Positions 1 through 64,000 of a DNA stretch of 64,000 bases are shown in pieces. A program made the translations under genes and the position numbers. Positions within the stretch are counted from its first letter, which is position 1. The number at the start of each line of letters is the position of its first letter. Below the pieces are notes generated by a model that searched no databases, was not told the origin of the DNA, and was given only the letters and a program-made list of their open reading frames with translations. The stretch comes from Gammaproteobacteria bacterium (GTDB lineage Bacteria > Pseudomonadota > Gammaproteobacteria > Enterobacterales > Alteromonadaceae), in assembly GCA_018222405.1 (NCBI GenBank), contig JAAFAI010000015.1, positions 1-64,000 on the forward strand, read 5' to 3'.

Positions 1-50
1 GCGGTCTCCAAAACCGATGGTTGGGGGTTCGAGTCCCTCCACCCCTGCCA
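1..50 (+). tRNA. tRNA-Trp (CCA), 3' part
   Basis: The window opens inside a tRNA. The anticodon arm reads GGTCTCCAAAACC, giving a CCA anticodon in a CTCCAAA loop. It is followed by a variable loop, a T arm with GGTTCGAGTCC and an acceptor end that finishes in CCA at 48-50. The sequence closely resembles the 3' half of enterobacterial tRNA-Trp. The 5' half, including the D arm, lies outside the window. Confidence 0.9.
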
Positions 51-115
51 CTTTCCCCTTTGTTCTGATAAACTCCTGTAACTCATTTCCTTACACAGAA
101 AAGTCGTCGCTTATC

Positions 116-586
116 ATGGCATTCGCGTTAACTGATTACCAAATTGCAGCACTACAAGAAATGCACATTCCGGTTTGGCAGCCGCAAGGCAAACTGGCAG
201 AACCAGCCGGTGAAGTGCCTGACGTTACTGAAAAAGTGAAATCAGAACCAGTTTCGCAGGATACTGCGCGCTCGCATTTGCAGCGAATAAAAGACAGTGT
301 ATCCGCTAAGCCTAAGCCATCTCAAACAGCTAAAAAGGCTGATAAATCGGTAGCACCACAGGAAACCCCGGCAGCACTACAGGAAATCAAAGCACAGCAG
401 GCACCACAATTTTTTGCCGACCTGCTTATTGCTGTGCAGGGGCTGGCCATGGAAACAGTACCACCAGTTAAAGTGGGAGCTCCAATATCGGTCTCGCAAA
501 CGGCGATCACATTGCCGGTAGCGCCGGATAAACTTACCTATCTGCATAAAATACAGCTCTGGCAGGCATTGTGCGCACTGAGTTAG
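116..586 (+). CDS. holD: DNA polymerase III psi subunit (HolD)
   Basis: Small protein of 156 residues that would join the clamp-loader complex and link it to chi/SSB. The N-terminus (ALTDYQIAALQEMHIPVWQP) resembles the first segment of HolD, which contacts chi, and the C-terminus ends in a helical LWQALCALS stretch like other psi proteins. The middle is Lys/Pro/Ala rich and poorly conserved, as usual for this fast-evolving family. The start at 116 is chosen over an upstream in-frame GTG at 17 because that one lies inside the tRNA. The gene overlaps rimI by 16 bases; holD-rimI adjacency is common in gammaproteobacteria and supports the call. Confidence 0.72.
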   Translation: MAFALTDYQIAALQEMHIPVWQPQGKLAEPAGEVPDVTEKVKSEPVSQDTARSHLQRIKDSVSAKPKPSQTAKKADKSVAPQETPAALQEIKAQQAPQFFADLLIAVQGLAMETVPPVKVGAPISVSQTAITLPVAPDKLTYLHKIQLWQALCALS

Positions 587-1065
587 ATTTATCACAGTTA
601 AACATCACGCAGGCCGATGCATCGCTCGCCATAGCAGCCCATTCCATTCACTGTGAAGCCCAGTATGCGCCATGGTCTGAGGCCACTTTTTTGGATTGCA
701 CAACATCTCCGTACGAATGCTGGGTGATGCTTAATAACGGGCAGATTATAGGTTTTGCCATTTTACTGGTGGTGCTGGACGAGGTAACCCTGATGGACAT
801 TGCTATCAGTGCTGAGCTGCGAGGACAAGGTGCCGGTAAACGTCTGCTGGATTTTGTGATTAACCGCTGTAGACAACTGAATGCCTCAAGCTGTTTTTTG
901 GAAGTGCGCGAATCGAATCTGGCCGCTCACACTCTTTATTTAAACAGCGGCTTTGAATTACTGGAGCGGCGTAAAGGCTATTATCCGACCAAAGATGGCA
1001 GGGAAGATGCGCTTATGATGTCCTTACCAATCAGTGCTTACAGTCACCACGACAATCCCGTTTAA
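571..1065 (+). CDS. rimI: Ribosomal protein S18 alanine N-acetyltransferase (RimI)
   Basis: GNAT-fold acetyltransferase of 164 residues that acetylates the N-terminal alanine of ribosomal protein S18 using acetyl-CoA. The acetyl-CoA binding loop is visible as RGQGAGKRLLDFVI around residue 90, preceded by the beta-strand TLMDIAIS. The C-terminal LEVRESNLAAHTLYLNSGF followed by RRKGYYP is the characteristic RimI signature. Translation starts at a GTG inside holD, so the pair is probably translationally coupled. It converges with the next gene: the two stop codons overlap on a shared TTAA at 1062-1065, leaving no room for a separate terminator. Confidence 0.92.
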   Translation: MRTELDLSQLNITQADASLAIAAHSIHCEAQYAPWSEATFLDCTTSPYECWVMLNNGQIIGFAILLVVLDEVTLMDIAISAELRGQGAGKRLLDFVINRCRQLNASSCFLEVRESNLAAHTLYLNSGFELLERRKGYYPTKDGREDALMMSLPISAYSHHDNPV

Positions 1066-2402
1066 AAGTCCATGCTGGCGAAAATCACCACCGAGGATTT
1101 TTCCGCTGACTGGACGTCATTTGAATCATTTTCAGGGTAAAGGGTAACGCCGGTGATCGCTTCCACATAACGCACATCAGCATATCGCACCTTGCCATCC
1201 CCCTGTTTGGCATACAGACCAAGGGTTAATGGATAGCCCATTAACTTTGTTTCATAGGCAACACTAATCCCCCGGGTATCGATAGCCTCCACGCGCTGAA
1301 ATGGGATATCAAAGTCGATAACACCGTTGCTGTTATCGGTGAAAAATCCAATTTGTAGGGCGGTATCGGTAGATAGCGGAATACGTAGTCCCAGGGAGTA
1401 GTTGGTTACCTGTTTCAGCTCACGGGTTAAGTCGATGTCGTCGAGTACCACGTCATCCTTTTCAACATGGCTATAATAATCTACCTGACCTGACACTACC
1501 CAGCCGCGATGACTATAAGCAGAGCCGAAAGAAAACAGGGACGGCTGATCCTGTTCTTTATCGGTACGAATAAAATCCGGAAAGGTGGTGTCTGGAGAGC
1601 CGTTTAACAGGGTGATGATAGGTGCGACAATCAGGTTATTGGAACGGTAGTTACGGTTTATGGATTCGCTGTGAACATAATGGGCTCCGACACTTAAAGC
1701 ATCATCCTTATATAACACACTCAGGGAAGGCTCAAGCAGATACTGCTTCTCATTAATGCGTCGTCGGGCGTCAAATCCGGAAGTAAAAGAACCGGTTGGC
1801 GTATACATGGTGATTGCTGCCCCGGAGGTTTGAGACAAAACCTGTTCAATGTATTTTAGCGACAACGAAAAACCCAGCGCCCATTGGTCATTAAGGCGGT
1901 AGGACAAGGCGCCGCCGAACTTGTATGCGGCATTGTCGAAATCGTAAGTCACGGTTTCAATTACACTCTGCCCGGGCGTAGTCGCGGTAGCCGTTACCTC
2001 ATAATTTGAGCTGCTATCATTCCTTTCCTGAGAATAATCGGTAACCGTAAAATAGCTGCCGTAACTCCATTGCCCGGAACTGGTACTGATGCCAAGAAAT
2101 CCGGGCACAACAGAGAAAGAGGTTCGGGCAAAGTCAGAGCCGTCTGTGTATACGTTCTTAAACTCTGTATCCTCAAATGCCAGGGTGTTTACGGAAGCCG
2201 ATTTTGCACTGGTCTGAAATGACAGACCGGCAGGATTGTAGTGCATTGCTGACTGATCGTCTGCCAGTGCCACGTAGGCTCCGCCATAGCCAATGGCTTT
2301 ACCACCTACCAGCAGGTTGCCGTAATGGTACTGGTCTGCCAGCACTGTTGAAGGGAGCACAACCAGAGCACTCAAAAATCCCACTGACGAATATAACTTC
2401 AT
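1062..2402 (-). CDS. FadL/TodX-family outer membrane transport protein
   Basis: Predicted outer-membrane beta-barrel of 446 residues with a signal peptide ending near VLADQYHYG. The mature N-terminus contains the family hallmark GGAYVALADDQSAMHYNPAGL (NPAGL motif), and the protein ends in an aromatic residue (ASMDF) as barrel proteins do. FadL/TodX proteins let hydrophobic compounds such as fatty acids or aromatic hydrocarbons cross the outer membrane. The actual substrate is unknown here. The gene is divergent from the cytochrome operon and sits next to an aromatic-degradation block, so an aromatic substrate is possible, but its own upstream region shows no clear copy of the module found before the other operons. 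A GGAAGT ribosome site precedes the ATG. Confidence 0.8.
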   Translation of the reverse strand: MKLYSSVGFLSALVVLPSTVLADQYHYGNLLVGGKAIGYGGAYVALADDQSAMHYNPAGLSFQTSAKSASVNTLAFEDTEFKNVYTDGSDFARTSFSVVPGFLGISTSSGQWSYGSYFTVTDYSQERNDSSSNYEVTATATTPGQSVIETVTYDFDNAAYKFGGALSYRLNDQWALGFSLSLKYIEQVLSQTSGAAITMYTPTGSFTSGFDARRRINEKQYLLEPSLSVLYKDDALSVGAHYVHSESINRNYRSNNLIVAPIITLLNGSPDTTFPDFIRTDKEQDQPSLFSFGSAYSHRGWVVSGQVDYYSHVEKDDVVLDDIDLTRELKQVTNYSLGLRIPLSTDTALQIGFFTDNSNGVIDFDIPFQRVEAIDTRGISVAYETKLMGYPLTLGLYAKQGDGKVRYADVRYVEAITGVTLYPENDSNDVQSAEKSSVVIFASMDF

Positions 2403-2604
2403 AGATTACTTCCCTGAAACCAGACTATAACAATACAAATCAAAGTTGCTGTATTGTGCCTAGGTTATAAAATGACCAGTGGTATTGCCAGAAGAAATTC
2501 AATTAGTTAATACGTTTTATAACTGATGATGAGCACCAGACGATTGGTCGTAAAAATGTATTCAGATACGCTTCAGTGATATGTTGAGTATGCATAATTC
2601 CTCT
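2403..2604. other. Divergent intergenic region, FadL-like gene side
   Basis: AT-rich leader between the FadL-like gene and the cytochrome operon. A TATAGT that could be a -10 for the FadL-like gene lies on the minus strand close to its start, but no convincing -35 pairs with it. No RNA gene or ORF is supported here. The remaining part, up to 2785, carries the conserved promoter module and the long leader of the cytochrome gene. Confidence 0.4.
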
Positions 2605-2670
2605 TTTGACAGTTTTTGTATAGTATTTCGTCAGCAAATGTCATTAACCTTTAGTACACAAAAAGTTAAC
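2605..2670 (+). promoter_or_regulatory. Conserved promoter/operator module, copy A
   Basis: Copy of a module that recurs at 5523-5588 and 11488-11553. Blocks in order: TTGACAGTTTTTG (2606-2618), TTTCGTCA (2626-2633), TCATTAAC (2641-2648), TTTAGT (2650-2655), ACA (2658-2660) and GTTAAC (2665-2670). Against copy B, about 47 of 66 positions match by hand count with no gaps. The TTGACA and TCGTCA blocks form a direct repeat 22 bp apart, two helical turns, which suits an AraC-type activator. It lies about 115 bp before the cytochrome start. Confidence 0.65.
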
Positions 2671-2785
2671 TTTTAAATGCGTTAGTTTTTTGCGGTTGCT
2701 GTCGGGGTTTCTCACTTGAGCGATTTTTCGGCACACTCATTTTTGTCTACATCATCGTCAGATATTTTTAGAGGCTTATATTTCA

Positions 2786-4330
2786 ATGTACAACAAGTAT
2801 CTAGAGAGACTAACCAAAACATGCATAACAATGTTAGTGTGTTTTAGTGTTTTCCTTGCTAACGCCGCTGAGCAGAGCGGTAGCTGGTGGTCTCCGGGTG
2901 ATGACAGGGTGTTTCCGAGATTCAGTGAATATCAAAATGCCTCTGGGCGGTTCGGCATTATTAACACCGCAGGCCCCATAGATACCAGTAAACACCCTTT
3001 CTTCGCAGCCAAAGGACCCAACGGGCGAGCGTGTGTCACCTGTCATCAGCCGAGTGATGCAATGAGTTTGTCGGTCTCAACTATTCAGCAACGCTGGCGA
3101 GACACCAAGGGTACAGATCCGCTCTTCGCTGCTATTGACGGGTCAAATTGTCCGAGCTTACCTCAAGGGAAGCCAGAATCTCATTCACTGCTTTTAGAAA
3201 AAGGGCTGATTCGTATTGCAATGCCTTGGCCACCAAGGCCTTTTAACGGAAAGCCAATAGATCCTGAATTTTCCATTGAAGTGGTGCGCGATCCGACTGG
3301 CTGTAATCTTGATCCCGAGTGGGGAATTGACAGTCCGTCCTCTGCCATTTCCGTATTTCGACGGCCAAGGCCGGTGATTAATATTGCCCATTTGATGGAA
3401 TTGCCACATGGTGTACCTCCTTTTAATAATTTCTTTTTTAATGATGCTATGCCCTTACCAAAAGGGCCCGATACCGGCTTAACGGTACCTCAACAGCTCA
3501 TGGCTGATGGGCGTGGACTCACGCCTAAATATCAGGCAACCGATGCAGCTTTGACGCACTTACAGTTGTTTGATGCGTTAAGTGATAATGATTTAGAGGA
3601 AATTGAAGCATTTGAGCGCCAGATTTATGGTGCTCAGAGTTTTGATAACCTGGCAGGAGATTTAACCAGTCCGGAATCCCCTCCGGGCTTGGGGCCACAA
3701 GCTTTGGTTATCTCACCTAAAGCGAGGCTGGGCAATAACCCACTTAATAAGATTTTTGGTGAGTTTTCTATGTGGGCAAGCACTGCTGATGAATCTCAGG
3801 AAGTTCAACAAGATAAGGTTAAGGCCTTTAAAGCTTCTGTTGCCAGGGGCTCTGAGATTTTTCGCGAAGTGCGTTTTTATATCAGCGATGTGGGGATGTA
3901 TAACGATAAAGGCTTAGGTAATCCGTTTAAGCGCTCTTGTGGTTCAGGGTGTCATAATACTTTATCGATGGGCATGGATCTGTCTCCCGGATTCATGGAC
4001 TTAGGTCTGAATAACTTTCCCTGGCAAAACCGTCGCAGCGACCTGCCCCTTTTTAAAATTACCTGCCGGGATGATGTGCAGCCACAGTCATTCCTGGGCC
4101 GGGAAATTTATACCCACGATCCGGGCCGGGCGCTTATTACCGGTAAATGTACTGATGTTGGCGCCACTATGACTCAACAGTTAAGAGGGTTAGCAGCCCG
4201 GGCGCCTTACTTTGCCGGCGGTGCGGCTGCAAACTTGCGTGAGCTGGTCGATTTTTACGACCGACGCTTCAACATTGGTTATACCGAACAAGAAAAAGCA
4301 GATTTAGTTAACTTTATGAGGACGCTGTAA
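2786..4330 (+). CDS. Di-heme cytochrome c, MauG/CcpA-like C-terminus
   Basis: Exported protein of 514 residues with a signal peptide ending near FLANAAEQ. A classical heme c site CVTCH lies at residues 83-87. A second cysteine pair is CGSGCH at residues 385-390, which is CX3CH, one residue longer than the standard CXXCH. The C-terminus (LRGLAARAPYFAGGAAANL ... LVNFMRTL) matches the last part of cytochrome c peroxidase/MauG-type di-heme proteins, but the usual PYFHDG/PYFHNG has become PYFAGG, losing the histidine. It is probably a periplasmic redox enzyme or electron carrier with unknown substrate. The next gene overlaps its stop (TAATG). The conserved promoter module upstream suggests co-regulation with ferulate catabolism. 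Confidence 0.75.
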   Translation: MYNKYLERLTKTCITMLVCFSVFLANAAEQSGSWWSPGDDRVFPRFSEYQNASGRFGIINTAGPIDTSKHPFFAAKGPNGRACVTCHQPSDAMSLSVSTIQQRWRDTKGTDPLFAAIDGSNCPSLPQGKPESHSLLLEKGLIRIAMPWPPRPFNGKPIDPEFSIEVVRDPTGCNLDPEWGIDSPSSAISVFRRPRPVINIAHLMELPHGVPPFNNFFFNDAMPLPKGPDTGLTVPQQLMADGRGLTPKYQATDAALTHLQLFDALSDNDLEEIEAFERQIYGAQSFDNLAGDLTSPESPPGLGPQALVISPKARLGNNPLNKIFGEFSMWASTADESQEVQQDKVKAFKASVARGSEIFREVRFYISDVGMYNDKGLGNPFKRSCGSGCHNTLSMGMDLSPGFMDLGLNNFPWQNRRSDLPLFKITCRDDVQPQSFLGREIYTHDPGRALITGKCTDVGATMTQQLRGLAARAPYFAGGAAANLRELVDFYDRRFNIGYTEQEKADLVNFMRTL

Positions 4331-5181
4331 TGCGAGTATATCCGCCGAGTACGACACTACGCATAGCGATTATCATATGGACTTGCGTGACATCTGGGAA
4401 GATATTGGCGAATGAGCACACAGCATTTGTAACCTGTCCTATTGCCCGGGATATTGGTCCTCAAAGTGATGTGTGTTTCATTGCTGAATATAACGGTAAA
4501 ACTTATGGTTTATTTGATCCCAATGGCTACAACCGTCCCATGCTTAAACATAAAGTAATGGTAGAAGGTGAAGTTATAGATGGAGAAATGATCTGTGGAG
4601 CTACCCGAATTAATGGTGTGCTGTCTGTGATGAGAGAAGAAATTAGCCCGGAATGTAATCAGATTCTGCCGGATGATGGTTCAGTGCGGACTAAAAATAA
4701 TAATTTATTTTTACGAATGCCTGAAGAGCATCGCCAGCGGGCATTTAAGTTAATGGCACAGGTAGCCGATAATCCTGAAGCTTCGTTACAAGAAGCGATT
4801 TATGATCCCGCGCCTTTCCCACCAGTGAAGCCTCCGTATGTGAGACAGATGCTGAATTTGCATTACCCGTTCAATAGCAAGCGCTCGTCCGGCCCTGAAT
4901 TACGCAAACTCTTGTACCTGATACATTATGCTAAGTTTTCAGGTGGTCATTTCGTTGTAAAGAGTTATCAGGGAGCTACTCGCCTGGATAATGGAGAAGT
5001 GATGGAAGAAAAAAGCGGTATGGCTGAGGAAAGGGCTGATATGTTTGCCGAATTGCTCATTGAATTAGGTCTAAATAAAAAAGATTACAGCATAGAAGTA
5101 CAGCCTGAATCAGTGGCGGCAACCGGCGTTGGGGATTGGAAAAACCGGCGTATCAGTGTTGAGTTAAATCCCGCGGAATAG
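4330..5181 (+). CDS. Exported protein with degenerate OmpA-like C-terminal domain
   Basis: Protein of 283 residues, start overlapping the cytochrome stop by one base (TAATG), so coupled translation is likely. A hydrophobic N-terminal segment (LRIAIIIWTCVTSG) ends near ILANEH, consistent with export. The last ~120 residues look like an OmpA-type fold: LHYPFN, then EERADMFAELLIELGL, then NRRISVEL near the end. The family's peptidoglycan-binding residues are only partly recognisable. Four cysteines occur in the N-terminal half. It could anchor or scaffold the partner cytochrome at the cell wall; that is inference from coupling and domain type. No family name was recognised for the N-terminal half. 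Confidence 0.6.
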   Translation: MRVYPPSTTLRIAIIIWTCVTSGKILANEHTAFVTCPIARDIGPQSDVCFIAEYNGKTYGLFDPNGYNRPMLKHKVMVEGEVIDGEMICGATRINGVLSVMREEISPECNQILPDDGSVRTKNNNLFLRMPEEHRQRAFKLMAQVADNPEASLQEAIYDPAPFPPVKPPYVRQMLNLHYPFNSKRSSGPELRKLLYLIHYAKFSGGHFVVKSYQGATRLDNGEVMEEKSGMAEERADMFAELLIELGLNKKDYSIEVQPESVAATGVGDWKNRRISVELNPAE

Positions 5182-5522
5182 AAAAGTAAACTTCCTCGCG
5201 CTAAAAGTGTTCCTCCGGCGGTGCTTTTGTCTAAAAGTGCCGCGTTTTCATTATTTAAAAATATAGCTGGTGTCGATCTATCAGCGATTACTTATAGAAC
5301 GATAATTCCCGGACACTCGCTAACTGGGCTATTGCTAACAGCTAAGGGGCGCCGACACTTCCTTGTTAAAGCTTTGATAATTAAATTTAATTTAAACTCA
5401 GGCGGTCCGATAAAACACCCGGGACAAGCCAGTTCCCGGTAACTTAATCAAAATGTAGGTCCTCCTCGGGTAACGATTGAGAGTCTTATGCGAGCATGCA
5501 ATATACTTAACTAAATTCAACC
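5182..5522. other. Intergenic region before the TonB receptor operon
   Basis: No convincing gene or RNA is visible. A 73-codon open frame starting with GTG at 5221 has no ribosome binding site, no recognisable family and an unlikely composition, so it is not called. No strong hairpin with a T run follows the OmpA-like gene. The region ends where promoter module copy B begins. Confidence 0.4.
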
Positions 5523-5588
5523 ATTGTCAGTTTGTGCCTGTTTTTTCGTCATTATATATCATTAACTTTTAGTCTACATGGCGTTAAC
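5523..5588 (+). promoter_or_regulatory. Conserved promoter/operator module, copy B
   Basis: Same module as at 2605-2670 and 11488-11553, with identical spacing. Blocks: ATTGTCAGTTTGTG (5523-5536), TTTCGTCA (5544-5551), TCATTAAC (5559-5566), TTTAGT (5568-5573), TACA and GTTAAC (5583-5588). The direct repeat TTGTCA/TCGTCA is 22 bp apart. It ends about 84 bp before the receptor start codon. Its likely regulator is the AraC-type protein at 10374-11405; that assignment is inference. Confidence 0.65.
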
Positions 5589-5671
5589 ATTTGAGCCGTC
5601 GAATTAATCCGTTTTTTAACGGATAACCGGTTGAAATTAAATAAAGTGCGGCTCACAGGAACGCGAATATA

Positions 5672-7921
5672 ATGAACAACAAGTACTCTACACAGTTTAA
5701 ACGCAGTCACTTAGCTGGTTTAATTGCCTTGACTTTAACTGGCTCTTCTCTGTCACTCGGTGCTTATGCTCAGGAAACTGATGCAGATGAAAAAGACCTT
5801 GAGCGAGTGTTAATTACCGCAGAGCGGCGATCCGTTAGTGAAAATGAGATGCCTTTGTCTGTCATTGGTTTTTCCGGTGAGTCTTTGCAGAATCGGAACA
5901 TCACGGATATGGATCGTCTGCAAACGCAGGTACCCAATCTACAGTTTAACGATAATGGCAACTCAAAGTTTATTAATATCCGGGGCGTTGGCTTATCAGA
6001 GGCTGCACCAAACCAGACAAACGGCGTTGCTGTGCACCTTGACGGGGCATATGTTGCGCGTGAATTTGTTTACGGCGATGCATTTTTTGACCTGGCCAGC
6101 ATTGAGGTGTTACGAGGTCCGCAAGGTACTTACTCCGGTCAGAATGCAAGTGGCGGAGCAATATTTATTAATTCGAAACGTCCCGAACTTGGCGTTACTG
6201 AAGGTTTCGCCAGCGCTGAAAAAGGCAACTATGATCTGACAAAATTTAGTGCCGGCGTATCATTTCCATTAACTGATAATCTTGCAATGCGCATATCCGC
6301 TAACTCTGAGCGCCGCGATAGTTTTTACAGTAACCATGGACCTGAACCAGAGGACGATGCGAAACTTATTAACAATCAACCAGGCAACCTCAACCGCTCT
6401 TTGTCGCGCTTCCAGTTGCTGTATTCGCCTTCTGCAGACCTTGAAGTCAGGTTGATTCATGAGAATAGTAATAATTTTACAGACGGTGTTCCTACCCAAA
6501 ACTTTCCTGAATATGGCAATACCAAATTACCGGAATCGCCTTGGGATCTGAATTACGACATGGATACGTACCGGGACGTAACCTATAAGAGGAACACGCT
6601 GACTTTCGACTGGCAATCCAGCGACGCGTTTAAAGTGCTGGGTAATTTTTCGATTTTTGACAGTGTACAGAATATACAAACGGACGGAGATTTTGAGTCG
6701 CACCTGACTACCGATGAATCACAAGAAGGAAGAAACTTTCATATAGTCGATAATTACTGGACGGGGGAATTATCATTGGTATCTACCCTGGATGGGCCTT
6801 TGGTATGGACGGCAGGCGCCAGTTATATTGACTACAGACAGGAAAACTATCTCAATTTACTTCGCTACAATACAGAACAATTCCCTGGTACCTCCTTAGA
6901 TGTTGAGAACCATACGCGGCTGTACATGTATCTGGATAATAGACGGAAAAACAGCGCCGTTTTTGGTGAGATTGGATATGCCTTAACCGACGACCTGAAT
7001 GTTAAGTTCGGCCTCCGTTATAATGAGGATGAGGTGGGCTTCTCTCCCGATTCTTACCTTACGCCAGGAGCAGGCTCTTATAACGCTACCAGTGGATTCC
7101 CGTTACCGCAGCAGGATATGTTTGACTTTTCAGCGGTTACCGGACGATTTGTCGTGAATTACATGGTAACAGACGATTCAATGATCTACGCAACGGTAGG
7201 CCGGGGATATAAACCTGGTGGTACGTCGCCGATGGGACCAACGTATGACGAAGAGGAAGTACTGAATAAGGAAATTGGCTGGAAAGGTACATTAACAGAC
7301 GACATTGATGGTTCTATAGCGATTTTTCATATGGATTATGATGCGTTTCAACGAACTTACTCACCCACTGATAATCCGGCAGATTCAATTACCCGTAACG
7401 TAGACGGCACCACTATTGCCGGCATCGAATTTCAGGTCAAAGGGATTACCGGTGACTTTATGTGGGATATTTCAGGAGCATACAACGATGGTCAGTATGG
7501 CGATCTGGAATTCTACATGAGGCCTGGCGCCTATGATGGGGTTAATCCAACTCAGCCAGAGCCTATAAATCTAAAAGGACGACCAGTTGACTTCTTATCC
7601 GAGCGCTCTATGAGTGCGGGCATTGAATATATGGGGATTGCGCTGGATGAAGCCGTATTATTGCCATCGGTCAGGGTTTCATATCAATCTGAATTTTATA
7701 CTTCGTTTTATCAATTGGACTATCACCTGACACCGTCACGAACGTTATGGGAGGCTAATCTGGCTTATGAGCACGACAGTGGATGGAGAGCCGATTTATA
7801 CGTACAGAATTTGTTTGACGAAACCTATATCACCCAGGCTGGAGGTGCAGCAGATGGGCGGGGTAATTTCCTGTTGGGTTCTCCGCGTCAGGCAGGCGTA
7901 AAAGTCCGTTACACGTTTTAA
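5672..7921 (+). CDS. TonB-dependent outer membrane receptor
   Basis: Receptor of 749 residues with signal peptide (SLSLGAYAQ), a plug domain beginning near ERVLITAERR and including SVIGFSGESLQNRNI, FINIRGVG and VEVLRGPQGTYSGQNASGGAIFI, then a ~570-residue barrel ending in VKVRYTF. There is no N-terminal STN domain, so it should be a transport-only receptor of the kind seen in marine bacteria for carbohydrates, aromatics or siderophores. The substrate cannot be read from sequence. It heads an operon with two exported hydrolases, the first only 9 bases downstream with its ribosome site on the receptor stop. Module copy B lies upstream, so it is probably induced together with the ferulate genes. 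Confidence 0.85.
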   Translation: MNNKYSTQFKRSHLAGLIALTLTGSSLSLGAYAQETDADEKDLERVLITAERRSVSENEMPLSVIGFSGESLQNRNITDMDRLQTQVPNLQFNDNGNSKFINIRGVGLSEAAPNQTNGVAVHLDGAYVAREFVYGDAFFDLASIEVLRGPQGTYSGQNASGGAIFINSKRPELGVTEGFASAEKGNYDLTKFSAGVSFPLTDNLAMRISANSERRDSFYSNHGPEPEDDAKLINNQPGNLNRSLSRFQLLYSPSADLEVRLIHENSNNFTDGVPTQNFPEYGNTKLPESPWDLNYDMDTYRDVTYKRNTLTFDWQSSDAFKVLGNFSIFDSVQNIQTDGDFESHLTTDESQEGRNFHIVDNYWTGELSLVSTLDGPLVWTAGASYIDYRQENYLNLLRYNTEQFPGTSLDVENHTRLYMYLDNRRKNSAVFGEIGYALTDDLNVKFGLRYNEDEVGFSPDSYLTPGAGSYNATSGFPLPQQDMFDFSAVTGRFVVNYMVTDDSMIYATVGRGYKPGGTSPMGPTYDEEEVLNKEIGWKGTLTDDIDGSIAIFHMDYDAFQRTYSPTDNPADSITRNVDGTTIAGIEFQVKGITGDFMWDISGAYNDGQYGDLEFYMRPGAYDGVNPTQPEPINLKGRPVDFLSERSMSAGIEYMGIALDEAVLLPSVRVSYQSEFYTSFYQLDYHLTPSRTLWEANLAYEHDSGWRADLYVQNLFDETYITQAGGAADGRGNFLLGSPRQAGVKVRYTF

Positions 7922-7930
7922 GGAGAAATT

Positions 7931-8899
7931 ATGCAAAACATCGTTAATGTATTTGCATTGTGTATAAGTCTGGTAAGTATTGCTACTTGCCAGGCTCAGT
8001 CCACTGAACAGCTATCTGCAGTATCATTGACCAGTGGAACAGGAAAATATCCGGCTACAGCTGTTTCCGTAACTGAAATGCCGCAAAATACACTGTTCTT
8101 ACCGGTTCGACTACCTGAAGATAAATTACCGGTAGTCTTATGGGGTAACGGCGGATGTAAGGACAATGCGCTTGCTTATGGAGCGTTCTTACGAGAAATA
8201 GCCTCTCATGGTTATATTGTCCTGGCGGCTGGTAAGCCTCTTGCAGAAGGTAAAACAGCAATAGAACAAGCTCGCGCAAAGCTTGCTGGTGAGCAACGCT
8301 CAGGAAGTCATCAGGTTGGCGATCCGGATAAAACAACTGCAACTCAGTTGTTACAGGGATTGACCTGGCTACAAAATGTCAATTCTCAACAAGATCATCC
8401 ACTGTTCGGTCGAATAAATACCGGGAAGGTCGCGGTTATGGGCCATAGTTGTGGTGGCTTACAGGCAATTGAAGCGGCTACCGACAGCCGACTGGATACT
8501 GCCATTATTTTTAACAGCGGTGTAATTAATGAGCCGATGTCGGTGCAGAGTACAGCTTTAAAGGTTCGCCATGAGATGTTAGACAAAATCAATATTCCGT
8601 TAGCCTACATTAATGGAGGCCCCTCTGATATTGCATATTTTAATGCGATTGATGACTTTGAAAATATAAACCATATTCCGGTGCTATTTGCCGAAAACGG
8701 CGTTGGTCATGACGGTACATTTCGGGATCCGAACGGAGGAGCCTATGCCAGGGTCGCGCTTTTCTGGCTTAATTGGCAATTAAAAGGTGAGGCTGAGCAA
8801 GGGCGTTGGTTCACTGGCAAAGAATGTCTGCTATGTGAAGACTTTGACTGGCAGGTGAAACGCAAGCAGTTGGGGGGGGGAAATAAATGCGAAGTTTGA
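7931..8899 (+). CDS. Exported alpha/beta hydrolase
   Basis: Protein of 322 residues with a probable signal peptide ending near TCQAQS. The fold is recognisable from the oxyanion-hole segment LPVVLWGNGGC, the nucleophile elbow GHSCGG with Ser173, and a late histidine in ENGVGHDGTF; an aspartate in GGPSDIAYF could be the acid. These are features of dienelactone-hydrolase/cutinase-like esterases. Placed between a TonB receptor and a second hydrolase gene, it probably cleaves an ester in or at the periplasm, for example a hydroxycinnamate ester, but the substrate is inferred only from context. The start has AAGGAG 6 bases upstream. The gene ends in a G9 tract and overlaps the next gene by 13 bases. 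Confidence 0.75.
   Translation: MQNIVNVFALCISLVSIATCQAQSTEQLSAVSLTSGTGKYPATAVSVTEMPQNTLFLPVRLPEDKLPVVLWGNGGCKDNALAYGAFLREIASHGYIVLAAGKPLAEGKTAIEQARAKLAGEQRSGSHQVGDPDKTTATQLLQGLTWLQNVNSQQDHPLFGRINTGKVAVMGHSCGGLQAIEAATDSRLDTAIIFNSGVINEPMSVQSTALKVRHEMLDKINIPLAYINGGPSDIAYFNAIDDFENINHIPVLFAENGVGHDGTFRDPNGGAYARVALFWLNWQLKGEAEQGRWFTGKECLLCEDFDWQVKRKQLGGGNKCEV
8872..8880 (+). repeat. G9 homopolymer at hydrolase junction
   Basis: Nine consecutive G residues lie in the last codons of the first hydrolase and directly before AAATAAATG, the start of the second. The run also serves as the G-rich ribosome site of the second gene. One extra G would end the first protein at the TAA just before that ATG; one fewer would change its tail. 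Such runs are prone to slippage, and also to sequencing error. Confidence 0.7.
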
Positions 8900-10242
8900 T
8901 GATACCAATACTAGTCGGTTGTTTTTTTCTGCAATCCTGTGCCGGTGACCCCCCGATGCCGGAAGATGCTAATACTCATGCTGACGTGAGGAAAACAGAA
9001 GGAATGCTGGCCGATGGCGCTATGTGGCGTGCCAGCGTGCCAAACAACTGGAACGGAACTTTATTGCTCTATTCGCGTGGCTATTCCTCAAAACTGTCAT
9101 CACCCAAGCTGGCCCCTGGCGACAGTGAAAAAATGTTACTCGACGCTGGTTATGCTCTGGTGGCGTCGCAATATCCTCAGGCTGGCTGGTCGGTAGAACA
9201 GGCAATTCCCAGTCAGGTTATGGCGCTTGAAGCGTTTTCCAGTGTCTACGCTAGGCCCGACCGAATCATTGCCTGGGGCTCTTCGATGGGCGGACTGGTA
9301 ACAGCTGCGTTGGCCGAACGTCACAGCGACAGGCTTGACGGCGCTATTACCCTGTGTGCTTCAGCTTTTGGAGCGGTGCCGATGATGAATATGGCATTTG
9401 ATGGCGCTTTTACCCTTGCAACTTTAATAGCCCCTGAGGAGGCATTTTTGCCGGTTGGAAGAGGTGATAACTTTGCCGCGGTTCGTGAGTTGATGGACAA
9501 GGTTAAGGCAGCCAGAGAAACACCTTTAGGTCGAGCGCGGGTGGCATTAGCTGGCGTGTTGGGAGGTATTCCATCCTGGACGCAAAAAAACACACCGCGA
9601 CCAGCCCCCACAGAATATCGTCAACAGGAAGTTAATATAGCAAAAGCTATCGGAATGGGAGTGTTTTTGCCAAGAGGCGATCAGGAACGTCGTGCCAAGG
9701 GGGGATTTTCAGGAAACAGCGATATTGATTATCGAAAGTTGCTGGCCGCCAGTGGTAGGTCGGATTTTGTCGAAGCAATGTATCAAATGGCCGGGGCATC
9801 GCTGGATGATGATCTGGGTATTTTAGCGCGTCACGACAGAATTAAACCCGACCCGCATGCTGTAGGGTATATGCGCGAAAACTTTACGCCTTCCGGATAC
9901 GTTACTGTACCGGTACTCAATGCCCATACCATAGGTGACGGGATGACTTCTCCCGCATTGCAGGCAGGCTATACGGAATTAATTATGCAACACAGTGGTC
10001 GTCATATGGTCGCTGCAGCCTGGCTTGAAAGGCCGGGTCACTGTACTGAAACCAATGCTGAACACAAAGCATTACTTTCTGCTCTGGAAGAGCGGTTGGA
10101 TTCTGGTCAATGGCCAGATTTGCCTGCGTATTTCCGAAGTACACATGACGACATTAACGAACTATCCTTTACCGACTATGAGTCTTACCCTGTGCCTCGT
10201 GCGTGTCTTCAGAGTCGTTTGTGTGGACAGTCCTTACGTTAG
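8887..10242 (+). CDS. Lipoprotein alpha/beta hydrolase
   Basis: Protein of 451 residues. The N-terminus MRSLMIPILVGCFFLQSCAG has a lipobox (LQSC), so it is probably a membrane-anchored lipoprotein. The nucleophile motif is GSSMGG with Ser133, following RIIAWG. A late GHC (ERPGHC) supplies a candidate catalytic histidine, and HTIGDGMTSPA a candidate aspartate. It resembles large bacterial hydrolases of the prolyl-oligopeptidase/esterase clan but no named family was recognised. It overlaps the first hydrolase by 13 bases and is the last gene of the receptor operon. A role in releasing aromatic acids from an imported conjugate is plausible from the neighbourhood but unproven. Confidence 0.72.
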   Translation: MRSLMIPILVGCFFLQSCAGDPPMPEDANTHADVRKTEGMLADGAMWRASVPNNWNGTLLLYSRGYSSKLSSPKLAPGDSEKMLLDAGYALVASQYPQAGWSVEQAIPSQVMALEAFSSVYARPDRIIAWGSSMGGLVTAALAERHSDRLDGAITLCASAFGAVPMMNMAFDGAFTLATLIAPEEAFLPVGRGDNFAAVRELMDKVKAARETPLGRARVALAGVLGGIPSWTQKNTPRPAPTEYRQQEVNIAKAIGMGVFLPRGDQERRAKGGFSGNSDIDYRKLLAASGRSDFVEAMYQMAGASLDDDLGILARHDRIKPDPHAVGYMRENFTPSGYVTVPVLNAHTIGDGMTSPALQAGYTELIMQHSGRHMVAAAWLERPGHCTETNAEHKALLSALEERLDSGQWPDLPAYFRSTHDDINELSFTDYESYPVPRACLQSRLCGQSLR

Positions 10243-10339
10243 AGTATCCATTTTAGTCTCTTGGTCTGCGGTATTGTCATACACCCGTAGACCCGTACTT
10301 TAGTTGTAAATTGCAATTTTTTTACATAGCATTTACGAC

Positions 10340-10345
10340 TATAAT
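10340..10345 (+). promoter_or_regulatory. Candidate -10 element for the AraC-type gene
   Basis: A perfect TATAAT lies 29 bases before the start codon at 10374. No good -35 stands at the right distance, which fits an activator-dependent or weak promoter. Upstream, ATTGTCA (10273-10279) and CTTTAGT (10298-10304) resemble blocks of the conserved module but with different spacing, so autoregulation is possible but weakly supported. Confidence 0.4.
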
Positions 10346-10373
10346 TTTGTATCCAAGCCTTCAGGGAGAAGTC

Positions 10374-11405
10374 ATGCAGGATGATAAAAGTAAGTATGGT
10401 AGTGCTTCTAATCACTACCTGACTGCCCTGAGTGAGGTTGCCGCCAATAATCAATTGCATATAGAAAGACTATTACGGCGATGCAAAATCGAACTGAGTT
10501 CAATAAATAAACCGGGCTTAAGAATTCCAACCGAAAAGCTATCCCGCCTGCAACTTTTAGTTTGGAGACTATTGCGGGATGAGTCCGCCTGTCTTTGTGG
10601 AATTCCGATGAAGCCAGGCACCTATGAGATGATGGGGGAGTTAACTGTCCATCAGCCAACGCTCAGACAGGCGATTACAAAAGGAATTGCGTTTTATAAT
10701 CTTGTTGTGGCTGATAATTTCATCGAAATTTCAGCGCAAGAAGACCGCGCCGAACTTATTTTTCGTTTGCCTGTACCGCATGCAGATCATAAGTATCTGT
10801 TTGCTGAAATGGTGCTTTTAGCCTGGCACCGTTATTCTTCCTGGCTAATTGCCAGTAGTATTCCACTGACCAAAGTAAAATTTAATTATGCTCCGCCGCC
10901 ACATATCCATGAGTATCACTATCTCTTTCCCGGTGAGCACGAATTTAACTGTAGCCATTTATCAATTTCTTTTCCCGATCATTATTTGTCCAAACCTGTT
11001 AAGCAAAGCGAGGGCTCGTTGAGTTCTTTCATGAAAAGGTGCCCACTGGAGTTATTCCGGCAATATAAATCGGATTATTCGTTAACTTCAGAAATCAGAC
11101 ATTTACTGATCAGCGATATAGAAAATGGACTGCTCACTATTGATTTAGTTGCGTCAGCGCTGCACATGACTAGCCGAACACTAATGCGGCGATTAAAAGA
11201 TGAAGGCACCTGTTTTCAGCAGATCAAAGACGTTGTACGACGAGATAGAGCCGTACTGTTGTTAACGCAGCGTTCCACACCAATCAGCCTTATTGCAGAG
11301 TTAGTCGGTTTCACTGACCCTGCTGCTTTTACCCGTGCTTTTCGCGCCTGGACTGGCGAAACGCCAAGGAAATTCAGGGCTATGCACAAAGAAGAAATTA
11401 CCTGA
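10374..11405 (+). CDS. AraC-family transcriptional regulator
   Basis: Regulator of 343 residues. The C-terminal ~90 residues form the double helix-turn-helix of the AraC/XylS family: LLTIDLVASALHMTSRTLMR for the first and PISLIAELVGFTDPAAFTRA with FRAWTGETPRKFR for the second. The N-terminal part resembles the arabinose-binding-type domain of OruR/ArgR-like activators. The start at 10374 is preferred over an in-frame codon at 10311 because CAGGGAGAA stands just upstream. The gene lies between the receptor/hydrolase operon and the ferulate operon, both of which carry the conserved module, so it is the leading candidate for their activator. The inducer would probably be a hydroxycinnamate or its CoA ester. 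Confidence 0.88.
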   Translation: MQDDKSKYGSASNHYLTALSEVAANNQLHIERLLRRCKIELSSINKPGLRIPTEKLSRLQLLVWRLLRDESACLCGIPMKPGTYEMMGELTVHQPTLRQAITKGIAFYNLVVADNFIEISAQEDRAELIFRLPVPHADHKYLFAEMVLLAWHRYSSWLIASSIPLTKVKFNYAPPPHIHEYHYLFPGEHEFNCSHLSISFPDHYLSKPVKQSEGSLSSFMKRCPLELFRQYKSDYSLTSEIRHLLISDIENGLLTIDLVASALHMTSRTLMRRLKDEGTCFQQIKDVVRRDRAVLLLTQRSTPISLIAELVGFTDPAAFTRAFRAWTGETPRKFRAMHKEEIT

Positions 11406-11487
11406 GCCTGATCCCTCTCAAAGCAAAATTAGCTTCAATAACCTTTTTTCTTAATAGTAAGCCCCCGCATACATGCAAAAAGTACTC

Positions 11488-11553
11488 ATTGTCATTATTT
11501 GACAATTATTTCGTCACTTTCTGCTATTTTACAATCAGGTACATAATATTAAC
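11488..11553 (+). promoter_or_regulatory. Conserved promoter/operator module, copy C
   Basis: Third copy of the module. ATTGTCA (11488-11494) matches copy B exactly, TTTCGTCA (11509-11516) matches both, TACAT (11540-11544) and TTAAC (11549-11553) fall at the same offsets. By hand count about 39 of 66 positions match copy B without gaps; the TCATTAAC block is not kept. It lies about 70 bp before the AAHS transporter start and would drive the whole ferulate operon. Confidence 0.6.
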
Positions 11554-11623
11554 ATCTGGGAAAAGATTGGAAGGTCACGTTAACATCAACCTGGCCGCCC
11601 ATTAATTAAACAGAGTGAATGTT

Positions 11624-12976
11624 ATGAATCAACACCCGTCCGAAATCCTCGACCACAGCAATATGAGCAGGCCACAAATTGTAGCAGTCATTTTGTGCAT
11701 TGCGCTCAACGCATTGGATGGGTTTGACGTACTGGCTATTAGTTTTGCCTCGCCAGGCATTGCCGCGGAATGGGCAATTAATCGCACCGAGCTGGGTGTA
11801 GTACTGGCAATGGAACTTGTTGGTATGGCGTTTGGTTCAATCTTTTTAGGCGGCTTCGCCGATAAAATAGGTCGTAAGCCAACAATACAAACCTGCCTGG
11901 TGGTCATGACCGCTGGGATGTGTTTCTCGGCGTTCGCCAATTCGGTAAACACCTTACTGGTAGTGCGGTTTATTACTGGCCTTGGTATTGGCGGTATGCT
12001 GGCATCAACCAATGCCATGGTCGCTGAATACTCCAACCAAAAGTTTCGTCACCTTTGCGTCATTCTGATGGCCACTGGTTATCCGGTTGGCGCGATTGTT
12101 GGCGGTTCTATCAGTTCGGTACTGCTGGAAACTTACAGCTGGCGTTCAGTGTTTATTTTCGGCGGTGTGGTAACCGGTGCCTTTCTGATTATTGTTCAGT
12201 TATTCTTGGCCGAGTCTGTGGTGTACCTGGCCTCCAAACAACCTGCTAACGCGCTGGAACGAATTAACCGTTCTTTACTGGCCATGCAAAAGCCGCTGCT
12301 CACGGCACTACCGCCGCTTGCGCCTAACGCGGGGAAGAGCTCTTTTGTTGCCTTATTTACACCGCAACTGCGGGCTACCACGCTGTTACTGATCGTTGCC
12401 TATTTTGCACAGATCATGACTTTTTACTTCATTTTAAAGTGGATCCCTAAAATTGTAGTTGATATGGGGTTCCATCCTTCTCAGGCCGGGCAGGTATTGG
12501 TATGGGCTAATGTGGGCGGGGCTATCGGTGCCACTTTGCTGGGTCTGTTCGCCTCCAAATTGCCGCTCAAACAGTTGCTGATTGGTGTATTGCTCGCCGG
12601 ATTCGTTATGGTCTCGGTATTTGGTATCGGCTATGAGTCACTGAGTCAGCTGGCGTTGATTTCTGCGGCAACCGGATTTTTTACTAACTCGGGCGTGGTT
12701 GGCCTGTATGCCTTAATGGCGCAGGCATTCCCACCTCAGGTTCGTGCCTCCGGCACTGGAATTGTGATTGGTGTGGGACGCGGTGGCGCTGCATTAAGCC
12801 CGGTTGTGGCTGGCATTCTATTTACTCAGGGGGTGTCGCTACAGGGCGTGGCCATTGTAATGGGCGCGGGAGCCGTGGTTGCCGCTATTACAGTCTTTCT
12901 GCTTGGTCGAGTGCAGCAAAGTAAGTCTGCGCAAGATGCAAGTCCGATTTTAACAAAGCAAACTTGCGACAATTAA
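11624..12976 (+). CDS. Aromatic acid:H+ symporter (AAHS family MFS)
   Basis: Inner-membrane MFS carrier of about 450 residues. The first helix carries the AAHS signature NALDGFDVLAISFASPGIA, with the paired aspartates of DGFD, and the loop after helix 2 reads GGFADKIGRKP, the general MFS motif. PcaK-type members import 4-hydroxybenzoate, protocatechuate, vanillate or hydroxycinnamates by proton symport. Being the first gene before vdh-ech-fcs, it most likely imports ferulate, coumarate or caffeate. The ATG at 11624 is preferred to an in-frame GTG at 11615 because a GAG sits at a suitable distance. The next gene starts 12 bases after its stop. Confidence 0.88.
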   Translation: MNQHPSEILDHSNMSRPQIVAVILCIALNALDGFDVLAISFASPGIAAEWAINRTELGVVLAMELVGMAFGSIFLGGFADKIGRKPTIQTCLVVMTAGMCFSAFANSVNTLLVVRFITGLGIGGMLASTNAMVAEYSNQKFRHLCVILMATGYPVGAIVGGSISSVLLETYSWRSVFIFGGVVTGAFLIIVQLFLAESVVYLASKQPANALERINRSLLAMQKPLLTALPPLAPNAGKSSFVALFTPQLRATTLLLIVAYFAQIMTFYFILKWIPKIVVDMGFHPSQAGQVLVWANVGGAIGATLLGLFASKLPLKQLLIGVLLAGFVMVSVFGIGYESLSQLALISAATGFFTNSGVVGLYALMAQAFPPQVRASGTGIVIGVGRGGAALSPVVAGILFTQGVSLQGVAIVMGAGAVVAAITVFLLGRVQQSKSAQDASPILTKQTCDN

Positions 12977-12988
12977 GGGGATTGAGGA

Positions 12989-14386
12989 ATGAAATTCACC
13001 CGATTAAACCCAGTGACTGGTGAAGTTGCCAGCGAAGCAGAAGCCATGCAGGCAGCTGATATGGCGGCGGTTGCTGAAAAAGCCCAACAGGGGTTTGAAG
13101 CATGGTCGAAGGCCGGCCCTAACGCCCGCCGGGCGGTGCTGCAAAAAGCGGCAACCGCGCTGGAAAGCAAACAGGACGCCTTTGTTGCTGCCATGATGGG
13201 CGAGACCGGCGCAACCGCGGGTTGGGCAATGTTTAACCTGATGCTGGCGGCTTCAATGTTACGTGAGGCCAGCGCGCTGACTACGCAAATTAGTGGTGAG
13301 GTTATACCCTCAGATAAACCCGGTTGCATGGCCATGGCGCTGCGCGAGCCGGTGGGCGTTATCCTGGGAATTGCCCCCTGGAATGCACCGATTATTCTGG
13401 GTACCCGGGCGGTGTCTACCGCACTGGCGTGCGGCAATGCGGTAATCCTGAAAGCTTCTGAGATTTGCCCGCTCACACACTCGTTAATTATCGAAGCACT
13501 GGCGGAAGCTGGCTTCCCTGAAGGCACGGTAAATATTGTGACTAACTCTCAGGATGATGCTGCTGACGTGGTGGGATCGCTGATAGATGCTAAACCGGTA
13601 AAACGGATCAACTTTACCGGCTCTACTGCGGTGGGCCGGATTATCGCCCGTCGCGCTGCCGACAATCTGAAACCCTGTTTACTTGAGCTGGGAGGCAAAG
13701 CGCCTTTACTGGTACTGGAAGACGCCAACCTTGACGAAGCTGTGAAAGCGGCCGCCTTCGGGGCGTATATGAATCAGGGTCAAATTTGTATGTCAACCGA
13801 GCGTCTGGTGGTGGTCGACAGTATTGCCGATGACTTTGTTGCCGCGTTTAAAGCGAAAGTTTCCACCATGGAAACCGGCGATCCCCGCGAAGGTAACACC
13901 CCACTGGGAGCGGTTATTGACATGAAAACTGTTGAAAAAGTTAACGCTTTGATTGATGACGCAGTGAGTAAGGGGGCCACCCTGGTTACTGGCGGCAAAG
14001 CCGATTCAGTTCTCATGCCCGCCACCATTTTAGACGGCGTCACCGAAGACATGGCTATTTATGCGGATGAAAGTTTTGGTCCGGTGATTGCTGTGATCCG
14101 CGCTAAAGACGAAGCCGACGCCATTCGGATCGCTAACGACAGCGAATATGGCCTCAGTGCAGCGGTCTTTTCTAACGATATTGCCAATGCACTAAAAGTT
14201 GCCAAACAAATCAAATCCGGTATTTGCCACGTCAATGGCCCTACGGTACACGATGAAGCGCAGATGCCATTTGGCGGCGTAGGTGACTCCGGTTACGGCC
14301 GTTTTGGTGGCAAGGCCGGCATCGATCAGTTTACCGAATTGCGCTGGATTACGGTGGAAACCGAACCCGGTCATTACCCGATTTAA
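12989..14386 (+). CDS. vdh: Vanillin-type aldehyde dehydrogenase
   Basis: NAD(P)-dependent aldehyde dehydrogenase of 465 residues. Visible motifs are the cofactor loop APWNAPIIL, the FTGSTAVG glycine motif, the general base in LELGGKAP and the catalytic cysteine in NQGQICMSTER; the C-terminus ends with the usual PFGGVGDSGYGRFGG. Length and sequence resemble vanillin/salicylaldehyde dehydrogenases. In the operon it would oxidise vanillin or 4-hydroxybenzaldehyde released by the neighbouring hydratase/lyase to vanillate or 4-hydroxybenzoate. No vanillate demethylase or ring-cleavage gene occurs in the window, so downstream steps must be elsewhere. GGGGATTGAGG precedes the ATG. Confidence 0.87.
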   Translation: MKFTRLNPVTGEVASEAEAMQAADMAAVAEKAQQGFEAWSKAGPNARRAVLQKAATALESKQDAFVAAMMGETGATAGWAMFNLMLAASMLREASALTTQISGEVIPSDKPGCMAMALREPVGVILGIAPWNAPIILGTRAVSTALACGNAVILKASEICPLTHSLIIEALAEAGFPEGTVNIVTNSQDDAADVVGSLIDAKPVKRINFTGSTAVGRIIARRAADNLKPCLLELGGKAPLLVLEDANLDEAVKAAAFGAYMNQGQICMSTERLVVVDSIADDFVAAFKAKVSTMETGDPREGNTPLGAVIDMKTVEKVNALIDDAVSKGATLVTGGKADSVLMPATILDGVTEDMAIYADESFGPVIAVIRAKDEADAIRIANDSEYGLSAAVFSNDIANALKVAKQIKSGICHVNGPTVHDEAQMPFGGVGDSGYGRFGGKAGIDQFTELRWITVETEPGHYPI

Positions 14387-14461
14387 CGGCCCGGAAGCAT
14401 TGCCTTCTGCGGTGCAGAGCATCGAATGCATCCCAATACTATTTTGCAAGAGGATTTAAAC

Positions 14462-15301
14462 GTGTCAATAGAAAGAAGTGAAGAAGAAACAGTAAAGGTA
14501 ATTGTTGAGAACAAGATTGCCTGGGTGTACTACAACCGCCCGGAAAAACGCAACTGCATGAGCCCCAAACTGAATCGCCAGATGATGCGCGTACTGGAAG
14601 ATCTCGAGTACCGCGACGATGTGGGAGTGCTGGTGTTGTCTGGTGAAGGTACAGCCTGGACAGCCGGTATGGATTTAAAAGAGTACTTCCGCGAAAACGA
14701 AGCAAAAGGCCTTGGGGCAACCCGCAAAGCCCAGCGTGAGGCTTATGGCTGGTGGCGTGCATTGCGCTGGTATCACAAGCCCACTATCGCCATGATCAAT
14801 GGCTGGTGTTTTGGCGGTGGTTACGGGCCACTGTTCAGCTGTGACCTGGCGGTTTCTGCAGAAGATGCCACCTTTGGCCTGAGCGAAATTAACTGGGGAA
14901 TTTTACCCGGTGGCGGTGCCAGTAAAGTGGTCGCTGATCTGATGCCGCTGCGCAAAGCCATGTATCACGCCATGATGGGGGAAAATATCGACGGTAAAAC
15001 CGCAGTAGAGTGGGGTCTTGTCAACGAAGCGGTGCCGGCCGATCAGCTCAAAGCACGGGTTACCGAAATCTGTAATGTGTTGCTGGAGAAAAATCCGGTG
15101 GCGCTTAAGGCCACTAAAGATGCTATTCGCCGCGTGAAAGAAATGACCTACGACAATGCTGAAGATTATCTGGTGCGCGCTCAGGAAGCGGCTAACAGCT
15201 TCGATAATGATGGTCGAAAAGAAGGCATTAAGCAGTTTATAGACGATAAAACCTATAAGCCTGGTTTAGGGGCTTATGACAAATCCAAGCAACAAAACTA
15301 A
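14462..15301 (+). CDS. ech: Feruloyl-CoA (p-hydroxycinnamoyl-CoA) hydratase/lyase
   Basis: Crotonase-fold enzyme of 279 residues. It hydrates feruloyl-, coumaroyl- or caffeoyl-CoA and then splits the product by retro-aldol cleavage to acetyl-CoA and vanillin or the matching hydroxybenzaldehyde. Typical of the subfamily are NRPEKRNCMSPKLNRQMM, GTAWTAGMDLKEYFRE and LSEINWGILPGGGASK, the last holding the catalytic glutamate; GWCFGGGY forms the oxyanion region. The GTG start at 14462 is chosen over an upstream ATG at 14426 because AGAGGA lies 7 bases before it and the length then matches known Ech proteins. It sits between vdh and fcs. Confidence 0.92.
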   Translation: MSIERSEEETVKVIVENKIAWVYYNRPEKRNCMSPKLNRQMMRVLEDLEYRDDVGVLVLSGEGTAWTAGMDLKEYFRENEAKGLGATRKAQREAYGWWRALRWYHKPTIAMINGWCFGGGYGPLFSCDLAVSAEDATFGLSEINWGILPGGGASKVVADLMPLRKAMYHAMMGENIDGKTAVEWGLVNEAVPADQLKARVTEICNVLLEKNPVALKATKDAIRRVKEMTYDNAEDYLVRAQEAANSFDNDGRKEGIKQFIDDKTYKPGLGAYDKSKQQN

Positions 15302-15312
15302 ACGAGGCTGAC

Positions 15313-16794
15313 ATGGATTTTGTGACCCTGCAGGCGCGATTACGGCCAGGAAGTATTGCTGTTAACGATGTCACTCACTGTCAAACCTGGTCCTACACCG
15401 AGTTCGATAACACCATTAACCGCCTGGTTAGCTGGTGTCAGGTTAATGGCCTGAAGCAGGGTGACAGAGTGGCTTGCCTGTCTAAAAACCGGGCCGAGCT
15501 GGTGGCATTGCACCTGGCTTGCGCCCGGGCCGGTTTGTTGTTTGTACCGTTAAACTGGCGGCTGGCTAAAGAAGAGCTGGAAGCGCTCATGAGTGACTGC
15601 ACACCGGCGATTCTGATTGGCGATGAAACCGCCGCGGCCATGCAGTTCAACCACTACGATATTAATCAGTTGCTGACCGACAGTCAGAGCTTAAGTGCTG
15701 CCGAGTCTGAATACGATGAGCATACGCCATCGCTCATTTTGTACACCTCAGGGACCACGGGTAAACCTAAGGGAATTATGCACAGCGAAGCCACGCTGAT
15801 GGAAACCACTCTTAATATGACCCAGCTAGGCCATGTGAATGAACACAGTGTGTTTTTATGTGAAACGCCGATGTTTCATGTTATTGGCCTGGTATCCTGT
15901 GTTCGCCCGGCACTTTACTGTGGTGGCAGCCTGGTGATCTCAGATGCCTTTGAGCCAGGCCGCACACTGAGCAGACTGGCTGATGAGACACTAAAGATAA
16001 GCCATTATTTTTGTGTGCCGCAAATGGCCAATATGCTGCGTCAGCACGAGCAGTTTGATGTTAGCAACCTGAAAAATCTCAAAGCACTGCTGACCGGCGG
16101 CGCTCCCCATCCTGAAGTGCAAATCCGTGCCTGGCTCAATGATGGTATTCCGATTGTGGATGGTTACGGCATGAGCGAAGCCGGCACGGTATTTGGCATG
16201 CCGTTTGACCTGCAATTGCTGGATGAAAACGCCGGTTGCGTTGGGTTAGCCACTCCGAGAGTCAGGGTGCGCCTTACCGACGAGCATGGTAATGAGGTGG
16301 CCGAGGGTGAAGCCGGCGAGGTGGAAATTAAAGGCGGTAACCTGTTTGTTGGAATATGGCAGCAGGAAGCCATGTACAAACAATGCTTTACTACCGAGGG
16401 CTGGTTTAAAACCGGGGACATGGCGGTATGCAACCAGGCCGGTTTCTATCGTATTGTGGATCGCAAAAAAGATATGTTTATCTCCGGTGGCGAGAATGTT
16501 TATCCGGTAGAAGTTGAAGGCGTGGTGCTTAAGCATCCCGCGGTGAAAGATTGCGCTTTGATTGGCGTTCCTGACGAGCGTTGGGGCGAGGTCGGCCACC
16601 TGTTTGTGGTGCCATTTTATGAACGTGACTTTGCCGATGAAGAGCAATTTTTAGCTGGTCTGAATGACCACCTTGCCCGCTATAAAGTGCCTAAATATGT
16701 CACCCTCACCGATGCTATTCCTCGTAATGGCGCCGGCAAAATTTTGCGTACGGTATTGCGTGAACAGGTTGTTCATTTGCTGGCACAGCACTAA
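15313..16794 (+). CDS. fcs: Feruloyl-CoA synthetase (acyl-CoA ligase)
   Basis: AMP-forming acyl-CoA ligase of 493 residues. The AMP-binding P-loop is LILYTSGTTGKPKG near residue 142, the adenine motif is VDGYGMSEAG, the hinge region is WFKTGDMA with VDRKKDMFISGGENVYP, and the C-terminal catalytic lysine lies in PRNGAGKILRT. It would activate ferulate and related hydroxycinnamates to CoA thioesters, the first cytoplasmic step of the pathway. The product call rests on family plus direct linkage to ech and vdh; alone it could be any medium/aryl acid ligase. Last gene of the operon, starting 11 bases after ech. Confidence 0.87.
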   Translation: MDFVTLQARLRPGSIAVNDVTHCQTWSYTEFDNTINRLVSWCQVNGLKQGDRVACLSKNRAELVALHLACARAGLLFVPLNWRLAKEELEALMSDCTPAILIGDETAAAMQFNHYDINQLLTDSQSLSAAESEYDEHTPSLILYTSGTTGKPKGIMHSEATLMETTLNMTQLGHVNEHSVFLCETPMFHVIGLVSCVRPALYCGGSLVISDAFEPGRTLSRLADETLKISHYFCVPQMANMLRQHEQFDVSNLKNLKALLTGGAPHPEVQIRAWLNDGIPIVDGYGMSEAGTVFGMPFDLQLLDENAGCVGLATPRVRVRLTDEHGNEVAEGEAGEVEIKGGNLFVGIWQQEAMYKQCFTTEGWFKTGDMAVCNQAGFYRIVDRKKDMFISGGENVYPVEVEGVVLKHPAVKDCALIGVPDERWGEVGHLFVVPFYERDFADEEQFLAGLNDHLARYKVPKYVTLTDAIPRNGAGKILRTVLREQVVHLLAQH

Positions 16795-16985
16795 CTGTCT
16801 TTTCAAACCTTTCAGTACCGGATAAAGCGCTAAATCCGGTGCTGACCTCCCGGCTTTACTACCATTAAAAAGCAAAAGTCCGTATAATCCCGCGAAAACG
16901 TAAGGCCTGGGTTTTGCCAGCAAGGCAAGGATTACTGTAATCGCACTCAGGGCCCGCACCCCCGAATAAAAATCAGGTTTAGTGA

Positions 16986-18569
16986 ATGACCCAGCTGTTA
17001 GAAGAAATTAAGCGTCGTCGGACGTTTGCGATTATTTCGCACCCGGACGCCGGTAAAACAACCATCACCGAAAAAGTGCTGTTATACGGACAAGCTTTGC
17101 AGACCGCCGGTACCGTTAAAGGTAAAAAGTCCGGTCAGCATGCTAAATCCGACTGGATGGAAATGGAAAAAGAGCGGGGGATCTCCGTTACCACGTCTGT
17201 TATGCAGTTTCCCTATGGTGATAATCTGGTTAACCTGCTCGATACGCCAGGACACGAAGATTTCTCTGAAGATACCTACCGCACACTGACTGCCGTTGAC
17301 TCTTGTCTGATGGTTATTGATGCGGCGAAAGGGGTTGAGGATCGTACTCGTAAACTGATGGAAGTCACCCGGTTACGGGATACGCCAATCATCACTTTTA
17401 TGAACAAGCTGGACCGTGATATTCGCGACCCCATGGAATTGTTGGATGAAGTGGAAACTGAGCTCAACATTGCCTGCGCGCCTGTCACCTGGCCGATTGG
17501 CTGCGGAAAACAGTTCAAAGGGGTTTACCACATTCATCGTGACGAAACGATTTTGTATAAAACCGGTCAGGGCCATACCATTCAGGATGTTCAGATCATC
17601 AAGGGGCTGGATAACCCGGAGCTGGATGCGGCAGTAGGTGATGGCCTGGCGGCTGAGTTCCGCGATGAACTTGAGCTGGTAATGGGCGCTTCCAACGAAT
17701 TTGATCAGGAGCTGTTCCTGGCGGGCGAAATTACCCCGGTCTTTTTCGGTACCGCACTGGGTAACTTTGGTGTGGATCATATGCTTGATGGCCTGGTGGC
17801 CTGGGCACCGCAACCACAGGGTCGCGAAACCGATAAAGGCAATGTGGATGCACTGGCGCCGAAATTCAGCGGCTTTGTATTTAAGATCCAGGCCAACATG
17901 GACCCTAAACACCGCGACCGTATAGCATTTTGCCGTATCGTGTCAGGGAAGTACGAAAAAGGCATGAAAATGCGCCATACGCGGATCGGCAAAGATGTAC
18001 GTATTTCCGATGCGCTCACTTTCTTAGCCGGCGACCGGTCACTGCTTGAAGAGGCTTATGCAGGCGATATTATCGGCTTGCATAATCACGGCTCCATCCG
18101 CATTGGCGACACTTTCTCCTCTGGCGAAGATTACCGCTTCACGGGTATTCCTAACTTTGCGCCGGAATTGTTTAAGCGAATTCGCCTGCGCGATCCGCTG
18201 AAAATGAAGCAGCTGCAAAAAGGCCTTATTCAGTTGTCTGAAGAAGGCGCAGTACAGGTATTCCGTCCGCTGGCTAATAACGATCTAATCGTTGGAGCAG
18301 TTGGTGTACTGCAGTTTGATGTGGTAGTGGCACGCCTTAAAGCCGAATACAACGTTGATGCATTGTATGAGCATGTCAGTGTGGCAACCGCCCGCTGGGT
18401 GTATTCTGACAGCGAGAAGAAGCTCGATGAATTCCGCCGCAAAGCCGAGCAAAACCTGGCGCTGGACGGTGGTGATAACTTGGCTTACGTTGCGCCAACC
18501 ATGGTGAACCTGTCGCTGGCCCAGGAACGCTACCCCGATATTGAATTTAGAACGACTCGCGAGCACTAG
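16986..18569 (+). CDS. prfC: Peptide chain release factor 3
   Basis: Translational GTPase of 527 residues that removes RF1/RF2 from the ribosome after peptide release. The G1 loop is SHPDAGKTT, switch II is [16 protein letters not shown] and the specificity motif is MNKLDRD, all in RF3-specific form; family length is about 528. Upstream (16795-16985) there is a TATAAT at 16883-16888 with no good -35 and a weak 7-bp inverted repeat after fcs without a T run. argS follows 8 bases downstream, so the two may be cotranscribed. Confidence 0.96.
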
Positions 18570-18577
18570 AGACTACA

Positions 18578-20311
18578 ATGAATATTCACGCACTTCTTAT
18601 TTCTCGTTTTTCTCAGGCCTTAAGTGACATGGGCATTACCGACGCGCCGGTCCCGATAGCGCGCAGTGGCCGACCTGAGTTTGGTGAATATCAGTTTAAT
18701 GGTGCCATGGCGCTGGCCAAGCAGCTTAAACAAAAGCCCCGCGATATTGCCACTACCATTTTAGAACACGTTAAGCTTGATGACGTGGCCAGCAAGCTTG
18801 AGATTGCCGGTCCTGGCTTTATCAACATTCACCTGGCCGACAGCTGGCTGGCACAGCAGTGTCAGCAGGCGCTGGAAGATACCCGTTCTGGCATTCCTTC
18901 TCAGGATGCACAAACGGTGGTGGTGGATTACTCTTCACCTAACCTGGCCAAAGAGATGCATGTTGGTCACCTGCGTACCACCATCATTGGTGACGCGGTG
19001 GTTAAACTGCTGGAGTTTCTTGGTCACAAGGTTATTCGTCAGAACCATATGGGTGACTGGGGCACCCAGTTTGGTATGCTGCTGGCGCACCTGAGCGATA
19101 AGCTCAGCGCCAATGCCGTAGCCGAAACCGCACTTTCTGATCTGGAAAACTTTTACCGGGAAGCCAAAATCCGTTTCGATGAGGAAGAAGGCTTTGCCGA
19201 TCGGGCCCGTGAATACGTAGTGAAACTGCAAAGCGGCGACCAGCAGTGTGCCGAGCTATGGCACCTGTTCATCGACGTGTCTATTTCGCACAGTGAAGAA
19301 GTATATGAAAAGCTTAATGTCAGTCTGACGCGCAAGGACATTATGGGCGAGTCTGCCTATAACGACGATCTGCCTCATGTGGTAGCCGAGCTGAAAGAGA
19401 AAGGCATAGCTGTGGAAGATCAGGGCGCCCAGGTGGTGTTCCTTGAAGAGCTGGCCGATAAGGAAGGCAACCCGGCGGTGTATATCGTGCAAAAATCCGG
19501 TGGCGGTTACCTGTATGCGACCACGGATTTGGCGGCAATGCGCTATCGCAGCGGTAAATTAAGCGCAGACCGTACTCTCATCCTGACGGATGCCCGTCAG
19601 GCGCTGCACTTTAAACAAACTGAAATTGTCGGCCGCAAAGCCGGCTTTATGCAGCCAGAACAAACTTACGAACACTGCCCGTTCGGTATGATGCTCGGCA
19701 GTGACGGCAAGCCGTTTAAGACCCGAAGTGGTGGTACAGTTAAGCTGGTAGAACTGCTGGATGAAGCAGTAGAGCGTGCGCGTAAATTGCTGGCCGAGAG
19801 AGATACCGGTTTAACCGCTGACGAGCTCAACGATGTTGCCCGCAAAGTGGGTATCGGTGCTGTTAAATACGCCGATTTAAGTAAGAACCGTACCACGGAC
19901 TACGTGTTCAACTGGGATACCATGCTGAGCTTTGAGGGCAATACCGCGCCTTATCTGCAATACGCCTACACCCGGGTGCAAAGCTTGTTCCGCAAGGCAG
20001 AGGTGAGCCCTACGGCACTGAATGCCACCATTAGCCTTAAACATGCTCAGGAGCATGCGCTGGCGGTGCAGTTGTTACAACTGGAAGAGCAGTTGAATGT
20101 TGTTGCCCGTGATGCAACGCCTCATGTGCTGTGTAGCTACTTATATGATCTGGCCAGCCATTTTATGAGCTTTTATGAGGCTTGCCCGGTATTAAAGAGT
20201 GATGTGCCTGAAGCTACCCGAAACAGTCGTTTGGCCCTGTCGGCATTGGTTGCCAAAGAGCTTAAACTGGGCCTTGAGCTGCTGGGCATCGAAACGTTAG
20301 AAAAAATGTAA
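18578..20311 (+). CDS. argS: Arginyl-tRNA synthetase
   Basis: Class I synthetase of 577 residues that charges tRNA-Arg. The HIGH-type motif is MHVGHLRTT, in the ArgRS context [14 protein letters not shown], and the KMSKS-like position is [13 protein letters not shown], the divergent form usual for ArgRS. The N-terminal ~110 residues match the additional tRNA D-loop-binding domain, and the C-terminal helical domain ends in [12 protein letters not shown]. Complete and normal in length. Confidence 0.97.
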
Positions 20312-20355
20312 GGCTGATAAACGCCCACACTCACTTTGTTAATAAGGAAGACATC

Positions 20356-20928
20356 ATGGTTAAAGTACTGGCATTCTCAGGTAGCACCCGTAGTGGCTCT
20401 TTAAATCAGGCGTTGGTGGAAAATGCCGCCGATGCCGCGCGCGAGGCGGGCGCAGAGGTTACGGTAATCAACCTGGCTGACTATGCGATGCCAATCTTTA
20501 ACCAGGATGAGGAAGACGAGTACGGTATTCCTGAACGGGCTCAGGCATTTAAACAGCTGCTTATCGATCACGATGCCTTTTTAATTGCCAGCCCGGAGTA
20601 CAACAGCAGTTATCCGGCGGTGCTGAAAAATGCCATCGACTGGGCCTCGCGCAAAGCCGGTGATGAAGCCGTGCTGGCCGCTTATAAAAACAAAGTGGTC
20701 GGCCTAATGGCTGCTTCGCCCGGTGCGCTGGGTGGCATGCGTGTGCTGGTGGTACTTCGCATGCTGATGCAAAACCTGATGTGTGTGGTGACGCCTGCGC
20801 AGGTGTCGGTAGCCAAAGCCGCCGACAAGCTGGACGAAGCGGGTAAGCTTACCGACGATACCGCTAAGAAGCAGTTAGCCAACTTAGCCTCGCAAGTGGT
20901 CTCCATGGCTGAAAAGCTTAAGGTTTAA
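20356..20928 (+). CDS. NAD(P)H-dependent FMN reductase family protein
   Basis: Flavodoxin-like fold protein of 190 residues. The phosphate-binding loop GSTRSGSLNQAL at residues 10-21 binds FMN phosphate, and ASPEYNSSYPAVLKNAIDW is the family signature seen in ChrR/azoreductase-like quinone or chromate reductases. It probably reduces quinones or other electrophiles and protects against oxidative damage; the true substrate is unknown. It stands alone between argS and prfB with AAGGAAG before its ATG. Confidence 0.85.
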   Translation: MVKVLAFSGSTRSGSLNQALVENAADAAREAGAEVTVINLADYAMPIFNQDEEDEYGIPERAQAFKQLLIDHDAFLIASPEYNSSYPAVLKNAIDWASRKAGDEAVLAAYKNKVVGLMAASPGALGGMRVLVVLRMLMQNLMCVVTPAQVSVAKAADKLDEAGKLTDDTAKKQLANLASQVVSMAEKLKV

Positions 20929-21029
20929 CAGCACGCTGTCTGCGCATTTTGCATACAAAACGACTGTTAAAAGCAGGCCAAATCCGGTACTATCCGTGCC
21001 CTTAAAAATGAATCAGTTAAAAGGTCATT

Positions 21030-22128
21030 ATGTTTGAAGTAAACCCTGTGCTAAATGCGATTCGGGATATCCGTGAGCGTACTGCAGCGCTTCGGGGGTA
21101 TCTTTGACTTTGATGTCAAGTCAGAGCGCTTAGAAGAAGTTAACCGCGAACTCGAAAGTCCCGACGTTTGGAATGAGCCGGAGCGAGCTCAGGCCCTTGG
21201 CAAAGAAAAAGTCGCCCTTGAGCAGGTGGTAGAAACCATTGTTAACCTGGAGCAGGGGGCCGAAGACGTTGATGGTCTGGTCGAGCTGGCCGTGGAAGCC
21301 GAGGATGAAGAAACCTTTATTGAGGCGCAAGGGGAGTTAGACGGACTGATCGCGCAGCTGGAAACCCTTGAGTTTCGCCGTATGTTCGCCGGCCCTAATG
21401 ATACCTGCGACTGCTATCTGGATATCCAGTCAGGCTCTGGTGGTACCGAAGCTCAGGACTGGGCCAATATGCTGCTCAGAATGTACCTGCGCTGGGGCGA
21501 AGAGCACGGCTTTAAAACCGAACTTATTGAAGTTTCCGATGGCGACGTGGCAGGCATTAAAAGTGCTACTGTTCGCTTTGAAGGTGAATACGCCTTTGGT
21601 TGGCTACGCACCGAAACCGGCGTTCATCGTCTGGTGCGTAAGTCGCCTTTTGATTCGGGTAACCGCCGCCACACCTCATTTGCGTCGGCCTTTGTTTACC
21701 CTGAAATCGATGATGATATTGAAATCGATATCAATCCGTCTGATTTACGCATCGACACCTACCGTGCCTCTGGTGCAGGTGGTCAGCACGTTAACCGTAC
21801 CGACTCGGCGGTACGTATTACCCACGAACCAACGGGTATTGTGGTGCAGTGTCAGAACGACCGTTCACAGCATAAAAACAAAGATCAGGCGATGAAGCAG
21901 TTAAAAGCCAAACTCTATGAGTTTGAACTGCAAAAACAAAACGCCGAGAAGCAAGCCATGGAAGATAACAAATCCGATATCGGCTGGGGCAGTCAGATCC
22001 GCTCTTACGTGCTGGATGACTCGCGCATTAAGGATTTGCGCACCGGTGTTGAAACCCGTAATACCCAGGCCGTTCTGGACGGTGGGTTAGATAAATTTAT
22101 AGAAGCCAGCCTGAAATCGGGGCTGTAG
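21030..22128 (+). CDS. prfB: Peptide chain release factor 2, with programmed +1 frameshift
   Basis: RF2 recognises UAA and UGA. The real start is the ATG at 21030 with AAAAGG upstream. The first frame reads 25 codons to an in-frame TGA at 21105-21107, then translation continues in the +1 frame from GAC at 21106, giving 365 residues, the same length and stop position (codon 26) as E. coli RF2. Visible motifs are the catalytic GGQ in [15 protein letters not shown] and the tripeptide anticodon region near [19 protein letters not shown]. lysS follows 25 bases downstream, a common prfB-lysS pair. Confidence 0.96.
21094..21108 (+). promoter_or_regulatory. prfB: prfB programmed +1 frameshift site
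   Basis: The slippery sequence CTTTGAC (21102-21108) is preceded by an internal Shine-Dalgarno-like GGGGGT (21094-21099), as in E. coli. Slow decoding of the UGA when RF2 is scarce lets the ribosome slip one base forward, so RF2 levels regulate its own synthesis. Confidence 0.95.
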
Positions 22129-22153
22129 TAACTCAACTTTAAGTGAACAGACT

Positions 22154-23707
22154 ATGAGCGAACAACAACTCGACGAAAATAAACTGATAGCCGAGCGCCG
22201 CGCCAAATTAAGCGCTATCCGCGAAAACTGTCGCGCTAACGGTTTTCCGAATGGCTTCCGTCGCGAGAATTATGCCGAGGAACTGCAAGGTCAGTTCGGT
22301 GAGCTGGATAAAGAAACCCTCGAAGCTCAGGACAACCAGGTAAGCATCGCAGGCCGCGTAATGGCCAAGCGTGGCCCGTTCCTGTTGTTACAGGACATGA
22401 CCGGCCGCGTTCAGGCTTATGCTGATAAAGCCACGCAAAAAGACATAAAAGCCCGCTACGGTTCGCTGGATATTGGTGACATCATTGGCGTGGCTGGTGC
22501 ATTGCACAAATCCGGTAAGGGTGATCTGTATGTAAACATGGCCAGCTACGAACTGCTGACCAAATCACTGCGTCCGTTACCAGAAAAATTCCATGGTCTA
22601 ACCGACCAGGAAACCAAGTATCGTCAGCGTTACGTGGACCTTATCACCAGCGAAAAAACTCGCGAGACCTTTGTGGTGCGCAGTAAAATCGTTAATGGTA
22701 TCCGCAACTTCCTCACCACTCGTAACTACATTGAAGTAGAAACGCCCATGTTGCAGGTTATTCCGGGCGGGGCGACAGCGAAGCCGTTTGTGACGCATCA
22801 CAACTCGCTTGATATCGATATGTATTTACGTATCGCACCGGAACTGTACCTTAAGCGTCTGGTTGTAGGTGGCTTTGAGCGGGTGTTTGAAATTAACCGT
22901 AACTTCCGTAACGAAGGGTTATCTACCCGTCACAATCCGGAATTTACCATGCTGGAATTCTATCAGGCCTACGCAGATTACAACGATCTGATGAACCTGA
23001 CCGAAGACATGCTGCGTACGCTGGCTGAGGATATTCTGGGCACCACCGAACTGGTGAATACTGTGCGTGATACGGAAGGCAACGTGGTAGAAGAAAAACA
23101 CTATGACTTTGGTAAACCTTTCGACCGCCTGAGCATGGGTGAAGCTATCCTGAAATACTGGCCGGAAGCGAATGAAGCCGCTATCCGAGACCCTGAAGCG
23201 CATCTCGATGAGCTTAAAGCCATGGCGAAACAGCTGCACATTAAAGAGCCTGAAGTAGATGGGATCTGGGGTGCCGGTAAATATCTGTGCGAAATTTTTG
23301 AAGCGACCGCCGAAGAAAAGCTCGAACAGCCTACGTTTATTACTGAGTACCCGTGGGAAGTCTCCCCGCTGGCCCGTCGTAACGATGCCAATCCGTTTAT
23401 CACCGACCGCTTTGAGTTCTTCGTGGGCGGCCGTGAACTGGCCAATGGTTTCAGCGAGCTGAATGACCCGGAAGATCAGGCTGAGCGTTTCCGCAAGCAA
23501 GTGGAAGAAAAGGACGCCGGCGACGATGAAGCCATGCATTACGACGAGGACTACATCCGTGCCCTGGAGTTTGGTTTACCACCAACGGCCGGTGAGGGGA
23601 TCGGAATCGACCGTCTGACCATGCTGTTTACAGACAGTCCGACGATCAAAGACGTTATCCTGTTCCCGCACATGAAACCAGAAGTACAGGCTCAGGACGC
23701 TGAGTAA
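22154..23707 (+). CDS. lysS: Lysyl-tRNA synthetase, class II
   Basis: Class II synthetase of 517 residues. The N-terminal OB-fold anticodon-binding domain includes [25 protein letters not shown]. The catalytic core follows with motif 2 [24 protein letters not shown] and motif 3 [16 protein letters not shown]. Complete, normal length, and directly downstream of prfB as in many gammaproteobacteria. Confidence 0.97.
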
Positions 23708-23726
23708 GCGCTAAAGCGCTTTTATC
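23706..23726. terminator. Possible weak terminator between convergent genes
   Basis: A short inverted repeat AAGCGC-TAAA-GCGCTT followed by TTTATC sits between the lysS stop and the convergent PanE-like gene, overlapping both stop regions. The stem is only six pairs, so it is a weak candidate. Confidence 0.35.
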
Positions 23727-24604
23727 GCTTTATATAAAAGGGTATTGGTGGGCACATCAATACTCTTTTTCTTTGCCTGTTTAATAATGTAGCCGTTGAT
23801 GCCCTCTATCTCCGTGGTGCGTTTGTATATCACATCCTGATGCATGCTGGAAAAGTTCTCTGCGGTGCGTTCGATCACGTTAAATACCAGCTCGGTGATG
23901 GTATTTACCTCAAGCTTTATCTTGCATGCTCTGGCAACGGCACATACTTCTTCACACACGGCAGTAATAGTTTCAGCGTATTGTGCTGCCAGCAGGCCGC
24001 CGTTGGGGATATTGTTAAGCGCGGTTAACGGGTTGATGGCGCAGTTAACCGCGAGCTTTTGCCAGAGCGCGGTTTCGATATCATCACGCCAGGTCACCGG
24101 GCCGATACAGCGATTGATGACTTCGGCAATATGGGTATTCAGCGGTGTTGATGTGGTGTGACAAGGGGAGCGACCCAACATGGTTTCACCCTTGCCGGTA
24201 TGCCTGATACTGGTTGCCGAGGTTTTGAGTGCGCCATGGCTGGTGGTGGCCAGGAATACCGGGTTATCCGGCAGATATTTGGCGGCCAGTTCCATCCCGC
24301 CCATACCATTATGAAGCAGGACAACTGCTGTTGAAGTTGGCAACTTATGCCGCCAGGTTTTCAGTGCTTCTTTAAGTTGCGTCACCTTGAGCGGTACTAT
24401 CAATAAGTCGTTAGCCGTGAGCGCCTCGTCAGCACAATCAAGCGGTTCAAGGCTTACCGACTCACCGTTCAACAACTCCACATTGTTAAGCGTGCTGCTG
24501 CCGGGCCTTGGCCATAATTGATATGGTGTCGCGGATAACTGTGCACCGGCGGCGCATAGCCCGCCAATCGCGCCACTGCCGAGAATATTCACGGTCAGGG
24601 TCAT
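23711..24604 (-). CDS. 2-dehydropantoate 2-reductase family protein
   Basis: Protein of about 297 residues of the ketopantoate reductase (PanE/ApbA) family, which reduces ketopantoate to pantoate with NADPH. The nucleotide-binding loop NILGSGAIGGLCAAGAQL is at the N-terminus, and the C-terminal domain carries KLAVNCAINPLTALNNIPNG with the family lysine and asparagine, then SMHQDVIYKRTTEIEGINGYI. The start at 24604 is chosen because the motif begins right after it; an upstream extension would run into the neighbouring gene. It is 1 base from the RluA-like gene and probably in one operon with it. Whether it is the main pantothenate enzyme is not certain from sequence alone. Confidence 0.83.
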   Translation of the reverse strand: MTLTVNILGSGAIGGLCAAGAQLSATPYQLWPRPGSSTLNNVELLNGESVSLEPLDCADEALTANDLLIVPLKVTQLKEALKTWRHKLPTSTAVVLLHNGMGGMELAAKYLPDNPVFLATTSHGALKTSATSIRHTGKGETMLGRSPCHTTSTPLNTHIAEVINRCIGPVTWRDDIETALWQKLAVNCAINPLTALNNIPNGGLLAAQYAETITAVCEEVCAVARACKIKLEVNTITELVFNVIERTAENFSSMHQDVIYKRTTEIEGINGYIIKQAKKKSIDVPTNTLLYKAIKAL

Positions 24605-24605
24605 A

Positions 24606-25301
24606 TCAGATGTCCTTATCCCGGCATTTAACCGTAGATTTGGGCCAGTGTAGTGTATTGGGATGGGGCGCCTGAGCGAGCCAGCCTGCGATACTGCTGT
24701 GTGCAAAATATTCGCCACCAGGCGGCGTGCAGAATACGCTTACCGGTTCACCTTCATACTCAAACTCGAGGCCCCAGGCATGCAGATACAGTCTGTCTGC
24801 GGGCTCGGCGCTGTATAGGGTATCGCCAACAATGGGGCTGCCCAGGCTTTTCATGGCAACACGGATCTGGTGGGTTTTACCGCTTAAGGGTTTTACCAGC
24901 ATCAAACGGGGCGCATCGGCAAAGCCATAACTAAAAAACTGGGTAACGGCAGGATTATGCTGCGACTTTAATAAAATGTGCTGACCATTACGGCGGTTTT
25001 TCATATCGCCAATAATGCTGCCCTGTTTCTTTTTGGGTTTCTTTTCGACCAGCGCCAGATAATATTTTTGTATCTGGCGGGTACGAAACAAGACTTCGAA
25101 GCGCGCCGCAGCCTGACGGTTGCGGGCCAGAATTAAACAGCCGGAGGTACCGTCGTCAAGTCGGTGAACCAGGTGTAAGTCTGTTTCTCCCAATGCTTCG
25201 CTAGCCTGTTGCACGATGCCGTGCTGGGCATCGTGCATGGTAATGCCGGCGGGTTTATTAATAATGAAGAAATCGGGATGACTGAAAATAACTTCAGTCA
25301 T
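24606..25301 (-). CDS. RluA-family pseudouridine synthase
   Basis: Enzyme of 231 residues that isomerises uridine to pseudouridine in RNA. The catalytic motif is VHRLDDGTSGCLIL with the essential aspartate in HRLD, and the RluA C-terminal motif GKTHQIRVAMKSLGSPIVGD is present. It lacks an S4 RNA-binding domain and is short, like a subgroup of uncharacterised RluA-like proteins in marine gammaproteobacteria. The target RNA is unknown. Its start codon shares one base with the stop of the Hpt gene (TGATG), so the three minus-strand genes here look like one operon. Confidence 0.87.
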   Translation of the reverse strand: MTEVIFSHPDFFIINKPAGITMHDAQHGIVQQASEALGETDLHLVHRLDDGTSGCLILARNRQAAARFEVLFRTRQIQKYYLALVEKKPKKKQGSIIGDMKNRRNGQHILLKSQHNPAVTQFFSYGFADAPRLMLVKPLSGKTHQIRVAMKSLGSPIVGDTLYSAEPADRLYLHAWGLEFEYEGEPVSVFCTPPGGEYFAHSSIAGWLAQAPHPNTLHWPKSTVKCRDKDI

Positions 25302-25870
25302 CAGGCATTAGCGTCTTCTAAAATAGCCAGGGCTTTGTCATATTCCAGCGACGATACCGCCTCGACTAATTCCTGCTGGTGACTGCTATTGAGTTCTAGC
25401 GTTGTCAGCCAGTTGTTGAGTTTTTCGTCGTTGATGTATTCGTGGTGTTGTAGTGCCTGACTCAACGCCTGATAGGTTTGCTGCTTTTCGTCTGATGGGG
25501 CCGCTTTCGCGCTCGCATTCAGCTCAGAATCGTCTGGCAATTCCTCAATTACCCGAATGGTTTCAGCCAGGCGTTGGATTAATTCTTGCAGTGAGGACTG
25601 TTCGGGCTTGCCCAGTTTGAGTTCTTCATTGACCAGGCGACTTGATTGATAGACTGCCGTGCAGCCAAGGTTGCCCGACACGCCTTTTAAGGTGTGTACC
25701 AGGTTCTCGGCTTCTGTCATCTCCTGCTGGGCGAGCATGGTTTGCAGACGAGTATCCAAAGACTGATACTCTGCAGCAAACTTGCGCAACAGGCGATATA
25801 ACAGGCTTCGGTTGCCATTTAGTTGCCGTAATCCGAAGTCAAAATCTATTACCATTGGCTGTTCTTGCAT
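25301..25870 (-). CDS. Hpt domain phosphotransfer protein
   Basis: Protein of 189 residues. The segment LVHTLKGVSGNLG is the Hpt phosphorylation motif (HxxKGxSxxxG), with the histidine near residue 68, inside a helical bundle. It would relay phosphate between a hybrid histidine kinase and a response regulator. No kinase or regulator gene is adjacent, so its partner is unknown. The rest of the protein, after a Ser/Ala/Pro linker, is helical and unrecognised. The ATG at 25870 with ACAGGAA upstream is preferred over a start 96 bases further out. Confidence 0.78.
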   Translation of the reverse strand: MQEQPMVIDFDFGLRQLNGNRSLLYRLLRKFAAEYQSLDTRLQTMLAQQEMTEAENLVHTLKGVSGNLGCTAVYQSSRLVNEELKLGKPEQSSLQELIQRLAETIRVIEELPDDSELNASAKAAPSDEKQQTYQALSQALQHHEYINDEKLNNWLTTLELNSSHQQELVEAVSSLEYDKALAILEDANA

Positions 25871-26024
25871 AAGTTCCTGTAATCTCGATATATCTGTAAA
25901 TACGAAAAAATGCCGACGAGGCTTTAACAGTAAACATTTACGTGTAATTATTGTTAATGTTGTCACGTAAACTTAACGAACCTTCGCAGATGGATGCGCC
26001 ATCCACTAAATTCCGGAATGTTTA

Positions 26025-28853
26025 ATGTTGTTCAGATTTATCCTTTTGGGTTTAATTGCCCATTTATTATATGGTTGCTCTCAGACATCCGATCTCTCAC
26101 CGACCAATACAAAAAGTGTAGCACAACCTGTTGCTATTGCTTATGAGAAATATCAATTAAAAAACGGACTTACCGTTATTTTACACGAAGATCACTCTGA
26201 TCCGCTGGTGCATGTGGATGTGACCTACCACGTGGGCTCCGCCAGAGAGGAGCCCGGTAAAACCGGCTTTGCTCACTTCTACGAGCATATGATGTTTCAG
26301 GGCTCTGCCAATGTGGCCGATGAACAGCATTTTAAACTGATTACCGATGCCGGTGGCACGCTTAATGGTTCTACCAATCGTGACAGAACCAATTATTATC
26401 AGACTGTGCCGGTTAATCAGTTAGAGAAAGTACTCTGGCTGGAGTCAGACCGAATGGGTTTTTTATTACCGGCGGTGACACAGGAAAAGTTTGAGATCCA
26501 GCGCGAAACAGTGAAAAACGAACGGGCCGAGCGCATAGATAACCAGCCTTATGCCCGCCGCCACGAGCGAATTGGCGAGGTGCTTTATCCCGAGGGCCAT
26601 CCGTACTCGTGGTTGACGATTGGCTACACTGAAGATCTCGACCGGGTTAATGTTAACGACCTCAAAGCGTTTTTTAAGCGTTGGTACGGGCCCAACAATG
26701 CGGTGTTATCTATCGGTGGTGATATTAATGTCGCCCAGACCAAAGCATGGATTGAAAAGTATTTTGGCGATTTGCCGGCCGGCCCGAAAGTGAAGGCTCA
26801 ACCGCCAGCGCCGGCATCGCTGAGCGAAAACAAATTCATCACCATGCAGGACAACGTGCACCTGCCGCTGGTGCAAATAGTCTTTCCCACTGTGTATGCA
26901 AGGCACGAAGACGAAGCCGCCCTCGACGTGCTGGCCAGTATTCTGGGCAGTGGCAAGACATCGGTATTTTACGAACAACTGGTGAAAACCGGCAAGGTGG
27001 TTCAGGCCGGTGTTTCTCATCCCTGTAGTGAACTCGCCTGCGAATTCAATCTGGTGGCCCTGGTGTCGCCGGAATCAGAACAATCACTGGCCACGATTTA
27101 CAGCGAAATAGAAACCATACTGGCAGAGTTTGAAAGCCGCCCGTTCGACGACGACGCGCTGGCCAGAGTTAAAGCGAATATTAAAGCGTCTACTATTTAT
27201 GGTTTGCAGAGTGTTAGCGGCAAGGTATCGACCCTGGCTTACAACGAAACCTTTTTTGGTAAGCCTGATTTAATGAATGAGGATGTTAAGCGTTATAGCG
27301 AAGTCACCAAGGAAGACGTGTACCGGGTTTTCGATAGGTATATTAAAGGCCGGGCGGCGGTTGTTCTCAGTGTAGTACCCGAAGGTCAGCCTGCTTTAGC
27401 AGTGAAGCCTGCTACTGTCAGCCGGCCCGAGCGCCTGGTGGTGGCAAGTGCAAGTGGCCAGCAGGTAAGTACCAAAGAAACACCAACATCCGATTTTGAC
27501 CGTAGCCAGATACCTGAAGCCGGCGAACCACCGGTAGTAACAATTCCCAGTTTCTGGCAGCTCAAGTTGCGTAATGGTATTCAGGTACTAGGGGTAACAA
27601 ACGATGAAACGCCCACGGTAACCATAACGCTGGACCTGGATGGCGGGATGCTACTGGATCCGGTGGATAAAGCTGGTTTGTCGACATTTACGGCACTGAT
27701 GATGAACGAATCAACGTTAAATTATTCGAACGAGGATATGTCTAACGCGCTGGCTAAAATGGGTTCCTCCATTAGTTTTGCCAGTAACGGCCGTTATACC
27801 CAGGTCTTTATCTCCAGTCTGACTGAGCACTTAAATGAGACGCTGGCGTTATTGGAAGAAAAACTGTTTAACCCGGCATTTAAAGCCGAGGACTTTGCCC
27901 GTATCAAACAGCAATTGCTTGATAACATCAACGCTCAGAGCAAAGAGCCGGGCGCCATTATGGAACAGGTAAAAACGGCTGTGTTGTGGGGCGGTGAGAA
28001 CCGTGTTGGACTGCCTCCCGGCGGCACCGCAGAAACTGTCTCCCGGATCACCCTGGACGATATAAAAGCGTTTTACGAGCAATACTATGTGCCGGTAAAA
28101 GGCACCATCGTGGTGGTGGGAGACATGACTCCTGGCCAAATTACCACCTATTTTGACTTTATCAATACCTGGCAGGGGGATGATTATCAGATTGCCGATT
28201 ACGGTGACTTTCCTGAGTACGATGGTCAGCAAATTGTGCTGGTGGACGTGCCTGGATCTGCCCAGAGCCTGGTAAGAATGGTTGAGCGGGCGATGCCCTA
28301 TGATGCGACCGGCGATTATTTTCGTGCCCAGCTGATGAACTTTCCTCTCGGTGATGATTTTAACAGCCGGATAAATCTTAACCTTCGTGAAGATAAAGGC
28401 TACACCTACGGCGCGTTCTCCGCGTTTAATGGTGGCAAGACTCTAGGGTGGTTTGAGGCCGGTGCCGACCTGAAACAAGAGTTCACCGCGGCTGGTATTA
28501 TGGAACTGCTGGGTGAAATTAATCATTATCAGCAGCGCGGTATTACGGATGCAGAGCTCAGTTATATGCAAAATGCCTTTACCCTGAGTGAAGCATTAGA
28601 ATACGAAACGCCGCTGGATAAGGCCTCGTTTTTACGCCGCCTGCTGGCCTATGACCTACCGGTTAATTATAAAAAAGCACAAAAAGCTATATTGCTCAAT
28701 ATCAGTAAAACTGAAATTGATGCCGTAGCCGCCAAGGCATTGCACCCGGAGTTACTGCAAATTGTTGTTGTAGGAGACAAAAACGTGATCCTGCCTCAGC
28801 TTGAAACTCTTGGCATTACGATTAAAGAAGTGAGTCCTGCAGGCCTGCAATAA
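26025..28853 (+). CDS. M16 family zinc metalloprotease, lipoprotein
   Basis: Large pitrilysin-type protease of 942 residues in two homologous halves. The N-terminus MLFRFILLGLIAHLLYGCSQ carries a lipobox (LYGC), so it is probably a periplasmic lipoprotein. The first half has the inverted zinc motif HFYEH in GFAHFYEHMMFQGS, and the distal glutamate in ETVKNERAER. The second half, from about residue 510, lacks the HxxEH and is the usual inactive partner (NESTLNYSNEDM at the corresponding place). Such proteins degrade small peptides. It stands alone between the Hpt gene, which is divergent, and gshA. Confidence 0.9.
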   Translation: MLFRFILLGLIAHLLYGCSQTSDLSPTNTKSVAQPVAIAYEKYQLKNGLTVILHEDHSDPLVHVDVTYHVGSAREEPGKTGFAHFYEHMMFQGSANVADEQHFKLITDAGGTLNGSTNRDRTNYYQTVPVNQLEKVLWLESDRMGFLLPAVTQEKFEIQRETVKNERAERIDNQPYARRHERIGEVLYPEGHPYSWLTIGYTEDLDRVNVNDLKAFFKRWYGPNNAVLSIGGDINVAQTKAWIEKYFGDLPAGPKVKAQPPAPASLSENKFITMQDNVHLPLVQIVFPTVYARHEDEAALDVLASILGSGKTSVFYEQLVKTGKVVQAGVSHPCSELACEFNLVALVSPESEQSLATIYSEIETILAEFESRPFDDDALARVKANIKASTIYGLQSVSGKVSTLAYNETFFGKPDLMNEDVKRYSEVTKEDVYRVFDRYIKGRAAVVLSVVPEGQPALAVKPATVSRPERLVVASASGQQVSTKETPTSDFDRSQIPEAGEPPVVTIPSFWQLKLRNGIQVLGVTNDETPTVTITLDLDGGMLLDPVDKAGLSTFTALMMNESTLNYSNEDMSNALAKMGSSISFASNGRYTQVFISSLTEHLNETLALLEEKLFNPAFKAEDFARIKQQLLDNINAQSKEPGAIMEQVKTAVLWGGENRVGLPPGGTAETVSRITLDDIKAFYEQYYVPVKGTIVVVGDMTPGQITTYFDFINTWQGDDYQIADYGDFPEYDGQQIVLVDVPGSAQSLVRMVERAMPYDATGDYFRAQLMNFPLGDDFNSRINLNLREDKGYTYGAFSAFNGGKTLGWFEAGADLKQEFTAAGIMELLGEINHYQQRGITDAELSYMQNAFTLSEALEYETPLDKASFLRRLLAYDLPVNYKKAQKAILLNISKTEIDAVAAKALHPELLQIVVVGDKNVILPQLETLGITIKEVSPAGLQ

Positions 28854-28920
28854 CTGTAGTTTTGGGTCTGAAACGGGGCAGTGGCACCATAAATTAACCA
28901 CTATGTGCTATGAATTATGC

Positions 28921-28948
28921 TTGGGTCGATATAAATATTTGATATTAT
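28921..28948 (+). promoter_or_regulatory. Candidate promoter of gshA
   Basis: TTGGGT (28921-28926), 16-base spacer, TATTAT (28943-28948), about 50 bases before the gshA start. Partial agreement with a housekeeping promoter; not tested. Confidence 0.4.
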
Positions 28949-28998
28949 ACGGCCCACAGCTAACCGTCTTGCAACCAATGTAAGTCGCAACCGACATT

Positions 28999-30606
28999 AT
29001 GGAATCGACATTGCGCCAACTGACTCACGACCTTTCTTACGATTTTGAGGCCCTTAAATCATCTTCAGCGTTTTCTGCACTCAGTGCCATTAAGCGCGGG
29101 GTTGAACGCGAATGCTTGCGGATAAATCCAACCGGCATGCTGGCAATGACGCCGCATCCAAAGGCGCTGGGAGCAGCTCTTACTCATGAGAGTATCACCA
29201 CTGATTACTCCGAATCGCTGCTTGAATTTATTACTCCGCCCGAGTCAGACGTTAATACCACGCTGGCGCAGTTAGAGGACGTGCACAAATTCACCATCGA
29301 TAATATTGGTGATGAACGTTTGTGGCCGCTGAGCATGCCTTGCTTTATTGAAAATGCGCAGGATATCCCTATCGCTTACTTTGGCGAGTCTAACGTTGGT
29401 AAAATGAAAAAAGCCTATCGGATGGGGTTACGTAACCGCTACGGTAGCATGATGCAGGTGATTTCCGGGGTACACTTTAACTTTTCTATACCCGATGCAT
29501 TCTGGCAGCACCTGGCGAATCAGCAAGGCGTGCAAGCCACCCAGGAGTGGGTATCTGAACAGTATTTTTCTCTGATCAGAAATTACCGCCGCAGTTGCTG
29601 GTTAATTCCGTATTTATTTGGCGCTTCCCCGGCGTTGTGTAAGTCTTTTGTTGAAGGGCGTGAACACGGTTTGGACTTTAAACAGCTGGGGCGCGGCACG
29701 TTATATTTACCTTACGCTACCTCATTACGTATGAGCGGGTTGGGTTATACCAGTAATGAGCAGTCTTCTCTGCGAATCTGCTACAACTCAATCGATACTT
29801 ACGTGCGCTTGTTGCGCGAAGCTATGTATTCGCCGTCAAAGAATTACGCAGGCTATGCCGCCGGCGAAGGGGGTAATTATCAGCAGCTCAGTAAAAATGT
29901 ACTGCAGATTGAGAACGAATTTTACTCGCCAATCCGGCCCAAACAGCCCACCGCTTCCGGTGAAAAACCCACTGATGCGCTGGCACTGCGAGGCGTAAGT
30001 TATATCGAGATTCGGGCGCTGGATGTTAATCCGTTTAGTCCGGTTGGCATTGATAAAGAGCAAATGCATTTCCTGGACGTATTCCTGATGGCTTGCCTGC
30101 TTACCGAAAGCCCTAAATTTGATGCAGAACGCTACAAAGAAACCGAGGTTAATCTTAACCGCGTAGTGCTCGAAGGACGTAAGCCAGGCTTAACCTTACT
30201 GCAGGATGAGCAGGAAGTTGCCATGCGTGAATGGGCCGAAGCTCTGTTTGCCCGTTATGCCAAGGTGGCAGCCATCATGGACGAAAACTATGATGATAAT
30301 CGCTACAGCGAAGCGGTTAAACGTGAATGGTTAAAAGTACAAGATCCAGACTTAACCTTCTCAGGGCGCTGGCTGAATAAGTTACTTGCCGAAGGTGATA
30401 ACGCGGTAGTGGGGCGTGAATTGGCCGAAACCTATCGTCAGCAAATTGGTGATTTTAATTATCACTTTAAATCGGCAGAGGATTTTGTTGCTGAAGCAGA
30501 GCGTTCTTTTGCCGCTCAGCGTGACATTGAAGCCAGCGATAACCTGTCTTTCGATGAGTTTATCACTGATTACTTTGCTCGGGAGCCAGCCAAAAAAAAT
30601 GCCTGA
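28999..30606 (+). CDS. gshA: Glutamate-cysteine ligase
   Basis: Enzyme of 535 residues that makes gamma-glutamylcysteine from glutamate, cysteine and ATP, the first step of glutathione synthesis. Proteobacterial GshA hallmarks are visible: GVERECLRINPTGMLAMTPHP near the N-terminus, ITTDYSESLLEFITPP, MQVISGVHFNFSIPDAFW and YIEIRALDVNPFSPVGI. It is complete and of usual size. Glutathione also serves gloA and the glutaredoxin encoded elsewhere in the window. Confidence 0.96.
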   Translation: MESTLRQLTHDLSYDFEALKSSSAFSALSAIKRGVERECLRINPTGMLAMTPHPKALGAALTHESITTDYSESLLEFITPPESDVNTTLAQLEDVHKFTIDNIGDERLWPLSMPCFIENAQDIPIAYFGESNVGKMKKAYRMGLRNRYGSMMQVISGVHFNFSIPDAFWQHLANQQGVQATQEWVSEQYFSLIRNYRRSCWLIPYLFGASPALCKSFVEGREHGLDFKQLGRGTLYLPYATSLRMSGLGYTSNEQSSLRICYNSIDTYVRLLREAMYSPSKNYAGYAAGEGGNYQQLSKNVLQIENEFYSPIRPKQPTASGEKPTDALALRGVSYIEIRALDVNPFSPVGIDKEQMHFLDVFLMACLLTESPKFDAERYKETEVNLNRVVLEGRKPGLTLLQDEQEVAMREWAEALFARYAKVAAIMDENYDDNRYSEAVKREWLKVQDPDLTFSGRWLNKLLAEGDNAVVGRELAETYRQQIGDFNYHFKSAEDFVAEAERSFAAQRDIEASDNLSFDEFITDYFAREPAKKNA

Positions 30607-30619
30607 CACGGGTCAGGCA
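30591..30619. terminator. Hairpin at the end of gshA
   Basis: GCCTGAC-ACGG-GTCAGGC (30601-30618) overlaps the gshA stop codon. An A8 run lies on its 5' side and there is no T run on the 3' side, so as an intrinsic terminator it fits the minus strand better than the plus strand. It may still help end gshA transcription. Confidence 0.4.
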
Positions 30620-30671
30620 TAAGAATTTGTTCCAGGGAAACACACTTTCGGAACATTAAGTTGGACAGCAT

Positions 30672-31310
30672 ATGTACAAAAAGTTCAAACAAATTTGCAT
30701 CTTTTTTTCCGGCTGGGTAATTTTTTTACCAATAGTGATCACAGGTTGTGCCACCACGCCGCCAAAAGATACCAGCAATCTTTGTGAGATCTTTTACGAA
30801 AAGGAAGACTGGTACGATGCGGCGGCCGACATGCGTGATAAATGGGGCGTGCCCATCCACGTGCCTATGGCCATGATGTACCAGGAAAGCTCTTTTCGTC
30901 ACGATGCGCTGCCGCCCCGCGATTACATTCTCTTCGGACTCATTCCCTGGGGCAGGGTGAGTTCGGCTTACGGCTATTCTCAGGCCAAAACGCCCACCTG
31001 GAGCGACTACATTCGCGAAACCGGCAATTCCGGCGCTGACCGTGATGATTTTGAAGATGCGATAGACTTCATGGGCTGGTTTATAAGTAAAACCCATAAA
31101 GTGAATGGTGTCTCAAAATGGGATGCCTACGCGCAATACCTCAATTATCATGAAGGGTGGGGTGGCTACCGACGCAAAACTTATCTCAAGAAGGGGTGGC
31201 TGGTAAAAGTCTCCCAGCGAGTTAAGGGCCGTTCACTGCGCTATGCTACGCAATTAAAAACCTGCGAAGAAGATCTGCAGAAAAGCTGGTTCTTCAAGTT
31301 ATTTGACTAA
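30672..31310 (+). CDS. SLT-domain (lytic transglycosylase-like) lipoprotein
   Basis: Protein of 212 residues with a signal sequence ending in ITGCATT, a lipobox, so probably a lipoprotein. The core has the SLT-type catalytic glutamate in PMAMMYQESSFRHDA, followed by SAYGYSQAKTPTW and NYHEGWGGY, an arrangement like lytic transglycosylases that cleave peptidoglycan glycan strands. It is short and lacks other domains, resembling EmtA-like enzymes only in outline. It is transcribed in the same direction as gshA but is separated by a hairpin and 65 bases. Confidence 0.8.
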   Translation: MYKKFKQICIFFSGWVIFLPIVITGCATTPPKDTSNLCEIFYEKEDWYDAAADMRDKWGVPIHVPMAMMYQESSFRHDALPPRDYILFGLIPWGRVSSAYGYSQAKTPTWSDYIRETGNSGADRDDFEDAIDFMGWFISKTHKVNGVSKWDAYAQYLNYHEGWGGYRRKTYLKKGWLVKVSQRVKGRSLRYATQLKTCEEDLQKSWFFKLFD

Positions 31311-31342
31311 CGTCTTAATAGCGGCACAAAGCCCCTGGCCGG

Positions 31343-31375
31343 AAAAAAAAGCAGGCGGGCAAAGTGCCCGCCTGC
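31343..31375 (-). terminator. Rho-independent terminator of the small RNA
   Basis: Minus strand: GCAGGCGGGC-ACTTT-GCCCGCCTGC followed by eight T (31350-31343). The stem is ten perfect pairs. On the plus strand the run would be A8 before the stem, so this terminator is oriented for minus-strand transcription, not for the SLT gene ending at 31310. Confidence 0.85.
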
Positions 31376-31427
31376 CAGAAGTGGGATTCCGTCCAAGACC
31401 GTAAAATTTCCGGAAACCCAACAGGCA
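31343..31427 (-). ncRNA. Candidate Fur-regulated small RNA
   Basis: On the minus strand, a promoter overlapping a Fur box (31446-31460) is followed within ~85 bases by a strong intrinsic terminator, with no ORF between. The predicted RNA starts near 31427. Its 5' part can fold into a stem pairing 31419-31411 (GGGTTTCCG) with 31391-31383 (CGGAATCCC), eight of nine pairs, with a loop of 19 bases. The 3' end is a 10-bp GC stem and eight T. Size, position of the Fur box and layout are those of RyhB/PrrF-type iron-responsive RNAs, but no sequence similarity to E. coli RyhB was recognised. Targets are unknown. Confidence 0.62.
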
Positions 31428-31432
31428 TTTTT

Positions 31433-31461
31433 ACTCTAATCTAAATGATAACTATTATCAA
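31433..31461 (-). promoter_or_regulatory. Promoter with embedded Fur box
   Basis: Minus strand: -35 TTGATA (31461-31456), 17-base spacer, -10 TAGAGT (31438-31433). The spacer and -35 overlap the plus-strand palindrome TGATAACTATTATCA at 31446-31460, which differs at one position from the 7-1-7 Fur motif TGATAATNATTATCA. Fur bound here would block the minus-strand promoter. The box could also affect the divergent DUF3149 gene. Confidence 0.72.
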
Positions 31462-31623
31462 TAAAAGTTTTTAAAGCGCCGTATATTAGGTTAGCCGCAT
31501 TCTTTTGATCCAGGTCATGCTTTGCGCCAGGCGGACATTTTGATATTGATTTGGATCAGCGTTTTTTCTGCCTCACGGGCGCACACTATCACCATAGAAA
31601 CGGCAAATAAAAAGGTGATTGTT

Positions 31624-31749
31624 ATGTGGTCAATGTTATTAAAAGATCCAGTGGTATGGGGCTCATTACTTGGCATTTTTATCGTATGCGTAATGATGGC
31701 GTATTACACTTACTTATTCATCCACAACAGCGGTGATGACCATAAGTAA
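31624..31749 (+). CDS. Small membrane protein, DUF3149-like
   Basis: Protein of 41 residues: a short lead with LLKDPVVWGSLLG, one hydrophobic helix (GIFIVCVMMAYYTYLFI) and a polar end HNSGDDHK. The DPVVWGSL segment followed by a single helix resembles the DUF3149 family of tiny gammaproteobacterial membrane proteins, whose function is unknown. The ATG at 31624 has AAGGTG upstream; a longer reading from 31522 has no such support. It shares its upstream region with the candidate Fur-regulated RNA. Confidence 0.68.
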   Translation: MWSMLLKDPVVWGSLLGIFIVCVMMAYYTYLFIHNSGDDHK

Positions 31750-31760
31750 ACCCGTAACCC

Positions 31761-31789
31761 AAAAAACGTGATTGAGATTAACGTTTTTT
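31761..31789. terminator. Bidirectional terminator, DUF3149 gene / smrB
   Basis: AAAAAACGT (31761-31769) pairs with ACGTTTTTT (31781-31789) around an 11-base loop. T runs occur at the 3' end on both strands, so it can serve both convergent genes; it overlaps the smrB stop codon. Confidence 0.6.
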
Positions 31790-32353
31790 GCTAAACGGTG
31801 ACTCGACTTCCAGCAATACCAGCAAGGCACCCTGCCCACCATATTCCAGTGGTGCCTGATGGAACGCCATAACTCTGGGGTGTTGGATAAGGTAGTGGGG
31901 CAGCGCCTGTTTGAGGACGCCTGAACCTACGCCGTGAACGATACACACACAGTCAACATGCTCCTGCCAGGCTGTGTGCAGTAAAGCGGCTAGTTCATGT
32001 TTAGCCTGCGCTTTGGTCAGGCCGTGTAAATCAAGAATGTAATCCGGGCTGTAATCGCCCCGGCGCAACTGTTTAAGCTCATAGCCCGGCACATCCTGTC
32101 GGCAGTAGCGGAGTGCGCCTTCTGGCGGAATAAAGCCTTCAAAGGCGTCAGAAAACTCAAAGCTGGCTCTGGCCTGCCGGTGAGTTTTTTGCTGGCGACG
32201 AATTTTCACTTCCGGACGGGTCGTCTCCGGCACATAAGTATCCTGCTTCAAAGGCGCTACGCCTTTAATTTCTTGTCGAAATAACGCCATGTCATCACTG
32301 TCTTCGGTGTCCTGTTGGGCTGGGACAGGGGGAAATTGCGACTTAAATTTCAC
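31778..32353 (-). CDS. smrB: Smr-domain endonuclease SmrB
   Basis: Protein of 191 residues. The C-terminal Smr domain shows LDLHGLTKAQAKHEL and the HGVGSGVLK loop. SmrB of E. coli cleaves mRNA between collided ribosomes and starts ribosome rescue; the N-terminal ~100 residues here, charged and with FRQEIKGVAPLKQD, match the extension that contacts the ribosome. It is divergent from prmB, the same arrangement as in E. coli, which supports orthology. Confidence 0.9.
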   Translation of the reverse strand: MKFKSQFPPVPAQQDTEDSDDMALFRQEIKGVAPLKQDTYVPETTRPEVKIRRQQKTHRQARASFEFSDAFEGFIPPEGALRYCRQDVPGYELKQLRRGDYSPDYILDLHGLTKAQAKHELAALLHTAWQEHVDCVCIVHGVGSGVLKQALPHYLIQHPRVMAFHQAPLEYGGQGALLVLLEVESPFSKKR

Positions 32354-32467
32354 AGGCCAGGTTTCCTAATCTTCATTGCGGCTGATTTTGCACTAAATTA
32401 AGCATGTCCGAAGCGGACAACATTATGTATCATACCAGCTTTATAATTTCAGGACATTGTAGCCCGT

Positions 32468-33403
32468 ATGACCGACAAGTTTTACCTCGACGAAGCCATT
32501 GCTGATCTGCATTCCATGTTAGATATGGTGCGCTGGGCGGTTAGCCGGTTTAATGATGCAGAACTGTTTTACGGTCATGGTACCGACAATGCCTGGGATG
32601 AGGCGGTAAGCCTGGTGTTTTATGCCCTGCATTTACCGCATACGTTAACCGCTCAAACCGGTGACGGTGTGTTCGCAGCGCGACTTACCAAAAGTGAGCG
32701 CAGTAAGGTGGCCGAGCTGGTACTGCAACGAGTGCAAACGCGTTTACCACTGCCTTACATTACGCATGAAGCCTGGTTTTGCGAACTGCCGTTTTATGTG
32801 GATGAGCGAGTGCTTATCCCACGCTCACCGTTTGCTGAGCTTATTCAGGGCAAGTTTTCGCCACATCTGCAGGACAATCCAACACGCATTCTTGATATGT
32901 GCACCGGTGGCGGTTGTATAGCTATTGCACTGGCATATGCGTTCGATGAAGCCCAGGTAGATGCAGTGGATATCAGTGCCGATGCACTGGCCGTAGCAGA
33001 ACTGAATATAGAAGAGCACGGACTGAGTGAACGGGTTTTCCCTTTATACTCCGATTTGTTCAGTCAGCTCGAAGGACAACAATACGACTTAATCGTATCA
33101 AACCCCCCTTATGTGGATGCTGAGGATATGGCCGATTTGCCGGTAGAATTTCAGCACGAACCGGAACTGGCACTGGCCGCCGGCGACGATGGCCTCGATC
33201 TGGTCGAGACCATGATTGCCCGCGCCGGTGATTACCTTACCGAGCAGGGCGTCATGTTCGTCGAAGTCGGCAACAGCCTGGTACATATGGAAAACCGGTT
33301 CCCGGGACTGGATATTGAGTGGGTCGAACTGGCACAGGGTGGCCACGGTATTTTCGCTGTAACCAAAGCAGCATTAGACAGTTACAACCAACAGGATAAA
33401 TAG
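32468..33403 (+). CDS. prmB: Ribosomal protein L3 N5-glutamine methyltransferase (PrmB)
   Basis: SAM-dependent methyltransferase of 311 residues. The SAM-binding motif I is [16 protein letters not shown] and the catalytic NPPY motif is [12 protein letters not shown], which holds the glutamine side chain. The N-terminal helical domain ([17 protein letters not shown]) and divergence from smrB distinguish it from the release-factor methyltransferase PrmC. aroC begins 4 bases after its stop, matching the conserved prmB-aroC order. Confidence 0.94.
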
Positions 33404-33407
33404 AGAG

Positions 33408-34508
33408 ATGGCGGGTAATACTTTCGGTAAAATATTTACGGTATCCACCTTTGGTGAGAGTCACGGCATTGCCCTTGGCGGTGTGGTAGACGGTTGTCCT
33501 CCGGGACTGGAACTGACCGAAGAAGATTTACAGGTAGATTTAGACCGTCGTAAACCAGGTACCTCACGTTATACCACAGCCCGTCGCGAAGACGACGAAG
33601 TGCAAATTTTATCTGGTGTGTTTGAAGGCAAAACCACTGGTACCAGTATTGGCCTGCTGATCAAAAACAAGGATCAGCGCAGTCAGGATTATTCCAATAT
33701 CGCCAACCGCTTTCGTCCTGGTCATGCCGATTATACTTACCAGCAAAAATATGGTCTGCGTGATTATCGCGGCGGTGGGCGCTCGTCGGCGCGTGAAACG
33801 GCCATTCGCGTTGCTGCAGGCGGTATTGCTAAAAAATACCTCGAGCAGGTTCATGGGATTAAAATTCACGGCTTTCTGTCGCAGTTAGGGCCGGTTGCTA
33901 TCGACACAGTTGACTACAGCATTATTAATGAAAACCCGTTTTTCTGCCCGGATGCATCGAAACTGGAAGCGCTGGATGAATACATGCGCGATCTGAAAAA
34001 GTCCGGCGACTCAATCGGCGCAAAAGTGTCTGTGGTTGCCACTAATATGCCGGTAGGCCTGGGTGAGCCGGTATTTGATCGTCTCGATGCTGATATTGCT
34101 GGTGCCATGATGGGCATTAACGCGGTTAAAGGCGTGGAAGTAGGTGATGGCTTTGATGTAGTGACCCAAAAGGGCAGTGAACATCGTGACACACTAACTC
34201 CCGATGGCTTTGCCTCCAATCACTCAGGCGGTGTGTTAGGCGGCATTTCGACGGGGCAGGATCTGGTAGTACACATGGCACTTAAGCCCACCTCCAGTAT
34301 CTCAGTACCCGGCGAAACCATTGATACCGAAGGTAATGCAATTGATATCGTTACCAAAGGTCGCCACGATCCTTGCGTAGGTATTCGTGCAGTACCCATC
34401 GCCGAAGCCATGTTAGCGCTGGTGTTAATGGATCATTGCCTGCGTCATCGCGCACAAAATGCGGCTGTTCATTGTACTACGCCGATTATTCCGGGTTCAG
34501 CCAAATAA
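33408..34508 (+). CDS. aroC: Chorismate synthase
   Basis: Enzyme of 366 residues converting EPSP to chorismate with reduced FMN, the last common step of aromatic amino acid synthesis. All family signatures are visible: [21 protein letters not shown] at the start, the [29 protein letters not shown] block, and the C-terminal [19 protein letters not shown]. Complete and normal length. Confidence 0.97.
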
Positions 34509-34532
34509 GATGCTGAATCCGACACTCAAGTA

Positions 34533-35708
34533 ATGGCGGCGTCTTCCAGCCGCTTTGCTATTATAGCGCTCAGCCTTACCTACGCTCTGTATTTTGGTCA
34601 GTTAGGGATTATCACTCCTTATCTTGGCGTCTTTCTTGATGGACGTGGTTTCACGTCGGTAGAAATTGGCGAGTTGTTTGCGGTTATCACCCTGGCACGC
34701 ATTATCGGCCCTTCGCTGTGGGCAGGGGTTGCCGATCGTACCGGTAAAATCCTGTTTATTTTAAGGCTCGGTAGCGGTTTAACCGTATTGAGTTTTATCG
34801 GTGTGTTCTGGGCTTACTCATTCTGGTATCTGACGCTCGTCATGGGCCTGATGATGATGTTCTGGACCGCGGTGTTGCCGCAGCTGGAAGTACTCACCCT
34901 GCAAACTATCGAAGGTGACTCTAAACGTTACGGCCGTATTCGCTTGTGGGGTAGTATTGGCTTTATCGTACTCACTGTTTTAGTCGGTAAGGCACTGGAT
35001 TTCTTTTCTACTGACGCGCCAATTTATGCTTCGATGCTGGTTTTAATCGGGCTCTTTATCAGCAGCCTCACGCTTACTCAGCCGCAAAACCTTAAACCCA
35101 AAGCGGCTGTCGCAATGCGGATCATGCCTTTTCTGCGAGATAAAGTGGCGTTGCTGTTTTTGCTGTCTAATGCCTTACTGCAATTGAGCTTTGGGGCGTA
35201 TTACGGCTTTTTTGCATTGTACATGCGGGATTTGGGTTATTCTGGCATGCAAACCGGTTTATTGATTGCGCTGGGAGTAACCGTAGAGGTTGGCATTTTC
35301 CTGGTCGCCCAGCGGTTAATCTCACGGTTTGGCGTGTGGCGTTTAATGGTGTTTTGCCTGCTGGCTACTGGCTTACGCTGGCTGGTTCTGGGAACCCTTG
35401 CAGACATGTTCTGGCTGGTTTTCTTCAGTCAGTTTATCCATGCTCTAAGCTTTGGCTTAAATCACTCTACCTCGATGCATTTTATCCATCACTATTTTCC
35501 AACTCAGATCCATGGAAGAATCCAAGCCGCCTATATCAGTCTGGCGTTTGGATTGGGCGGAGCCGTGGGCAATTATGCCGCAGGTTTATTGTGGCAGCAG
35601 GGCGCCGGGTCTATGCTGACGTTCTCTGCAGCCGGGGCCTGTGCTGCGGCAGGTGGATTGGTCTTACTGCTTGTAACGCCTCAGCAAATGGACAAGCGTC
35701 GGGATTGA
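34533..35708 (+). CDS. MFS transporter (HcaT/NupG-like)
   Basis: Inner-membrane carrier of 391 residues with about 12 hydrophobic helices. The start FAIIALSLTYALYFGQLGIITPYLGVFLDGRGF and the loop GVADRTGK fit the MFS_1-like group that contains E. coli HcaT and YfcJ-type proteins. Substrate unknown; HcaT has been linked to phenylpropionate, but nothing here proves that. It follows aroC by 24 bases in the same direction. Its stop codon is 7 bases before the left end of a mobile element. Confidence 0.8.
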   Translation: MAASSSRFAIIALSLTYALYFGQLGIITPYLGVFLDGRGFTSVEIGELFAVITLARIIGPSLWAGVADRTGKILFILRLGSGLTVLSFIGVFWAYSFWYLTLVMGLMMMFWTAVLPQLEVLTLQTIEGDSKRYGRIRLWGSIGFIVLTVLVGKALDFFSTDAPIYASMLVLIGLFISSLTLTQPQNLKPKAAVAMRIMPFLRDKVALLFLLSNALLQLSFGAYYGFFALYMRDLGYSGMQTGLLIALGVTVEVGIFLVAQRLISRFGVWRLMVFCLLATGLRWLVLGTLADMFWLVFFSQFIHALSFGLNHSTSMHFIHHYFPTQIHGRIQAAYISLAFGLGGAVGNYAAGLLWQQGAGSMLTFSAAGACAAAGGLVLLLVTPQQMDKRRD

Positions 35709-35715
35709 TCAAGGT

Positions 35716-35739
35716 GATCAAGGGGTCAGGTTCTTTGAA
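35716..35739 (+). repeat. Left inverted repeat of RAYT element
   Basis: 24 bases starting GATCAAGGGGTCAGG and ending TTCTTTGAA. It is the reverse complement of 36568-36591 except at one position (G against A at base 15). Confidence 0.9.
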
Positions 35740-35864
35740 AATACTTTCTCATAGTGAGGTAAAGCCTTAGCTCACCGCAAATAAAAAACTGACCTGTTGA
35801 CCAGTATAATTTGGTGGATTTTCAAAGAAGAATTAAGCCAGTTTGTTTTCAGGGAGAATTTAAG

Positions 35865-36581
35865 TTGGCTCGCCGTCCAAGGATATTGGTTCCAAATATG
35901 CCCGTACACGTTGTTCAACGCGGGAATAATAAACAAGCATGCTTTTTTCAGGGTAAAGATTATGCGGTTTACCTTAAAAAGCTTAAAGCGTGTGCAGAAA
36001 AATTTAATGTGCAGATACATTGTTTTGTCTTAATGACAAACCATGTTCATTTACTATTGCAAGCATCAGACTATGAGGGCATTAGTCATGTTATGCAGAG
36101 TTTAGGGCGTTATTATGTTCGCTATTTCAATACCACTTACAACCGAACTGGCACGCTTTGGGAAGGCAGATTTAAATCAAGTTTGGTGGACTCTGATGAG
36201 TACCTGCTGCAGGTTTACCAATATATAGAATTAAATCCTGTCAGAGCAAAAATGGTAGATCATCCAAAAGATTACGTATGGAGTAGCTATCATGCAAACG
36301 GAGGTAATAAAAATATTGCTATGATAGAGCCTCATTCTCTCTATTTATCCCTCGGCATTGACGCCGAGAGTCGAAAATTGGCTTATAACCGTCTTCTCGA
36401 CAACTCGTTATCAAATGAGTTATTGAACAAGATTAGATTATCAATAAATAAGTCCAGGGTGCTGGGCGATGATAAATTTGTAAAGCAGATATCCGCAAAG
36501 CTTGAACGCTTTGCCGGATATCTTGAACACGGAGGGGATAGACGCTCTGAAGAGTTTAAGGAATGGCTTCAAAGAATCTGA
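35865..36581 (+). CDS. REP-associated tyrosine transposase (RAYT)
   Basis: Single-strand Y1 transposase of 238 residues. The N-terminus ARRPRILVPNMPVHVVQRGN is the family signature, the metal-binding HUH motif appears as MTNHVHLLL, and the later YQYIELNPVRAKMV segment contains tyrosines including the candidate nucleophile. The TTG at 35865 is chosen because GGGAGAA precedes it and the signature starts immediately after; the upstream in-frame codons have no support. The gene is AT-rich compared with its neighbours, as expected for an inserted element, and its stop codon lies within the right inverted repeat. The reading frame is intact, so the element may still be active. Confidence 0.9.
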   Translation: MARRPRILVPNMPVHVVQRGNNKQACFFQGKDYAVYLKKLKACAEKFNVQIHCFVLMTNHVHLLLQASDYEGISHVMQSLGRYYVRYFNTTYNRTGTLWEGRFKSSLVDSDEYLLQVYQYIELNPVRAKMVDHPKDYVWSSYHANGGNKNIAMIEPHSLYLSLGIDAESRKLAYNRLLDNSLSNELLNKIRLSINKSRVLGDDKFVKQISAKLERFAGYLEHGGDRRSEEFKEWLQRI

Positions 36582-36591
36582 CCCCTTGATC
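36568..36591 (-). repeat. Right inverted repeat of RAYT element
   Basis: 24 bases forming the right end of the element. They include the last codons and stop of the transposase gene, so end and coding sequence have evolved together. Confidence 0.9.
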
Positions 36592-36592
36592 G

Positions 36593-38104
36593 CTATTGCC
36601 TGATACAACGGGCTATTACTGCAGGCTCGCCATCGTCCTGTATCTGTTCGAGTTTTACGTCGAATTTCCATAGCCGGTGCAGGTGGCGCATCACCTCGTC
36701 TTTACTGTCGGCCAGCGGAATGCCATTTTGCGGTACATATCGTAAGGTCAGTGAGCGGTCGCCGCGCACATCCACGTTATACACCTGAATATTGGGCTCT
36801 AAATTACTCAGATTGTACTGGGCGGAGAGCTTTTCCCGAATCGCACGGTAACCGCGCTCGTCGTGAATGGCTGATACACTCACATAGGGTTTGTCAGAAT
36901 CATCTTCCACCGCGAACAGTTTAAAGTCCCGCATGACTTTGGGTGATAAAAACTGACTGATAAAGCTTTCATCCTTAAAATTATGCATAGCGAAATGCAC
37001 GGTTTCCAGCCAGTCCTTACCAGCAATGTCCGGGAACCAGTAACGGTCCTCTTCGGTAGGGTCCTGGCAAATACGTTTGATATCCATAAACATATTAAAG
37101 CCCAGTGCATAAGGGTTAATGCCACTGTAATAGGGACTGTTGTAATCCGGTTGAGTGACCACGCTGGTATGGCTGTGCAGAAATTCCAGCATAAACCGGT
37201 CTGTCACCAGTCCCTCATCATAAAGCTTGTTTAAAATATGGTAATGCCAGAAACACGCCCAGCCTTCATTCATTACCTGAGTTTGTTTTTGCGGATAAAA
37301 GTACTGCGACACCTTGCGCACGATGCGCACAATTTCACGCTGCCAGGGCTCCAGCAGAGGGGCATTTTTTTCAATAAAATAAAGCAGGTTTTCCTGGGGC
37401 TCCGCCGGGAAACGCATAGCCTTCGGCTGATTTTTTTCTTTGCTGTCGGGCAGGGTGCGCCAAAGTTCATTTACCTGCGATTGCAAATACTTAGCCCGTT
37501 GTTTCTGGCGGCTCTTTTCTTCCTGAAGCGAAAGTTTCTGCGGGCGTTTGTAACGGTCTACACCAAAATTCATCAGTGCGTGGCAGGAGTCCAGCGTTTG
37601 CTCGACTTCTTCGTAACCGTATTTTTGTTCGCATTTGGCAATATAGTTTTTAGCAAACACCAGATAATCGATAATCGAACTGGCATCGGTCCAGGTTTGA
37701 AAAAGGTAATTGCCTTTAAAAAAGGAGTTGTGCCCGTAACAGGCATGGGCCATTACCAGCGCCTGCATGGTAATGGTATTTTCTTCCATCAGGTAAGCAA
37801 TACACGGGTTGGAATTAATCACTATTTCATAGGCCAGGCCCATCTGACCGCGGCGGTACTGCTGTTCATTTTGAATAAATTTTTTGCCGAAAGACCAGTG
37901 GGTATAGTTGATTGGCATACCAATGCTGGCATAGGCATCCATCATTTGTTCTGCGGTGATCACCTCAATTTGGTTTGGATATATGTCGAGTTTGTATTCT
38001 TTGGCAATACGGTCTATTTCAGCTTCGTACTGGGCCAGCATGTCGAAGGTCCAGTCGGGCCCGTCGCTGAGTGTTTTCTTTACGTCTGCTACTTCAGCCG
38101 TCAT
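36593..38104 (-). CDS. SpoVR family protein
   Basis: Protein of 503 residues of the SpoVR/YcgB family, cytoplasmic, function unresolved; in Bacillus it affects spore cortex formation, while in proteobacteria it is tied to stress and stationary phase. Family segments include ACYGHNSFFKGNYLFQTW, NEGWACFWHYHILN and NPYALGFNMFMDI, with several conserved histidines. The start overlaps the yeaH stop by one base (TAATG). It is the last gene of the conserved prkA-yeaH-spoVR operon, and its stop lies 1 base from the RAYT element. Confidence 0.92.
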   Translation of the reverse strand: MTAEVADVKKTLSDGPDWTFDMLAQYEAEIDRIAKEYKLDIYPNQIEVITAEQMMDAYASIGMPINYTHWSFGKKFIQNEQQYRRGQMGLAYEIVINSNPCIAYLMEENTITMQALVMAHACYGHNSFFKGNYLFQTWTDASSIIDYLVFAKNYIAKCEQKYGYEEVEQTLDSCHALMNFGVDRYKRPQKLSLQEEKSRQKQRAKYLQSQVNELWRTLPDSKEKNQPKAMRFPAEPQENLLYFIEKNAPLLEPWQREIVRIVRKVSQYFYPQKQTQVMNEGWACFWHYHILNKLYDEGLVTDRFMLEFLHSHTSVVTQPDYNSPYYSGINPYALGFNMFMDIKRICQDPTEEDRYWFPDIAGKDWLETVHFAMHNFKDESFISQFLSPKVMRDFKLFAVEDDSDKPYVSVSAIHDERGYRAIREKLSAQYNLSNLEPNIQVYNVDVRGDRSLTLRYVPQNGIPLADSKDEVMRHLHRLWKFDVKLEQIQDDGEPAVIARCIRQ

Positions 38105-39387
38105 TAGCTTCCTCCGCTGGTTTCACTGGTTTTTTCAAACAGTTCACGGAATACAGGATAGATATCGCTGACCGAGATGATGTGTTTGCAAACAAAGTTA
38201 CTGCAGGCTTCCTCCACGCTTTGGTATTCCCGCCACAGGCTCTGGTGCTGGCGTTCGGTAATTTCGATATAAGCGAAATAGCGCGTTACCGGCAATAGTT
38301 TTTTCATCAGAATTTCGCGGCACTGAGGTGAGTCGTCAGCCCAGTTATCCCCGTCTGATGCCTGCGCCGCATAGATGTTCCAGTCGCTGTCCTGGTAGCG
38401 TTCGGCAATAATTTCGTCCATCAGTTTAAGCGCGCTGGATACTATGGTACCGCCGGTTTCCTGAGAGTAGAAAAACTCCTGCTCATCGACCTCTTTGGCC
38501 TGAGTATGATGGCGAATGTATACCACCTCGACGTTTTTATAGGTCCGGCTTAAAAACAAATAGAGCAGGATATAAAAACGCTTAGCCATATCTTTGGTGG
38601 CCTGATCCATCGAGCCGGAGACATCCATCAGGCAAAACATGACTGCCTTGCTGGTGGGGACAGGCTTTTTGGCGTAGTTTTTAAAACGTAAATCGAAGGT
38701 GTCAATAAACGGAACACCAGCAATTTTAGCTTTTAACGCGCCAATGGTTTTTTCCAATTCGATAATCGCTACGGTGTTATCGTGCTTGTCGGCTTTAAGC
38801 TTCTCCAGCTCTTCTTCGGCCTCACGCAGCTTACGCCGGTCTGCCGCAGTTAGCGCTACCCGTCGGGCCATCGAGCCCTTCAGTGAGCGCACGATATCCA
38901 GATTGGTAGGCACCCCGTCGGTTTGGTAACCCGCCCGGTAAGTCTCGTATTGCACTACCTGATCGAACTGGCTGTTTTTCAGGTTGGGCAGGGCCAAATC
39001 TTCAAACAGTAAGTCGAGGTATTCGTCTTTGGATATAGAGAAGGTAAAGTCATCTTCACCTTCGCCACTATTACCGGCATCGCCCTGGCCTGAGCCCTGG
39101 CCGCCCTGAGGCGGCGGACGGTCGATGCGGTCACCGGCGGTAAACTGATCGTTGCCCGGGTGAACAACGGTGCGTTTGCCACCTTTACCGGTGTGAAATA
39201 ATGGTTCGGAGATGTCCTGTTTGGGTATGCTGATATGTTCGCCAGATTCGACGTCGGTCACCGAACGCTGACCGACGGCATCTGACACAGCGCGTTTGAT
39301 TTGTTGCTTATATCGTTTTAAAAACCGCTGACGGTTAAGGGTGCTTTTCCCTTTGCTATTTAACCTGCGGTCTATGAAATGTGCCAT
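38104..39387 (-). CDS. yeaH: YeaH/DUF444 family protein
   Basis: Protein of 427 residues (UPF0229). The C-terminal half has a von Willebrand-type metal site in [21 protein letters not shown], followed by [19 protein letters not shown] and [13 protein letters not shown]. The N-terminal region is charged, with a Gly/Gln-rich stretch around [16 protein letters not shown]. It works together with the PrkA kinase in E. coli stress adaptation, though its biochemical role is unknown. The gene lies between prkA and spoVR, 26 bases after prkA. Confidence 0.92.
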
Positions 39388-39413
39388 ACAACCCCTTCAC
39401 GCTAAATTGCACC

Positions 39414-41336
39414 CTAAGATGCTTTGCGGACACGCAGGTACCATTCGCACAGTAACCGTACTTGTTTTTGTGTATACCCTTTTTCCACCATCCGGTTCAC
39501 AAAGTCGTCGTGTTTCTTACGATCTTCGGCAGACCCTTTGGTGTTAAACGAAATCACCGGCAGTAAATCTTCCGTATTGGAGAACATTTTCTTCTCTATC
39601 ACGGTGCGCAGTTTTTCGTAGCTGGTCCAGTTAGGGTTTTTACCCCCATTATTGGCCCGGGCACGGAGCACAAAATTCACGATCTCATTACGGAAATCTT
39701 TCGGGTTACTGATACCGGCCGGTTTTTCCGTTTTTTCCAGTTCGGCATTCAGCGACGCGCGGTCAAACAACTGACCGGTTTCCGGATCGCGGTATTCCTG
39801 ATCCTGGATCCAGAAGTCTGCATAGGTTACATAGCGGTCAAACAGATTCTGGCCATATTCTGAATAAGACTCCAGATATGCGGTTTGAATTTCCTTGCCA
39901 ATAAACTCTACGTAATGCGGGATCAGGAAGCCTTTTAAAAATTCCTTATAGCGATCGGCCGTATCCTGAGGGAACTGCTCGCGCTCAATTTGTCGCTCCA
40001 GCACATAGAATAAATGCACCGGGTTAGCTGCGACCTCGGCGTGATCGAAGTTGAACACACGGGATAAAATTTTAAAGGCGAAACGGGTAGATAAACCTTC
40101 CATGCCCTCATCAACCCCGGCGTAATCGCGGTATTCCTGATAGGACTTGGCTTTTGGATCGGTATCTTTCAGGCTTTCACCGTCGTAGACCCGCATTTTC
40201 GAATAGATGCTGGAATTCTCAGGCTCTTTAAGTCGTGACAGTACAATAAACTGAGCCAGACTTTTTAACGTGTCTGGTGCGCAGGGCGCGCCATGTAATT
40301 CACTGTTTTGCAATAGTTTGTCGTAGATCCGCATTTCTTCAGAAACGCGCAGGCAATAAGGCACTTTAACAATGTAAACCCGATCAAGGAAAGCCTCATT
40401 GTTTTTGTTGTTGCGAAATGTCTGCCATTCAGACTCGTTGGAGTGTGCCAGAATCAGCCCGTCAAAGGGCAGTGCAGAAAATCCTTCAGTAGGATTATAG
40501 TTGCCTTCCTGCGTTGCGGTTAGCAGCGGATGCAGCACCTTAATGGGTGCTTTAAACATTTCCACAAACTCCATCAGGCCCTGATTGGCCTTACACAGAG
40601 AACCTGAGTAGCTGTAGGCATCCGGATCGTTTTGAGCAAATTGCTCCAGACGACGAATATCCACTTTACCAACCAGTGACGAAATATCCTGGTTGTTTTC
40701 ATCGCCAGGCTCGGTTTTAGCAATGCCCATCTGATCGAGAATGGATGGATATACCTTCACGACTTTAAATTTAGTGATGTCACCGTTGTATTCATGCAGG
40801 CGCTTTCTGGCCCAGGGTGACATGATAGTTTTTAAATACCGCTTTGGAATGCCGTACTCTTGTTCAAGAATGTTGCCGTCTTCATTTAAGTCGAACAGAC
40901 AGAACGGATGGTCGTTTACCGGTGAGTCTTTGATCATGTAAACCGGCACCTTCTGCATCAGCTCTTTAAGCCGTTCAGCGAGTGATGATTTACCGCCACC
41001 CACCGGCCCCAACAAGTACAGAATTTGCTTCTTCTCTTCCAGCCCCTGAGCAGCGTGACGCAGGTAGGACACTATCTGTTCAATCGCCTCTTCCATGCCA
41101 AAAAACTCATGGAATGCCGGATAGCGGGCAATAACGCGGTTTGAGAAAATGCGGCTGAGTGCCGGATCGGTGGATGTGTCTATCATTTCAGGCTCACCAA
41201 TGGCCTGTAGCAATCTTTCCGCGGAATTTGCATAGGCCATCGGGTCGTTTTTACAGATGTCTAAGAATTCCTGAATGGTAAACTCTTCTTGCTTATGTTT
41301 TTCATAGCGCTCTTGGTAATGCTCGAAAATACCCAT
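39414..41336 (-). CDS. yeaG: PrkA-type serine protein kinase (YeaG)
   Basis: AAA-like protein of 640 residues with a C-terminal kinase-related domain. Walker A is LLGPVGGGKSSLAERLK near residue 100, and the PrkA-specific region includes GLILAHSNESEWQTFRNNK and LRVSEEMRIYDKLL. E. coli YeaG (644 residues) is a kinase induced under nitrogen and other stress. The ATG at 41336 with AGGGG upstream gives the family start GIFEHYQERYEKHKQEE; a longer frame is not needed. First gene of the three-gene operon. Confidence 0.93.
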   Translation of the reverse strand: MGIFEHYQERYEKHKQEEFTIQEFLDICKNDPMAYANSAERLLQAIGEPEMIDTSTDPALSRIFSNRVIARYPAFHEFFGMEEAIEQIVSYLRHAAQGLEEKKQILYLLGPVGGGKSSLAERLKELMQKVPVYMIKDSPVNDHPFCLFDLNEDGNILEQEYGIPKRYLKTIMSPWARKRLHEYNGDITKFKVVKVYPSILDQMGIAKTEPGDENNQDISSLVGKVDIRRLEQFAQNDPDAYSYSGSLCKANQGLMEFVEMFKAPIKVLHPLLTATQEGNYNPTEGFSALPFDGLILAHSNESEWQTFRNNKNNEAFLDRVYIVKVPYCLRVSEEMRIYDKLLQNSELHGAPCAPDTLKSLAQFIVLSRLKEPENSSIYSKMRVYDGESLKDTDPKAKSYQEYRDYAGVDEGMEGLSTRFAFKILSRVFNFDHAEVAANPVHLFYVLERQIEREQFPQDTADRYKEFLKGFLIPHYVEFIGKEIQTAYLESYSEYGQNLFDRYVTYADFWIQDQEYRDPETGQLFDRASLNAELEKTEKPAGISNPKDFRNEIVNFVLRARANNGGKNPNWTSYEKLRTVIEKKMFSNTEDLLPVISFNTKGSAEDRKKHDDFVNRMVEKGYTQKQVRLLCEWYLRVRKAS

Positions 41337-41373
41337 AAATACCCCTGTATAAAAAACGGTCTCCCGTACTTCC

Positions 41374-41401
41374 AGCATAGTCCTATAATTTCAGAAAACA
41401 A
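41374..41401 (-). promoter_or_regulatory. Candidate promoter of the yeaG operon
   Basis: Minus strand: TTGTTT (41401-41396), 16-base spacer, TATGCT (41379-41374) with a C in front, giving CTATGCT. The C before an extended -10 is typical of RpoS-preferred promoters, which fits regulation of this operon in E. coli. Confidence 0.5.
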
Positions 41402-41539
41402 TGGGGTGAGGCTGTTATTCGTCGTTTATTTTTGCAACAAAAATGTTAATGAAATCATGAGGCCCAAGTGAACTAAGGGCTGGCAAAGGGCAGTAATAAA
41501 CAGAAAAAAGTGAAAATTATCAGTGGGGGAGAGAAGGAT

Positions 41540-41562
41540 CGTACCCGCAGGGTGCGGGTACG
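41540..41562. terminator. Hairpin downstream of sodB
   Basis: CGTACCCGCA-GGG-TGCGGGTACG, ten perfect pairs, 9 bases after the sodB stop on the minus strand. No T run follows the stem in the sodB direction, so it may stabilise the mRNA end or be a weak terminator. Confidence 0.45.
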
Positions 41563-41571
41563 AAAAAGGAG

Positions 41572-42156
41572 TTACGCGCCGAAGTTAGCGGCAGCGAATT
41601 CCCAGTTAACCAGTGCCCAGAAGCCACCTAAGTACTTAGGACGCAGGTTACGGTAATCGATGTAGTAAGCGTGTTCCCACAGGTCAACAGTCAGCACTGG
41701 TGTCAGGCTGTCGTCAGTTAGTGGAGTAGCCGCGTTGCTGGTGTTAACGATATCCAGGCTACCATCAGCAGTTTTAACCAGCCAGGTCCAGCTTGAACCA
41801 AAGTTGTTAACGGCTTTGTCGTTGAATGCAGCCTGGAAGTCTTCAAAAGAACCCCATTTTGCAACAATTGCATCTGCCAGTGCGCCAGTTGGCTCACCGC
41901 CGCCATTTGGGCTTAAGCAATTCCAGTAGAACGTGTGGTTCCATACCTGCGCAGCGTTGTTGAATACGCCGCCTTCAGAAGTCTTAACGATTTCTTCCAG
42001 GCTCTTTGATTCCAGCTCAGTACCTTCTACCAGACCATTCAGTTTGGTTACGTAAGTAGCGTGGTGTTTACCATAGTGGTAATCAAGCGTCTCAGCAGAA
42101 ATGTGTGGCTCCAGAGCATCTTTTTCATAAGGTAACGCTGGTAGTTCAAAAGCCAT
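41572..42156 (-). CDS. sodB: Superoxide dismutase, Fe type
   Basis: Cytoplasmic enzyme of 194 residues that dismutates superoxide. The sequence is very close to E. coli SodB: it starts [23 protein letters not shown], has the metal ligands in [18 protein letters not shown] and [14 protein letters not shown], and the FeSOD-type [19 protein letters not shown] context. The ATG at 42156 with GGAG upstream is preferred to an in-frame one at 42168. It is divergent from grxD across a long regulatory region. Its usual RyhB control by iron makes it a natural test target for the candidate small RNA in this window. Confidence 0.95.
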
Positions 42157-42612
42157 ATGAGTCTCCATTTTCTTGGTTAGTTGTACGTAGTCTGTTATCA
42201 GAATAAGTCTATTTTTCTAACGGTCATTTATCCCGACACCCTATGATATAGGGACGGATTTATTTAACCCAATGACAATTAGATGAAATTTTTCTTTTTT
42301 GAGTTAGTTGGCGGCGGTGGGAACATTACATCGCAGTCACAAAACCGGTAACCAATCCAAATACTGTTGTGTGTCGTAACAAGCTGACTGACTATTTGTA
42401 TTACAGATTAGCCCAAGCGCTTGTGAAACTCCAACATCAGCTTGCTATATCATAGGCATAAAAGCACTTATCGGATCACTTATAACAGGGCAAACTGTAA
42501 AATCAGAATTTATGCGCGGTAAATATTAATGGTACAATTAGTGCTATCCGCCCTTGAAAAGGGGCGCTCATGCATACATATCCCTGCAAAGGTAAAAAGT
42601 TAAGAGGCATTC
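42157..42612. other. Divergent regulatory region sodB / grxD
   Basis: 456 bases with no gene. It contains the palindrome CCCTATGATATAGGG (42239-42253, six pairs around GAT) about 80 bases before sodB, a perfect CAAGCGCTTG (42414-42423) of the kind used by LacI-family regulators, a TACAAT (42533-42538) with a poor -35 that may be the grxD -10, and a small hairpin CGCCCTT-GAAA-AGGGGCG (42549-42566) in the grxD leader. No clear Fur box was seen here. All these sites are candidates only. Confidence 0.35.
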
Positions 42613-42960
42613 ATGGAAAACAACGGTGAACAAACCACATTAGAGCGTATTCAGCAGCAAATCTCGGAAAACCCAATTCTGCTGTATATGAAAGGCTCTC
42701 CTAAATTACCCAGCTGCGGCTTCTCAGCTCAGGCATCCCAGGCACTGATGTCCTGCGGTGAGCAATTTGCTTATGTCGATATTTTGCAAAACCCTGACAT
42801 TCGCGCAGAGCTGCCAGCGTATGCTAACTGGCCTACGTTTCCTCAGTTATGGGTCGACGGCGAATTAGTTGGAGGGTGTGACATTATTCTGGAAATGTTC
42901 CAGCAAGGTGAACTTCAGCCATTGATTAAAGAAACCGCGGCGAAAACCAAAGCGGAATAG
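42613..42960 (+). CDS. grxD: Monothiol glutaredoxin (Grx4 type)
   Basis: Protein of 115 residues with the CGFS active site in KLPSCGFSAQA, followed by the glutathione-binding WPTFPQLWVDGELVGGCDII. CGFS glutaredoxins carry [2Fe-2S] clusters and help deliver them, and affect iron sensing. E. coli also has grxD and sodB close together, and the arrangement is conserved. A strong terminator follows. Confidence 0.95.
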   Translation: MENNGEQTTLERIQQQISENPILLYMKGSPKLPSCGFSAQASQALMSCGEQFAYVDILQNPDIRAELPAYANWPTFPQLWVDGELVGGCDIILEMFQQGELQPLIKETAAKTKAE

Positions 42961-42982
42961 TCAGCCAATTTGATTGAAAAAG

Positions 42983-43008
42983 CCGGCTAAACACAGCCGG
43001 TTTTTTTT
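42983..43008 (+). terminator. Rho-independent terminator of grxD
   Basis: CCGGCT (42983-42988), loop AAACAC, AGCCGG (42995-43000), then eight T. Confidence 0.85.
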
Positions 43009-43298
43009 GTGTCCGCTAAAGCGAAAATGTACCTCAAAGATACCCCGAATCAGCGCCTTTTTTAGCTGGCCAAATACCTATAGACAAGTCACAAAACCCG
43101 ATCCTCTATCACCTGAAAATATATTTTTTATTTGGCATTTTTTGTTTGTTTGTTAACTGTTTAGCGTCTATAAAACGGTTGCTGTCAGGGCTTGCCCAGG
43201 CAGTGTTGAAGGTAAAAATAAACAGATAAAAAGGCCGGTATTTTGTTTGAATATAACAGATGGCAGTACCGACCAAAAAAACTATCCGGGAAACCATT

Positions 43299-45878
43299 AT
43301 GAAAACAAGTTTGACGAGAATTTCAGCGCAACTTCGTCTGGTGCTGGCAGCTTCTGTAGCAGCCACCAGTGTTGTTGCTACCCCCGCTCTGGCTCAGGAT
43401 GATGCCGACGCTAAATCGGTTGAGAAAATAGCTGTTGTTGGTACCCGTGCCGCGCCGCGCTCGATTGGTGATTCTGCGGTACCTATCGATATTATCTCCG
43501 AAGAAGAGTTTGTTAATCAGGGTTCTACTGACATGGTATCCATGATGCAAACGGTTGTGCCGTCATTTAATGTTAACGATCAGCCAATCAATGATGCTTC
43601 TACTCTGGTGCGTCCGGCTAACCTGCGCGGTATGGCGTCGGATCATACTCTGGTGCTGGTTAATGGTAAGCGTCGTCACCGCTCTGCGGTAATTACCTTT
43701 TTAGGCGGCGGCCTGTCTGATGGTGCTCAGGGGCCTGATATTTCAACGATCCCGGCAGCTGCCTTAAAGCAGGTTGAGGTACTGCGGGACGGCGCTGCAG
43801 CCCAGTACGGTTCAGATGCTATAGCTGGTGTGGTCAACTTCGTGCTCAAAGACAGTGCCGAGGGCGGTATGTTTGAAGCCCGCTACGGTTCACACTATGA
43901 GGGCGACGGCGACATGATGCAGTTAAGCGGTAACATTGGTTTACCTTTGGGGGACGATGGCTTTGCTAATTTCACCGGTGAGTACCGTACCGCTAATCCA
44001 ACTTCGCGCAGTGTTCAGCGCGATGATGCTGCCGGACTGATTGCCGCTGGCAATACCGCAGTTGCCGATCCGGCGCAAATCTGGGGTAGCCCGGAAATTA
44101 AAGATGATCTTAAGCTATTTGCTAACCTGGGAATGGATTTAAGCGATGATTCCCGTTTGTACCTGTTTGGTAACTACGCAGAGCGTGAAGTCGAAGGTGG
44201 ATTCTACTACCGTAACCCACATACCCGTGGCGGTGTTGCTGATGGCGGCACGGATGAAGATGGCACGCCACTGCTGCTAGTAGGCGATCTGGATGGTGTT
44301 GGTACCGGCGTTGAGTGTCCGCTAGTGCGCATTACCGATGGTAACGTGCTGGATGACGCGGATTATGGCCTGATAGCAGATAACTCTACCGCGGTAGGCG
44401 CTAACTGTTTTGCCTTTAACGAAATGTTCCCCGGCGGTTTTACTCCGCGTTTTGGGGGCACGGTTGAAGACATGTCACTGGTGTTTGGTACCAGTGGTGA
44501 ACTGGGTAATGAAATTGGTTACGATGTGAGCCTGAACTTCGGTCAGAACTCGGTTGACTTTGCTATCAGCAATACCATCAACCCTTCTTTGGGGCCGGAT
44601 ACGCCAACCTCATTCAAACCGGGTACTTACACCCAAACCGAAAAATCACTGGATATCGACTTAACCAAGCCTATTGATATGGGTCTCTCTGAGCCGGTCT
44701 ATCTGGCCGGTGGTTTCCAGTACCGCCATGAGACTTACGAGAGTGAAGCGGGTGATGCAGCTTCATGGGCTATTGGTCCATTAGCCTCTCAGGGCTTTGG
44801 TATTGGCTCCAACGGTTTCCCTGGTTTATCTGCACGCAGCGCTGGCGAAGCATCTCGTCATAACATCGCGCTGTATCTGGATGCAGAAGCGTATCTGACT
44901 GACGACCTGTTGTTAACCGCAGCAGTCCGTTATGAAGACTTCTCAGACTTTGGTGATACCACCAAAGGAAAAGTGTCACTGCGCTATCAGGCCACCGATG
45001 CCATTGCATTCCGTGGTGCTTTCAGCACTGGTTTTAAAGCGCCAACCATTGGTCAGAGTAACGTGCGTAATGTAACCACTGCCTTTGGTACCGATGGTCG
45101 CCTTATCGACCGCGCAACCCTGCCACCTACCGATCCTATTTCTGTTCAGAAGGGCGGTACACAGTTAACGCCGGAAGAATCTGAGAGCATGAGCGTTGGT
45201 ATGGTAGCTGAGTTTGACAACGGCCTGTTCCTGACTGTGGATTACTATCACATTGAGGTGACCGATCGGATCAGCACCACTTCGGGGATCCGCTTAACGG
45301 AAGAAGACATTGAAGCCTTGCTTGCCCAGGGCGTAGAGGATGCATCGAGCTTCTCGGAAGTCAGCTTCTTTACCAATGACTTTGATACCACCACTGAGGG
45401 TGTGGATATCGTCGCCAACTATTCCTTTGACATGTATGGTGGTGAAACCAAGCTTGCGCTGGCTTATAACTGGACCTCGACAACCGTTGATGAAGCGTCA
45501 GATAACATCTCAGCTGAACGAATTCATATGCTGGAAGATAACCTGCCGGCCATTCGTTATAGCCTGACTGCAAATCATACTAATGGTGACTGGCGTATTT
45601 TAGGTCGTATGAACTATGCTGGCAGCATCTATGAAGATCACCTGGACTCCGGGCTGCCTATCGATAATGTCAGCGCTGAGTTCACCTTTGATATGGAAGT
45701 GGGCTATCACTTTACTGATGACCTGCAACTGGTGGTCGGTGCCAAGAACCTGTTTGATGAGCGTCCCGATCGCAACGTGATGTGGGATAACGAAATTGCC
45801 GGCTCTAAATACCCGACAACATCGCCAATCGGTATCAACGGTGGCTTTTATTATGTAAGAGGTATTTATACTTTTTAA
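43299..45878 (+). CDS. TonB-dependent receptor (no STN domain)
   Basis: Outer-membrane receptor of 859 residues. Signal peptide ends near ATPALAQDD; the plug starts around VEKIAVVGTRAAPRS and includes LVRPANLRGMASDHTLVLVNGKRRH and VEVLRDGAAAQYGSDAIAGVVNF; the barrel ends in YYVRGIYTF. It lacks an N-terminal signalling domain. The start at 43299 with GGGAAA upstream is preferred to an in-frame one at 43260. It is a close paralogue of the receptor at 47625-50519, sharing long identical stretches such as NGKRRHRSAVITFLGGGLSD. Lying just upstream of the sigma/FecR pair, it may be the high-capacity transporter of the same substrate, which is unknown. Confidence 0.88.
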   Translation: MKTSLTRISAQLRLVLAASVAATSVVATPALAQDDADAKSVEKIAVVGTRAAPRSIGDSAVPIDIISEEEFVNQGSTDMVSMMQTVVPSFNVNDQPINDASTLVRPANLRGMASDHTLVLVNGKRRHRSAVITFLGGGLSDGAQGPDISTIPAAALKQVEVLRDGAAAQYGSDAIAGVVNFVLKDSAEGGMFEARYGSHYEGDGDMMQLSGNIGLPLGDDGFANFTGEYRTANPTSRSVQRDDAAGLIAAGNTAVADPAQIWGSPEIKDDLKLFANLGMDLSDDSRLYLFGNYAEREVEGGFYYRNPHTRGGVADGGTDEDGTPLLLVGDLDGVGTGVECPLVRITDGNVLDDADYGLIADNSTAVGANCFAFNEMFPGGFTPRFGGTVEDMSLVFGTSGELGNEIGYDVSLNFGQNSVDFAISNTINPSLGPDTPTSFKPGTYTQTEKSLDIDLTKPIDMGLSEPVYLAGGFQYRHETYESEAGDAASWAIGPLASQGFGIGSNGFPGLSARSAGEASRHNIALYLDAEAYLTDDLLLTAAVRYEDFSDFGDTTKGKVSLRYQATDAIAFRGAFSTGFKAPTIGQSNVRNVTTAFGTDGRLIDRATLPPTDPISVQKGGTQLTPEESESMSVGMVAEFDNGLFLTVDYYHIEVTDRISTTSGIRLTEEDIEALLAQGVEDASSFSEVSFFTNDFDTTTEGVDIVANYSFDMYGGETKLALAYNWTSTTVDEASDNISAERIHMLEDNLPAIRYSLTANHTNGDWRILGRMNYAGSIYEDHLDSGLPIDNVSAEFTFDMEVGYHFTDDLQLVVGAKNLFDERPDRNVMWDNEIAGSKYPTTSPIGINGGFYYVRGIYTF

Positions 45879-45895
45879 GGTAGAATAATGCCACT

Positions 45896-45930
45896 AACCG
45901 GCCGGGGTAGCCCGGCCGGTTGTTTGTTTA
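45896..45930 (+). terminator. Terminator after the first receptor
   Basis: AACCGGCCGGG-GTAG-CCCGGCCGGTT, eleven perfect pairs (45896-45921), followed by a T-rich GTTTGTTT. It separates the receptor from the sigma factor gene. Confidence 0.8.
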
Positions 45931-45964
45931 GTGTAATAGTAGCCATGTTGCCAGATACAGAACA

Positions 45965-46507
45965 ATGAGCGGACATTCTAAAATTGCCGCAACTTATTTG
46001 AAATACCGCCAGCGCCTGATGCGAGCGGTGGCAAATATTGTGGACGATAACGACGTCGAAGATATAGTGCAGGATGCCTTTGTTAAAAGTTATGAAGCTG
46101 AATTAAATCAGGAGATTCAGTACGAGCGGACTTACATGTTAAGAACGGTGCGTAATCTCGCCCTTAATCATGTGTCGCGGGCGGCGCATAAGCTGAATGA
46201 CCAGGTCGATAATATGGATCTGTTGTCACACAGTAATATGGATGCGTCACTGGAAAAACAGTTTGAAAGTAAACAACGCTTTATTCATTTTTGCCAGGCA
46301 ACGGAAAGTTTGTCGGCGGAAGTTAAGCGCGTTTTTTTGCTGAAGAAAGTGTACGATATGAGTCAGCGCGATATTGCCGAATTGCTGCAACTCAGTGAAA
46401 GTACAGTGGAAAAACACGTGGCTAAAGGGCTGATGCAATGCGCTCAGTTCCTGGCACGCCAACAGCAGCCTCAGCGTGCTGACGACAGTCAGTCAAATCT
46501 GGGTTAG
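45965..46507 (+). CDS. ECF sigma factor, FecI type
   Basis: Sigma factor of 180 residues with region 2 (VDDNDVEDIVQDAFVKSYEA) and region 4 (VFLLKKVYDMSQRDIAELLQLSESTVEKHVAKG) and no extra domains. FecI-type sigma factors are released by a FecR protein when an STN-containing receptor binds its ligand, then transcribe the receptor genes. A FecR gene follows 13 bases downstream and an STN receptor after that, a complete surface-signalling set. No consensus target promoter was identified by eye. Confidence 0.9.
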   Translation: MSGHSKIAATYLKYRQRLMRAVANIVDDNDVEDIVQDAFVKSYEAELNQEIQYERTYMLRTVRNLALNHVSRAAHKLNDQVDNMDLLSHSNMDASLEKQFESKQRFIHFCQATESLSAEVKRVFLLKKVYDMSQRDIAELLQLSESTVEKHVAKGLMQCAQFLARQQQPQRADDSQSNLG

Positions 46508-46520
46508 GTCAATAGTAGTT

Positions 46521-47555
46521 ATGAGTAATGTAAGTCAATTTAACAGTAAAGAAACCATACAGGCTACCGCATGTGACTGGATAGCCGCTATTGATCGTGG
46601 GCTCACGGCGCAGGAGACCGAAGCGCTGAAAGACTGGGTGGCCAGCAATCCTTCTCATCAGAAAGTACTGGCAGAGATGGCCGCATTATGGGATGAGATA
46701 AGTGTAATGAACACAGTACGGGAACTGGCACCGTTACAAAACACCACGAAACCATCACCACCCAGACGCAGGCTTATCAGTGCGGCAGCTGTGTTTATGC
46801 TCAGCGGATTAATCAGCTGGCAGTGGCTGAGCAGCCCGGGAGAACCGGCACGGCAGGTAATGCTAACGGAGCACAGTCAGACACTGGTAGGCGAACAAAA
46901 AACCGTTACTCTGGCTGACGGTTCAAAAGTATATCTAAACACCGATACCGAAATTCATGTGACCTTTTACCCCGACTCTCGTCAGATAGCACTATTAAGA
47001 GGCGAGGCGCATTTTGAGGTTGCCAAAGATTCGACAAAACCTTTTACGGTCTCAGCCGGAAACAAAGCGGTAACGGCGGTAGGCACCGCGTTTAATATGC
47101 AGTTTACTCAGGACAAGGCATTTGAGCTGACCGTGACTGAAGGCAAAGTAAGGGTTTCCTCGCAGTTAAATGAGCCAGCTGTGGAGCAACAACCGAAACC
47201 GGTAATCGCTCGGGAGGGTGTAATGGTATTCGCCGGCGAGAAAGTGCTGGTCGATGATCAGGTCTCGGCCAGAGAGTCGCTGACGCAATCAGAAATTGCC
47301 CAGAGCCTGGCCTGGCAGGATGGCCAGATTGTATTTACCGGCGAGCAACTGCCCCAGGCTTTGCAGGAAATCGGCCGCTATACACAGGTTAAGTTTGTGA
47401 TTGATGATGAAGCGCTTAAAGCTACCCGGGTAGCGGGCTATTTCCGGGTTGGAGACATTAAAGGCTTATTAGCTGCGCTGGAAAATAGCTTTGCTATCAG
47501 CTCTTATGAAGCAGCGGATAGGACTATTCATCTGCATACCACATCGGGGTCGTGA
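46521..47555 (+). CDS. FecR-type anti-sigma regulator
   Basis: Protein of about 344 residues. The N-terminal cytoplasmic part (ATACDWIAAIDRGLTAQETEALKDWVASNPSHQK) is the domain that binds the sigma factor; one membrane helix follows (LISAAAVFMLSGLISWQWL, around residue 95); the periplasmic FecR domain has LADGSKVYLNTDTEI and RGEAHFEVAKDSTKPFTV. The last ~70 residues (GEQLPQALQEIGRYTQ ...) resemble a short STN-like module. It would sense the receptor and control the sigma factor next to it. The start at 46521 follows the sigma stop; its ribosome site is weak. Confidence 0.9.
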   Translation: MSNVSQFNSKETIQATACDWIAAIDRGLTAQETEALKDWVASNPSHQKVLAEMAALWDEISVMNTVRELAPLQNTTKPSPPRRRLISAAAVFMLSGLISWQWLSSPGEPARQVMLTEHSQTLVGEQKTVTLADGSKVYLNTDTEIHVTFYPDSRQIALLRGEAHFEVAKDSTKPFTVSAGNKAVTAVGTAFNMQFTQDKAFELTVTEGKVRVSSQLNEPAVEQQPKPVIAREGVMVFAGEKVLVDDQVSARESLTQSEIAQSLAWQDGQIVFTGEQLPQALQEIGRYTQVKFVIDDEALKATRVAGYFRVGDIKGLLAALENSFAISSYEAADRTIHLHTTSGS

Positions 47556-47624
47556 TAAAAAAGTGCACGGTCAGCCGCTTTGTGTAACTATTAGCGGAAT
47601 TTTACTTAACTTTAACAAGTAACA

Positions 47625-50519
47625 TTGCGCAAACGTTGTTCTCATTGTTGGCTTTTTACGTTTCTGCTGGTGGCTTCCGGGCCGGCGGCGCCGGTTTTTG
47701 GCGCTGTTAAGGAATACTCGACAGCGCCGCTGTACGACTTTTCAGTGAGACCACAAACCGCCGATAAATCCCTTATCGAACTGGCAGGCCAGGCCAGAAC
47801 CACGTTATTATTTCCCTTTGAGTTGGCTCAGCAGGTTGTGCTGCCGGGGATCCAGGGACAATACACTCTCGAAGACGCGCTCAACCTCTTACTGGAAAAC
47901 TCTCCACTTACTATTCATCGGGATAACAATGGTTATCTGACTATCGCGCCCAGACCGACAGAGCCGACGGTTAATGCACTCCAAGAAGAAAACCCAAAAG
48001 TAACCATTGATGAAGGGCCAGTCTATGAGCGTATTTCGGTGCTGGGTAACCGGGCATCGGCACGGGGAGCATACGATTCGGCGGTGCCACTGGATATCAT
48101 TGCTACCGACAATCTTTTTTTTGCCGGCAGTCAGACCATGCTCGACGCCTTAACTCAGGTGATCCCTTCATTTAATGTCAGTGCGCAAACCACTAACGAT
48201 GCAGCTATGTTAGTGCGACCGGCAAATCTTCGCGGGCTGGCATCTGATCACACGCTAACGCTCGTAAACGGAAAACGGCGCCACCGTTCTGCCGTGATCA
48301 CATTTCTGGGGGGCGGTTTGTCTGATGGTGCTCAGGGGCCGGATATTTCGGTATTGCCGGTCAGTGCTATTGAACAGGCCGAGGTGCTGCGCGATGGCGC
48401 AGCGGCCCAATACGGTTCGGATGCCATTGCCGGCGTGATGAACTTCAAACTGAAAAGTACGCCGGGGCAGGGCAATATTACACTCACTGGCGGACAGTAT
48501 TCAGCCGGTGACGGAGAGCAGGTCAGCGTGCAGGTTAGTCAGGGGCTGGCCATTGGCCAAAATGGAGCGCTGCAACTAAGCGCAGAGTATCAACAGCAAA
48601 ATCCTACCGACCGCAGTGTTCAGCGCGAGGATGCCCAGGCATTGCTGGATGCCGGCAATCAGACTATCGCAACACCCGCGCAACAGTGGGGCAGTGCAGC
48701 CATGGATCGCGATGTTAAACTAGCGGCGAATCTAGCAGTGCCTGTTTCCCGCCGGCATGAGATATACGCTTTTGCGCTGGGCACCAGTCGGGATATGGAA
48801 GGTGAGTTTTATTTCCGCAACCCCCAGCGTCGACAGGGCGTATTCGTCGCTGGAGCGAACCAGCCTGGTGAACTGCTAATCGCCGACCTGGACGGCTTAG
48901 GGGAGGGCATTGAATGTCCAACTATTCTGTTAAATGGTGACAATGTGCTGGCGAGTGCTGCATACCAACTAATTGCCGATCAACAAAGTGCGCTGGGTCT
49001 AAATTGTTTTGCTTTTAATGAATGGTTTCCAGGCGGGTTTACGCCGCGCTTTGGTGGCCGGGTGAAAGATGGCACTTTTTACGCCGGCAGCCGTGGTGAG
49101 TTTGCAGATGCCTGGCATTACGACGTAAGTGTCGGAGCGGGCTATTCTGGTATTCGTTATTACATTAATAACACCGTTAACCCCTCTCTTGGGCCTGATT
49201 CGCCCACCGCATTTCGGCCCGGTGGGGCTGCACAAATAGAGCGTAATGCCAGTATCGGTCTTCTCAAAAGCCTGCCTACCGGCTTCTATGAACCATTTAC
49301 CCTGGCGCTGGGAATGGAATGGCGCAGCGAACGCTACCGGCAAATTGCTGGCGAGCAGGCCTCGTTTGAGGTAGGACGTTTTGCACAAAACCGCCAGGGG
49401 GTGAGCGCCGGGTTCTCGGTGGGCGCTAACGGCTTTCCGGGCTATCGCCCAGAAACATCTGGAGAGTGGCAGCGTGAAACACGGGCGGTGTATGTGGATT
49501 TAACCATGCCGTTCAGTGATACCTGGTTAACTACTGCGGCGTTCAGAGCGGAAGACTTTTCTGATTTTGGTACTCACGTAGATGGTAAGTTAAGCCTTCG
49601 CTGGCAGGCTACTGAAACCCTTGCGTATCGTTCTTCGGTGAGTACCGGGTTCAAGGCACCCACCGTAGGGCAGAGTAATATTATTAATATCAGTACTAAA
49701 TTTGGTCTTAACGGATTGGAAGATCAGATCACGTTACCGCCCACTAACAGTGTGGCAGTTAAGCTGGGAGCCCGAGAATTGACCCCGGAAGAATCGGTTA
49801 ATTTTAGTGTGGGCCTGATGGCCAGTCTGTCACCTGCTACGCAACTTACACTGGATTTCTATCAGATCTATTTAGCCGATCGCATCAGCACGACGTCGGC
49901 TATCGAACTGGATGAACAAACCGTCGGGCTATTGCTTGAACAGGGGTTTGAAGAGGCTGAAACCTATCGCAGCGCGAAGTTTTTCACCAATGATTTTGAT
50001 ACCCGTACCCGGGGGCTGGATCTGGTGTTTAACTGGCAGTTCGATTGGCAAGGCTGGCAGCATCAGTTACTAGCCACCTTAAACTGGACTGATACGCAGG
50101 TAATCCGTGTGACTACTCAGGATTATGAGCAGCGGGACGGCGCGGTAAATCTGACTCACCAGCGGATCCGCATGCTCGAAGACAACCTGCCAGCATACCG
50201 GGCTAATATCAGCCTGACGCAATCATTTGGCGCGCACCAGTTAGCCTGGCAAGTTCATTATTTTGGTGCATTTTATGAGGATCATCTCGATGCGTCCGCC
50301 GGCTACGATATCGAAGCACCCGGGCGTTTCACCATGGATGCGCGATGGTCGTATAAACTGGCAAACGGTTGGGAGTTTATTTTGGGGATAAACAATGTGT
50401 TTAATACTCAGCCCGAATTAAATCCACATCGCTTTGTTGCCGGAGCTAAATACCCTTCGACGAGTCCGGGCGGATTTGATGGGCGTTATGGATTTATTGC
50501 GTTAAAAGCGGGCTGGTAA
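47625..50519 (+). CDS. TonB-dependent receptor with STN signalling domain
   Basis: Receptor of 964 residues. After the signal peptide (ends near VFGAVKEY) comes an STN domain (DKSLIELAGQARTTLLFPFELAQQ ... LEDALNLLLENSPLTI, residues ~50-115), which talks to the FecR protein, then plug (LVRPANLRGLASDHTLTLVNGKRRH; AEVLRDGAAAQYGSDAIAGVMNF) and barrel. It is paralogous to 43299-45878 with the STN domain as the main addition. The start is probably TTG at 47625, since an in-frame stop lies just upstream (47613-47615) and no ATG or GTG fits the signal peptide; the ribosome site is poor. Expression may therefore be kept low, as suits a sensor. Confidence 0.86.
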   Translation: MRKRCSHCWLFTFLLVASGPAAPVFGAVKEYSTAPLYDFSVRPQTADKSLIELAGQARTTLLFPFELAQQVVLPGIQGQYTLEDALNLLLENSPLTIHRDNNGYLTIAPRPTEPTVNALQEENPKVTIDEGPVYERISVLGNRASARGAYDSAVPLDIIATDNLFFAGSQTMLDALTQVIPSFNVSAQTTNDAAMLVRPANLRGLASDHTLTLVNGKRRHRSAVITFLGGGLSDGAQGPDISVLPVSAIEQAEVLRDGAAAQYGSDAIAGVMNFKLKSTPGQGNITLTGGQYSAGDGEQVSVQVSQGLAIGQNGALQLSAEYQQQNPTDRSVQREDAQALLDAGNQTIATPAQQWGSAAMDRDVKLAANLAVPVSRRHEIYAFALGTSRDMEGEFYFRNPQRRQGVFVAGANQPGELLIADLDGLGEGIECPTILLNGDNVLASAAYQLIADQQSALGLNCFAFNEWFPGGFTPRFGGRVKDGTFYAGSRGEFADAWHYDVSVGAGYSGIRYYINNTVNPSLGPDSPTAFRPGGAAQIERNASIGLLKSLPTGFYEPFTLALGMEWRSERYRQIAGEQASFEVGRFAQNRQGVSAGFSVGANGFPGYRPETSGEWQRETRAVYVDLTMPFSDTWLTTAAFRAEDFSDFGTHVDGKLSLRWQATETLAYRSSVSTGFKAPTVGQSNIINISTKFGLNGLEDQITLPPTNSVAVKLGARELTPEESVNFSVGLMASLSPATQLTLDFYQIYLADRISTTSAIELDEQTVGLLLEQGFEEAETYRSAKFFTNDFDTRTRGLDLVFNWQFDWQGWQHQLLATLNWTDTQVIRVTTQDYEQRDGAVNLTHQRIRMLEDNLPAYRANISLTQSFGAHQLAWQVHYFGAFYEDHLDASAGYDIEAPGRFTMDARWSYKLANGWEFILGINNVFNTQPELNPHRFVAGAKYPSTSPGGFDGRYGFIALKAGW

Positions 50520-50530
50520 AACAGCAGGAT

Positions 50531-50557
50531 ATAAAAAGGACGTTAGCCAACGTCCTT
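50531..50557 (-). terminator. Terminator of bfd
   Basis: On the minus strand AAGGACGTT-GGCT-AACGTCCTT, nine pairs (50557-50536), is followed by TTTTTAT counting the last stem bases. It overlaps the bfd stop codon and also lies just after the convergent receptor gene. Confidence 0.7.
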
Positions 50558-50737
50558 AAATAAACTTTCATTAATAATGGTCGAGTCGATGACCTGTTGG
50601 GCCATTTGTATGCATTTGCCGCACTGCGAACCCAATTGCAGTTGTTCACGCAGATCACGTATATTGCCAACGCCGCTGTCGGTGACAGCTTTGCGTATCG
50701 CGGTATCAGTTACACCGTAACACATGCAGACATACAT
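50543..50737 (-). CDS. bfd: Bacterioferritin-associated ferredoxin
   Basis: [2Fe-2S] protein of 64 residues. The four ligands are CMC near the start (YVCMCYGVTD) and CGKC later (LGSQCGKCIQMA), the Bfd arrangement. Bfd donates electrons to bacterioferritin so that stored iron is released, and is made when iron is short. A Fur-like box lies about 30 bases upstream, in agreement. No bacterioferritin gene is in the window. Confidence 0.92.
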   Translation of the reverse strand: MYVCMCYGVTDTAIRKAVTDSGVGNIRDLREQLQLGSQCGKCIQMAQQVIDSTIINESLFKDVG

Positions 50738-50767
50738 AAAACATAAACTCCAATATCAATATGCAAA

Positions 50768-50782
50768 TGATAATAATTGTTA
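50768..50782 (-). promoter_or_regulatory. Fur box upstream of bfd
   Basis: TGATAATAATTGTTA on the plus strand matches the first half and centre of the 7-1-7 Fur motif TGATAATNATTATCA, with mismatches confined to the second half. Position, upstream of bfd, fits known Fur control. Confidence 0.65.
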
Positions 50783-50940
50783 TTTGAGCTTGTTGCAAAT
50801 ATTTTGTGCAAATTTATGACGATTCAGTCACATATAGGAGAAAAAGGGGGGTGTCTGGTCTGATGAGTTTAAAAAAGTCTGTAACGTCAATTGTATTTTC
50901 ATTTATTGCACTCACTATAACAGGCAGCAGCAGATACTGA

Positions 50941-50956
50941 TGTGATATAGATCACA
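50941..50956 (+). promoter_or_regulatory. CRP-type site upstream of peroxiredoxin
   Basis: TGTGATATAGATCACA has both half-sites TGTGA and TCACA exactly, with the correct 6-base spacing. It lies 37 bases before the start codon, and a TATAAC (candidate -10) stands further upstream, so a bound CRP might repress rather than activate. Confidence 0.6.
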
Positions 50957-50993
50957 ACTACTGCCATTCACATAATGAAAATGGAGAATAGAT

Positions 50994-51599
50994 ATGAGCG
51001 TACTTGTTGGACGTCCAGCCCCGGATTTTACTGCAGCAGCCGTGTTAGGCAGTGGTGAAATTGTTGACAGCTTTACCCTGAGCGAAGCCATTAAAGGCAA
51101 AAAAGCAGTTGTCTTTTTCTATCCACTGGACTTTACCTTTGTATGTCCTTCAGAACTGATTGCCTTTGATAAGCGTTACGAAGAATTCACCAAGCGTGGC
51201 GTTGAGGTTATCGGTGTATCAATCGATTCTCAGTTCTCGCACAATGCATGGCGTAACACCCCTGTAAACGAGGGCGGTATCGGCCCGGTTAAATACACTC
51301 TGGTTGCTGACACCAAGCACGAGATTTGCCAGGCCTATGATGTTGAGCATCCGGAAGCTGGTGTTGCTTTCCGTGGTTCTTTCCTGATCGACAAAGAAGG
51401 TCAGGTTCGCCATCAGGTAGTTAACGATCTGCCATTAGGTCGTAATATCGACGAAATGTTACGTATGGTTGATGCCCTGGACTTCCACGAAGAGCACGGT
51501 GAAGTGTGCCCGGCTGGCTGGACTGAAGGTAAAGCGGGTATGGACGCAAGCCCTGCCGGTGTTGCTAAGTATCTGTCTGAGAAATCAGAAGAACTTTAA
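50994..51599 (+). CDS. Peroxiredoxin, typical 2-Cys (AhpC/Prx1 type)
   Basis: Thiol peroxidase of 201 residues. The peroxidatic cysteine is in PLDFTFVCPSEL and the resolving cysteine in EEHGEVCPAGW, the typical 2-Cys arrangement, with FRGSFLIDKEG between. It reduces hydrogen peroxide and organic peroxides using thioredoxin or a similar donor; no AhpF reductase gene is adjacent. A CRP-type palindrome lies upstream and a strong terminator downstream, so it is a single-gene unit. GGAG stands before the ATG. Confidence 0.94.
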   Translation: MSVLVGRPAPDFTAAAVLGSGEIVDSFTLSEAIKGKKAVVFFYPLDFTFVCPSELIAFDKRYEEFTKRGVEVIGVSIDSQFSHNAWRNTPVNEGGIGPVKYTLVADTKHEICQAYDVEHPEAGVAFRGSFLIDKEGQVRHQVVNDLPLGRNIDEMLRMVDALDFHEEHGEVCPAGWTEGKAGMDASPAGVAKYLSEKSEEL

Positions 51600-51620
51600 T
51601 CACGATTTTGTTAATGAAAA

Positions 51621-51646
51621 GAGGCACTCCGGTGCCTCTTTTTTTT
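51621..51646. terminator. Terminator of the peroxiredoxin gene
   Basis: GAGGCAC (51621-51627), TCCG loop, GTGCCTC (51632-51638), then eight T; an AAAA run on the other side lets it also stop rnt transcripts coming from the right. Confidence 0.85.
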
Positions 51647-51706
51647 GCTTTAATTTTTTCGCCCCCCGGCGGGCCCTGACTATGGTTATAGCGCTGATTG
51701 CTAAAT

Positions 51707-52348
51707 TTAGTTTTCGTCAGGTGCAGGCAATGGCCAGCCGCCCAGACTGGCGTAGCGATTGACGATATAGCAGAACAGTTCGGCGGTTCTTTCGGCATCG
51801 TATAAGGCGGAATGAGCTTCGTTCTGATCAAAGCTGATGCCGGCGGCCTGGCAGGCTTTTACCAGTACCGTTTGTCCTAAAGCAAGCCCGGCGAGTGTAG
51901 TGGTATCAAATGAAACAAAGGGGTGGAATGGCGTGCGTTTAATATTGCACCGTTCGATCGCAGCATTCACAAAGCCCTGATCGAACGTGGCATTATGCGC
52001 CACGATTACGCTGCGCTGGCAGTCAGCGGCTTTTTGCAGCTTGCGAACATGTTTGCATAATCCTTTCATCGCTTCATCTTCACTAATTGCGCCACGTAAA
52101 GCGCAGTCCGGATCGATACCATTAAAGTCGAGTGCAGCTTGTTCCAGGTTTGCCCCCTCAAACGGCGTAATGTGCGCATGAAAGGTTTCGGCTGGCGCCA
52201 ACATGCCATCGCTGTCCATGCTCAGAGTCACGGCGGCAATTTCTAACAAGGCATCGGTGGTAGCGTTAAAGCCGGCAGTTTCGACATCAATAATGACCGG
52301 AAAGTAGCCTCTGAAGCGTTGTGACAAGGGGGGAATTGTTTGTGACAT
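51707..52348 (-). CDS. rnt: Ribonuclease T
   Basis: 3'-5' exonuclease of 213 residues that trims tRNA and 5S/23S rRNA ends. The DEDDh residues are visible in [25 protein letters not shown] and [17 protein letters not shown], and the N-terminus ([10 protein letters not shown]) is that of RNase T. It is divergent from motY, a neighbourhood seen in Vibrio and Alteromonas relatives. Confidence 0.94.
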
Positions 52349-52479
52349 ATCACTCTAAATCTGGTGGTTAACAGTAAACCTGACGGTAATGGTGAATTGA
52401 ACCGGTGCGGTTAAGCAAACTTCAGTTCTCATCAGGGGAAGAATTATGTCAATATTAGCGCTGACTATCTACCCGGTGC

Positions 52480-52506
52480 TAAACTTTTATTGTTCGTTGA
52501 CGATAA
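52480..52506 (+). promoter_or_regulatory. Sigma-28 (FliA) type promoter of motY
   Basis: TAAACTTT (52480-52487), an 11-base spacer, then GACGATAA (52499-52506). The flagellar sigma factor consensus is TAAAGTTT-N11-GCCGATAA, so each half differs at one base and the spacing is exact. It stands 45 bases before the motY start. Confidence 0.8.
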
Positions 52507-52551
52507 GATAGAGACGAAGGTTAACGGGTTTATCGATTGCTGAGGCTATAC

Positions 52552-53433
52552 ATGTTGAGATCGGTTTCGCTTATTTCATTTTCCATTGGATTGTTAGGGA
52601 TGGCAGCTACGCCTGTGCAGGCATCGCTGCGCCAGTACCATTCAACGGTAGAAAGCTCACAGTGGCAACTCAGTGAGCAAACCCGGCTCAGCTGTACTCT
52701 CAGTCATGCATTACCCGGATACGGTGAAGCCCAGTTTACCAGTGAAGCATCTAAACAGCTTAACATGGAGTTTGTGCTGGATATGAACCTGCTGCCTAAA
52801 AAGTTTGGCACGGCGGCGGTTTATGCGGTTCCCCCGAAGTGGATGCCCGGCGTCAGGGCCCGGCAAATTGCCGACATGACCTTGCGCACCCAGTATGATG
52901 GTGACTTGCCCGAGGATACCGCCTGGACCATGCTAAGCGAGCTGGAAAAAGGGTTCTGGCCAACCATTTATTATCAGGATTGGTACAACCCTAACGATAA
53001 AGTCGCCGTGGGGCTGAATGCCAGTAACTTTGCGCCGGTGTACCAGGAGTTTGTCAGCTGCGTTGCCAATTTACTGCCGTACAGTTTTGACGACATCAGC
53101 TACACAGTGCTGAGCTATGAGAAAAACTCTACCGAGTTATCTAAATACTCCAAACGACGCCTGCAAATGATTGGTGACTATTTGCGTGAGGATAACGAAC
53201 TTGAGCTGGTCCTGCTTGACGGCTATACCGACAGCTACGGCGGCTCCTGGAATAACCAGCAGTTATCGGTAAAGCGCGCCAACGAGGTTAAAAACTTCCT
53301 TACTGATTTAGGCGTAGGTGAGGATCGTATTGAAATCACCGGGCATGGTGAGAAACGTCATATTGCACCCAATACCACCAGTCAGTCGCGGGCAACAAAC
53401 CGCAGGGTAGTGGTCAGGATGGCGAAATCCTGA
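52552..53433 (+). CDS. motY: Sodium-driven flagellar motor protein MotY
   Basis: Exported protein of 293 residues, the same length as Vibrio MotY. The signal peptide ends near ATPVQASL. The N-terminal domain starts RQYHSTVESSQWQLSEQTRLSCTL, typical of MotY, and the C-terminal OmpA-type peptidoglycan-binding domain has LLDGYTDSYGGSWNNQQLSVKRANEV and ATNRRVVVRM. It forms the T ring that holds PomA/PomB stators in polar sodium-driven flagella. The ATG at 52552 has TGAGG upstream. A sigma-28-type promoter precedes it, tying it to late flagellar genes encoded elsewhere. Confidence 0.93.
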   Translation: MLRSVSLISFSIGLLGMAATPVQASLRQYHSTVESSQWQLSEQTRLSCTLSHALPGYGEAQFTSEASKQLNMEFVLDMNLLPKKFGTAAVYAVPPKWMPGVRARQIADMTLRTQYDGDLPEDTAWTMLSELEKGFWPTIYYQDWYNPNDKVAVGLNASNFAPVYQEFVSCVANLLPYSFDDISYTVLSYEKNSTELSKYSKRRLQMIGDYLREDNELELVLLDGYTDSYGGSWNNQQLSVKRANEVKNFLTDLGVGEDRIEITGHGEKRHIAPNTTSQSRATNRRVVVRMAKS

Positions 53434-53453
53434 ATAATTTGAAACATAAAAAA

Positions 53454-53479
53454 GCCGCGATACCTTTCGCGGCTTTTTT
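53454..53479. terminator. Bidirectional terminator, motY / glpQ
   Basis: GCCGCGA (53454-53460), loop of six, TCGCGGC (53467-53473), flanked by six A on the left and six T on the right, so it works for both convergent genes. Confidence 0.9.
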
Positions 53480-53490
53480 CGGACTAGTGG

Positions 53491-54492
53491 TTACTGGCTT
53501 TGCAGAAAGCGTTTGACCGGCGGTACCTGATCGGTAAAGACGCCGTCAAATTGCCATTTTTTTACCATTAGCATCAGTAACTGTGAGGCTGAAATACCCG
53601 GTGGCAGGGCATCAGTACGGAAGGTGTAAGGATGTATCAACAGACCAGCCTTTTGTGCCGCTGTTACCCAGTCGGTGAGTTCGGTGGTGGGCTGATTTTG
53701 CTCGTAACGGGTAACGTGACCGAGCCACGGGCCTATCCCCTGAACGTACCGGCTAACCTCCTGCATACCGGCTTCCGTTTTCAGCGCATCGTAGTCGGTG
53801 GGCGTTTCCTGCCAGCTGTTTTCTGCTATGAGTTGGATAAGCTTAACTCTGGCGCCGAGGGATTTTCGCAGTCGTTTGATTTCTTCAAAGTCAAAGCACT
53901 GAATATAAATATTGGCACTGGCATCATCGAGATGATGTTCGCGTAATACCTCAAGCACGGCTTTACTGATATCAACGCCCTGTGCCCGATGCCAGGCAGG
54001 GGATTTGATTTCAGCATACAAACCCACGGATCCGGCGGTAGTCGCATTAAGAGAGAGGATTGTGCTGATATGTTCCTCAAACGTTGCAACGGTAAACTGA
54101 CCATTGCCCTGATAACGATTTGGGTAGACCTGTTTGCCCGTTGCATCGGTGCGTTCGTGGACGTTTAATAACCTGAGTTCAGCCAGGGTAAAGTCCAGCG
54201 CATAATAACGCCCGTCCTCGCGGTGCCGGTTGGGGAACACCGTTTCCACATTGGTGACCGTTTCCAGGTGAATATCATGTAACACCACCAGATGACCATC
54301 GCCGGTCATCACCAGATCCTGCTCAATGTAGTCTGGTTGCTGGGCGTAGGCCATAGCCGTGGACGCCAGCGTATGCTCCGGCAGGTAACCCGACGCGCCG
54401 CGATGAGCAATAATATCGAACGCCATGGATTGGAATGACACCAGAGCGGTCAGTGACAGGATACGCAGTGTTTTTACAGAGAGGTTTATCAC
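53491..54492 (-). CDS. glpQ: Periplasmic glycerophosphodiester phosphodiesterase
   Basis: Protein of 333 residues with a signal peptide ending near QSMAFD. The GDPD core begins with DIIAHRGASGYLPEHTL, followed by EQDLVMTGDGHLVVLHDIHLE, the catalytic histidines and metal ligands, and later YAEIKSPAWH and the end FDGVFTDQVPP. It hydrolyses glycerophosphodiesters from phospholipids to glycerol-3-phosphate. The start appears to be GTG at 54492, 7 bases after the gloA stop, so the two genes are probably cotranscribed. No GlpT transporter gene is nearby. Confidence 0.93.
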   Translation of the reverse strand: MINLSVKTLRILSLTALVSFQSMAFDIIAHRGASGYLPEHTLASTAMAYAQQPDYIEQDLVMTGDGHLVVLHDIHLETVTNVETVFPNRHREDGRYYALDFTLAELRLLNVHERTDATGKQVYPNRYQGNGQFTVATFEEHISTILSLNATTAGSVGLYAEIKSPAWHRAQGVDISKAVLEVLREHHLDDASANIYIQCFDFEEIKRLRKSLGARVKLIQLIAENSWQETPTDYDALKTEAGMQEVSRYVQGIGPWLGHVTRYEQNQPTTELTDWVTAAQKAGLLIHPYTFRTDALPPGISASQLLMLMVKKWQFDGVFTDQVPPVKRFLQSQ

Positions 54493-54499
54493 AAAAAGG

Positions 54500-54883
54500 T
54501 TACTCAGGTTGGATTAATTCAATGGCATAACCGTCAGGATCGCGAACAAAGGCAATCACGGTTTTACCGCCTTTTACCGGCCCCGGTTTGCGATAAACAT
54601 CCGCACCTTTTGCTTCCAGCTGTTCGCAAAAGGCATAGATATCCTCAACGGCGAAGGCAACGTGACCATAGGCATTGCCAAGGTCATACTCGTTATCTCC
54701 CCAGTTGTAGGTTAATTCCAGGACTGCTTGCTCAGACTCATCGGCATAACCTACAAATGCCAGCGTGTATTCGTATTCAGTATTCTCGCTTTTACACAGT
54801 AATTTCATGCCCATGGTATCCACATAGAAGGCCAGGGAAGTCTCCAGGTCTTTAACCCGTAACATGGTGTGTAACATTCGCAT
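54500..54883 (-). CDS. gloA: Lactoylglutathione lyase (glyoxalase I)
   Basis: Metal enzyme of 127 residues that turns the methylglyoxal-glutathione adduct into lactoylglutathione. The sequence follows E. coli Glo[20 protein letters not shown] with the first histidine ligand, [19 protein letters not shown] with a glutamate ligand, [13 protein letters not shown] and [20 protein letters not shown] precedes the ATG. It depends on glutathione made by GshA. Confidence 0.95.
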
Positions 54884-54963
54884 AAGAAGCTCCTTAATCA
54901 GACATTGTGATTCAGCTGTTTTTCAACTGTATGACAGTGACAGCGTTTATTGTGGCACTGTAA

Positions 54964-54984
54964 TTAATCTGCAAAGCAGATTAA
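54964..54984. promoter_or_regulatory. 21-bp palindrome in the gloA upstream region
   Basis: TTAATCTGC-AAA-GCAGATTAA, nine perfect pairs around three bases, about 80 bases upstream of gloA and 150 bases before the small membrane gene. It has no T run and is more like an operator than a terminator. The regulator is unknown. Confidence 0.4.
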
Positions 54985-55079
54985 AGTAAATTGTGACCAG
55001 CGGGCTAAATAGCTGGTTTGAACACCGCGTCAGAGCGTTTGAAGAAATTGTGATTGTTTTTTCGCAGCAGTGTCACACA

Positions 55080-55107
55080 TTGGTGATTGGCAGTTTCCTT
55101 ATATAAA
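55080..55107 (+). promoter_or_regulatory. Candidate promoter of the small-ORF/sigma unit
   Basis: TTGGTG (55080-55085), 16-base spacer, TATAAA (55102-55107), 27 bases before the ATG at 55134. A housekeeping-type promoter rather than an ECF one. Confidence 0.42.
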
Positions 55108-55133
55108 ATGGATGCTTAAAGGAAACCAGTATA

Positions 55134-55295
55134 ATGAAGAATAAACTAACCCGGTTATGTAGTAAGACCCACAAACCCTCTATAGGAGTCATCGTTGCCA
55201 TTGTAGTTGCGGTATGGGTGGCAGACGCAGAAGCACATGTTTTAAGGGCTGTGTGTCAGGGAGATCCCACCTCTCAGCAAGGAGCAAAAGAATGA
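55134..55295 (+). CDS. Small membrane protein coupled to sigma factor gene
   Basis: An open frame of 53 residues. A basic N-terminus (KNKLTRLCSKTHK) is followed by one hydrophobic stretch (SIGVIVAIVVAVWVADA) and a polar tail. Its stop codon overlaps the ATG of the sigma gene (ATGA at 55292-55295), and a ribosome site AAAGGAAAC lies upstream. Coupling and the membrane segment suggest a real gene, perhaps a regulator or partner of the membrane-fused sigma factor. No known family was recognised, and a leader peptide function cannot be excluded. Confidence 0.5.
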   Translation: MKNKLTRLCSKTHKPSIGVIVAIVVAVWVADAEAHVLRAVCQGDPTSQQGAKE

Positions 55296-56410
55296 GTGCA
55301 CAAAGCGTGATTTCAAGTGACGATGTGATTGCCGCGCAGCGCGGCGATGAATCGGCATTTAACCGGCTGGTGGCGGCTAGCCGTAATACTATATCCAGCA
55401 TCGCGCTGGCGATTACCCGCGATCTTGATGCCAGCGAGGAAATTACCCAGCAGGTATTTATCAGTTGCTGGCAAAAGCTGCACACGCTGAAAAATGCGGC
55501 CAGCTTTTTACCCTGGGTACGTCAGTCGGCGCGCTATGCGGCCTATAATTACCTGCGCGATAATCGTCTGGCAGAGCGTGTGGGCGGTGAGGAGGCGGAT
55601 GCCTTATTCGCCGCCTATTGTGATGACGAACTGCCGCCAGAGACTCGCCTGAGCCGCGAACAAACAGGGTTACTCCTTAAGCAAGTGGTGGATGAACTGC
55701 CTGAAGAAAGCCGCGAAATGGTGTTGCTGTACTATCGGGAAGAGCAGTCTGCCAGTCAGGTTGCAGAGTTACTCTCTGTTTCGCCGGAGCTGGTTCGCCA
55801 GCGGCTAAGCCGGGCGCGCAAAGCTCTAAAAGCCAGTTTGTTGGACCGCTATGGCCAGCTTATTTTAACCACTGCGCCGACGTTAACTATTACTTCCATA
55901 TTGTTGGCCGGCGCCAGTGTCAGTGCCCCTGCTCAGGCTTCTGGTGGCACGGTGTTAGCGAAATCTGGCGGTGTCGGTGTGCTGAAAATATTTCTTAGCG
56001 GCGCATTTTTTGCCGCTTTACTGGGGGCTTTGAGTGTGTTCTGGAGTACCCGGTTGCCGCTTAAGAATATGACCATGGAAAGTCAGAAAGTACGTCTTAA
56101 ACAGCTGCGCAAAATCACCGTTATCTGGGTACTGGCCACCGGCGTGTTACTGGCTGCCGCTTATGAGTTAACCACCGGCTGGGTAATGCCGGTGCTGGCT
56201 TATACCTTATTTGCCGGAGGGTTAAGTGTACAGACCAAGAAAATGCAGCGGGTGATAATGTACGACCTGTACGACAGTAAAACCTTGTCGGCTGATTCAG
56301 AGCGTCAGGCCTTCTGGCAACGGTGTTGGGGTAACATTGGCCTGTACGGCGCGCTGCTGGTTGGTTTTGCCAGTATGATCATCGGGCTGTTGGGCAGCGG
56401 CCGATTGTAA
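55292..56410 (+). CDS. ECF-like sigma factor fused to a membrane domain
   Basis: Protein of 372 residues. The first ~185 residues are a sigma factor: region 2 (AQRGDESAFNRLVAASRNTISSIALAITRDLDASEEITQQVFISCW) and region 4 (VDELPEESREMVLLYYREEQSASQVAELLSVSPELVRQRLSRARKAL). The rest is hydrophobic with about four or five helices: APTLTITSILLAG, VGVLKIFLSGAFFAALLGALSVFW, ITVIWVLATGVLLAAAYEL, WVMPVLAYTLFAGGL and NIGLYGALLVGFASMIIGLLG. A membrane-tethered sigma factor could be held inactive at the membrane and need release or a signal there. The ATG has AAGGAG upstream and overlaps the small membrane gene before it. Confidence 0.82.
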   Translation: MSAQSVISSDDVIAAQRGDESAFNRLVAASRNTISSIALAITRDLDASEEITQQVFISCWQKLHTLKNAASFLPWVRQSARYAAYNYLRDNRLAERVGGEEADALFAAYCDDELPPETRLSREQTGLLLKQVVDELPEESREMVLLYYREEQSASQVAELLSVSPELVRQRLSRARKALKASLLDRYGQLILTTAPTLTITSILLAGASVSAPAQASGGTVLAKSGGVGVLKIFLSGAFFAALLGALSVFWSTRLPLKNMTMESQKVRLKQLRKITVIWVLATGVLLAAAYELTTGWVMPVLAYTLFAGGLSVQTKKMQRVIMYDLYDSKTLSADSERQAFWQRCWGNIGLYGALLVGFASMIIGLLGSGRL

Positions 56411-56412
56411 TG

Positions 56413-56438
56413 ATAAGGCCGGCTGCAGCCGGCCTTAT
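56413..56438. terminator. Hairpin between convergent genes
   Basis: ATAAGGCCGGC-TGCA-GCCGGCCTTAT, eleven perfect pairs, directly between the sigma gene stop and the Rieske gene stop. No long T run on either side, so termination is likely but not certain. Confidence 0.6.
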
Positions 56439-57496
56439 TACGCTAAAAAGCGATAAAACTCAGCTACCCCCGCTTCCAGAAACGGTTCAATAGGCCCATG
56501 CTGTTCCTCGCCGTTACGGTGTAAAGCCTCTCTGCCTTGCTCTAACAGTTTGCAGGCCACTTCATCTTCCTCAGCGGTTTCCATATAGGCACGCTTCTCT
56601 GCGGCAAAATACTCCGGGTTTTGGTGGTAGAGGGATTCCGGGTAATAAACCTCTACGTGGTTTGTACAACGTCGCGGGCCATCCGGATAAATCGTGCTGA
56701 TGATCAGTACATCCGGGTACCATTCAATCATAATGTTTGGGTAGAGATAGCACCATATCGCCCCATATTGCGGTAACTGGCCGTTGAACCTTGCCAACAG
56801 ATGATCCTGGTATTCACGATAAAGGGGCGTGGTTGCCTTTAACAGGTTATCACTCATAGCCACTTTTTGTACTGAGTAATCGTCCCCAAACTGCCAGTTT
56901 AAAGCGGTGGGTTTTACATACTGCCTGAGTCCCGGATGCATGGAGAACACGTGGTAATTTTCCAGGTAAACTTCAGCAAAGGTTTTCCAGTTGCACTCGT
57001 AGGTTAGGCTATCCATACCGGCAAAGCGATAGTCAGCAAAATTAAGGTAATCAGCCAACCCTAGCTCTGCGAGATCCATGTTGGGTGCCCGACCTTTAAA
57101 TAAAAGCCCGTGCCATGGGGTGAGTGATACTTTCTCTAACTGGCCATCAGGTTTGTTCGTAAAATGAGGGGCGCCTTTTAAATTGCCCTGATGGTCATAT
57201 CCCCAGCAATGAAGCTTGCAAACGATATTACGTGTTGTGCCTTGACCATTGAGTAAACTGGCCTGGCGGTGTAAGCAAACATTTGACAGGAGATCGTATT
57301 CTGAGCCCTGATTAAACAGCACATAACGATTGTGCTGATGGGGAAGTACCTGATAGTGGTATTGTTCGGTGACCATCAGGCTGTGGCCGGCGTAATAGAG
57401 GCCCTTGCTAAAAGCAAAGGCCACTTCCGCCTGACTGACGTCAGGGTCAAAATAACTCTTAATGGATGGCTGCTTAACCACTACCCGGTGCTCCAA
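56438..57496 (-). CDS. Rieske non-heme iron oxygenase, alpha subunit type
   Basis: Protein of 352 residues. The Rieske [2Fe-2S] site is CLHRQASLL ... CKLHCWGYD (CxH and CxxH), and the mononuclear iron site follows in NWKTFAEVYLENYHVFSMHP with two histidines four residues apart. This is the architecture of ring-hydroxylating dioxygenases and choline-monooxygenase-like enzymes. It stands alone with no reductase or ferredoxin gene, so the substrate is unknown. It is far from the ferulate block and does not look like VanA, the vanillate demethylase. Confidence 0.85.
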   Translation of the reverse strand: MEHRVVVKQPSIKSYFDPDVSQAEVAFAFSKGLYYAGHSLMVTEQYHYQVLPHQHNRYVLFNQGSEYDLLSNVCLHRQASLLNGQGTTRNIVCKLHCWGYDHQGNLKGAPHFTNKPDGQLEKVSLTPWHGLLFKGRAPNMDLAELGLADYLNFADYRFAGMDSLTYECNWKTFAEVYLENYHVFSMHPGLRQYVKPTALNWQFGDDYSVQKVAMSDNLLKATTPLYREYQDHLLARFNGQLPQYGAIWCYLYPNIMIEWYPDVLIISTIYPDGPRRCTNHVEVYYPESLYHQNPEYFAAEKRAYMETAEEDEVACKLLEQGREALHRNGEEQHGPIEPFLEAGVAEFYRFLA

Positions 57497-57620
57497 CTGA
57501 CTACTGATTAGGTGTTACGCCGGATGTCATTTACATGCAGACGCAGCCGGATAGTAATGAGTTTCTGGAGCAGAGTCGATCAATCAGTTTTTGTGCCGGC
57601 GACAAAAATAATTGATGGGA

Positions 57621-58256
57621 TCAGTCGTCGATTTTGTCTTTGTACTCGCACAAATCTTCGATGATACAGGAACCGCAGCGAGGTTTTCTGGCCAGACAGG
57701 TATACCGGCCATGCAGAATCAGCCAGTGGTGCACGTCAACCTTAAATTCTTTAGGCACCACCTTGAGGAGCTTTTCTTCGACCTTGTCGACGTTTTTGCC
57801 TATGGCAAACTTAGTGCGATTAGAGACGCGATAAATATGGGTATCTACCGCGATAGTGGGCCAGCCGAACGCGGTATTAAGTACTACGTTAGCGGTTTTG
57901 CGGCCCACGCCAGGCAGTGCTTCCAGGGCTTCACGACTTTCTGGTACTTCACTGTTATGTTGTTCAATCAGGATTTGGCAAAGCTTATGTACGTTTTGCG
58001 CTTTCGAATTAAACAGACCAATGGTTTTAATGTATTCTTTTAAACCGTCAACGCCCAGTGCATAAATGGCTTCGGGCGTATTGGCAACCGGAAACAACTT
58101 GTCAGTGGCTTTATTAACACTCACATCGGTGGCCTGAGCAGACAAAGTCACTGCAACCAGCAGCTCAAAAGGGCTGGAAAAATTGAGCTCGGTGGTCGGG
58201 TGCGGGTTAGCATCACGAAGACGGGTTAAAATTTCCAGACGTTTGGCTTTATTCAT
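57621..58256 (-). CDS. nth: Endonuclease III
   Basis: DNA glycosylase/AP lyase of 211 residues that removes oxidised pyrimidines. The helix-hairpin-helix and catalytic lysine lie in LEALPGVGRKTANVVLN, the catalytic aspartate in VDTHIYRVSNR, and the four cysteines of the [4Fe-4S] cluster in CLARKPRCGSCIIEDLC near the end. It is the last gene downstream of the rnf operon, as in E. coli rsxABCDGE-nth. Confidence 0.97.
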   Translation of the reverse strand: MNKAKRLEILTRLRDANPHPTTELNFSSPFELLVAVTLSAQATDVSVNKATDKLFPVANTPEAIYALGVDGLKEYIKTIGLFNSKAQNVHKLCQILIEQHNSEVPESREALEALPGVGRKTANVVLNTAFGWPTIAVDTHIYRVSNRTKFAIGKNVDKVEEKLLKVVPKEFKVDVHHWLILHGRYTCLARKPRCGSCIIEDLCEYKDKIDD

Positions 58257-58261
58257 TACTT

Positions 58262-58951
58262 CTAACTCTCTGCAGTTACCCGTGCGCGGACAACTGTTTT
58301 GGTTTCACTGGCAGCGGCTTTCTCTGCCATTTTCTTATCGATAACGTTTTTTACTGCAATCAGCAGGCCCATGCCCAGAAATGCGCCGGGCGGTAAAATG
58401 GCCAGTAAAAAGGGATGCTCAGTGGTAAAAACAGTGACTTTCCAGCTCTCTGCGCCAGGCCCAAACAGGCGCTCTGCACCGTTTAACAGGGTACCGTTAC
58501 CCAGCAGTTCCCGTAGTCCGCCGAGCACCACCAGAATAAACGTGAAGCCTAACCCCATCATCAGGCCATCAAAGGCCGAAACCGGTAAAGGATTCTTTGA
58601 TGCAAAGGCTTCGGCGCGGCCTATAATGGCGCAGTTCGTCACAATCAGAGGGATAAATATCCCCAGAGCCAGGTAAAGCTCGTAGGTAAAGGCGTTCATC
58701 AACAGCTGAATAATAGTAACGAAGGCGGCGATAATCATTACAAATACCGGAATGCGTATTGCCGGGGTTACCCAGTGGCGAATGATCGACACAGTAGCAT
58801 TGGAACCGATAAGCACCAGCGCAGTAGCAAGACCCAGTCCCAGGCCGTTAATGACGCTTGATGTAACCGCCAGCAGCGGGCAGAGCCCGAGAAGCTGTAC
58901 CAGTGCAGGGTTGTTTTTCCATAAACCATCAATGGTGAGCTGCTTAAACAT
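58262..58951 (-). CDS. rnfE: Rnf complex subunit E
   Basis: Integral membrane subunit of about 229 residues with six hydrophobic helices. Family segments include [23 protein letters not shown] and [17 protein letters not shown]. With RnfA it forms the membrane core of the complex that couples ferredoxin:NAD+ electron transfer to sodium or proton movement (called Rsx in E. coli, where it resets SoxR). The ATG at 58951 has GGAGGA upstream; the gene begins 1 base after rnfG. Confidence 0.95.
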
Positions 58952-58952
58952 A

Positions 58953-59603
58953 TTAGTGCTGTCCTCCGGTCGGCGCTGCAGCCTGACAGTTGCTCGGCGT
59001 ATTGAACAGCTGATGTTGGTTAGCCTCAACATAAGCCAGTGTGCGCGCTACACTGCCTACTACAGCCCTGGGGGTTATTGTGGCGCCGGTAAACTGGTCA
59101 AACTGACCGCCATCTTTTTTTACCTGCCAGCGCTTGGCCTGGTCTTCATCGTATGATTTACCAGTAAATGACAGCATCCAGTCACTGACGCTCATTTCAA
59201 TTTTATCGCCAAGCCCCGGTGTTTCCTGATGTGACAATACTCTCACGCCCAGTACTTTACCATTAATAGCAACGCCGGCTATCAGATCGATATCGCCGCT
59301 GTAGCCGTCGGGCGCTGTAAATTCCACCGCCAGTGCCGTGTCATTTCCGTCTTGACGGGCGCGGTAAACTGATTTGGGCTCATCGCCCAGAGCGCTGTCG
59401 TCAAGAGTAATACAGTCGAGGTAAAGCTGATTATCATACAATGCTGGCGGAACAACCTCGTTGAGTGTTGCCAGCTTCTTTTTAGCCCGCTGTTCGTCTA
59501 TACGCTGCTTGGTACCGTCGAAGGTAATGGCAATCAGGCCAGTAGTGACCAGGGCAAACGCGGTAAGAATAAGGCCGTTTTTGGTAATGCTGTTAAGCGG
59601 CAT
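58953..59603 (-). CDS. rnfG: Rnf complex subunit G
   Basis: Membrane-anchored flavoprotein of about 216 residues: one N-terminal helix ([19 protein letters not shown]) and a periplasmic domain. The flavinylation site is [11 protein letters not shown], where the second threonine carries covalent FMN, preceded by [11 protein letters not shown]. The ATG at 59603 shares one base with the rnfD stop and has AAGGAG upstream. Confidence 0.95.
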
Positions 59604-60694
59604 CAGGGCTCTCCTTCCGTTTGCTTTACCGGACGTTGCTGACCATAAACCTTGGGCTGCGTGTAATAATCGATAAGCGGCACCGCCATATTCATGATCA
59701 CTACGCTGAACGCGATAGCATCGGGATAGCCACCAAAGGTGCGAATAATAACCGTCCAAAAGCCGATGGCAGCGCCAAAAATTAGCCGGCCGCGAGGCGT
59801 GGTGGAGGCTGATACCGGGTCGGTGGCAATGAAAAAGGCGCCAAACAATACAGCCCCGTTAACACAGTGAAATAATGCCGAGCCATATACATCACCATTA
59901 ATCATAGCTAAAAATGTGGCGGTTACGGCAACGCCTGCGATAAGCGAAACGGGGATATGCCAGCTGATGATCCGCTGCTGAATTAACACCAGGCCACCCA
60001 GTAAATAGGCCAGCGCCACAGCACTCCAACCCAGACTGGCTGACGACCATAAGCTGTCGGTAAATTGCTGATGATTAATGGCTTCGGAATAAGTGTAACC
60101 CTGGCTCACCTGGGTTTTGACATAGTCCAGTGGCGTTGCCATGGTGACGCCGTCAATACCGGCTCTGAGCTGGTTAATATCATACCCGCTTTGACTGAAC
60201 CCGGTAAAAATCACGCTGATAACATCGCCGAAGGTGACGGCATGAGCGGCCAGCTCGCCAGGAGGCAACCAACTGCTCATCGCGGCCGGGAAGGAGATCA
60301 GTAGCATCACATAGGCTGCCATGGCCGGATTAAACAGGTTAAATCCAAGACCGCCGTACAGTTGCTTGACTACCGCAATGGCAAAGAACGTCCCGATAAC
60401 AGTCATCCACCACGGTAACAGTGGCGGCAAACTAACCGCCAGGAGCAGGGCGGTTACCACCGCACTGTAATCCTGTAGCGCCTGACCAATCTGACGTTTT
60501 CGTAAGGCCACAATCGCACTTTCTGAAACCAGTGCGGTAGCCAGGGCTATAAGCATCTGTACCAGCACGCCCCAGCCAAAAAAATAAAGCTGGGCCATAA
60601 CACCGGGCACCATGGCGTAGATGACCAGTCGCATAACCTGATTGGTACGGCGTCGCACATGCTGGTGAGGTGAGCTCGATAGTACTAACTTCAT
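59603..60694 (-). CDS. rnfD: Rnf complex subunit D
   Basis: Integral membrane flavoprotein of 363 residues. The segment [16 protein letters not shown] holds the threonine that binds FMN covalently, and [17 protein letters not shown] is a conserved periplasmic/membrane motif. The start overlaps the rnfC stop by four bases (ATGA). Confidence 0.95.
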
Positions 60695-63027
60695 GATTGT
60701 TCGTTATCCTCTGAGCCGCTTTGCCGGGCTTCTCGCTGCGCTTTTTTAGCTTTGGCGCGGGCAACCGCAGCGGCGATTTTGGCCTTGCGCTGGGCTTCCG
60801 GTGAGTCTTCTTCCTGCGCTGGTTCTGCCGGTACATCTTCGGTTGCCTGAGGCCCGCTTTCGGCTTGCTCAGCCGCTTGCTTTTTCGCTTTGGCTTTGGC
60901 AACCGCAGCGGCGATTTTTGCCTTGCGCTGGGCTTCCGGTGAGTCTTCTTCCAGCGCTGGCTCTACCGGTTTATGTTCGGTTACCTCAGGCTCGCCCTCG
61001 GCTTGCTCAGCCGCTTGCTTTTTAGCTTTGGCTTTGGCTACAGCTGCGGCGATTTTAGCTTTACGCTGAGCTTCCCGGCCCTCGCTGTCATCGTCTGTTT
61101 CGGCCGAGCTTTCTGTTGGCGCGCCTGACGCTGCTACTTTCTTCGCTTTTGCTCTGGCAACCGCAGCGGCTACTTTGGCTTTTCGTGCGTCCTCAGCGCT
61201 TTCTGCATGTGCTGAGTCACTTGCGTTTGCAGTGTCGTCCGGTTCTGTTTGCTGAGCGGCTTTTTTGGCTTTAGCTCTGGCCACTGCAGCTGCAACTTTT
61301 GCCTTGCGCTCGTCTTCAGCACTGCCTTGTGAATCAGTTGCCGGAGCTTCGGCTTGTTGGGCTTTTTTAGCTTTTGCCCGGGCAATCGCGGCGGCGACCC
61401 TGGCTTTGTTGTCCTCAGGTTGAGTCTCGGCACTTGCTGAATTTTCAGTTGCCTGCGCCTGCTCGGCCTTTTTAGCTTTTGCTCTGGCCAGCGCTGCGGC
61501 TACTTTATCTTTTGCTCCGCCGTCTTCGCCAGTGGCGGGTTGCGTGGCCTGCTTGCGAGCAGCGGCAGCTTTTTTATGCTTGGCTTCACGCTCCTGCTTT
61601 TCTTTTTCAAGGCGGGCCTTGCGGGCTTCAAAACGCTGTTTGGACTTTTCTGCTTTGTCTTTATCGTCGCGCTGTATTCTGATTTGCGCCTTAGCTTTAC
61701 GGTAATAGTGCACCAGCGGAATTTCACTGGGGCAAACATAAGCACAGGCGCCGCATTCGATGCAGTCAAACAGGTTGTACTCTTCTGCTTTATCAAGCTC
61801 CAGTGCCTTACTGTGCCAGTACATTTGTTGTGGCAGGAGGCTTACCGGGCAGGCATCGGCACAGGCACTACAGCGAATGCATGCCAGCTCCCGCTGACTA
61901 AGGTTTAATTCTTTCTTAGCGGGGATAAGCAGGCAGTTGGTAATTTTTACTACCGGTACATCAACAGAGGGGAGTGTAAAGCCCATCATCGGCCCGCCCA
62001 TGATCACCGTGGGCGCTTTTTGTTTCTTAAGCTGATATTGCGCCTGGCTGAGCAGGTGTTCTATAGGAGTACCAATCAGTGCCCACACGTTCTGTGGCTT
62101 TTGCACGGCCTCACCGGTTACGGTAACCACTCGTTGTATTAATGGCTTACCGTGTAAGATAGCATCAGCGATGGCGTAGCAGGTGCCCACATTAAACATC
62201 ATCACACCAATGTCTGCTGGCAGACCAGTTCGCGGTACTTCGCGCCCGGTTAACACCTGAATAAGTTGCTTTTCGCCACCGGCCGGATATTTTGTGGGTA
62301 TCTGCACGACGCGAATAGCCGGCGTGTCGTTACACACCTGCTGCATGGCTTTGAAGGCTTCAGGTTTATTGTCCTCAATGGCGATGATCACTACCTTCGG
62401 CTCAATCAGGTGACTCAGAATGTCTATTCCCTGGCGAATTTGCCAGGCGAACTCACGCATTAAACGGTCGTCGGCGGTGATATACGGCTCGCATTCCACC
62501 CCGTTGATGATCAGGAACTCAACTTTTTTGCGCGCGGTGGATTTGATGTGGGTAGGAAAGCCCGCGCCGCCCATGCCGGCGATACCGGCCTCGCAAATAG
62601 CGCTGATTAGCGATGATTTAGTCTCTTGCTGGTAATCAGCGATAAGTTTGAGTTCTGTCCAGGTATCATTGCCATCCGCCTCGATAACCACACAAAGCTC
62701 TGGCAGACCACTGGGATGGGCCGTGGTGCGCTCTTCAATTGCAGTGACTAATCCCGAAGTGGGCGCATGCACCGGCACTGAAAAAGGATGCGGGCTGCTG
62801 GTCAGCGTTTGCCCTTTTAACACTTTATCGCCAACCGACACCAGACAAGCGCCTGCGGTGCCAATATGTTGTTTTACCGGGATAACCAGCTGTTTTGGGA
62901 GCGCCAAGGTGTTGATTGCCGTTTGATTGGACAGGTGCTTACGCCCCTGAGGGTGCACACCACCGGGGAAGGTCCAGAATTTTTGCTGGTCGATGCGCTC
63001 GACTATCTGCTCAAAATCATACGGCAT
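60691..63027 (-). CDS. rnfC: Rnf complex subunit C, with long repeat-rich C-terminal tail
   Basis: Peripheral subunit of 778 residues carrying NADH and FMN binding ([28 protein letters not shown]) and two [4Fe-4S] clusters ([12 protein letters not shown] and [12 protein letters not shown]). Beyond about residue 450 the protein becomes charged and repetitive, with seven copies of a [15 protein letters not shown]-type unit separated by acidic linkers. E. coli RsxC has a related Ala/Lys-rich tail, so the feature is known, but its length varies. It starts 1 base from the rnfB stop. Confidence 0.95.
60720..61512 (-). repeat. Coding repeats in the rnfC tail
   Basis: Seven degenerate units of 30-46 residues, each with [16 protein letters not shown]. 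The last two full units, around 60750-61030, are nearly identical at DNA level over about 138 bp, which points to recent duplication. Tails of this kind can change in copy number by slippage. Confidence 0.8.
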
Positions 63028-63028
63028 A

Positions 63029-63595
63029 TCAGGAAATCACTTTTACCGGAATGTCGCCACGGGGTGTTTGATTAAAATCCCACTGCCAGGAGGCGGTAGT
63101 GGGGTCCACCGTGACCATATCTATACAATCTACCGGGCAGGGCTCCACGCAGAGATCGCAGCCTGTGCATGCATCGGTAATGACCGTGTGCATTTGTTTT
63201 GCTGCGCCAACGATGGCATCTACCGGGCAAGCCTGAATACACTTGGTACAGCCAATACATTCGTCTTCCCGGATGTAGGCAACTTTAGGCGCTGCGTCTT
63301 CACCGTGCGCGGCATCCAGTGGTTTGGCTTCCACGCCCATCAGCTCAGCCAGCTCTTTAATAGTGGATTCGCCGCCCGGCGGGCACTTGTTAATGTCATC
63401 ACCATTGGCGATGGCCTCTGCATAGGGACGACAACCCGGGTAACCACACTGACCACACTGGGTTTGCGGAAGGATAGCATCAACCTGGTCAACCAACGGA
63501 TCGCCTTCCACTTTAAAGCGAACCGCTGCATAGCCCAGTGCCAGCCCGAATGCCAGAGCCAGTAGCCCCAGCGCAATTAATGAAGATAGTAACAT
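63029..63595 (-). CDS. rnfB: Rnf complex subunit B
   Basis: Iron-sulfur subunit of 188 residues: one N-terminal membrane helix, then the CGQCGYPGC motif for a first cluster, and two 4Fe-4S ferredoxin motifs [12 protein letters not shown] and [12 protein letters not shown]. It is probably the entry point for electrons from ferredoxin. Its start shares one base with the rnfA stop (TAATG). Confidence 0.96.
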
Positions 63596-64000
63596 TACAA
63601 CTTAACCAGTCCGCTAAAGCCCATAAAGGCCAGTGACATTAATCCGGCCGTGATCATAGCGATAGAAGCACCTTTAAATGGCGTAGGCACATCGGCTGCG
63701 GCCAGTCTTTCGCGCATAGCGGCGAACAATATCATAGCCAGTGAAAACCCCACCGCGGCGCCGAAACCATAAACAATACTTTCTACCAGGTTATGCTGTT
63801 CGGTGAGATTGAGCAGGGCTACCCCAAGTACTGCACAATTGGTGGTAATCAATGGCAGGAAAATACCCAGCAACCGGTACAGCGTCGGGCTGGTTTTGTG
63901 AACGACCATTTCAGTAAACTGGACCACTACGGCAATGACCAGAATAAAGCTTAGTGTGCGTAAGAAACTGATACCTAAAGGCTGCAGCAGGTAGGTTTCA
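63595..64000 (-). CDS. rnfA: Rnf complex subunit A, 5' end missing
   Basis: The C-terminal ~134 residues of RnfA. The reading frame continues to the window edge ([16 protein letters not shown] ... [10 protein letters not shown]), so the visible ATG at 63927 is internal and not the start. [17 protein letters not shown] is the family motif shared with RnfE. The complete protein should be about 193 residues, so roughly 60 are outside the window. It is the first gene of rnfABCDGE-nth. Confidence 0.93.

Follow-up and report, generated by a model that had tools for sequence, protein, structure and literature searches.

The window analysed here, 64,000 nucleotides of DNA from a species that belongs to Alteromonas in GTDB's sense and lies near A. 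alba and A. oceani (judged by the named relatives of a neighbouring protein), carries a putative small RNA (sRNA) locus on its minus strand. On one flank of the sRNA are the gene for glutamate-cysteine ligase (gshA) and a gene with an SLT_4 domain, the latter pointing toward the sRNA; on the other flank is the DUF3149 gene named in a first-pass annotation of this DNA, pointing away. The locus comprises the following features.

31456..31461, minus strand: −35 hexamer TTGATA (consensus match only)
31446..31460, no strand assigned: Fur box (7-1-7 motif, one mismatch) over the promoter, recognised by motif and by the same position in 44 of 49 distinct homologues
31433..31438, minus strand: −10 hexamer TAGAGT (consensus match only)
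31343..31429, minus strand: small RNA of about 86 nt (fold, covariance model matches, covariation)
31419..31428, minus strand: unpaired 5′ tail AUGCCUGUUG, including proposed seed 1, UGCCUGUU (sdhC; sodB in some other species)
31382..31420, minus strand: stem-loop 1, with a covarying stem (6 of 9 pairs changed on both sides)
31393..31402, minus strand: apical loop ACGGUCUUGG, proposed seed 2 (acnB; sufB in two other genomes)
31343..31376, minus strand: intrinsic terminator, 12-pair stem and eight T (fold; covarying)
31624..31749, plus strand: gene for a DUF3149 peptide (41 aa; Pfam E 9.7e-8), divergent neighbour
30672..31310, plus strand: SLT_4 transglycosylase-domain gene, convergent with the sRNA

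The first-pass annotation had proposed a minus-strand promoter, TTGATA-N17-TAGAGT, overlapping a near-perfect Fur box, and both are present: the two hexamers are separated by a spacer of 17, and the Fur box, TGATAACTATTATCA, has one mismatch to the 7-1-7 consensus TGATAATNATTATCA. This is the sole site with ≤1 mismatch in the whole 64 kb, in which sites with up to 3 mismatches number 7 compared with 2.84 expected. Six promoter-like sites occur in 3 kb where 3.8 are expected, so the promoter by itself is weak evidence. A Fur box with ≤3 mismatches lies upstream of 47 of the 49 distinct homologues described below, compared with 21 of 980 shuffled upstream sequences, and its distance from the RNA is constant in the 44 that share its position. 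A Fur box kept over the promoter is a trait of Fur-repressed iron-sparing sRNAs and, as far as a sequence motif can tell, supports the earlier reading of the locus as an iron-responsive sRNA.

The 5′ end of the sRNA was placed from the −10 hexamer and from conservation. At the other end, the eight T of the terminator are as had been described, but the stem has 12 pairs, 9 of them G-C, rather than the 10 bp claimed; the two hairpins reported downstream of the promoter are one stem-loop plus this terminator, in an RNA of about 86 nt where about 85 had been claimed. The U-rich terminator is compatible with dependence on Hfq. A second strong Fur-box-like stretch lies in the same genome (L002; G000:C39:45313-45348) beside other genes, and matches like it occur, also beside other genes, in loci L030, L031 and L011 of relatives. 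In the window itself, positions 35811-36581 (plus strand) hold an ORF that we take to encode a REP-associated (IS200-like) transposase.

Distribution and fold of the RNA

An exact two-block pattern was found in 35 of 59 genomes of the genus, compared with no matches for a reversed control pattern, indicating conservation above chance. The first-pass annotation had suggested a covariance search in related genomes; a model built from 18 sequences (R1) located the sRNA in 58 of the 59, G006 being the only genus genome without a match. Across the family, R1 had matches in 17 of 246 genomes, and a wider model (R2) in 44 of 395, 31 of them in the genus and 13 outside it. On reading, nine of these 13 have the Fur box, tail, loop and terminator (seven in genus g29 and one each in g61 and g34), and the four weak ones (G235, G134, G377 and G402) were rejected because they lack a Fur box with tail and loop. 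Among short matches in 27 of 60 genomes (35 rows), many span the Fur box alone and were left out of the homologue count.

We also examined 80 named loci around the SLT_4 gene. The sRNA lies just beyond that gene in 33 of them (62 bits or more); two further matches (19 and 15 bits) were left uncounted, and the remaining 47 loci gave no match with R2. A DUF3149-like motif follows downstream in 28 of the 33 loci with the sRNA, and one of the five without it (L067) has only 195 bases left. In genus g29, the sRNA adjoins other genes; we therefore regard DUF3149 as a neighbour only and reject a link. In the g34 locus (L214), a divergent gene that we take to be fumC, for the iron-free fumarase, starts about 580 bases from the sRNA homologue. 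The sRNA of G012 has in its vicinity a cspA thermoregulator RNA (L149:1751-2121, minus strand; Rfam RF01766, 93 bits).

The predicted folding energy of the transcript is −37.4 kcal/mol (z −4.32), and none of 200 shuffled sequences was equally stable. Covariation was assessed on 63 matches comprising 49 distinct sequences; their alignment was guided by a model with this very structure, which biases it in that direction. Standard pairs fill 95.3% of cells in the 49 distinct sequences, where shuffles give 75.0 ± 0.8%, and both sides are altered in 196 cells, compared with 54 in shuffles; none of 500 shuffles equalled either figure. Pairs with at least one both-side change number 15, an unremarkable count that 84 of the 500 shuffles also attained. 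As a control, we slid one strand by 1–3 columns, and pairing fell to 34–43%. Stem-loop 1 and the terminator stem both covary, and when sequences are folded one at a time, nearly all form these two hairpins. A lack of stem conservation in relatives had been named beforehand as one of the results that would overturn the sRNA reading; the stems are conserved, and they covary.

The most constant parts of the sRNA are the unpaired ones: the tail UGCCUGUU is exact in 46 of the 49 distinct homologues and the apical loop ACGGUCUUGG in 41. A fixed tail and loop on drifting stems are expected if the tail and loop touch something else and the stems only hold them in place. A short non-coding RNA with a conserved fold and an intrinsic terminator is again what is seen among Fur-repressed iron-sparing sRNAs.

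Complementarity to iron-enzyme messages

We compared both seeds with the leaders of three classical iron-sparing targets, sdhC (13 genomes), acnB and sodB (12 genomes each), in 72 seed-leader tests in all. The sequence ACAGGCA directly precedes the GTG that we take as the sdhC start in all 13 genomes, within AACAGGCA in 11 and UACAGGCA in two, and AACAGGCA is the exact complement of the sRNA tail. The match between the tail and the sdhC ribosome site is found in every genome examined and spans 6–9 bp, with 6 bp in G200; in G118 the sRNA tail reads UGCCUGUA, a compensatory change that restores an 8-bp match. Tail energies at sdhC had p ≤0.022 in 12 of 12 genomes (compared with 1000 shuffled seeds). 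The tail energy at sdhC is reached at 3 of 50 gene starts and 108 of 3454 stretches in the window, and is thus not rare by itself; what carries the case for sdhC is the position of the match, its conservation and a single compensatory change.

The loop also faces sdhC, the codons 4–7 of which hold GACC(A/C)GU. In G299 and G200, the sRNA loop ACUGGUC faces GACCAGU; in G118, CGGGUC faces GACCCG; and in Alteromonas, the pairing is mainly that of AAGACC with GGUCUU. Loop energies at sdhC were mostly not significant across 12 genomes (p 0.035–0.67), and loop pairing there was weak in Alteromonas (p 0.037–0.67).

In a scan of the window's own genome, AACAGGCA followed by ATG occurred at 91 sites, compared with 14 for the reversed control, an excess that we do not use as evidence because coding sequence uses the two patterns differently. 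Of these 91 sites, about four read as plausible gene starts (L299, presumably for a small protein; L302, presumably alanine-dehydrogenase-like; L317; and L252), none of them for an obvious iron enzyme.

In the acnB leaders of nine Alteromonas genomes, a complement of the loop ends 30–47 bases before the start codon, and loop pairing had p ≤0.024 in all nine. The match is upstream of the Shine-Dalgarno sequence and reaches 10 pairs or more in several species; in G060 it runs over UUGACGGUC, which corresponds to that genome's own loop flank. The window's species has CCGGGACCGU as its site, which needs two G-U pairs to match the loop, and its loop value is reached at 0 of 50 gene starts and 7 of 3454 stretches in the window. 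Several of the acnB sites are located apically in a hairpin of the leader, the stem of which varies by species (CCTG/CAGG, TTGCG/CGCAA), and in single-sequence folds the site is open in some species and partly paired in others. Of the genomes from three other genera, only G200 has a good site (p 0.007); that of G118 is weak (p 0.08), and the acnB leader of G299 has none (loop p 0.35). A second aconitase-B-like gene, in G013 and G017 (L334 and L335), has two copies of TAAGACCGA, a near-complement of the sRNA loop, in its leader about 15–60 bases before the start. The best loop value among gene starts of the window, −17.2 before an Rnf-Nqr gene, was dropped because the sequence looks coding.

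The first-pass annotation had suggested target prediction against sodB and TCA-cycle messages, among others. Two of the latter, sdhC and acnB, show pairing; sodB does not in the window's species, for which we reject it as a general target (p 0.79 for the tail and 0.26 for the loop, with no convincing site). Strong tail sites at sodB were limited to three of 12 genomes (G013, G010 and G012; p ≤0.004).

Conserved complementarity to iron-enzyme messages is a further trait of the iron-sparing class. An alternative is that the RNA is Fur-controlled but has its role elsewhere, on other targets or as a sponge for another sRNA, and that the sdhC and acnB matches come from seeds that resemble an anti-Shine-Dalgarno sequence. 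The tail and loop do contain CCU and UCUU, and tail energies like that at sdhC recur at the 3 of 50 window gene starts given above. However, this alternative does not account well for finding ACAGGCA at the ribosome site of sdhC in every one of 13 genomes, with a pair that covaries in G118, for the small fraction of AACAGGCA-ATG sites (about four of 91) that are plausible gene starts, or for an acnB match of this length upstream of the Shine-Dalgarno sequence. We consider it improbable, and retain the reading of the locus as an iron-sparing sRNA that would act on sdhC and acnB.

We also scanned five genomes, without preselecting genes, for the 9-mer CAAGACCGT, the complement of the loop. It occurred at 135 sites, compared with 231 for the reversed control, and is thus not enriched overall; the window's own genome has 14 sites compared with 92 for the control, none of them at a ribosome site. 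We read 90 of the 135 sites, leaving out 34 of G017 and 5 of G031, with six further sites being the sRNA itself or acnB already covered. Among the 90, one (L365) is the sRNA itself, and long reading frames contain most of the others. Between genes and ahead of a gene that could be recognised, there was one site at acnB (L376) and two at sufB. Five sites were judged doubtful: L358 (G010) precedes a small ORF, L361 and L422 lie just inside a possible coding start, and L398 (G012 only) and L424 are 70 bases before another ORF but within an upstream frame. The gene downstream of L398 is presumably BolA-like.

The two sufB sites are L420 in G013, 81 bases before the start codon, and L436 in G031, 64 bases before it, the identity of SufB being assigned by NCBIfam on the N-terminal part. 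Both leaders contain complements to both seeds, with CAGGCA before the start, and the loop site of G013 sits in a hairpin loop. The sequence upstream of sufB in these two genomes resembles what we take to be an IscR site. In A. macleodii, transcripts of the SUF genes and of fumarase C are reported to rise under iron limitation (PMC7190382); plain repression of sufB by the sRNA therefore does not fit. The sRNA may instead act at sufB as a brake on a rising message, or as an activator.

Relation to known RNAs and coding potential

RyhB of enterobacteria belongs to the same class of Fur-repressed small RNAs, and its targets include superoxide dismutase and iron enzymes that belong to the TCA cycle. 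In contrast to RyhB, the sRNA described here has its proposed seeds in the 5′ tail and the apical loop, and lacks sodB pairing in the window's species. PrrF of Pseudomonas shares the overlapping Fur-box promoter, the short RNA and the terminator. The first-pass annotation had described a layout like that of RyhB and PrrF with a sequence unlike E. coli RyhB, and we agree: the Rfam RyhB model had no match at its gathering score in the window or in eight homologue loci, and was absent among 19 matches with E up to 10.

Descent from a gammaproteobacterial ancestor shared with RyhB or PrrF, with the sRNA as a divergent member of one of those families, would explain the common layout and function class, and in a permissive Rfam scan PrrF (RF00444) had the most bits (22; E 0.076). 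However, another family had a lower E-value than PrrF, and 22 bits is far below the PrrF gathering score of 90; indeed, the window contains no match at gathering score to any Rfam family, and neither does the sRNA in the eight homologue loci, where the one match is the cspA element elsewhere in L149. The alignment to PrrF runs mainly through the terminator and the Fur-box promoter, the latter being outside the sRNA in our case, and neither conserved seed was found in the portion of the PrrF consensus compared. Moreover, which family gives the best, still weak, match depends on the homologue (PrrF, tfoR), with the sRNA of one relative matching tfoR best (24 bits, gathering score 70, E 0.0004) rather than PrrF or RyhB. 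Since gathering scores were not reached, we reject membership of RyhB or PrrF, and regard such an ancestry as quite improbable.

Least probable is that a small protein, starting at the ATG at 31428, is expressed from the Fur-box promoter, with the hairpin merely its terminator: the window's species does have an open frame with an ATG at the very 5′ end of the sRNA, but that ATG is kept in just 27 of the 49 distinct homologues, and its spacing from the loop core varies across all three frames, so that no frame is conserved and this is not a peptide gene, while the stem covaries as RNA and there appears to be no space for a ribosome site ahead of the ATG. As to the earlier statement that the region has no ORF, this ATG and a 40-codon TTG frame do lie over the region, but neither frame nor ATG is kept, and we reject a coding ORF in the sRNA.

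NrrF of Neisseria and HrrF of Pasteurellaceae are, as the sRNA here would be, lineage-specific Fur-repressed RNAs, from which the lack of an Rfam gathering-score match sets it apart. A title cited in PMC4144887 ties NrrF to sdhA and sdhC, and Fur-repressed iron-sparing RNAs of unrelated sequence, such as HrrF, are a known kind (PMC4144887). Within the genus, 127 chromosomal sRNAs were mapped in A. macleodii Te101, among which Aln1a-c are CsrA-binding RNAs (PMC5864184); that paper never uses the word 'iron' in its main text, and the sRNA described here may already be on its list without a role. A search of open-access papers yielded none that names an iron sRNA in Alteromonas. The sRNA, its two-seed layout and its family therefore appear to be new, whereas Fur-repressed iron-sparing RNAs are known as a kind.

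Proposed function

The computations yield a conserved RNA, a covarying fold, a Fur box and conserved complementarity, and we put the probability at roughly 85% that the locus encodes a Fur-repressed, trans-acting iron-sparing sRNA of ~86 nt that works like RyhB, PrrF or NrrF. When iron is present, Fur-Fe(II) would cover the sRNA promoter; when iron is lost, the sRNA would be transcribed and would end at its terminator. The tail UGCCUGUU would then pair in the cell with AACAGGCA at the ribosome-binding site of sdhC, possibly helped by the loop pairing to the first codons, and the apical loop ACGGUCUUGG would dock on the acnB leader, where the apical position of the site in several species would allow a loop-loop contact. 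In some species the loop may also pair with the sufB leader. Pairing may require Hfq, and the direction of regulation is presumably downward, with less succinate dehydrogenase and aconitase B expected when iron is short. In A. macleodii, an RNA-seq study (PMC7190382) reports fewer transcripts for most enzymes of the citric acid cycle under iron limitation, and respiratory transcripts are also cut.

A more elaborate version of the iron-sparing reading, which we offer tentatively and think rather unlikely, is a two-headed regulator, in which the tail blocks ribosome sites (sdhC) and the loop kisses the leader loops of Fe-S messages (acnB, sufB), lowering aconitase and succinate dehydrogenase while opening the sufB leader. 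If this were true, Fe-S assembly would go up while iron use falls, and stems would be expected to drift on both sides while the kissing loops stay fixed.

Most ocean regions have extremely low levels of dissolved iron, and the marine bacterium A. macleodii is genetically tractable (PMC7190382). With an RNA that is spread across the genus and has defined seeds and named candidate targets, the role of an sRNA in the iron response of Alteromonas can be tested directly in a harmless laboratory strain. The sRNA would be another unrelated RNA in the role of RyhB, and its homologues would document joint changes of loop, tail and target.
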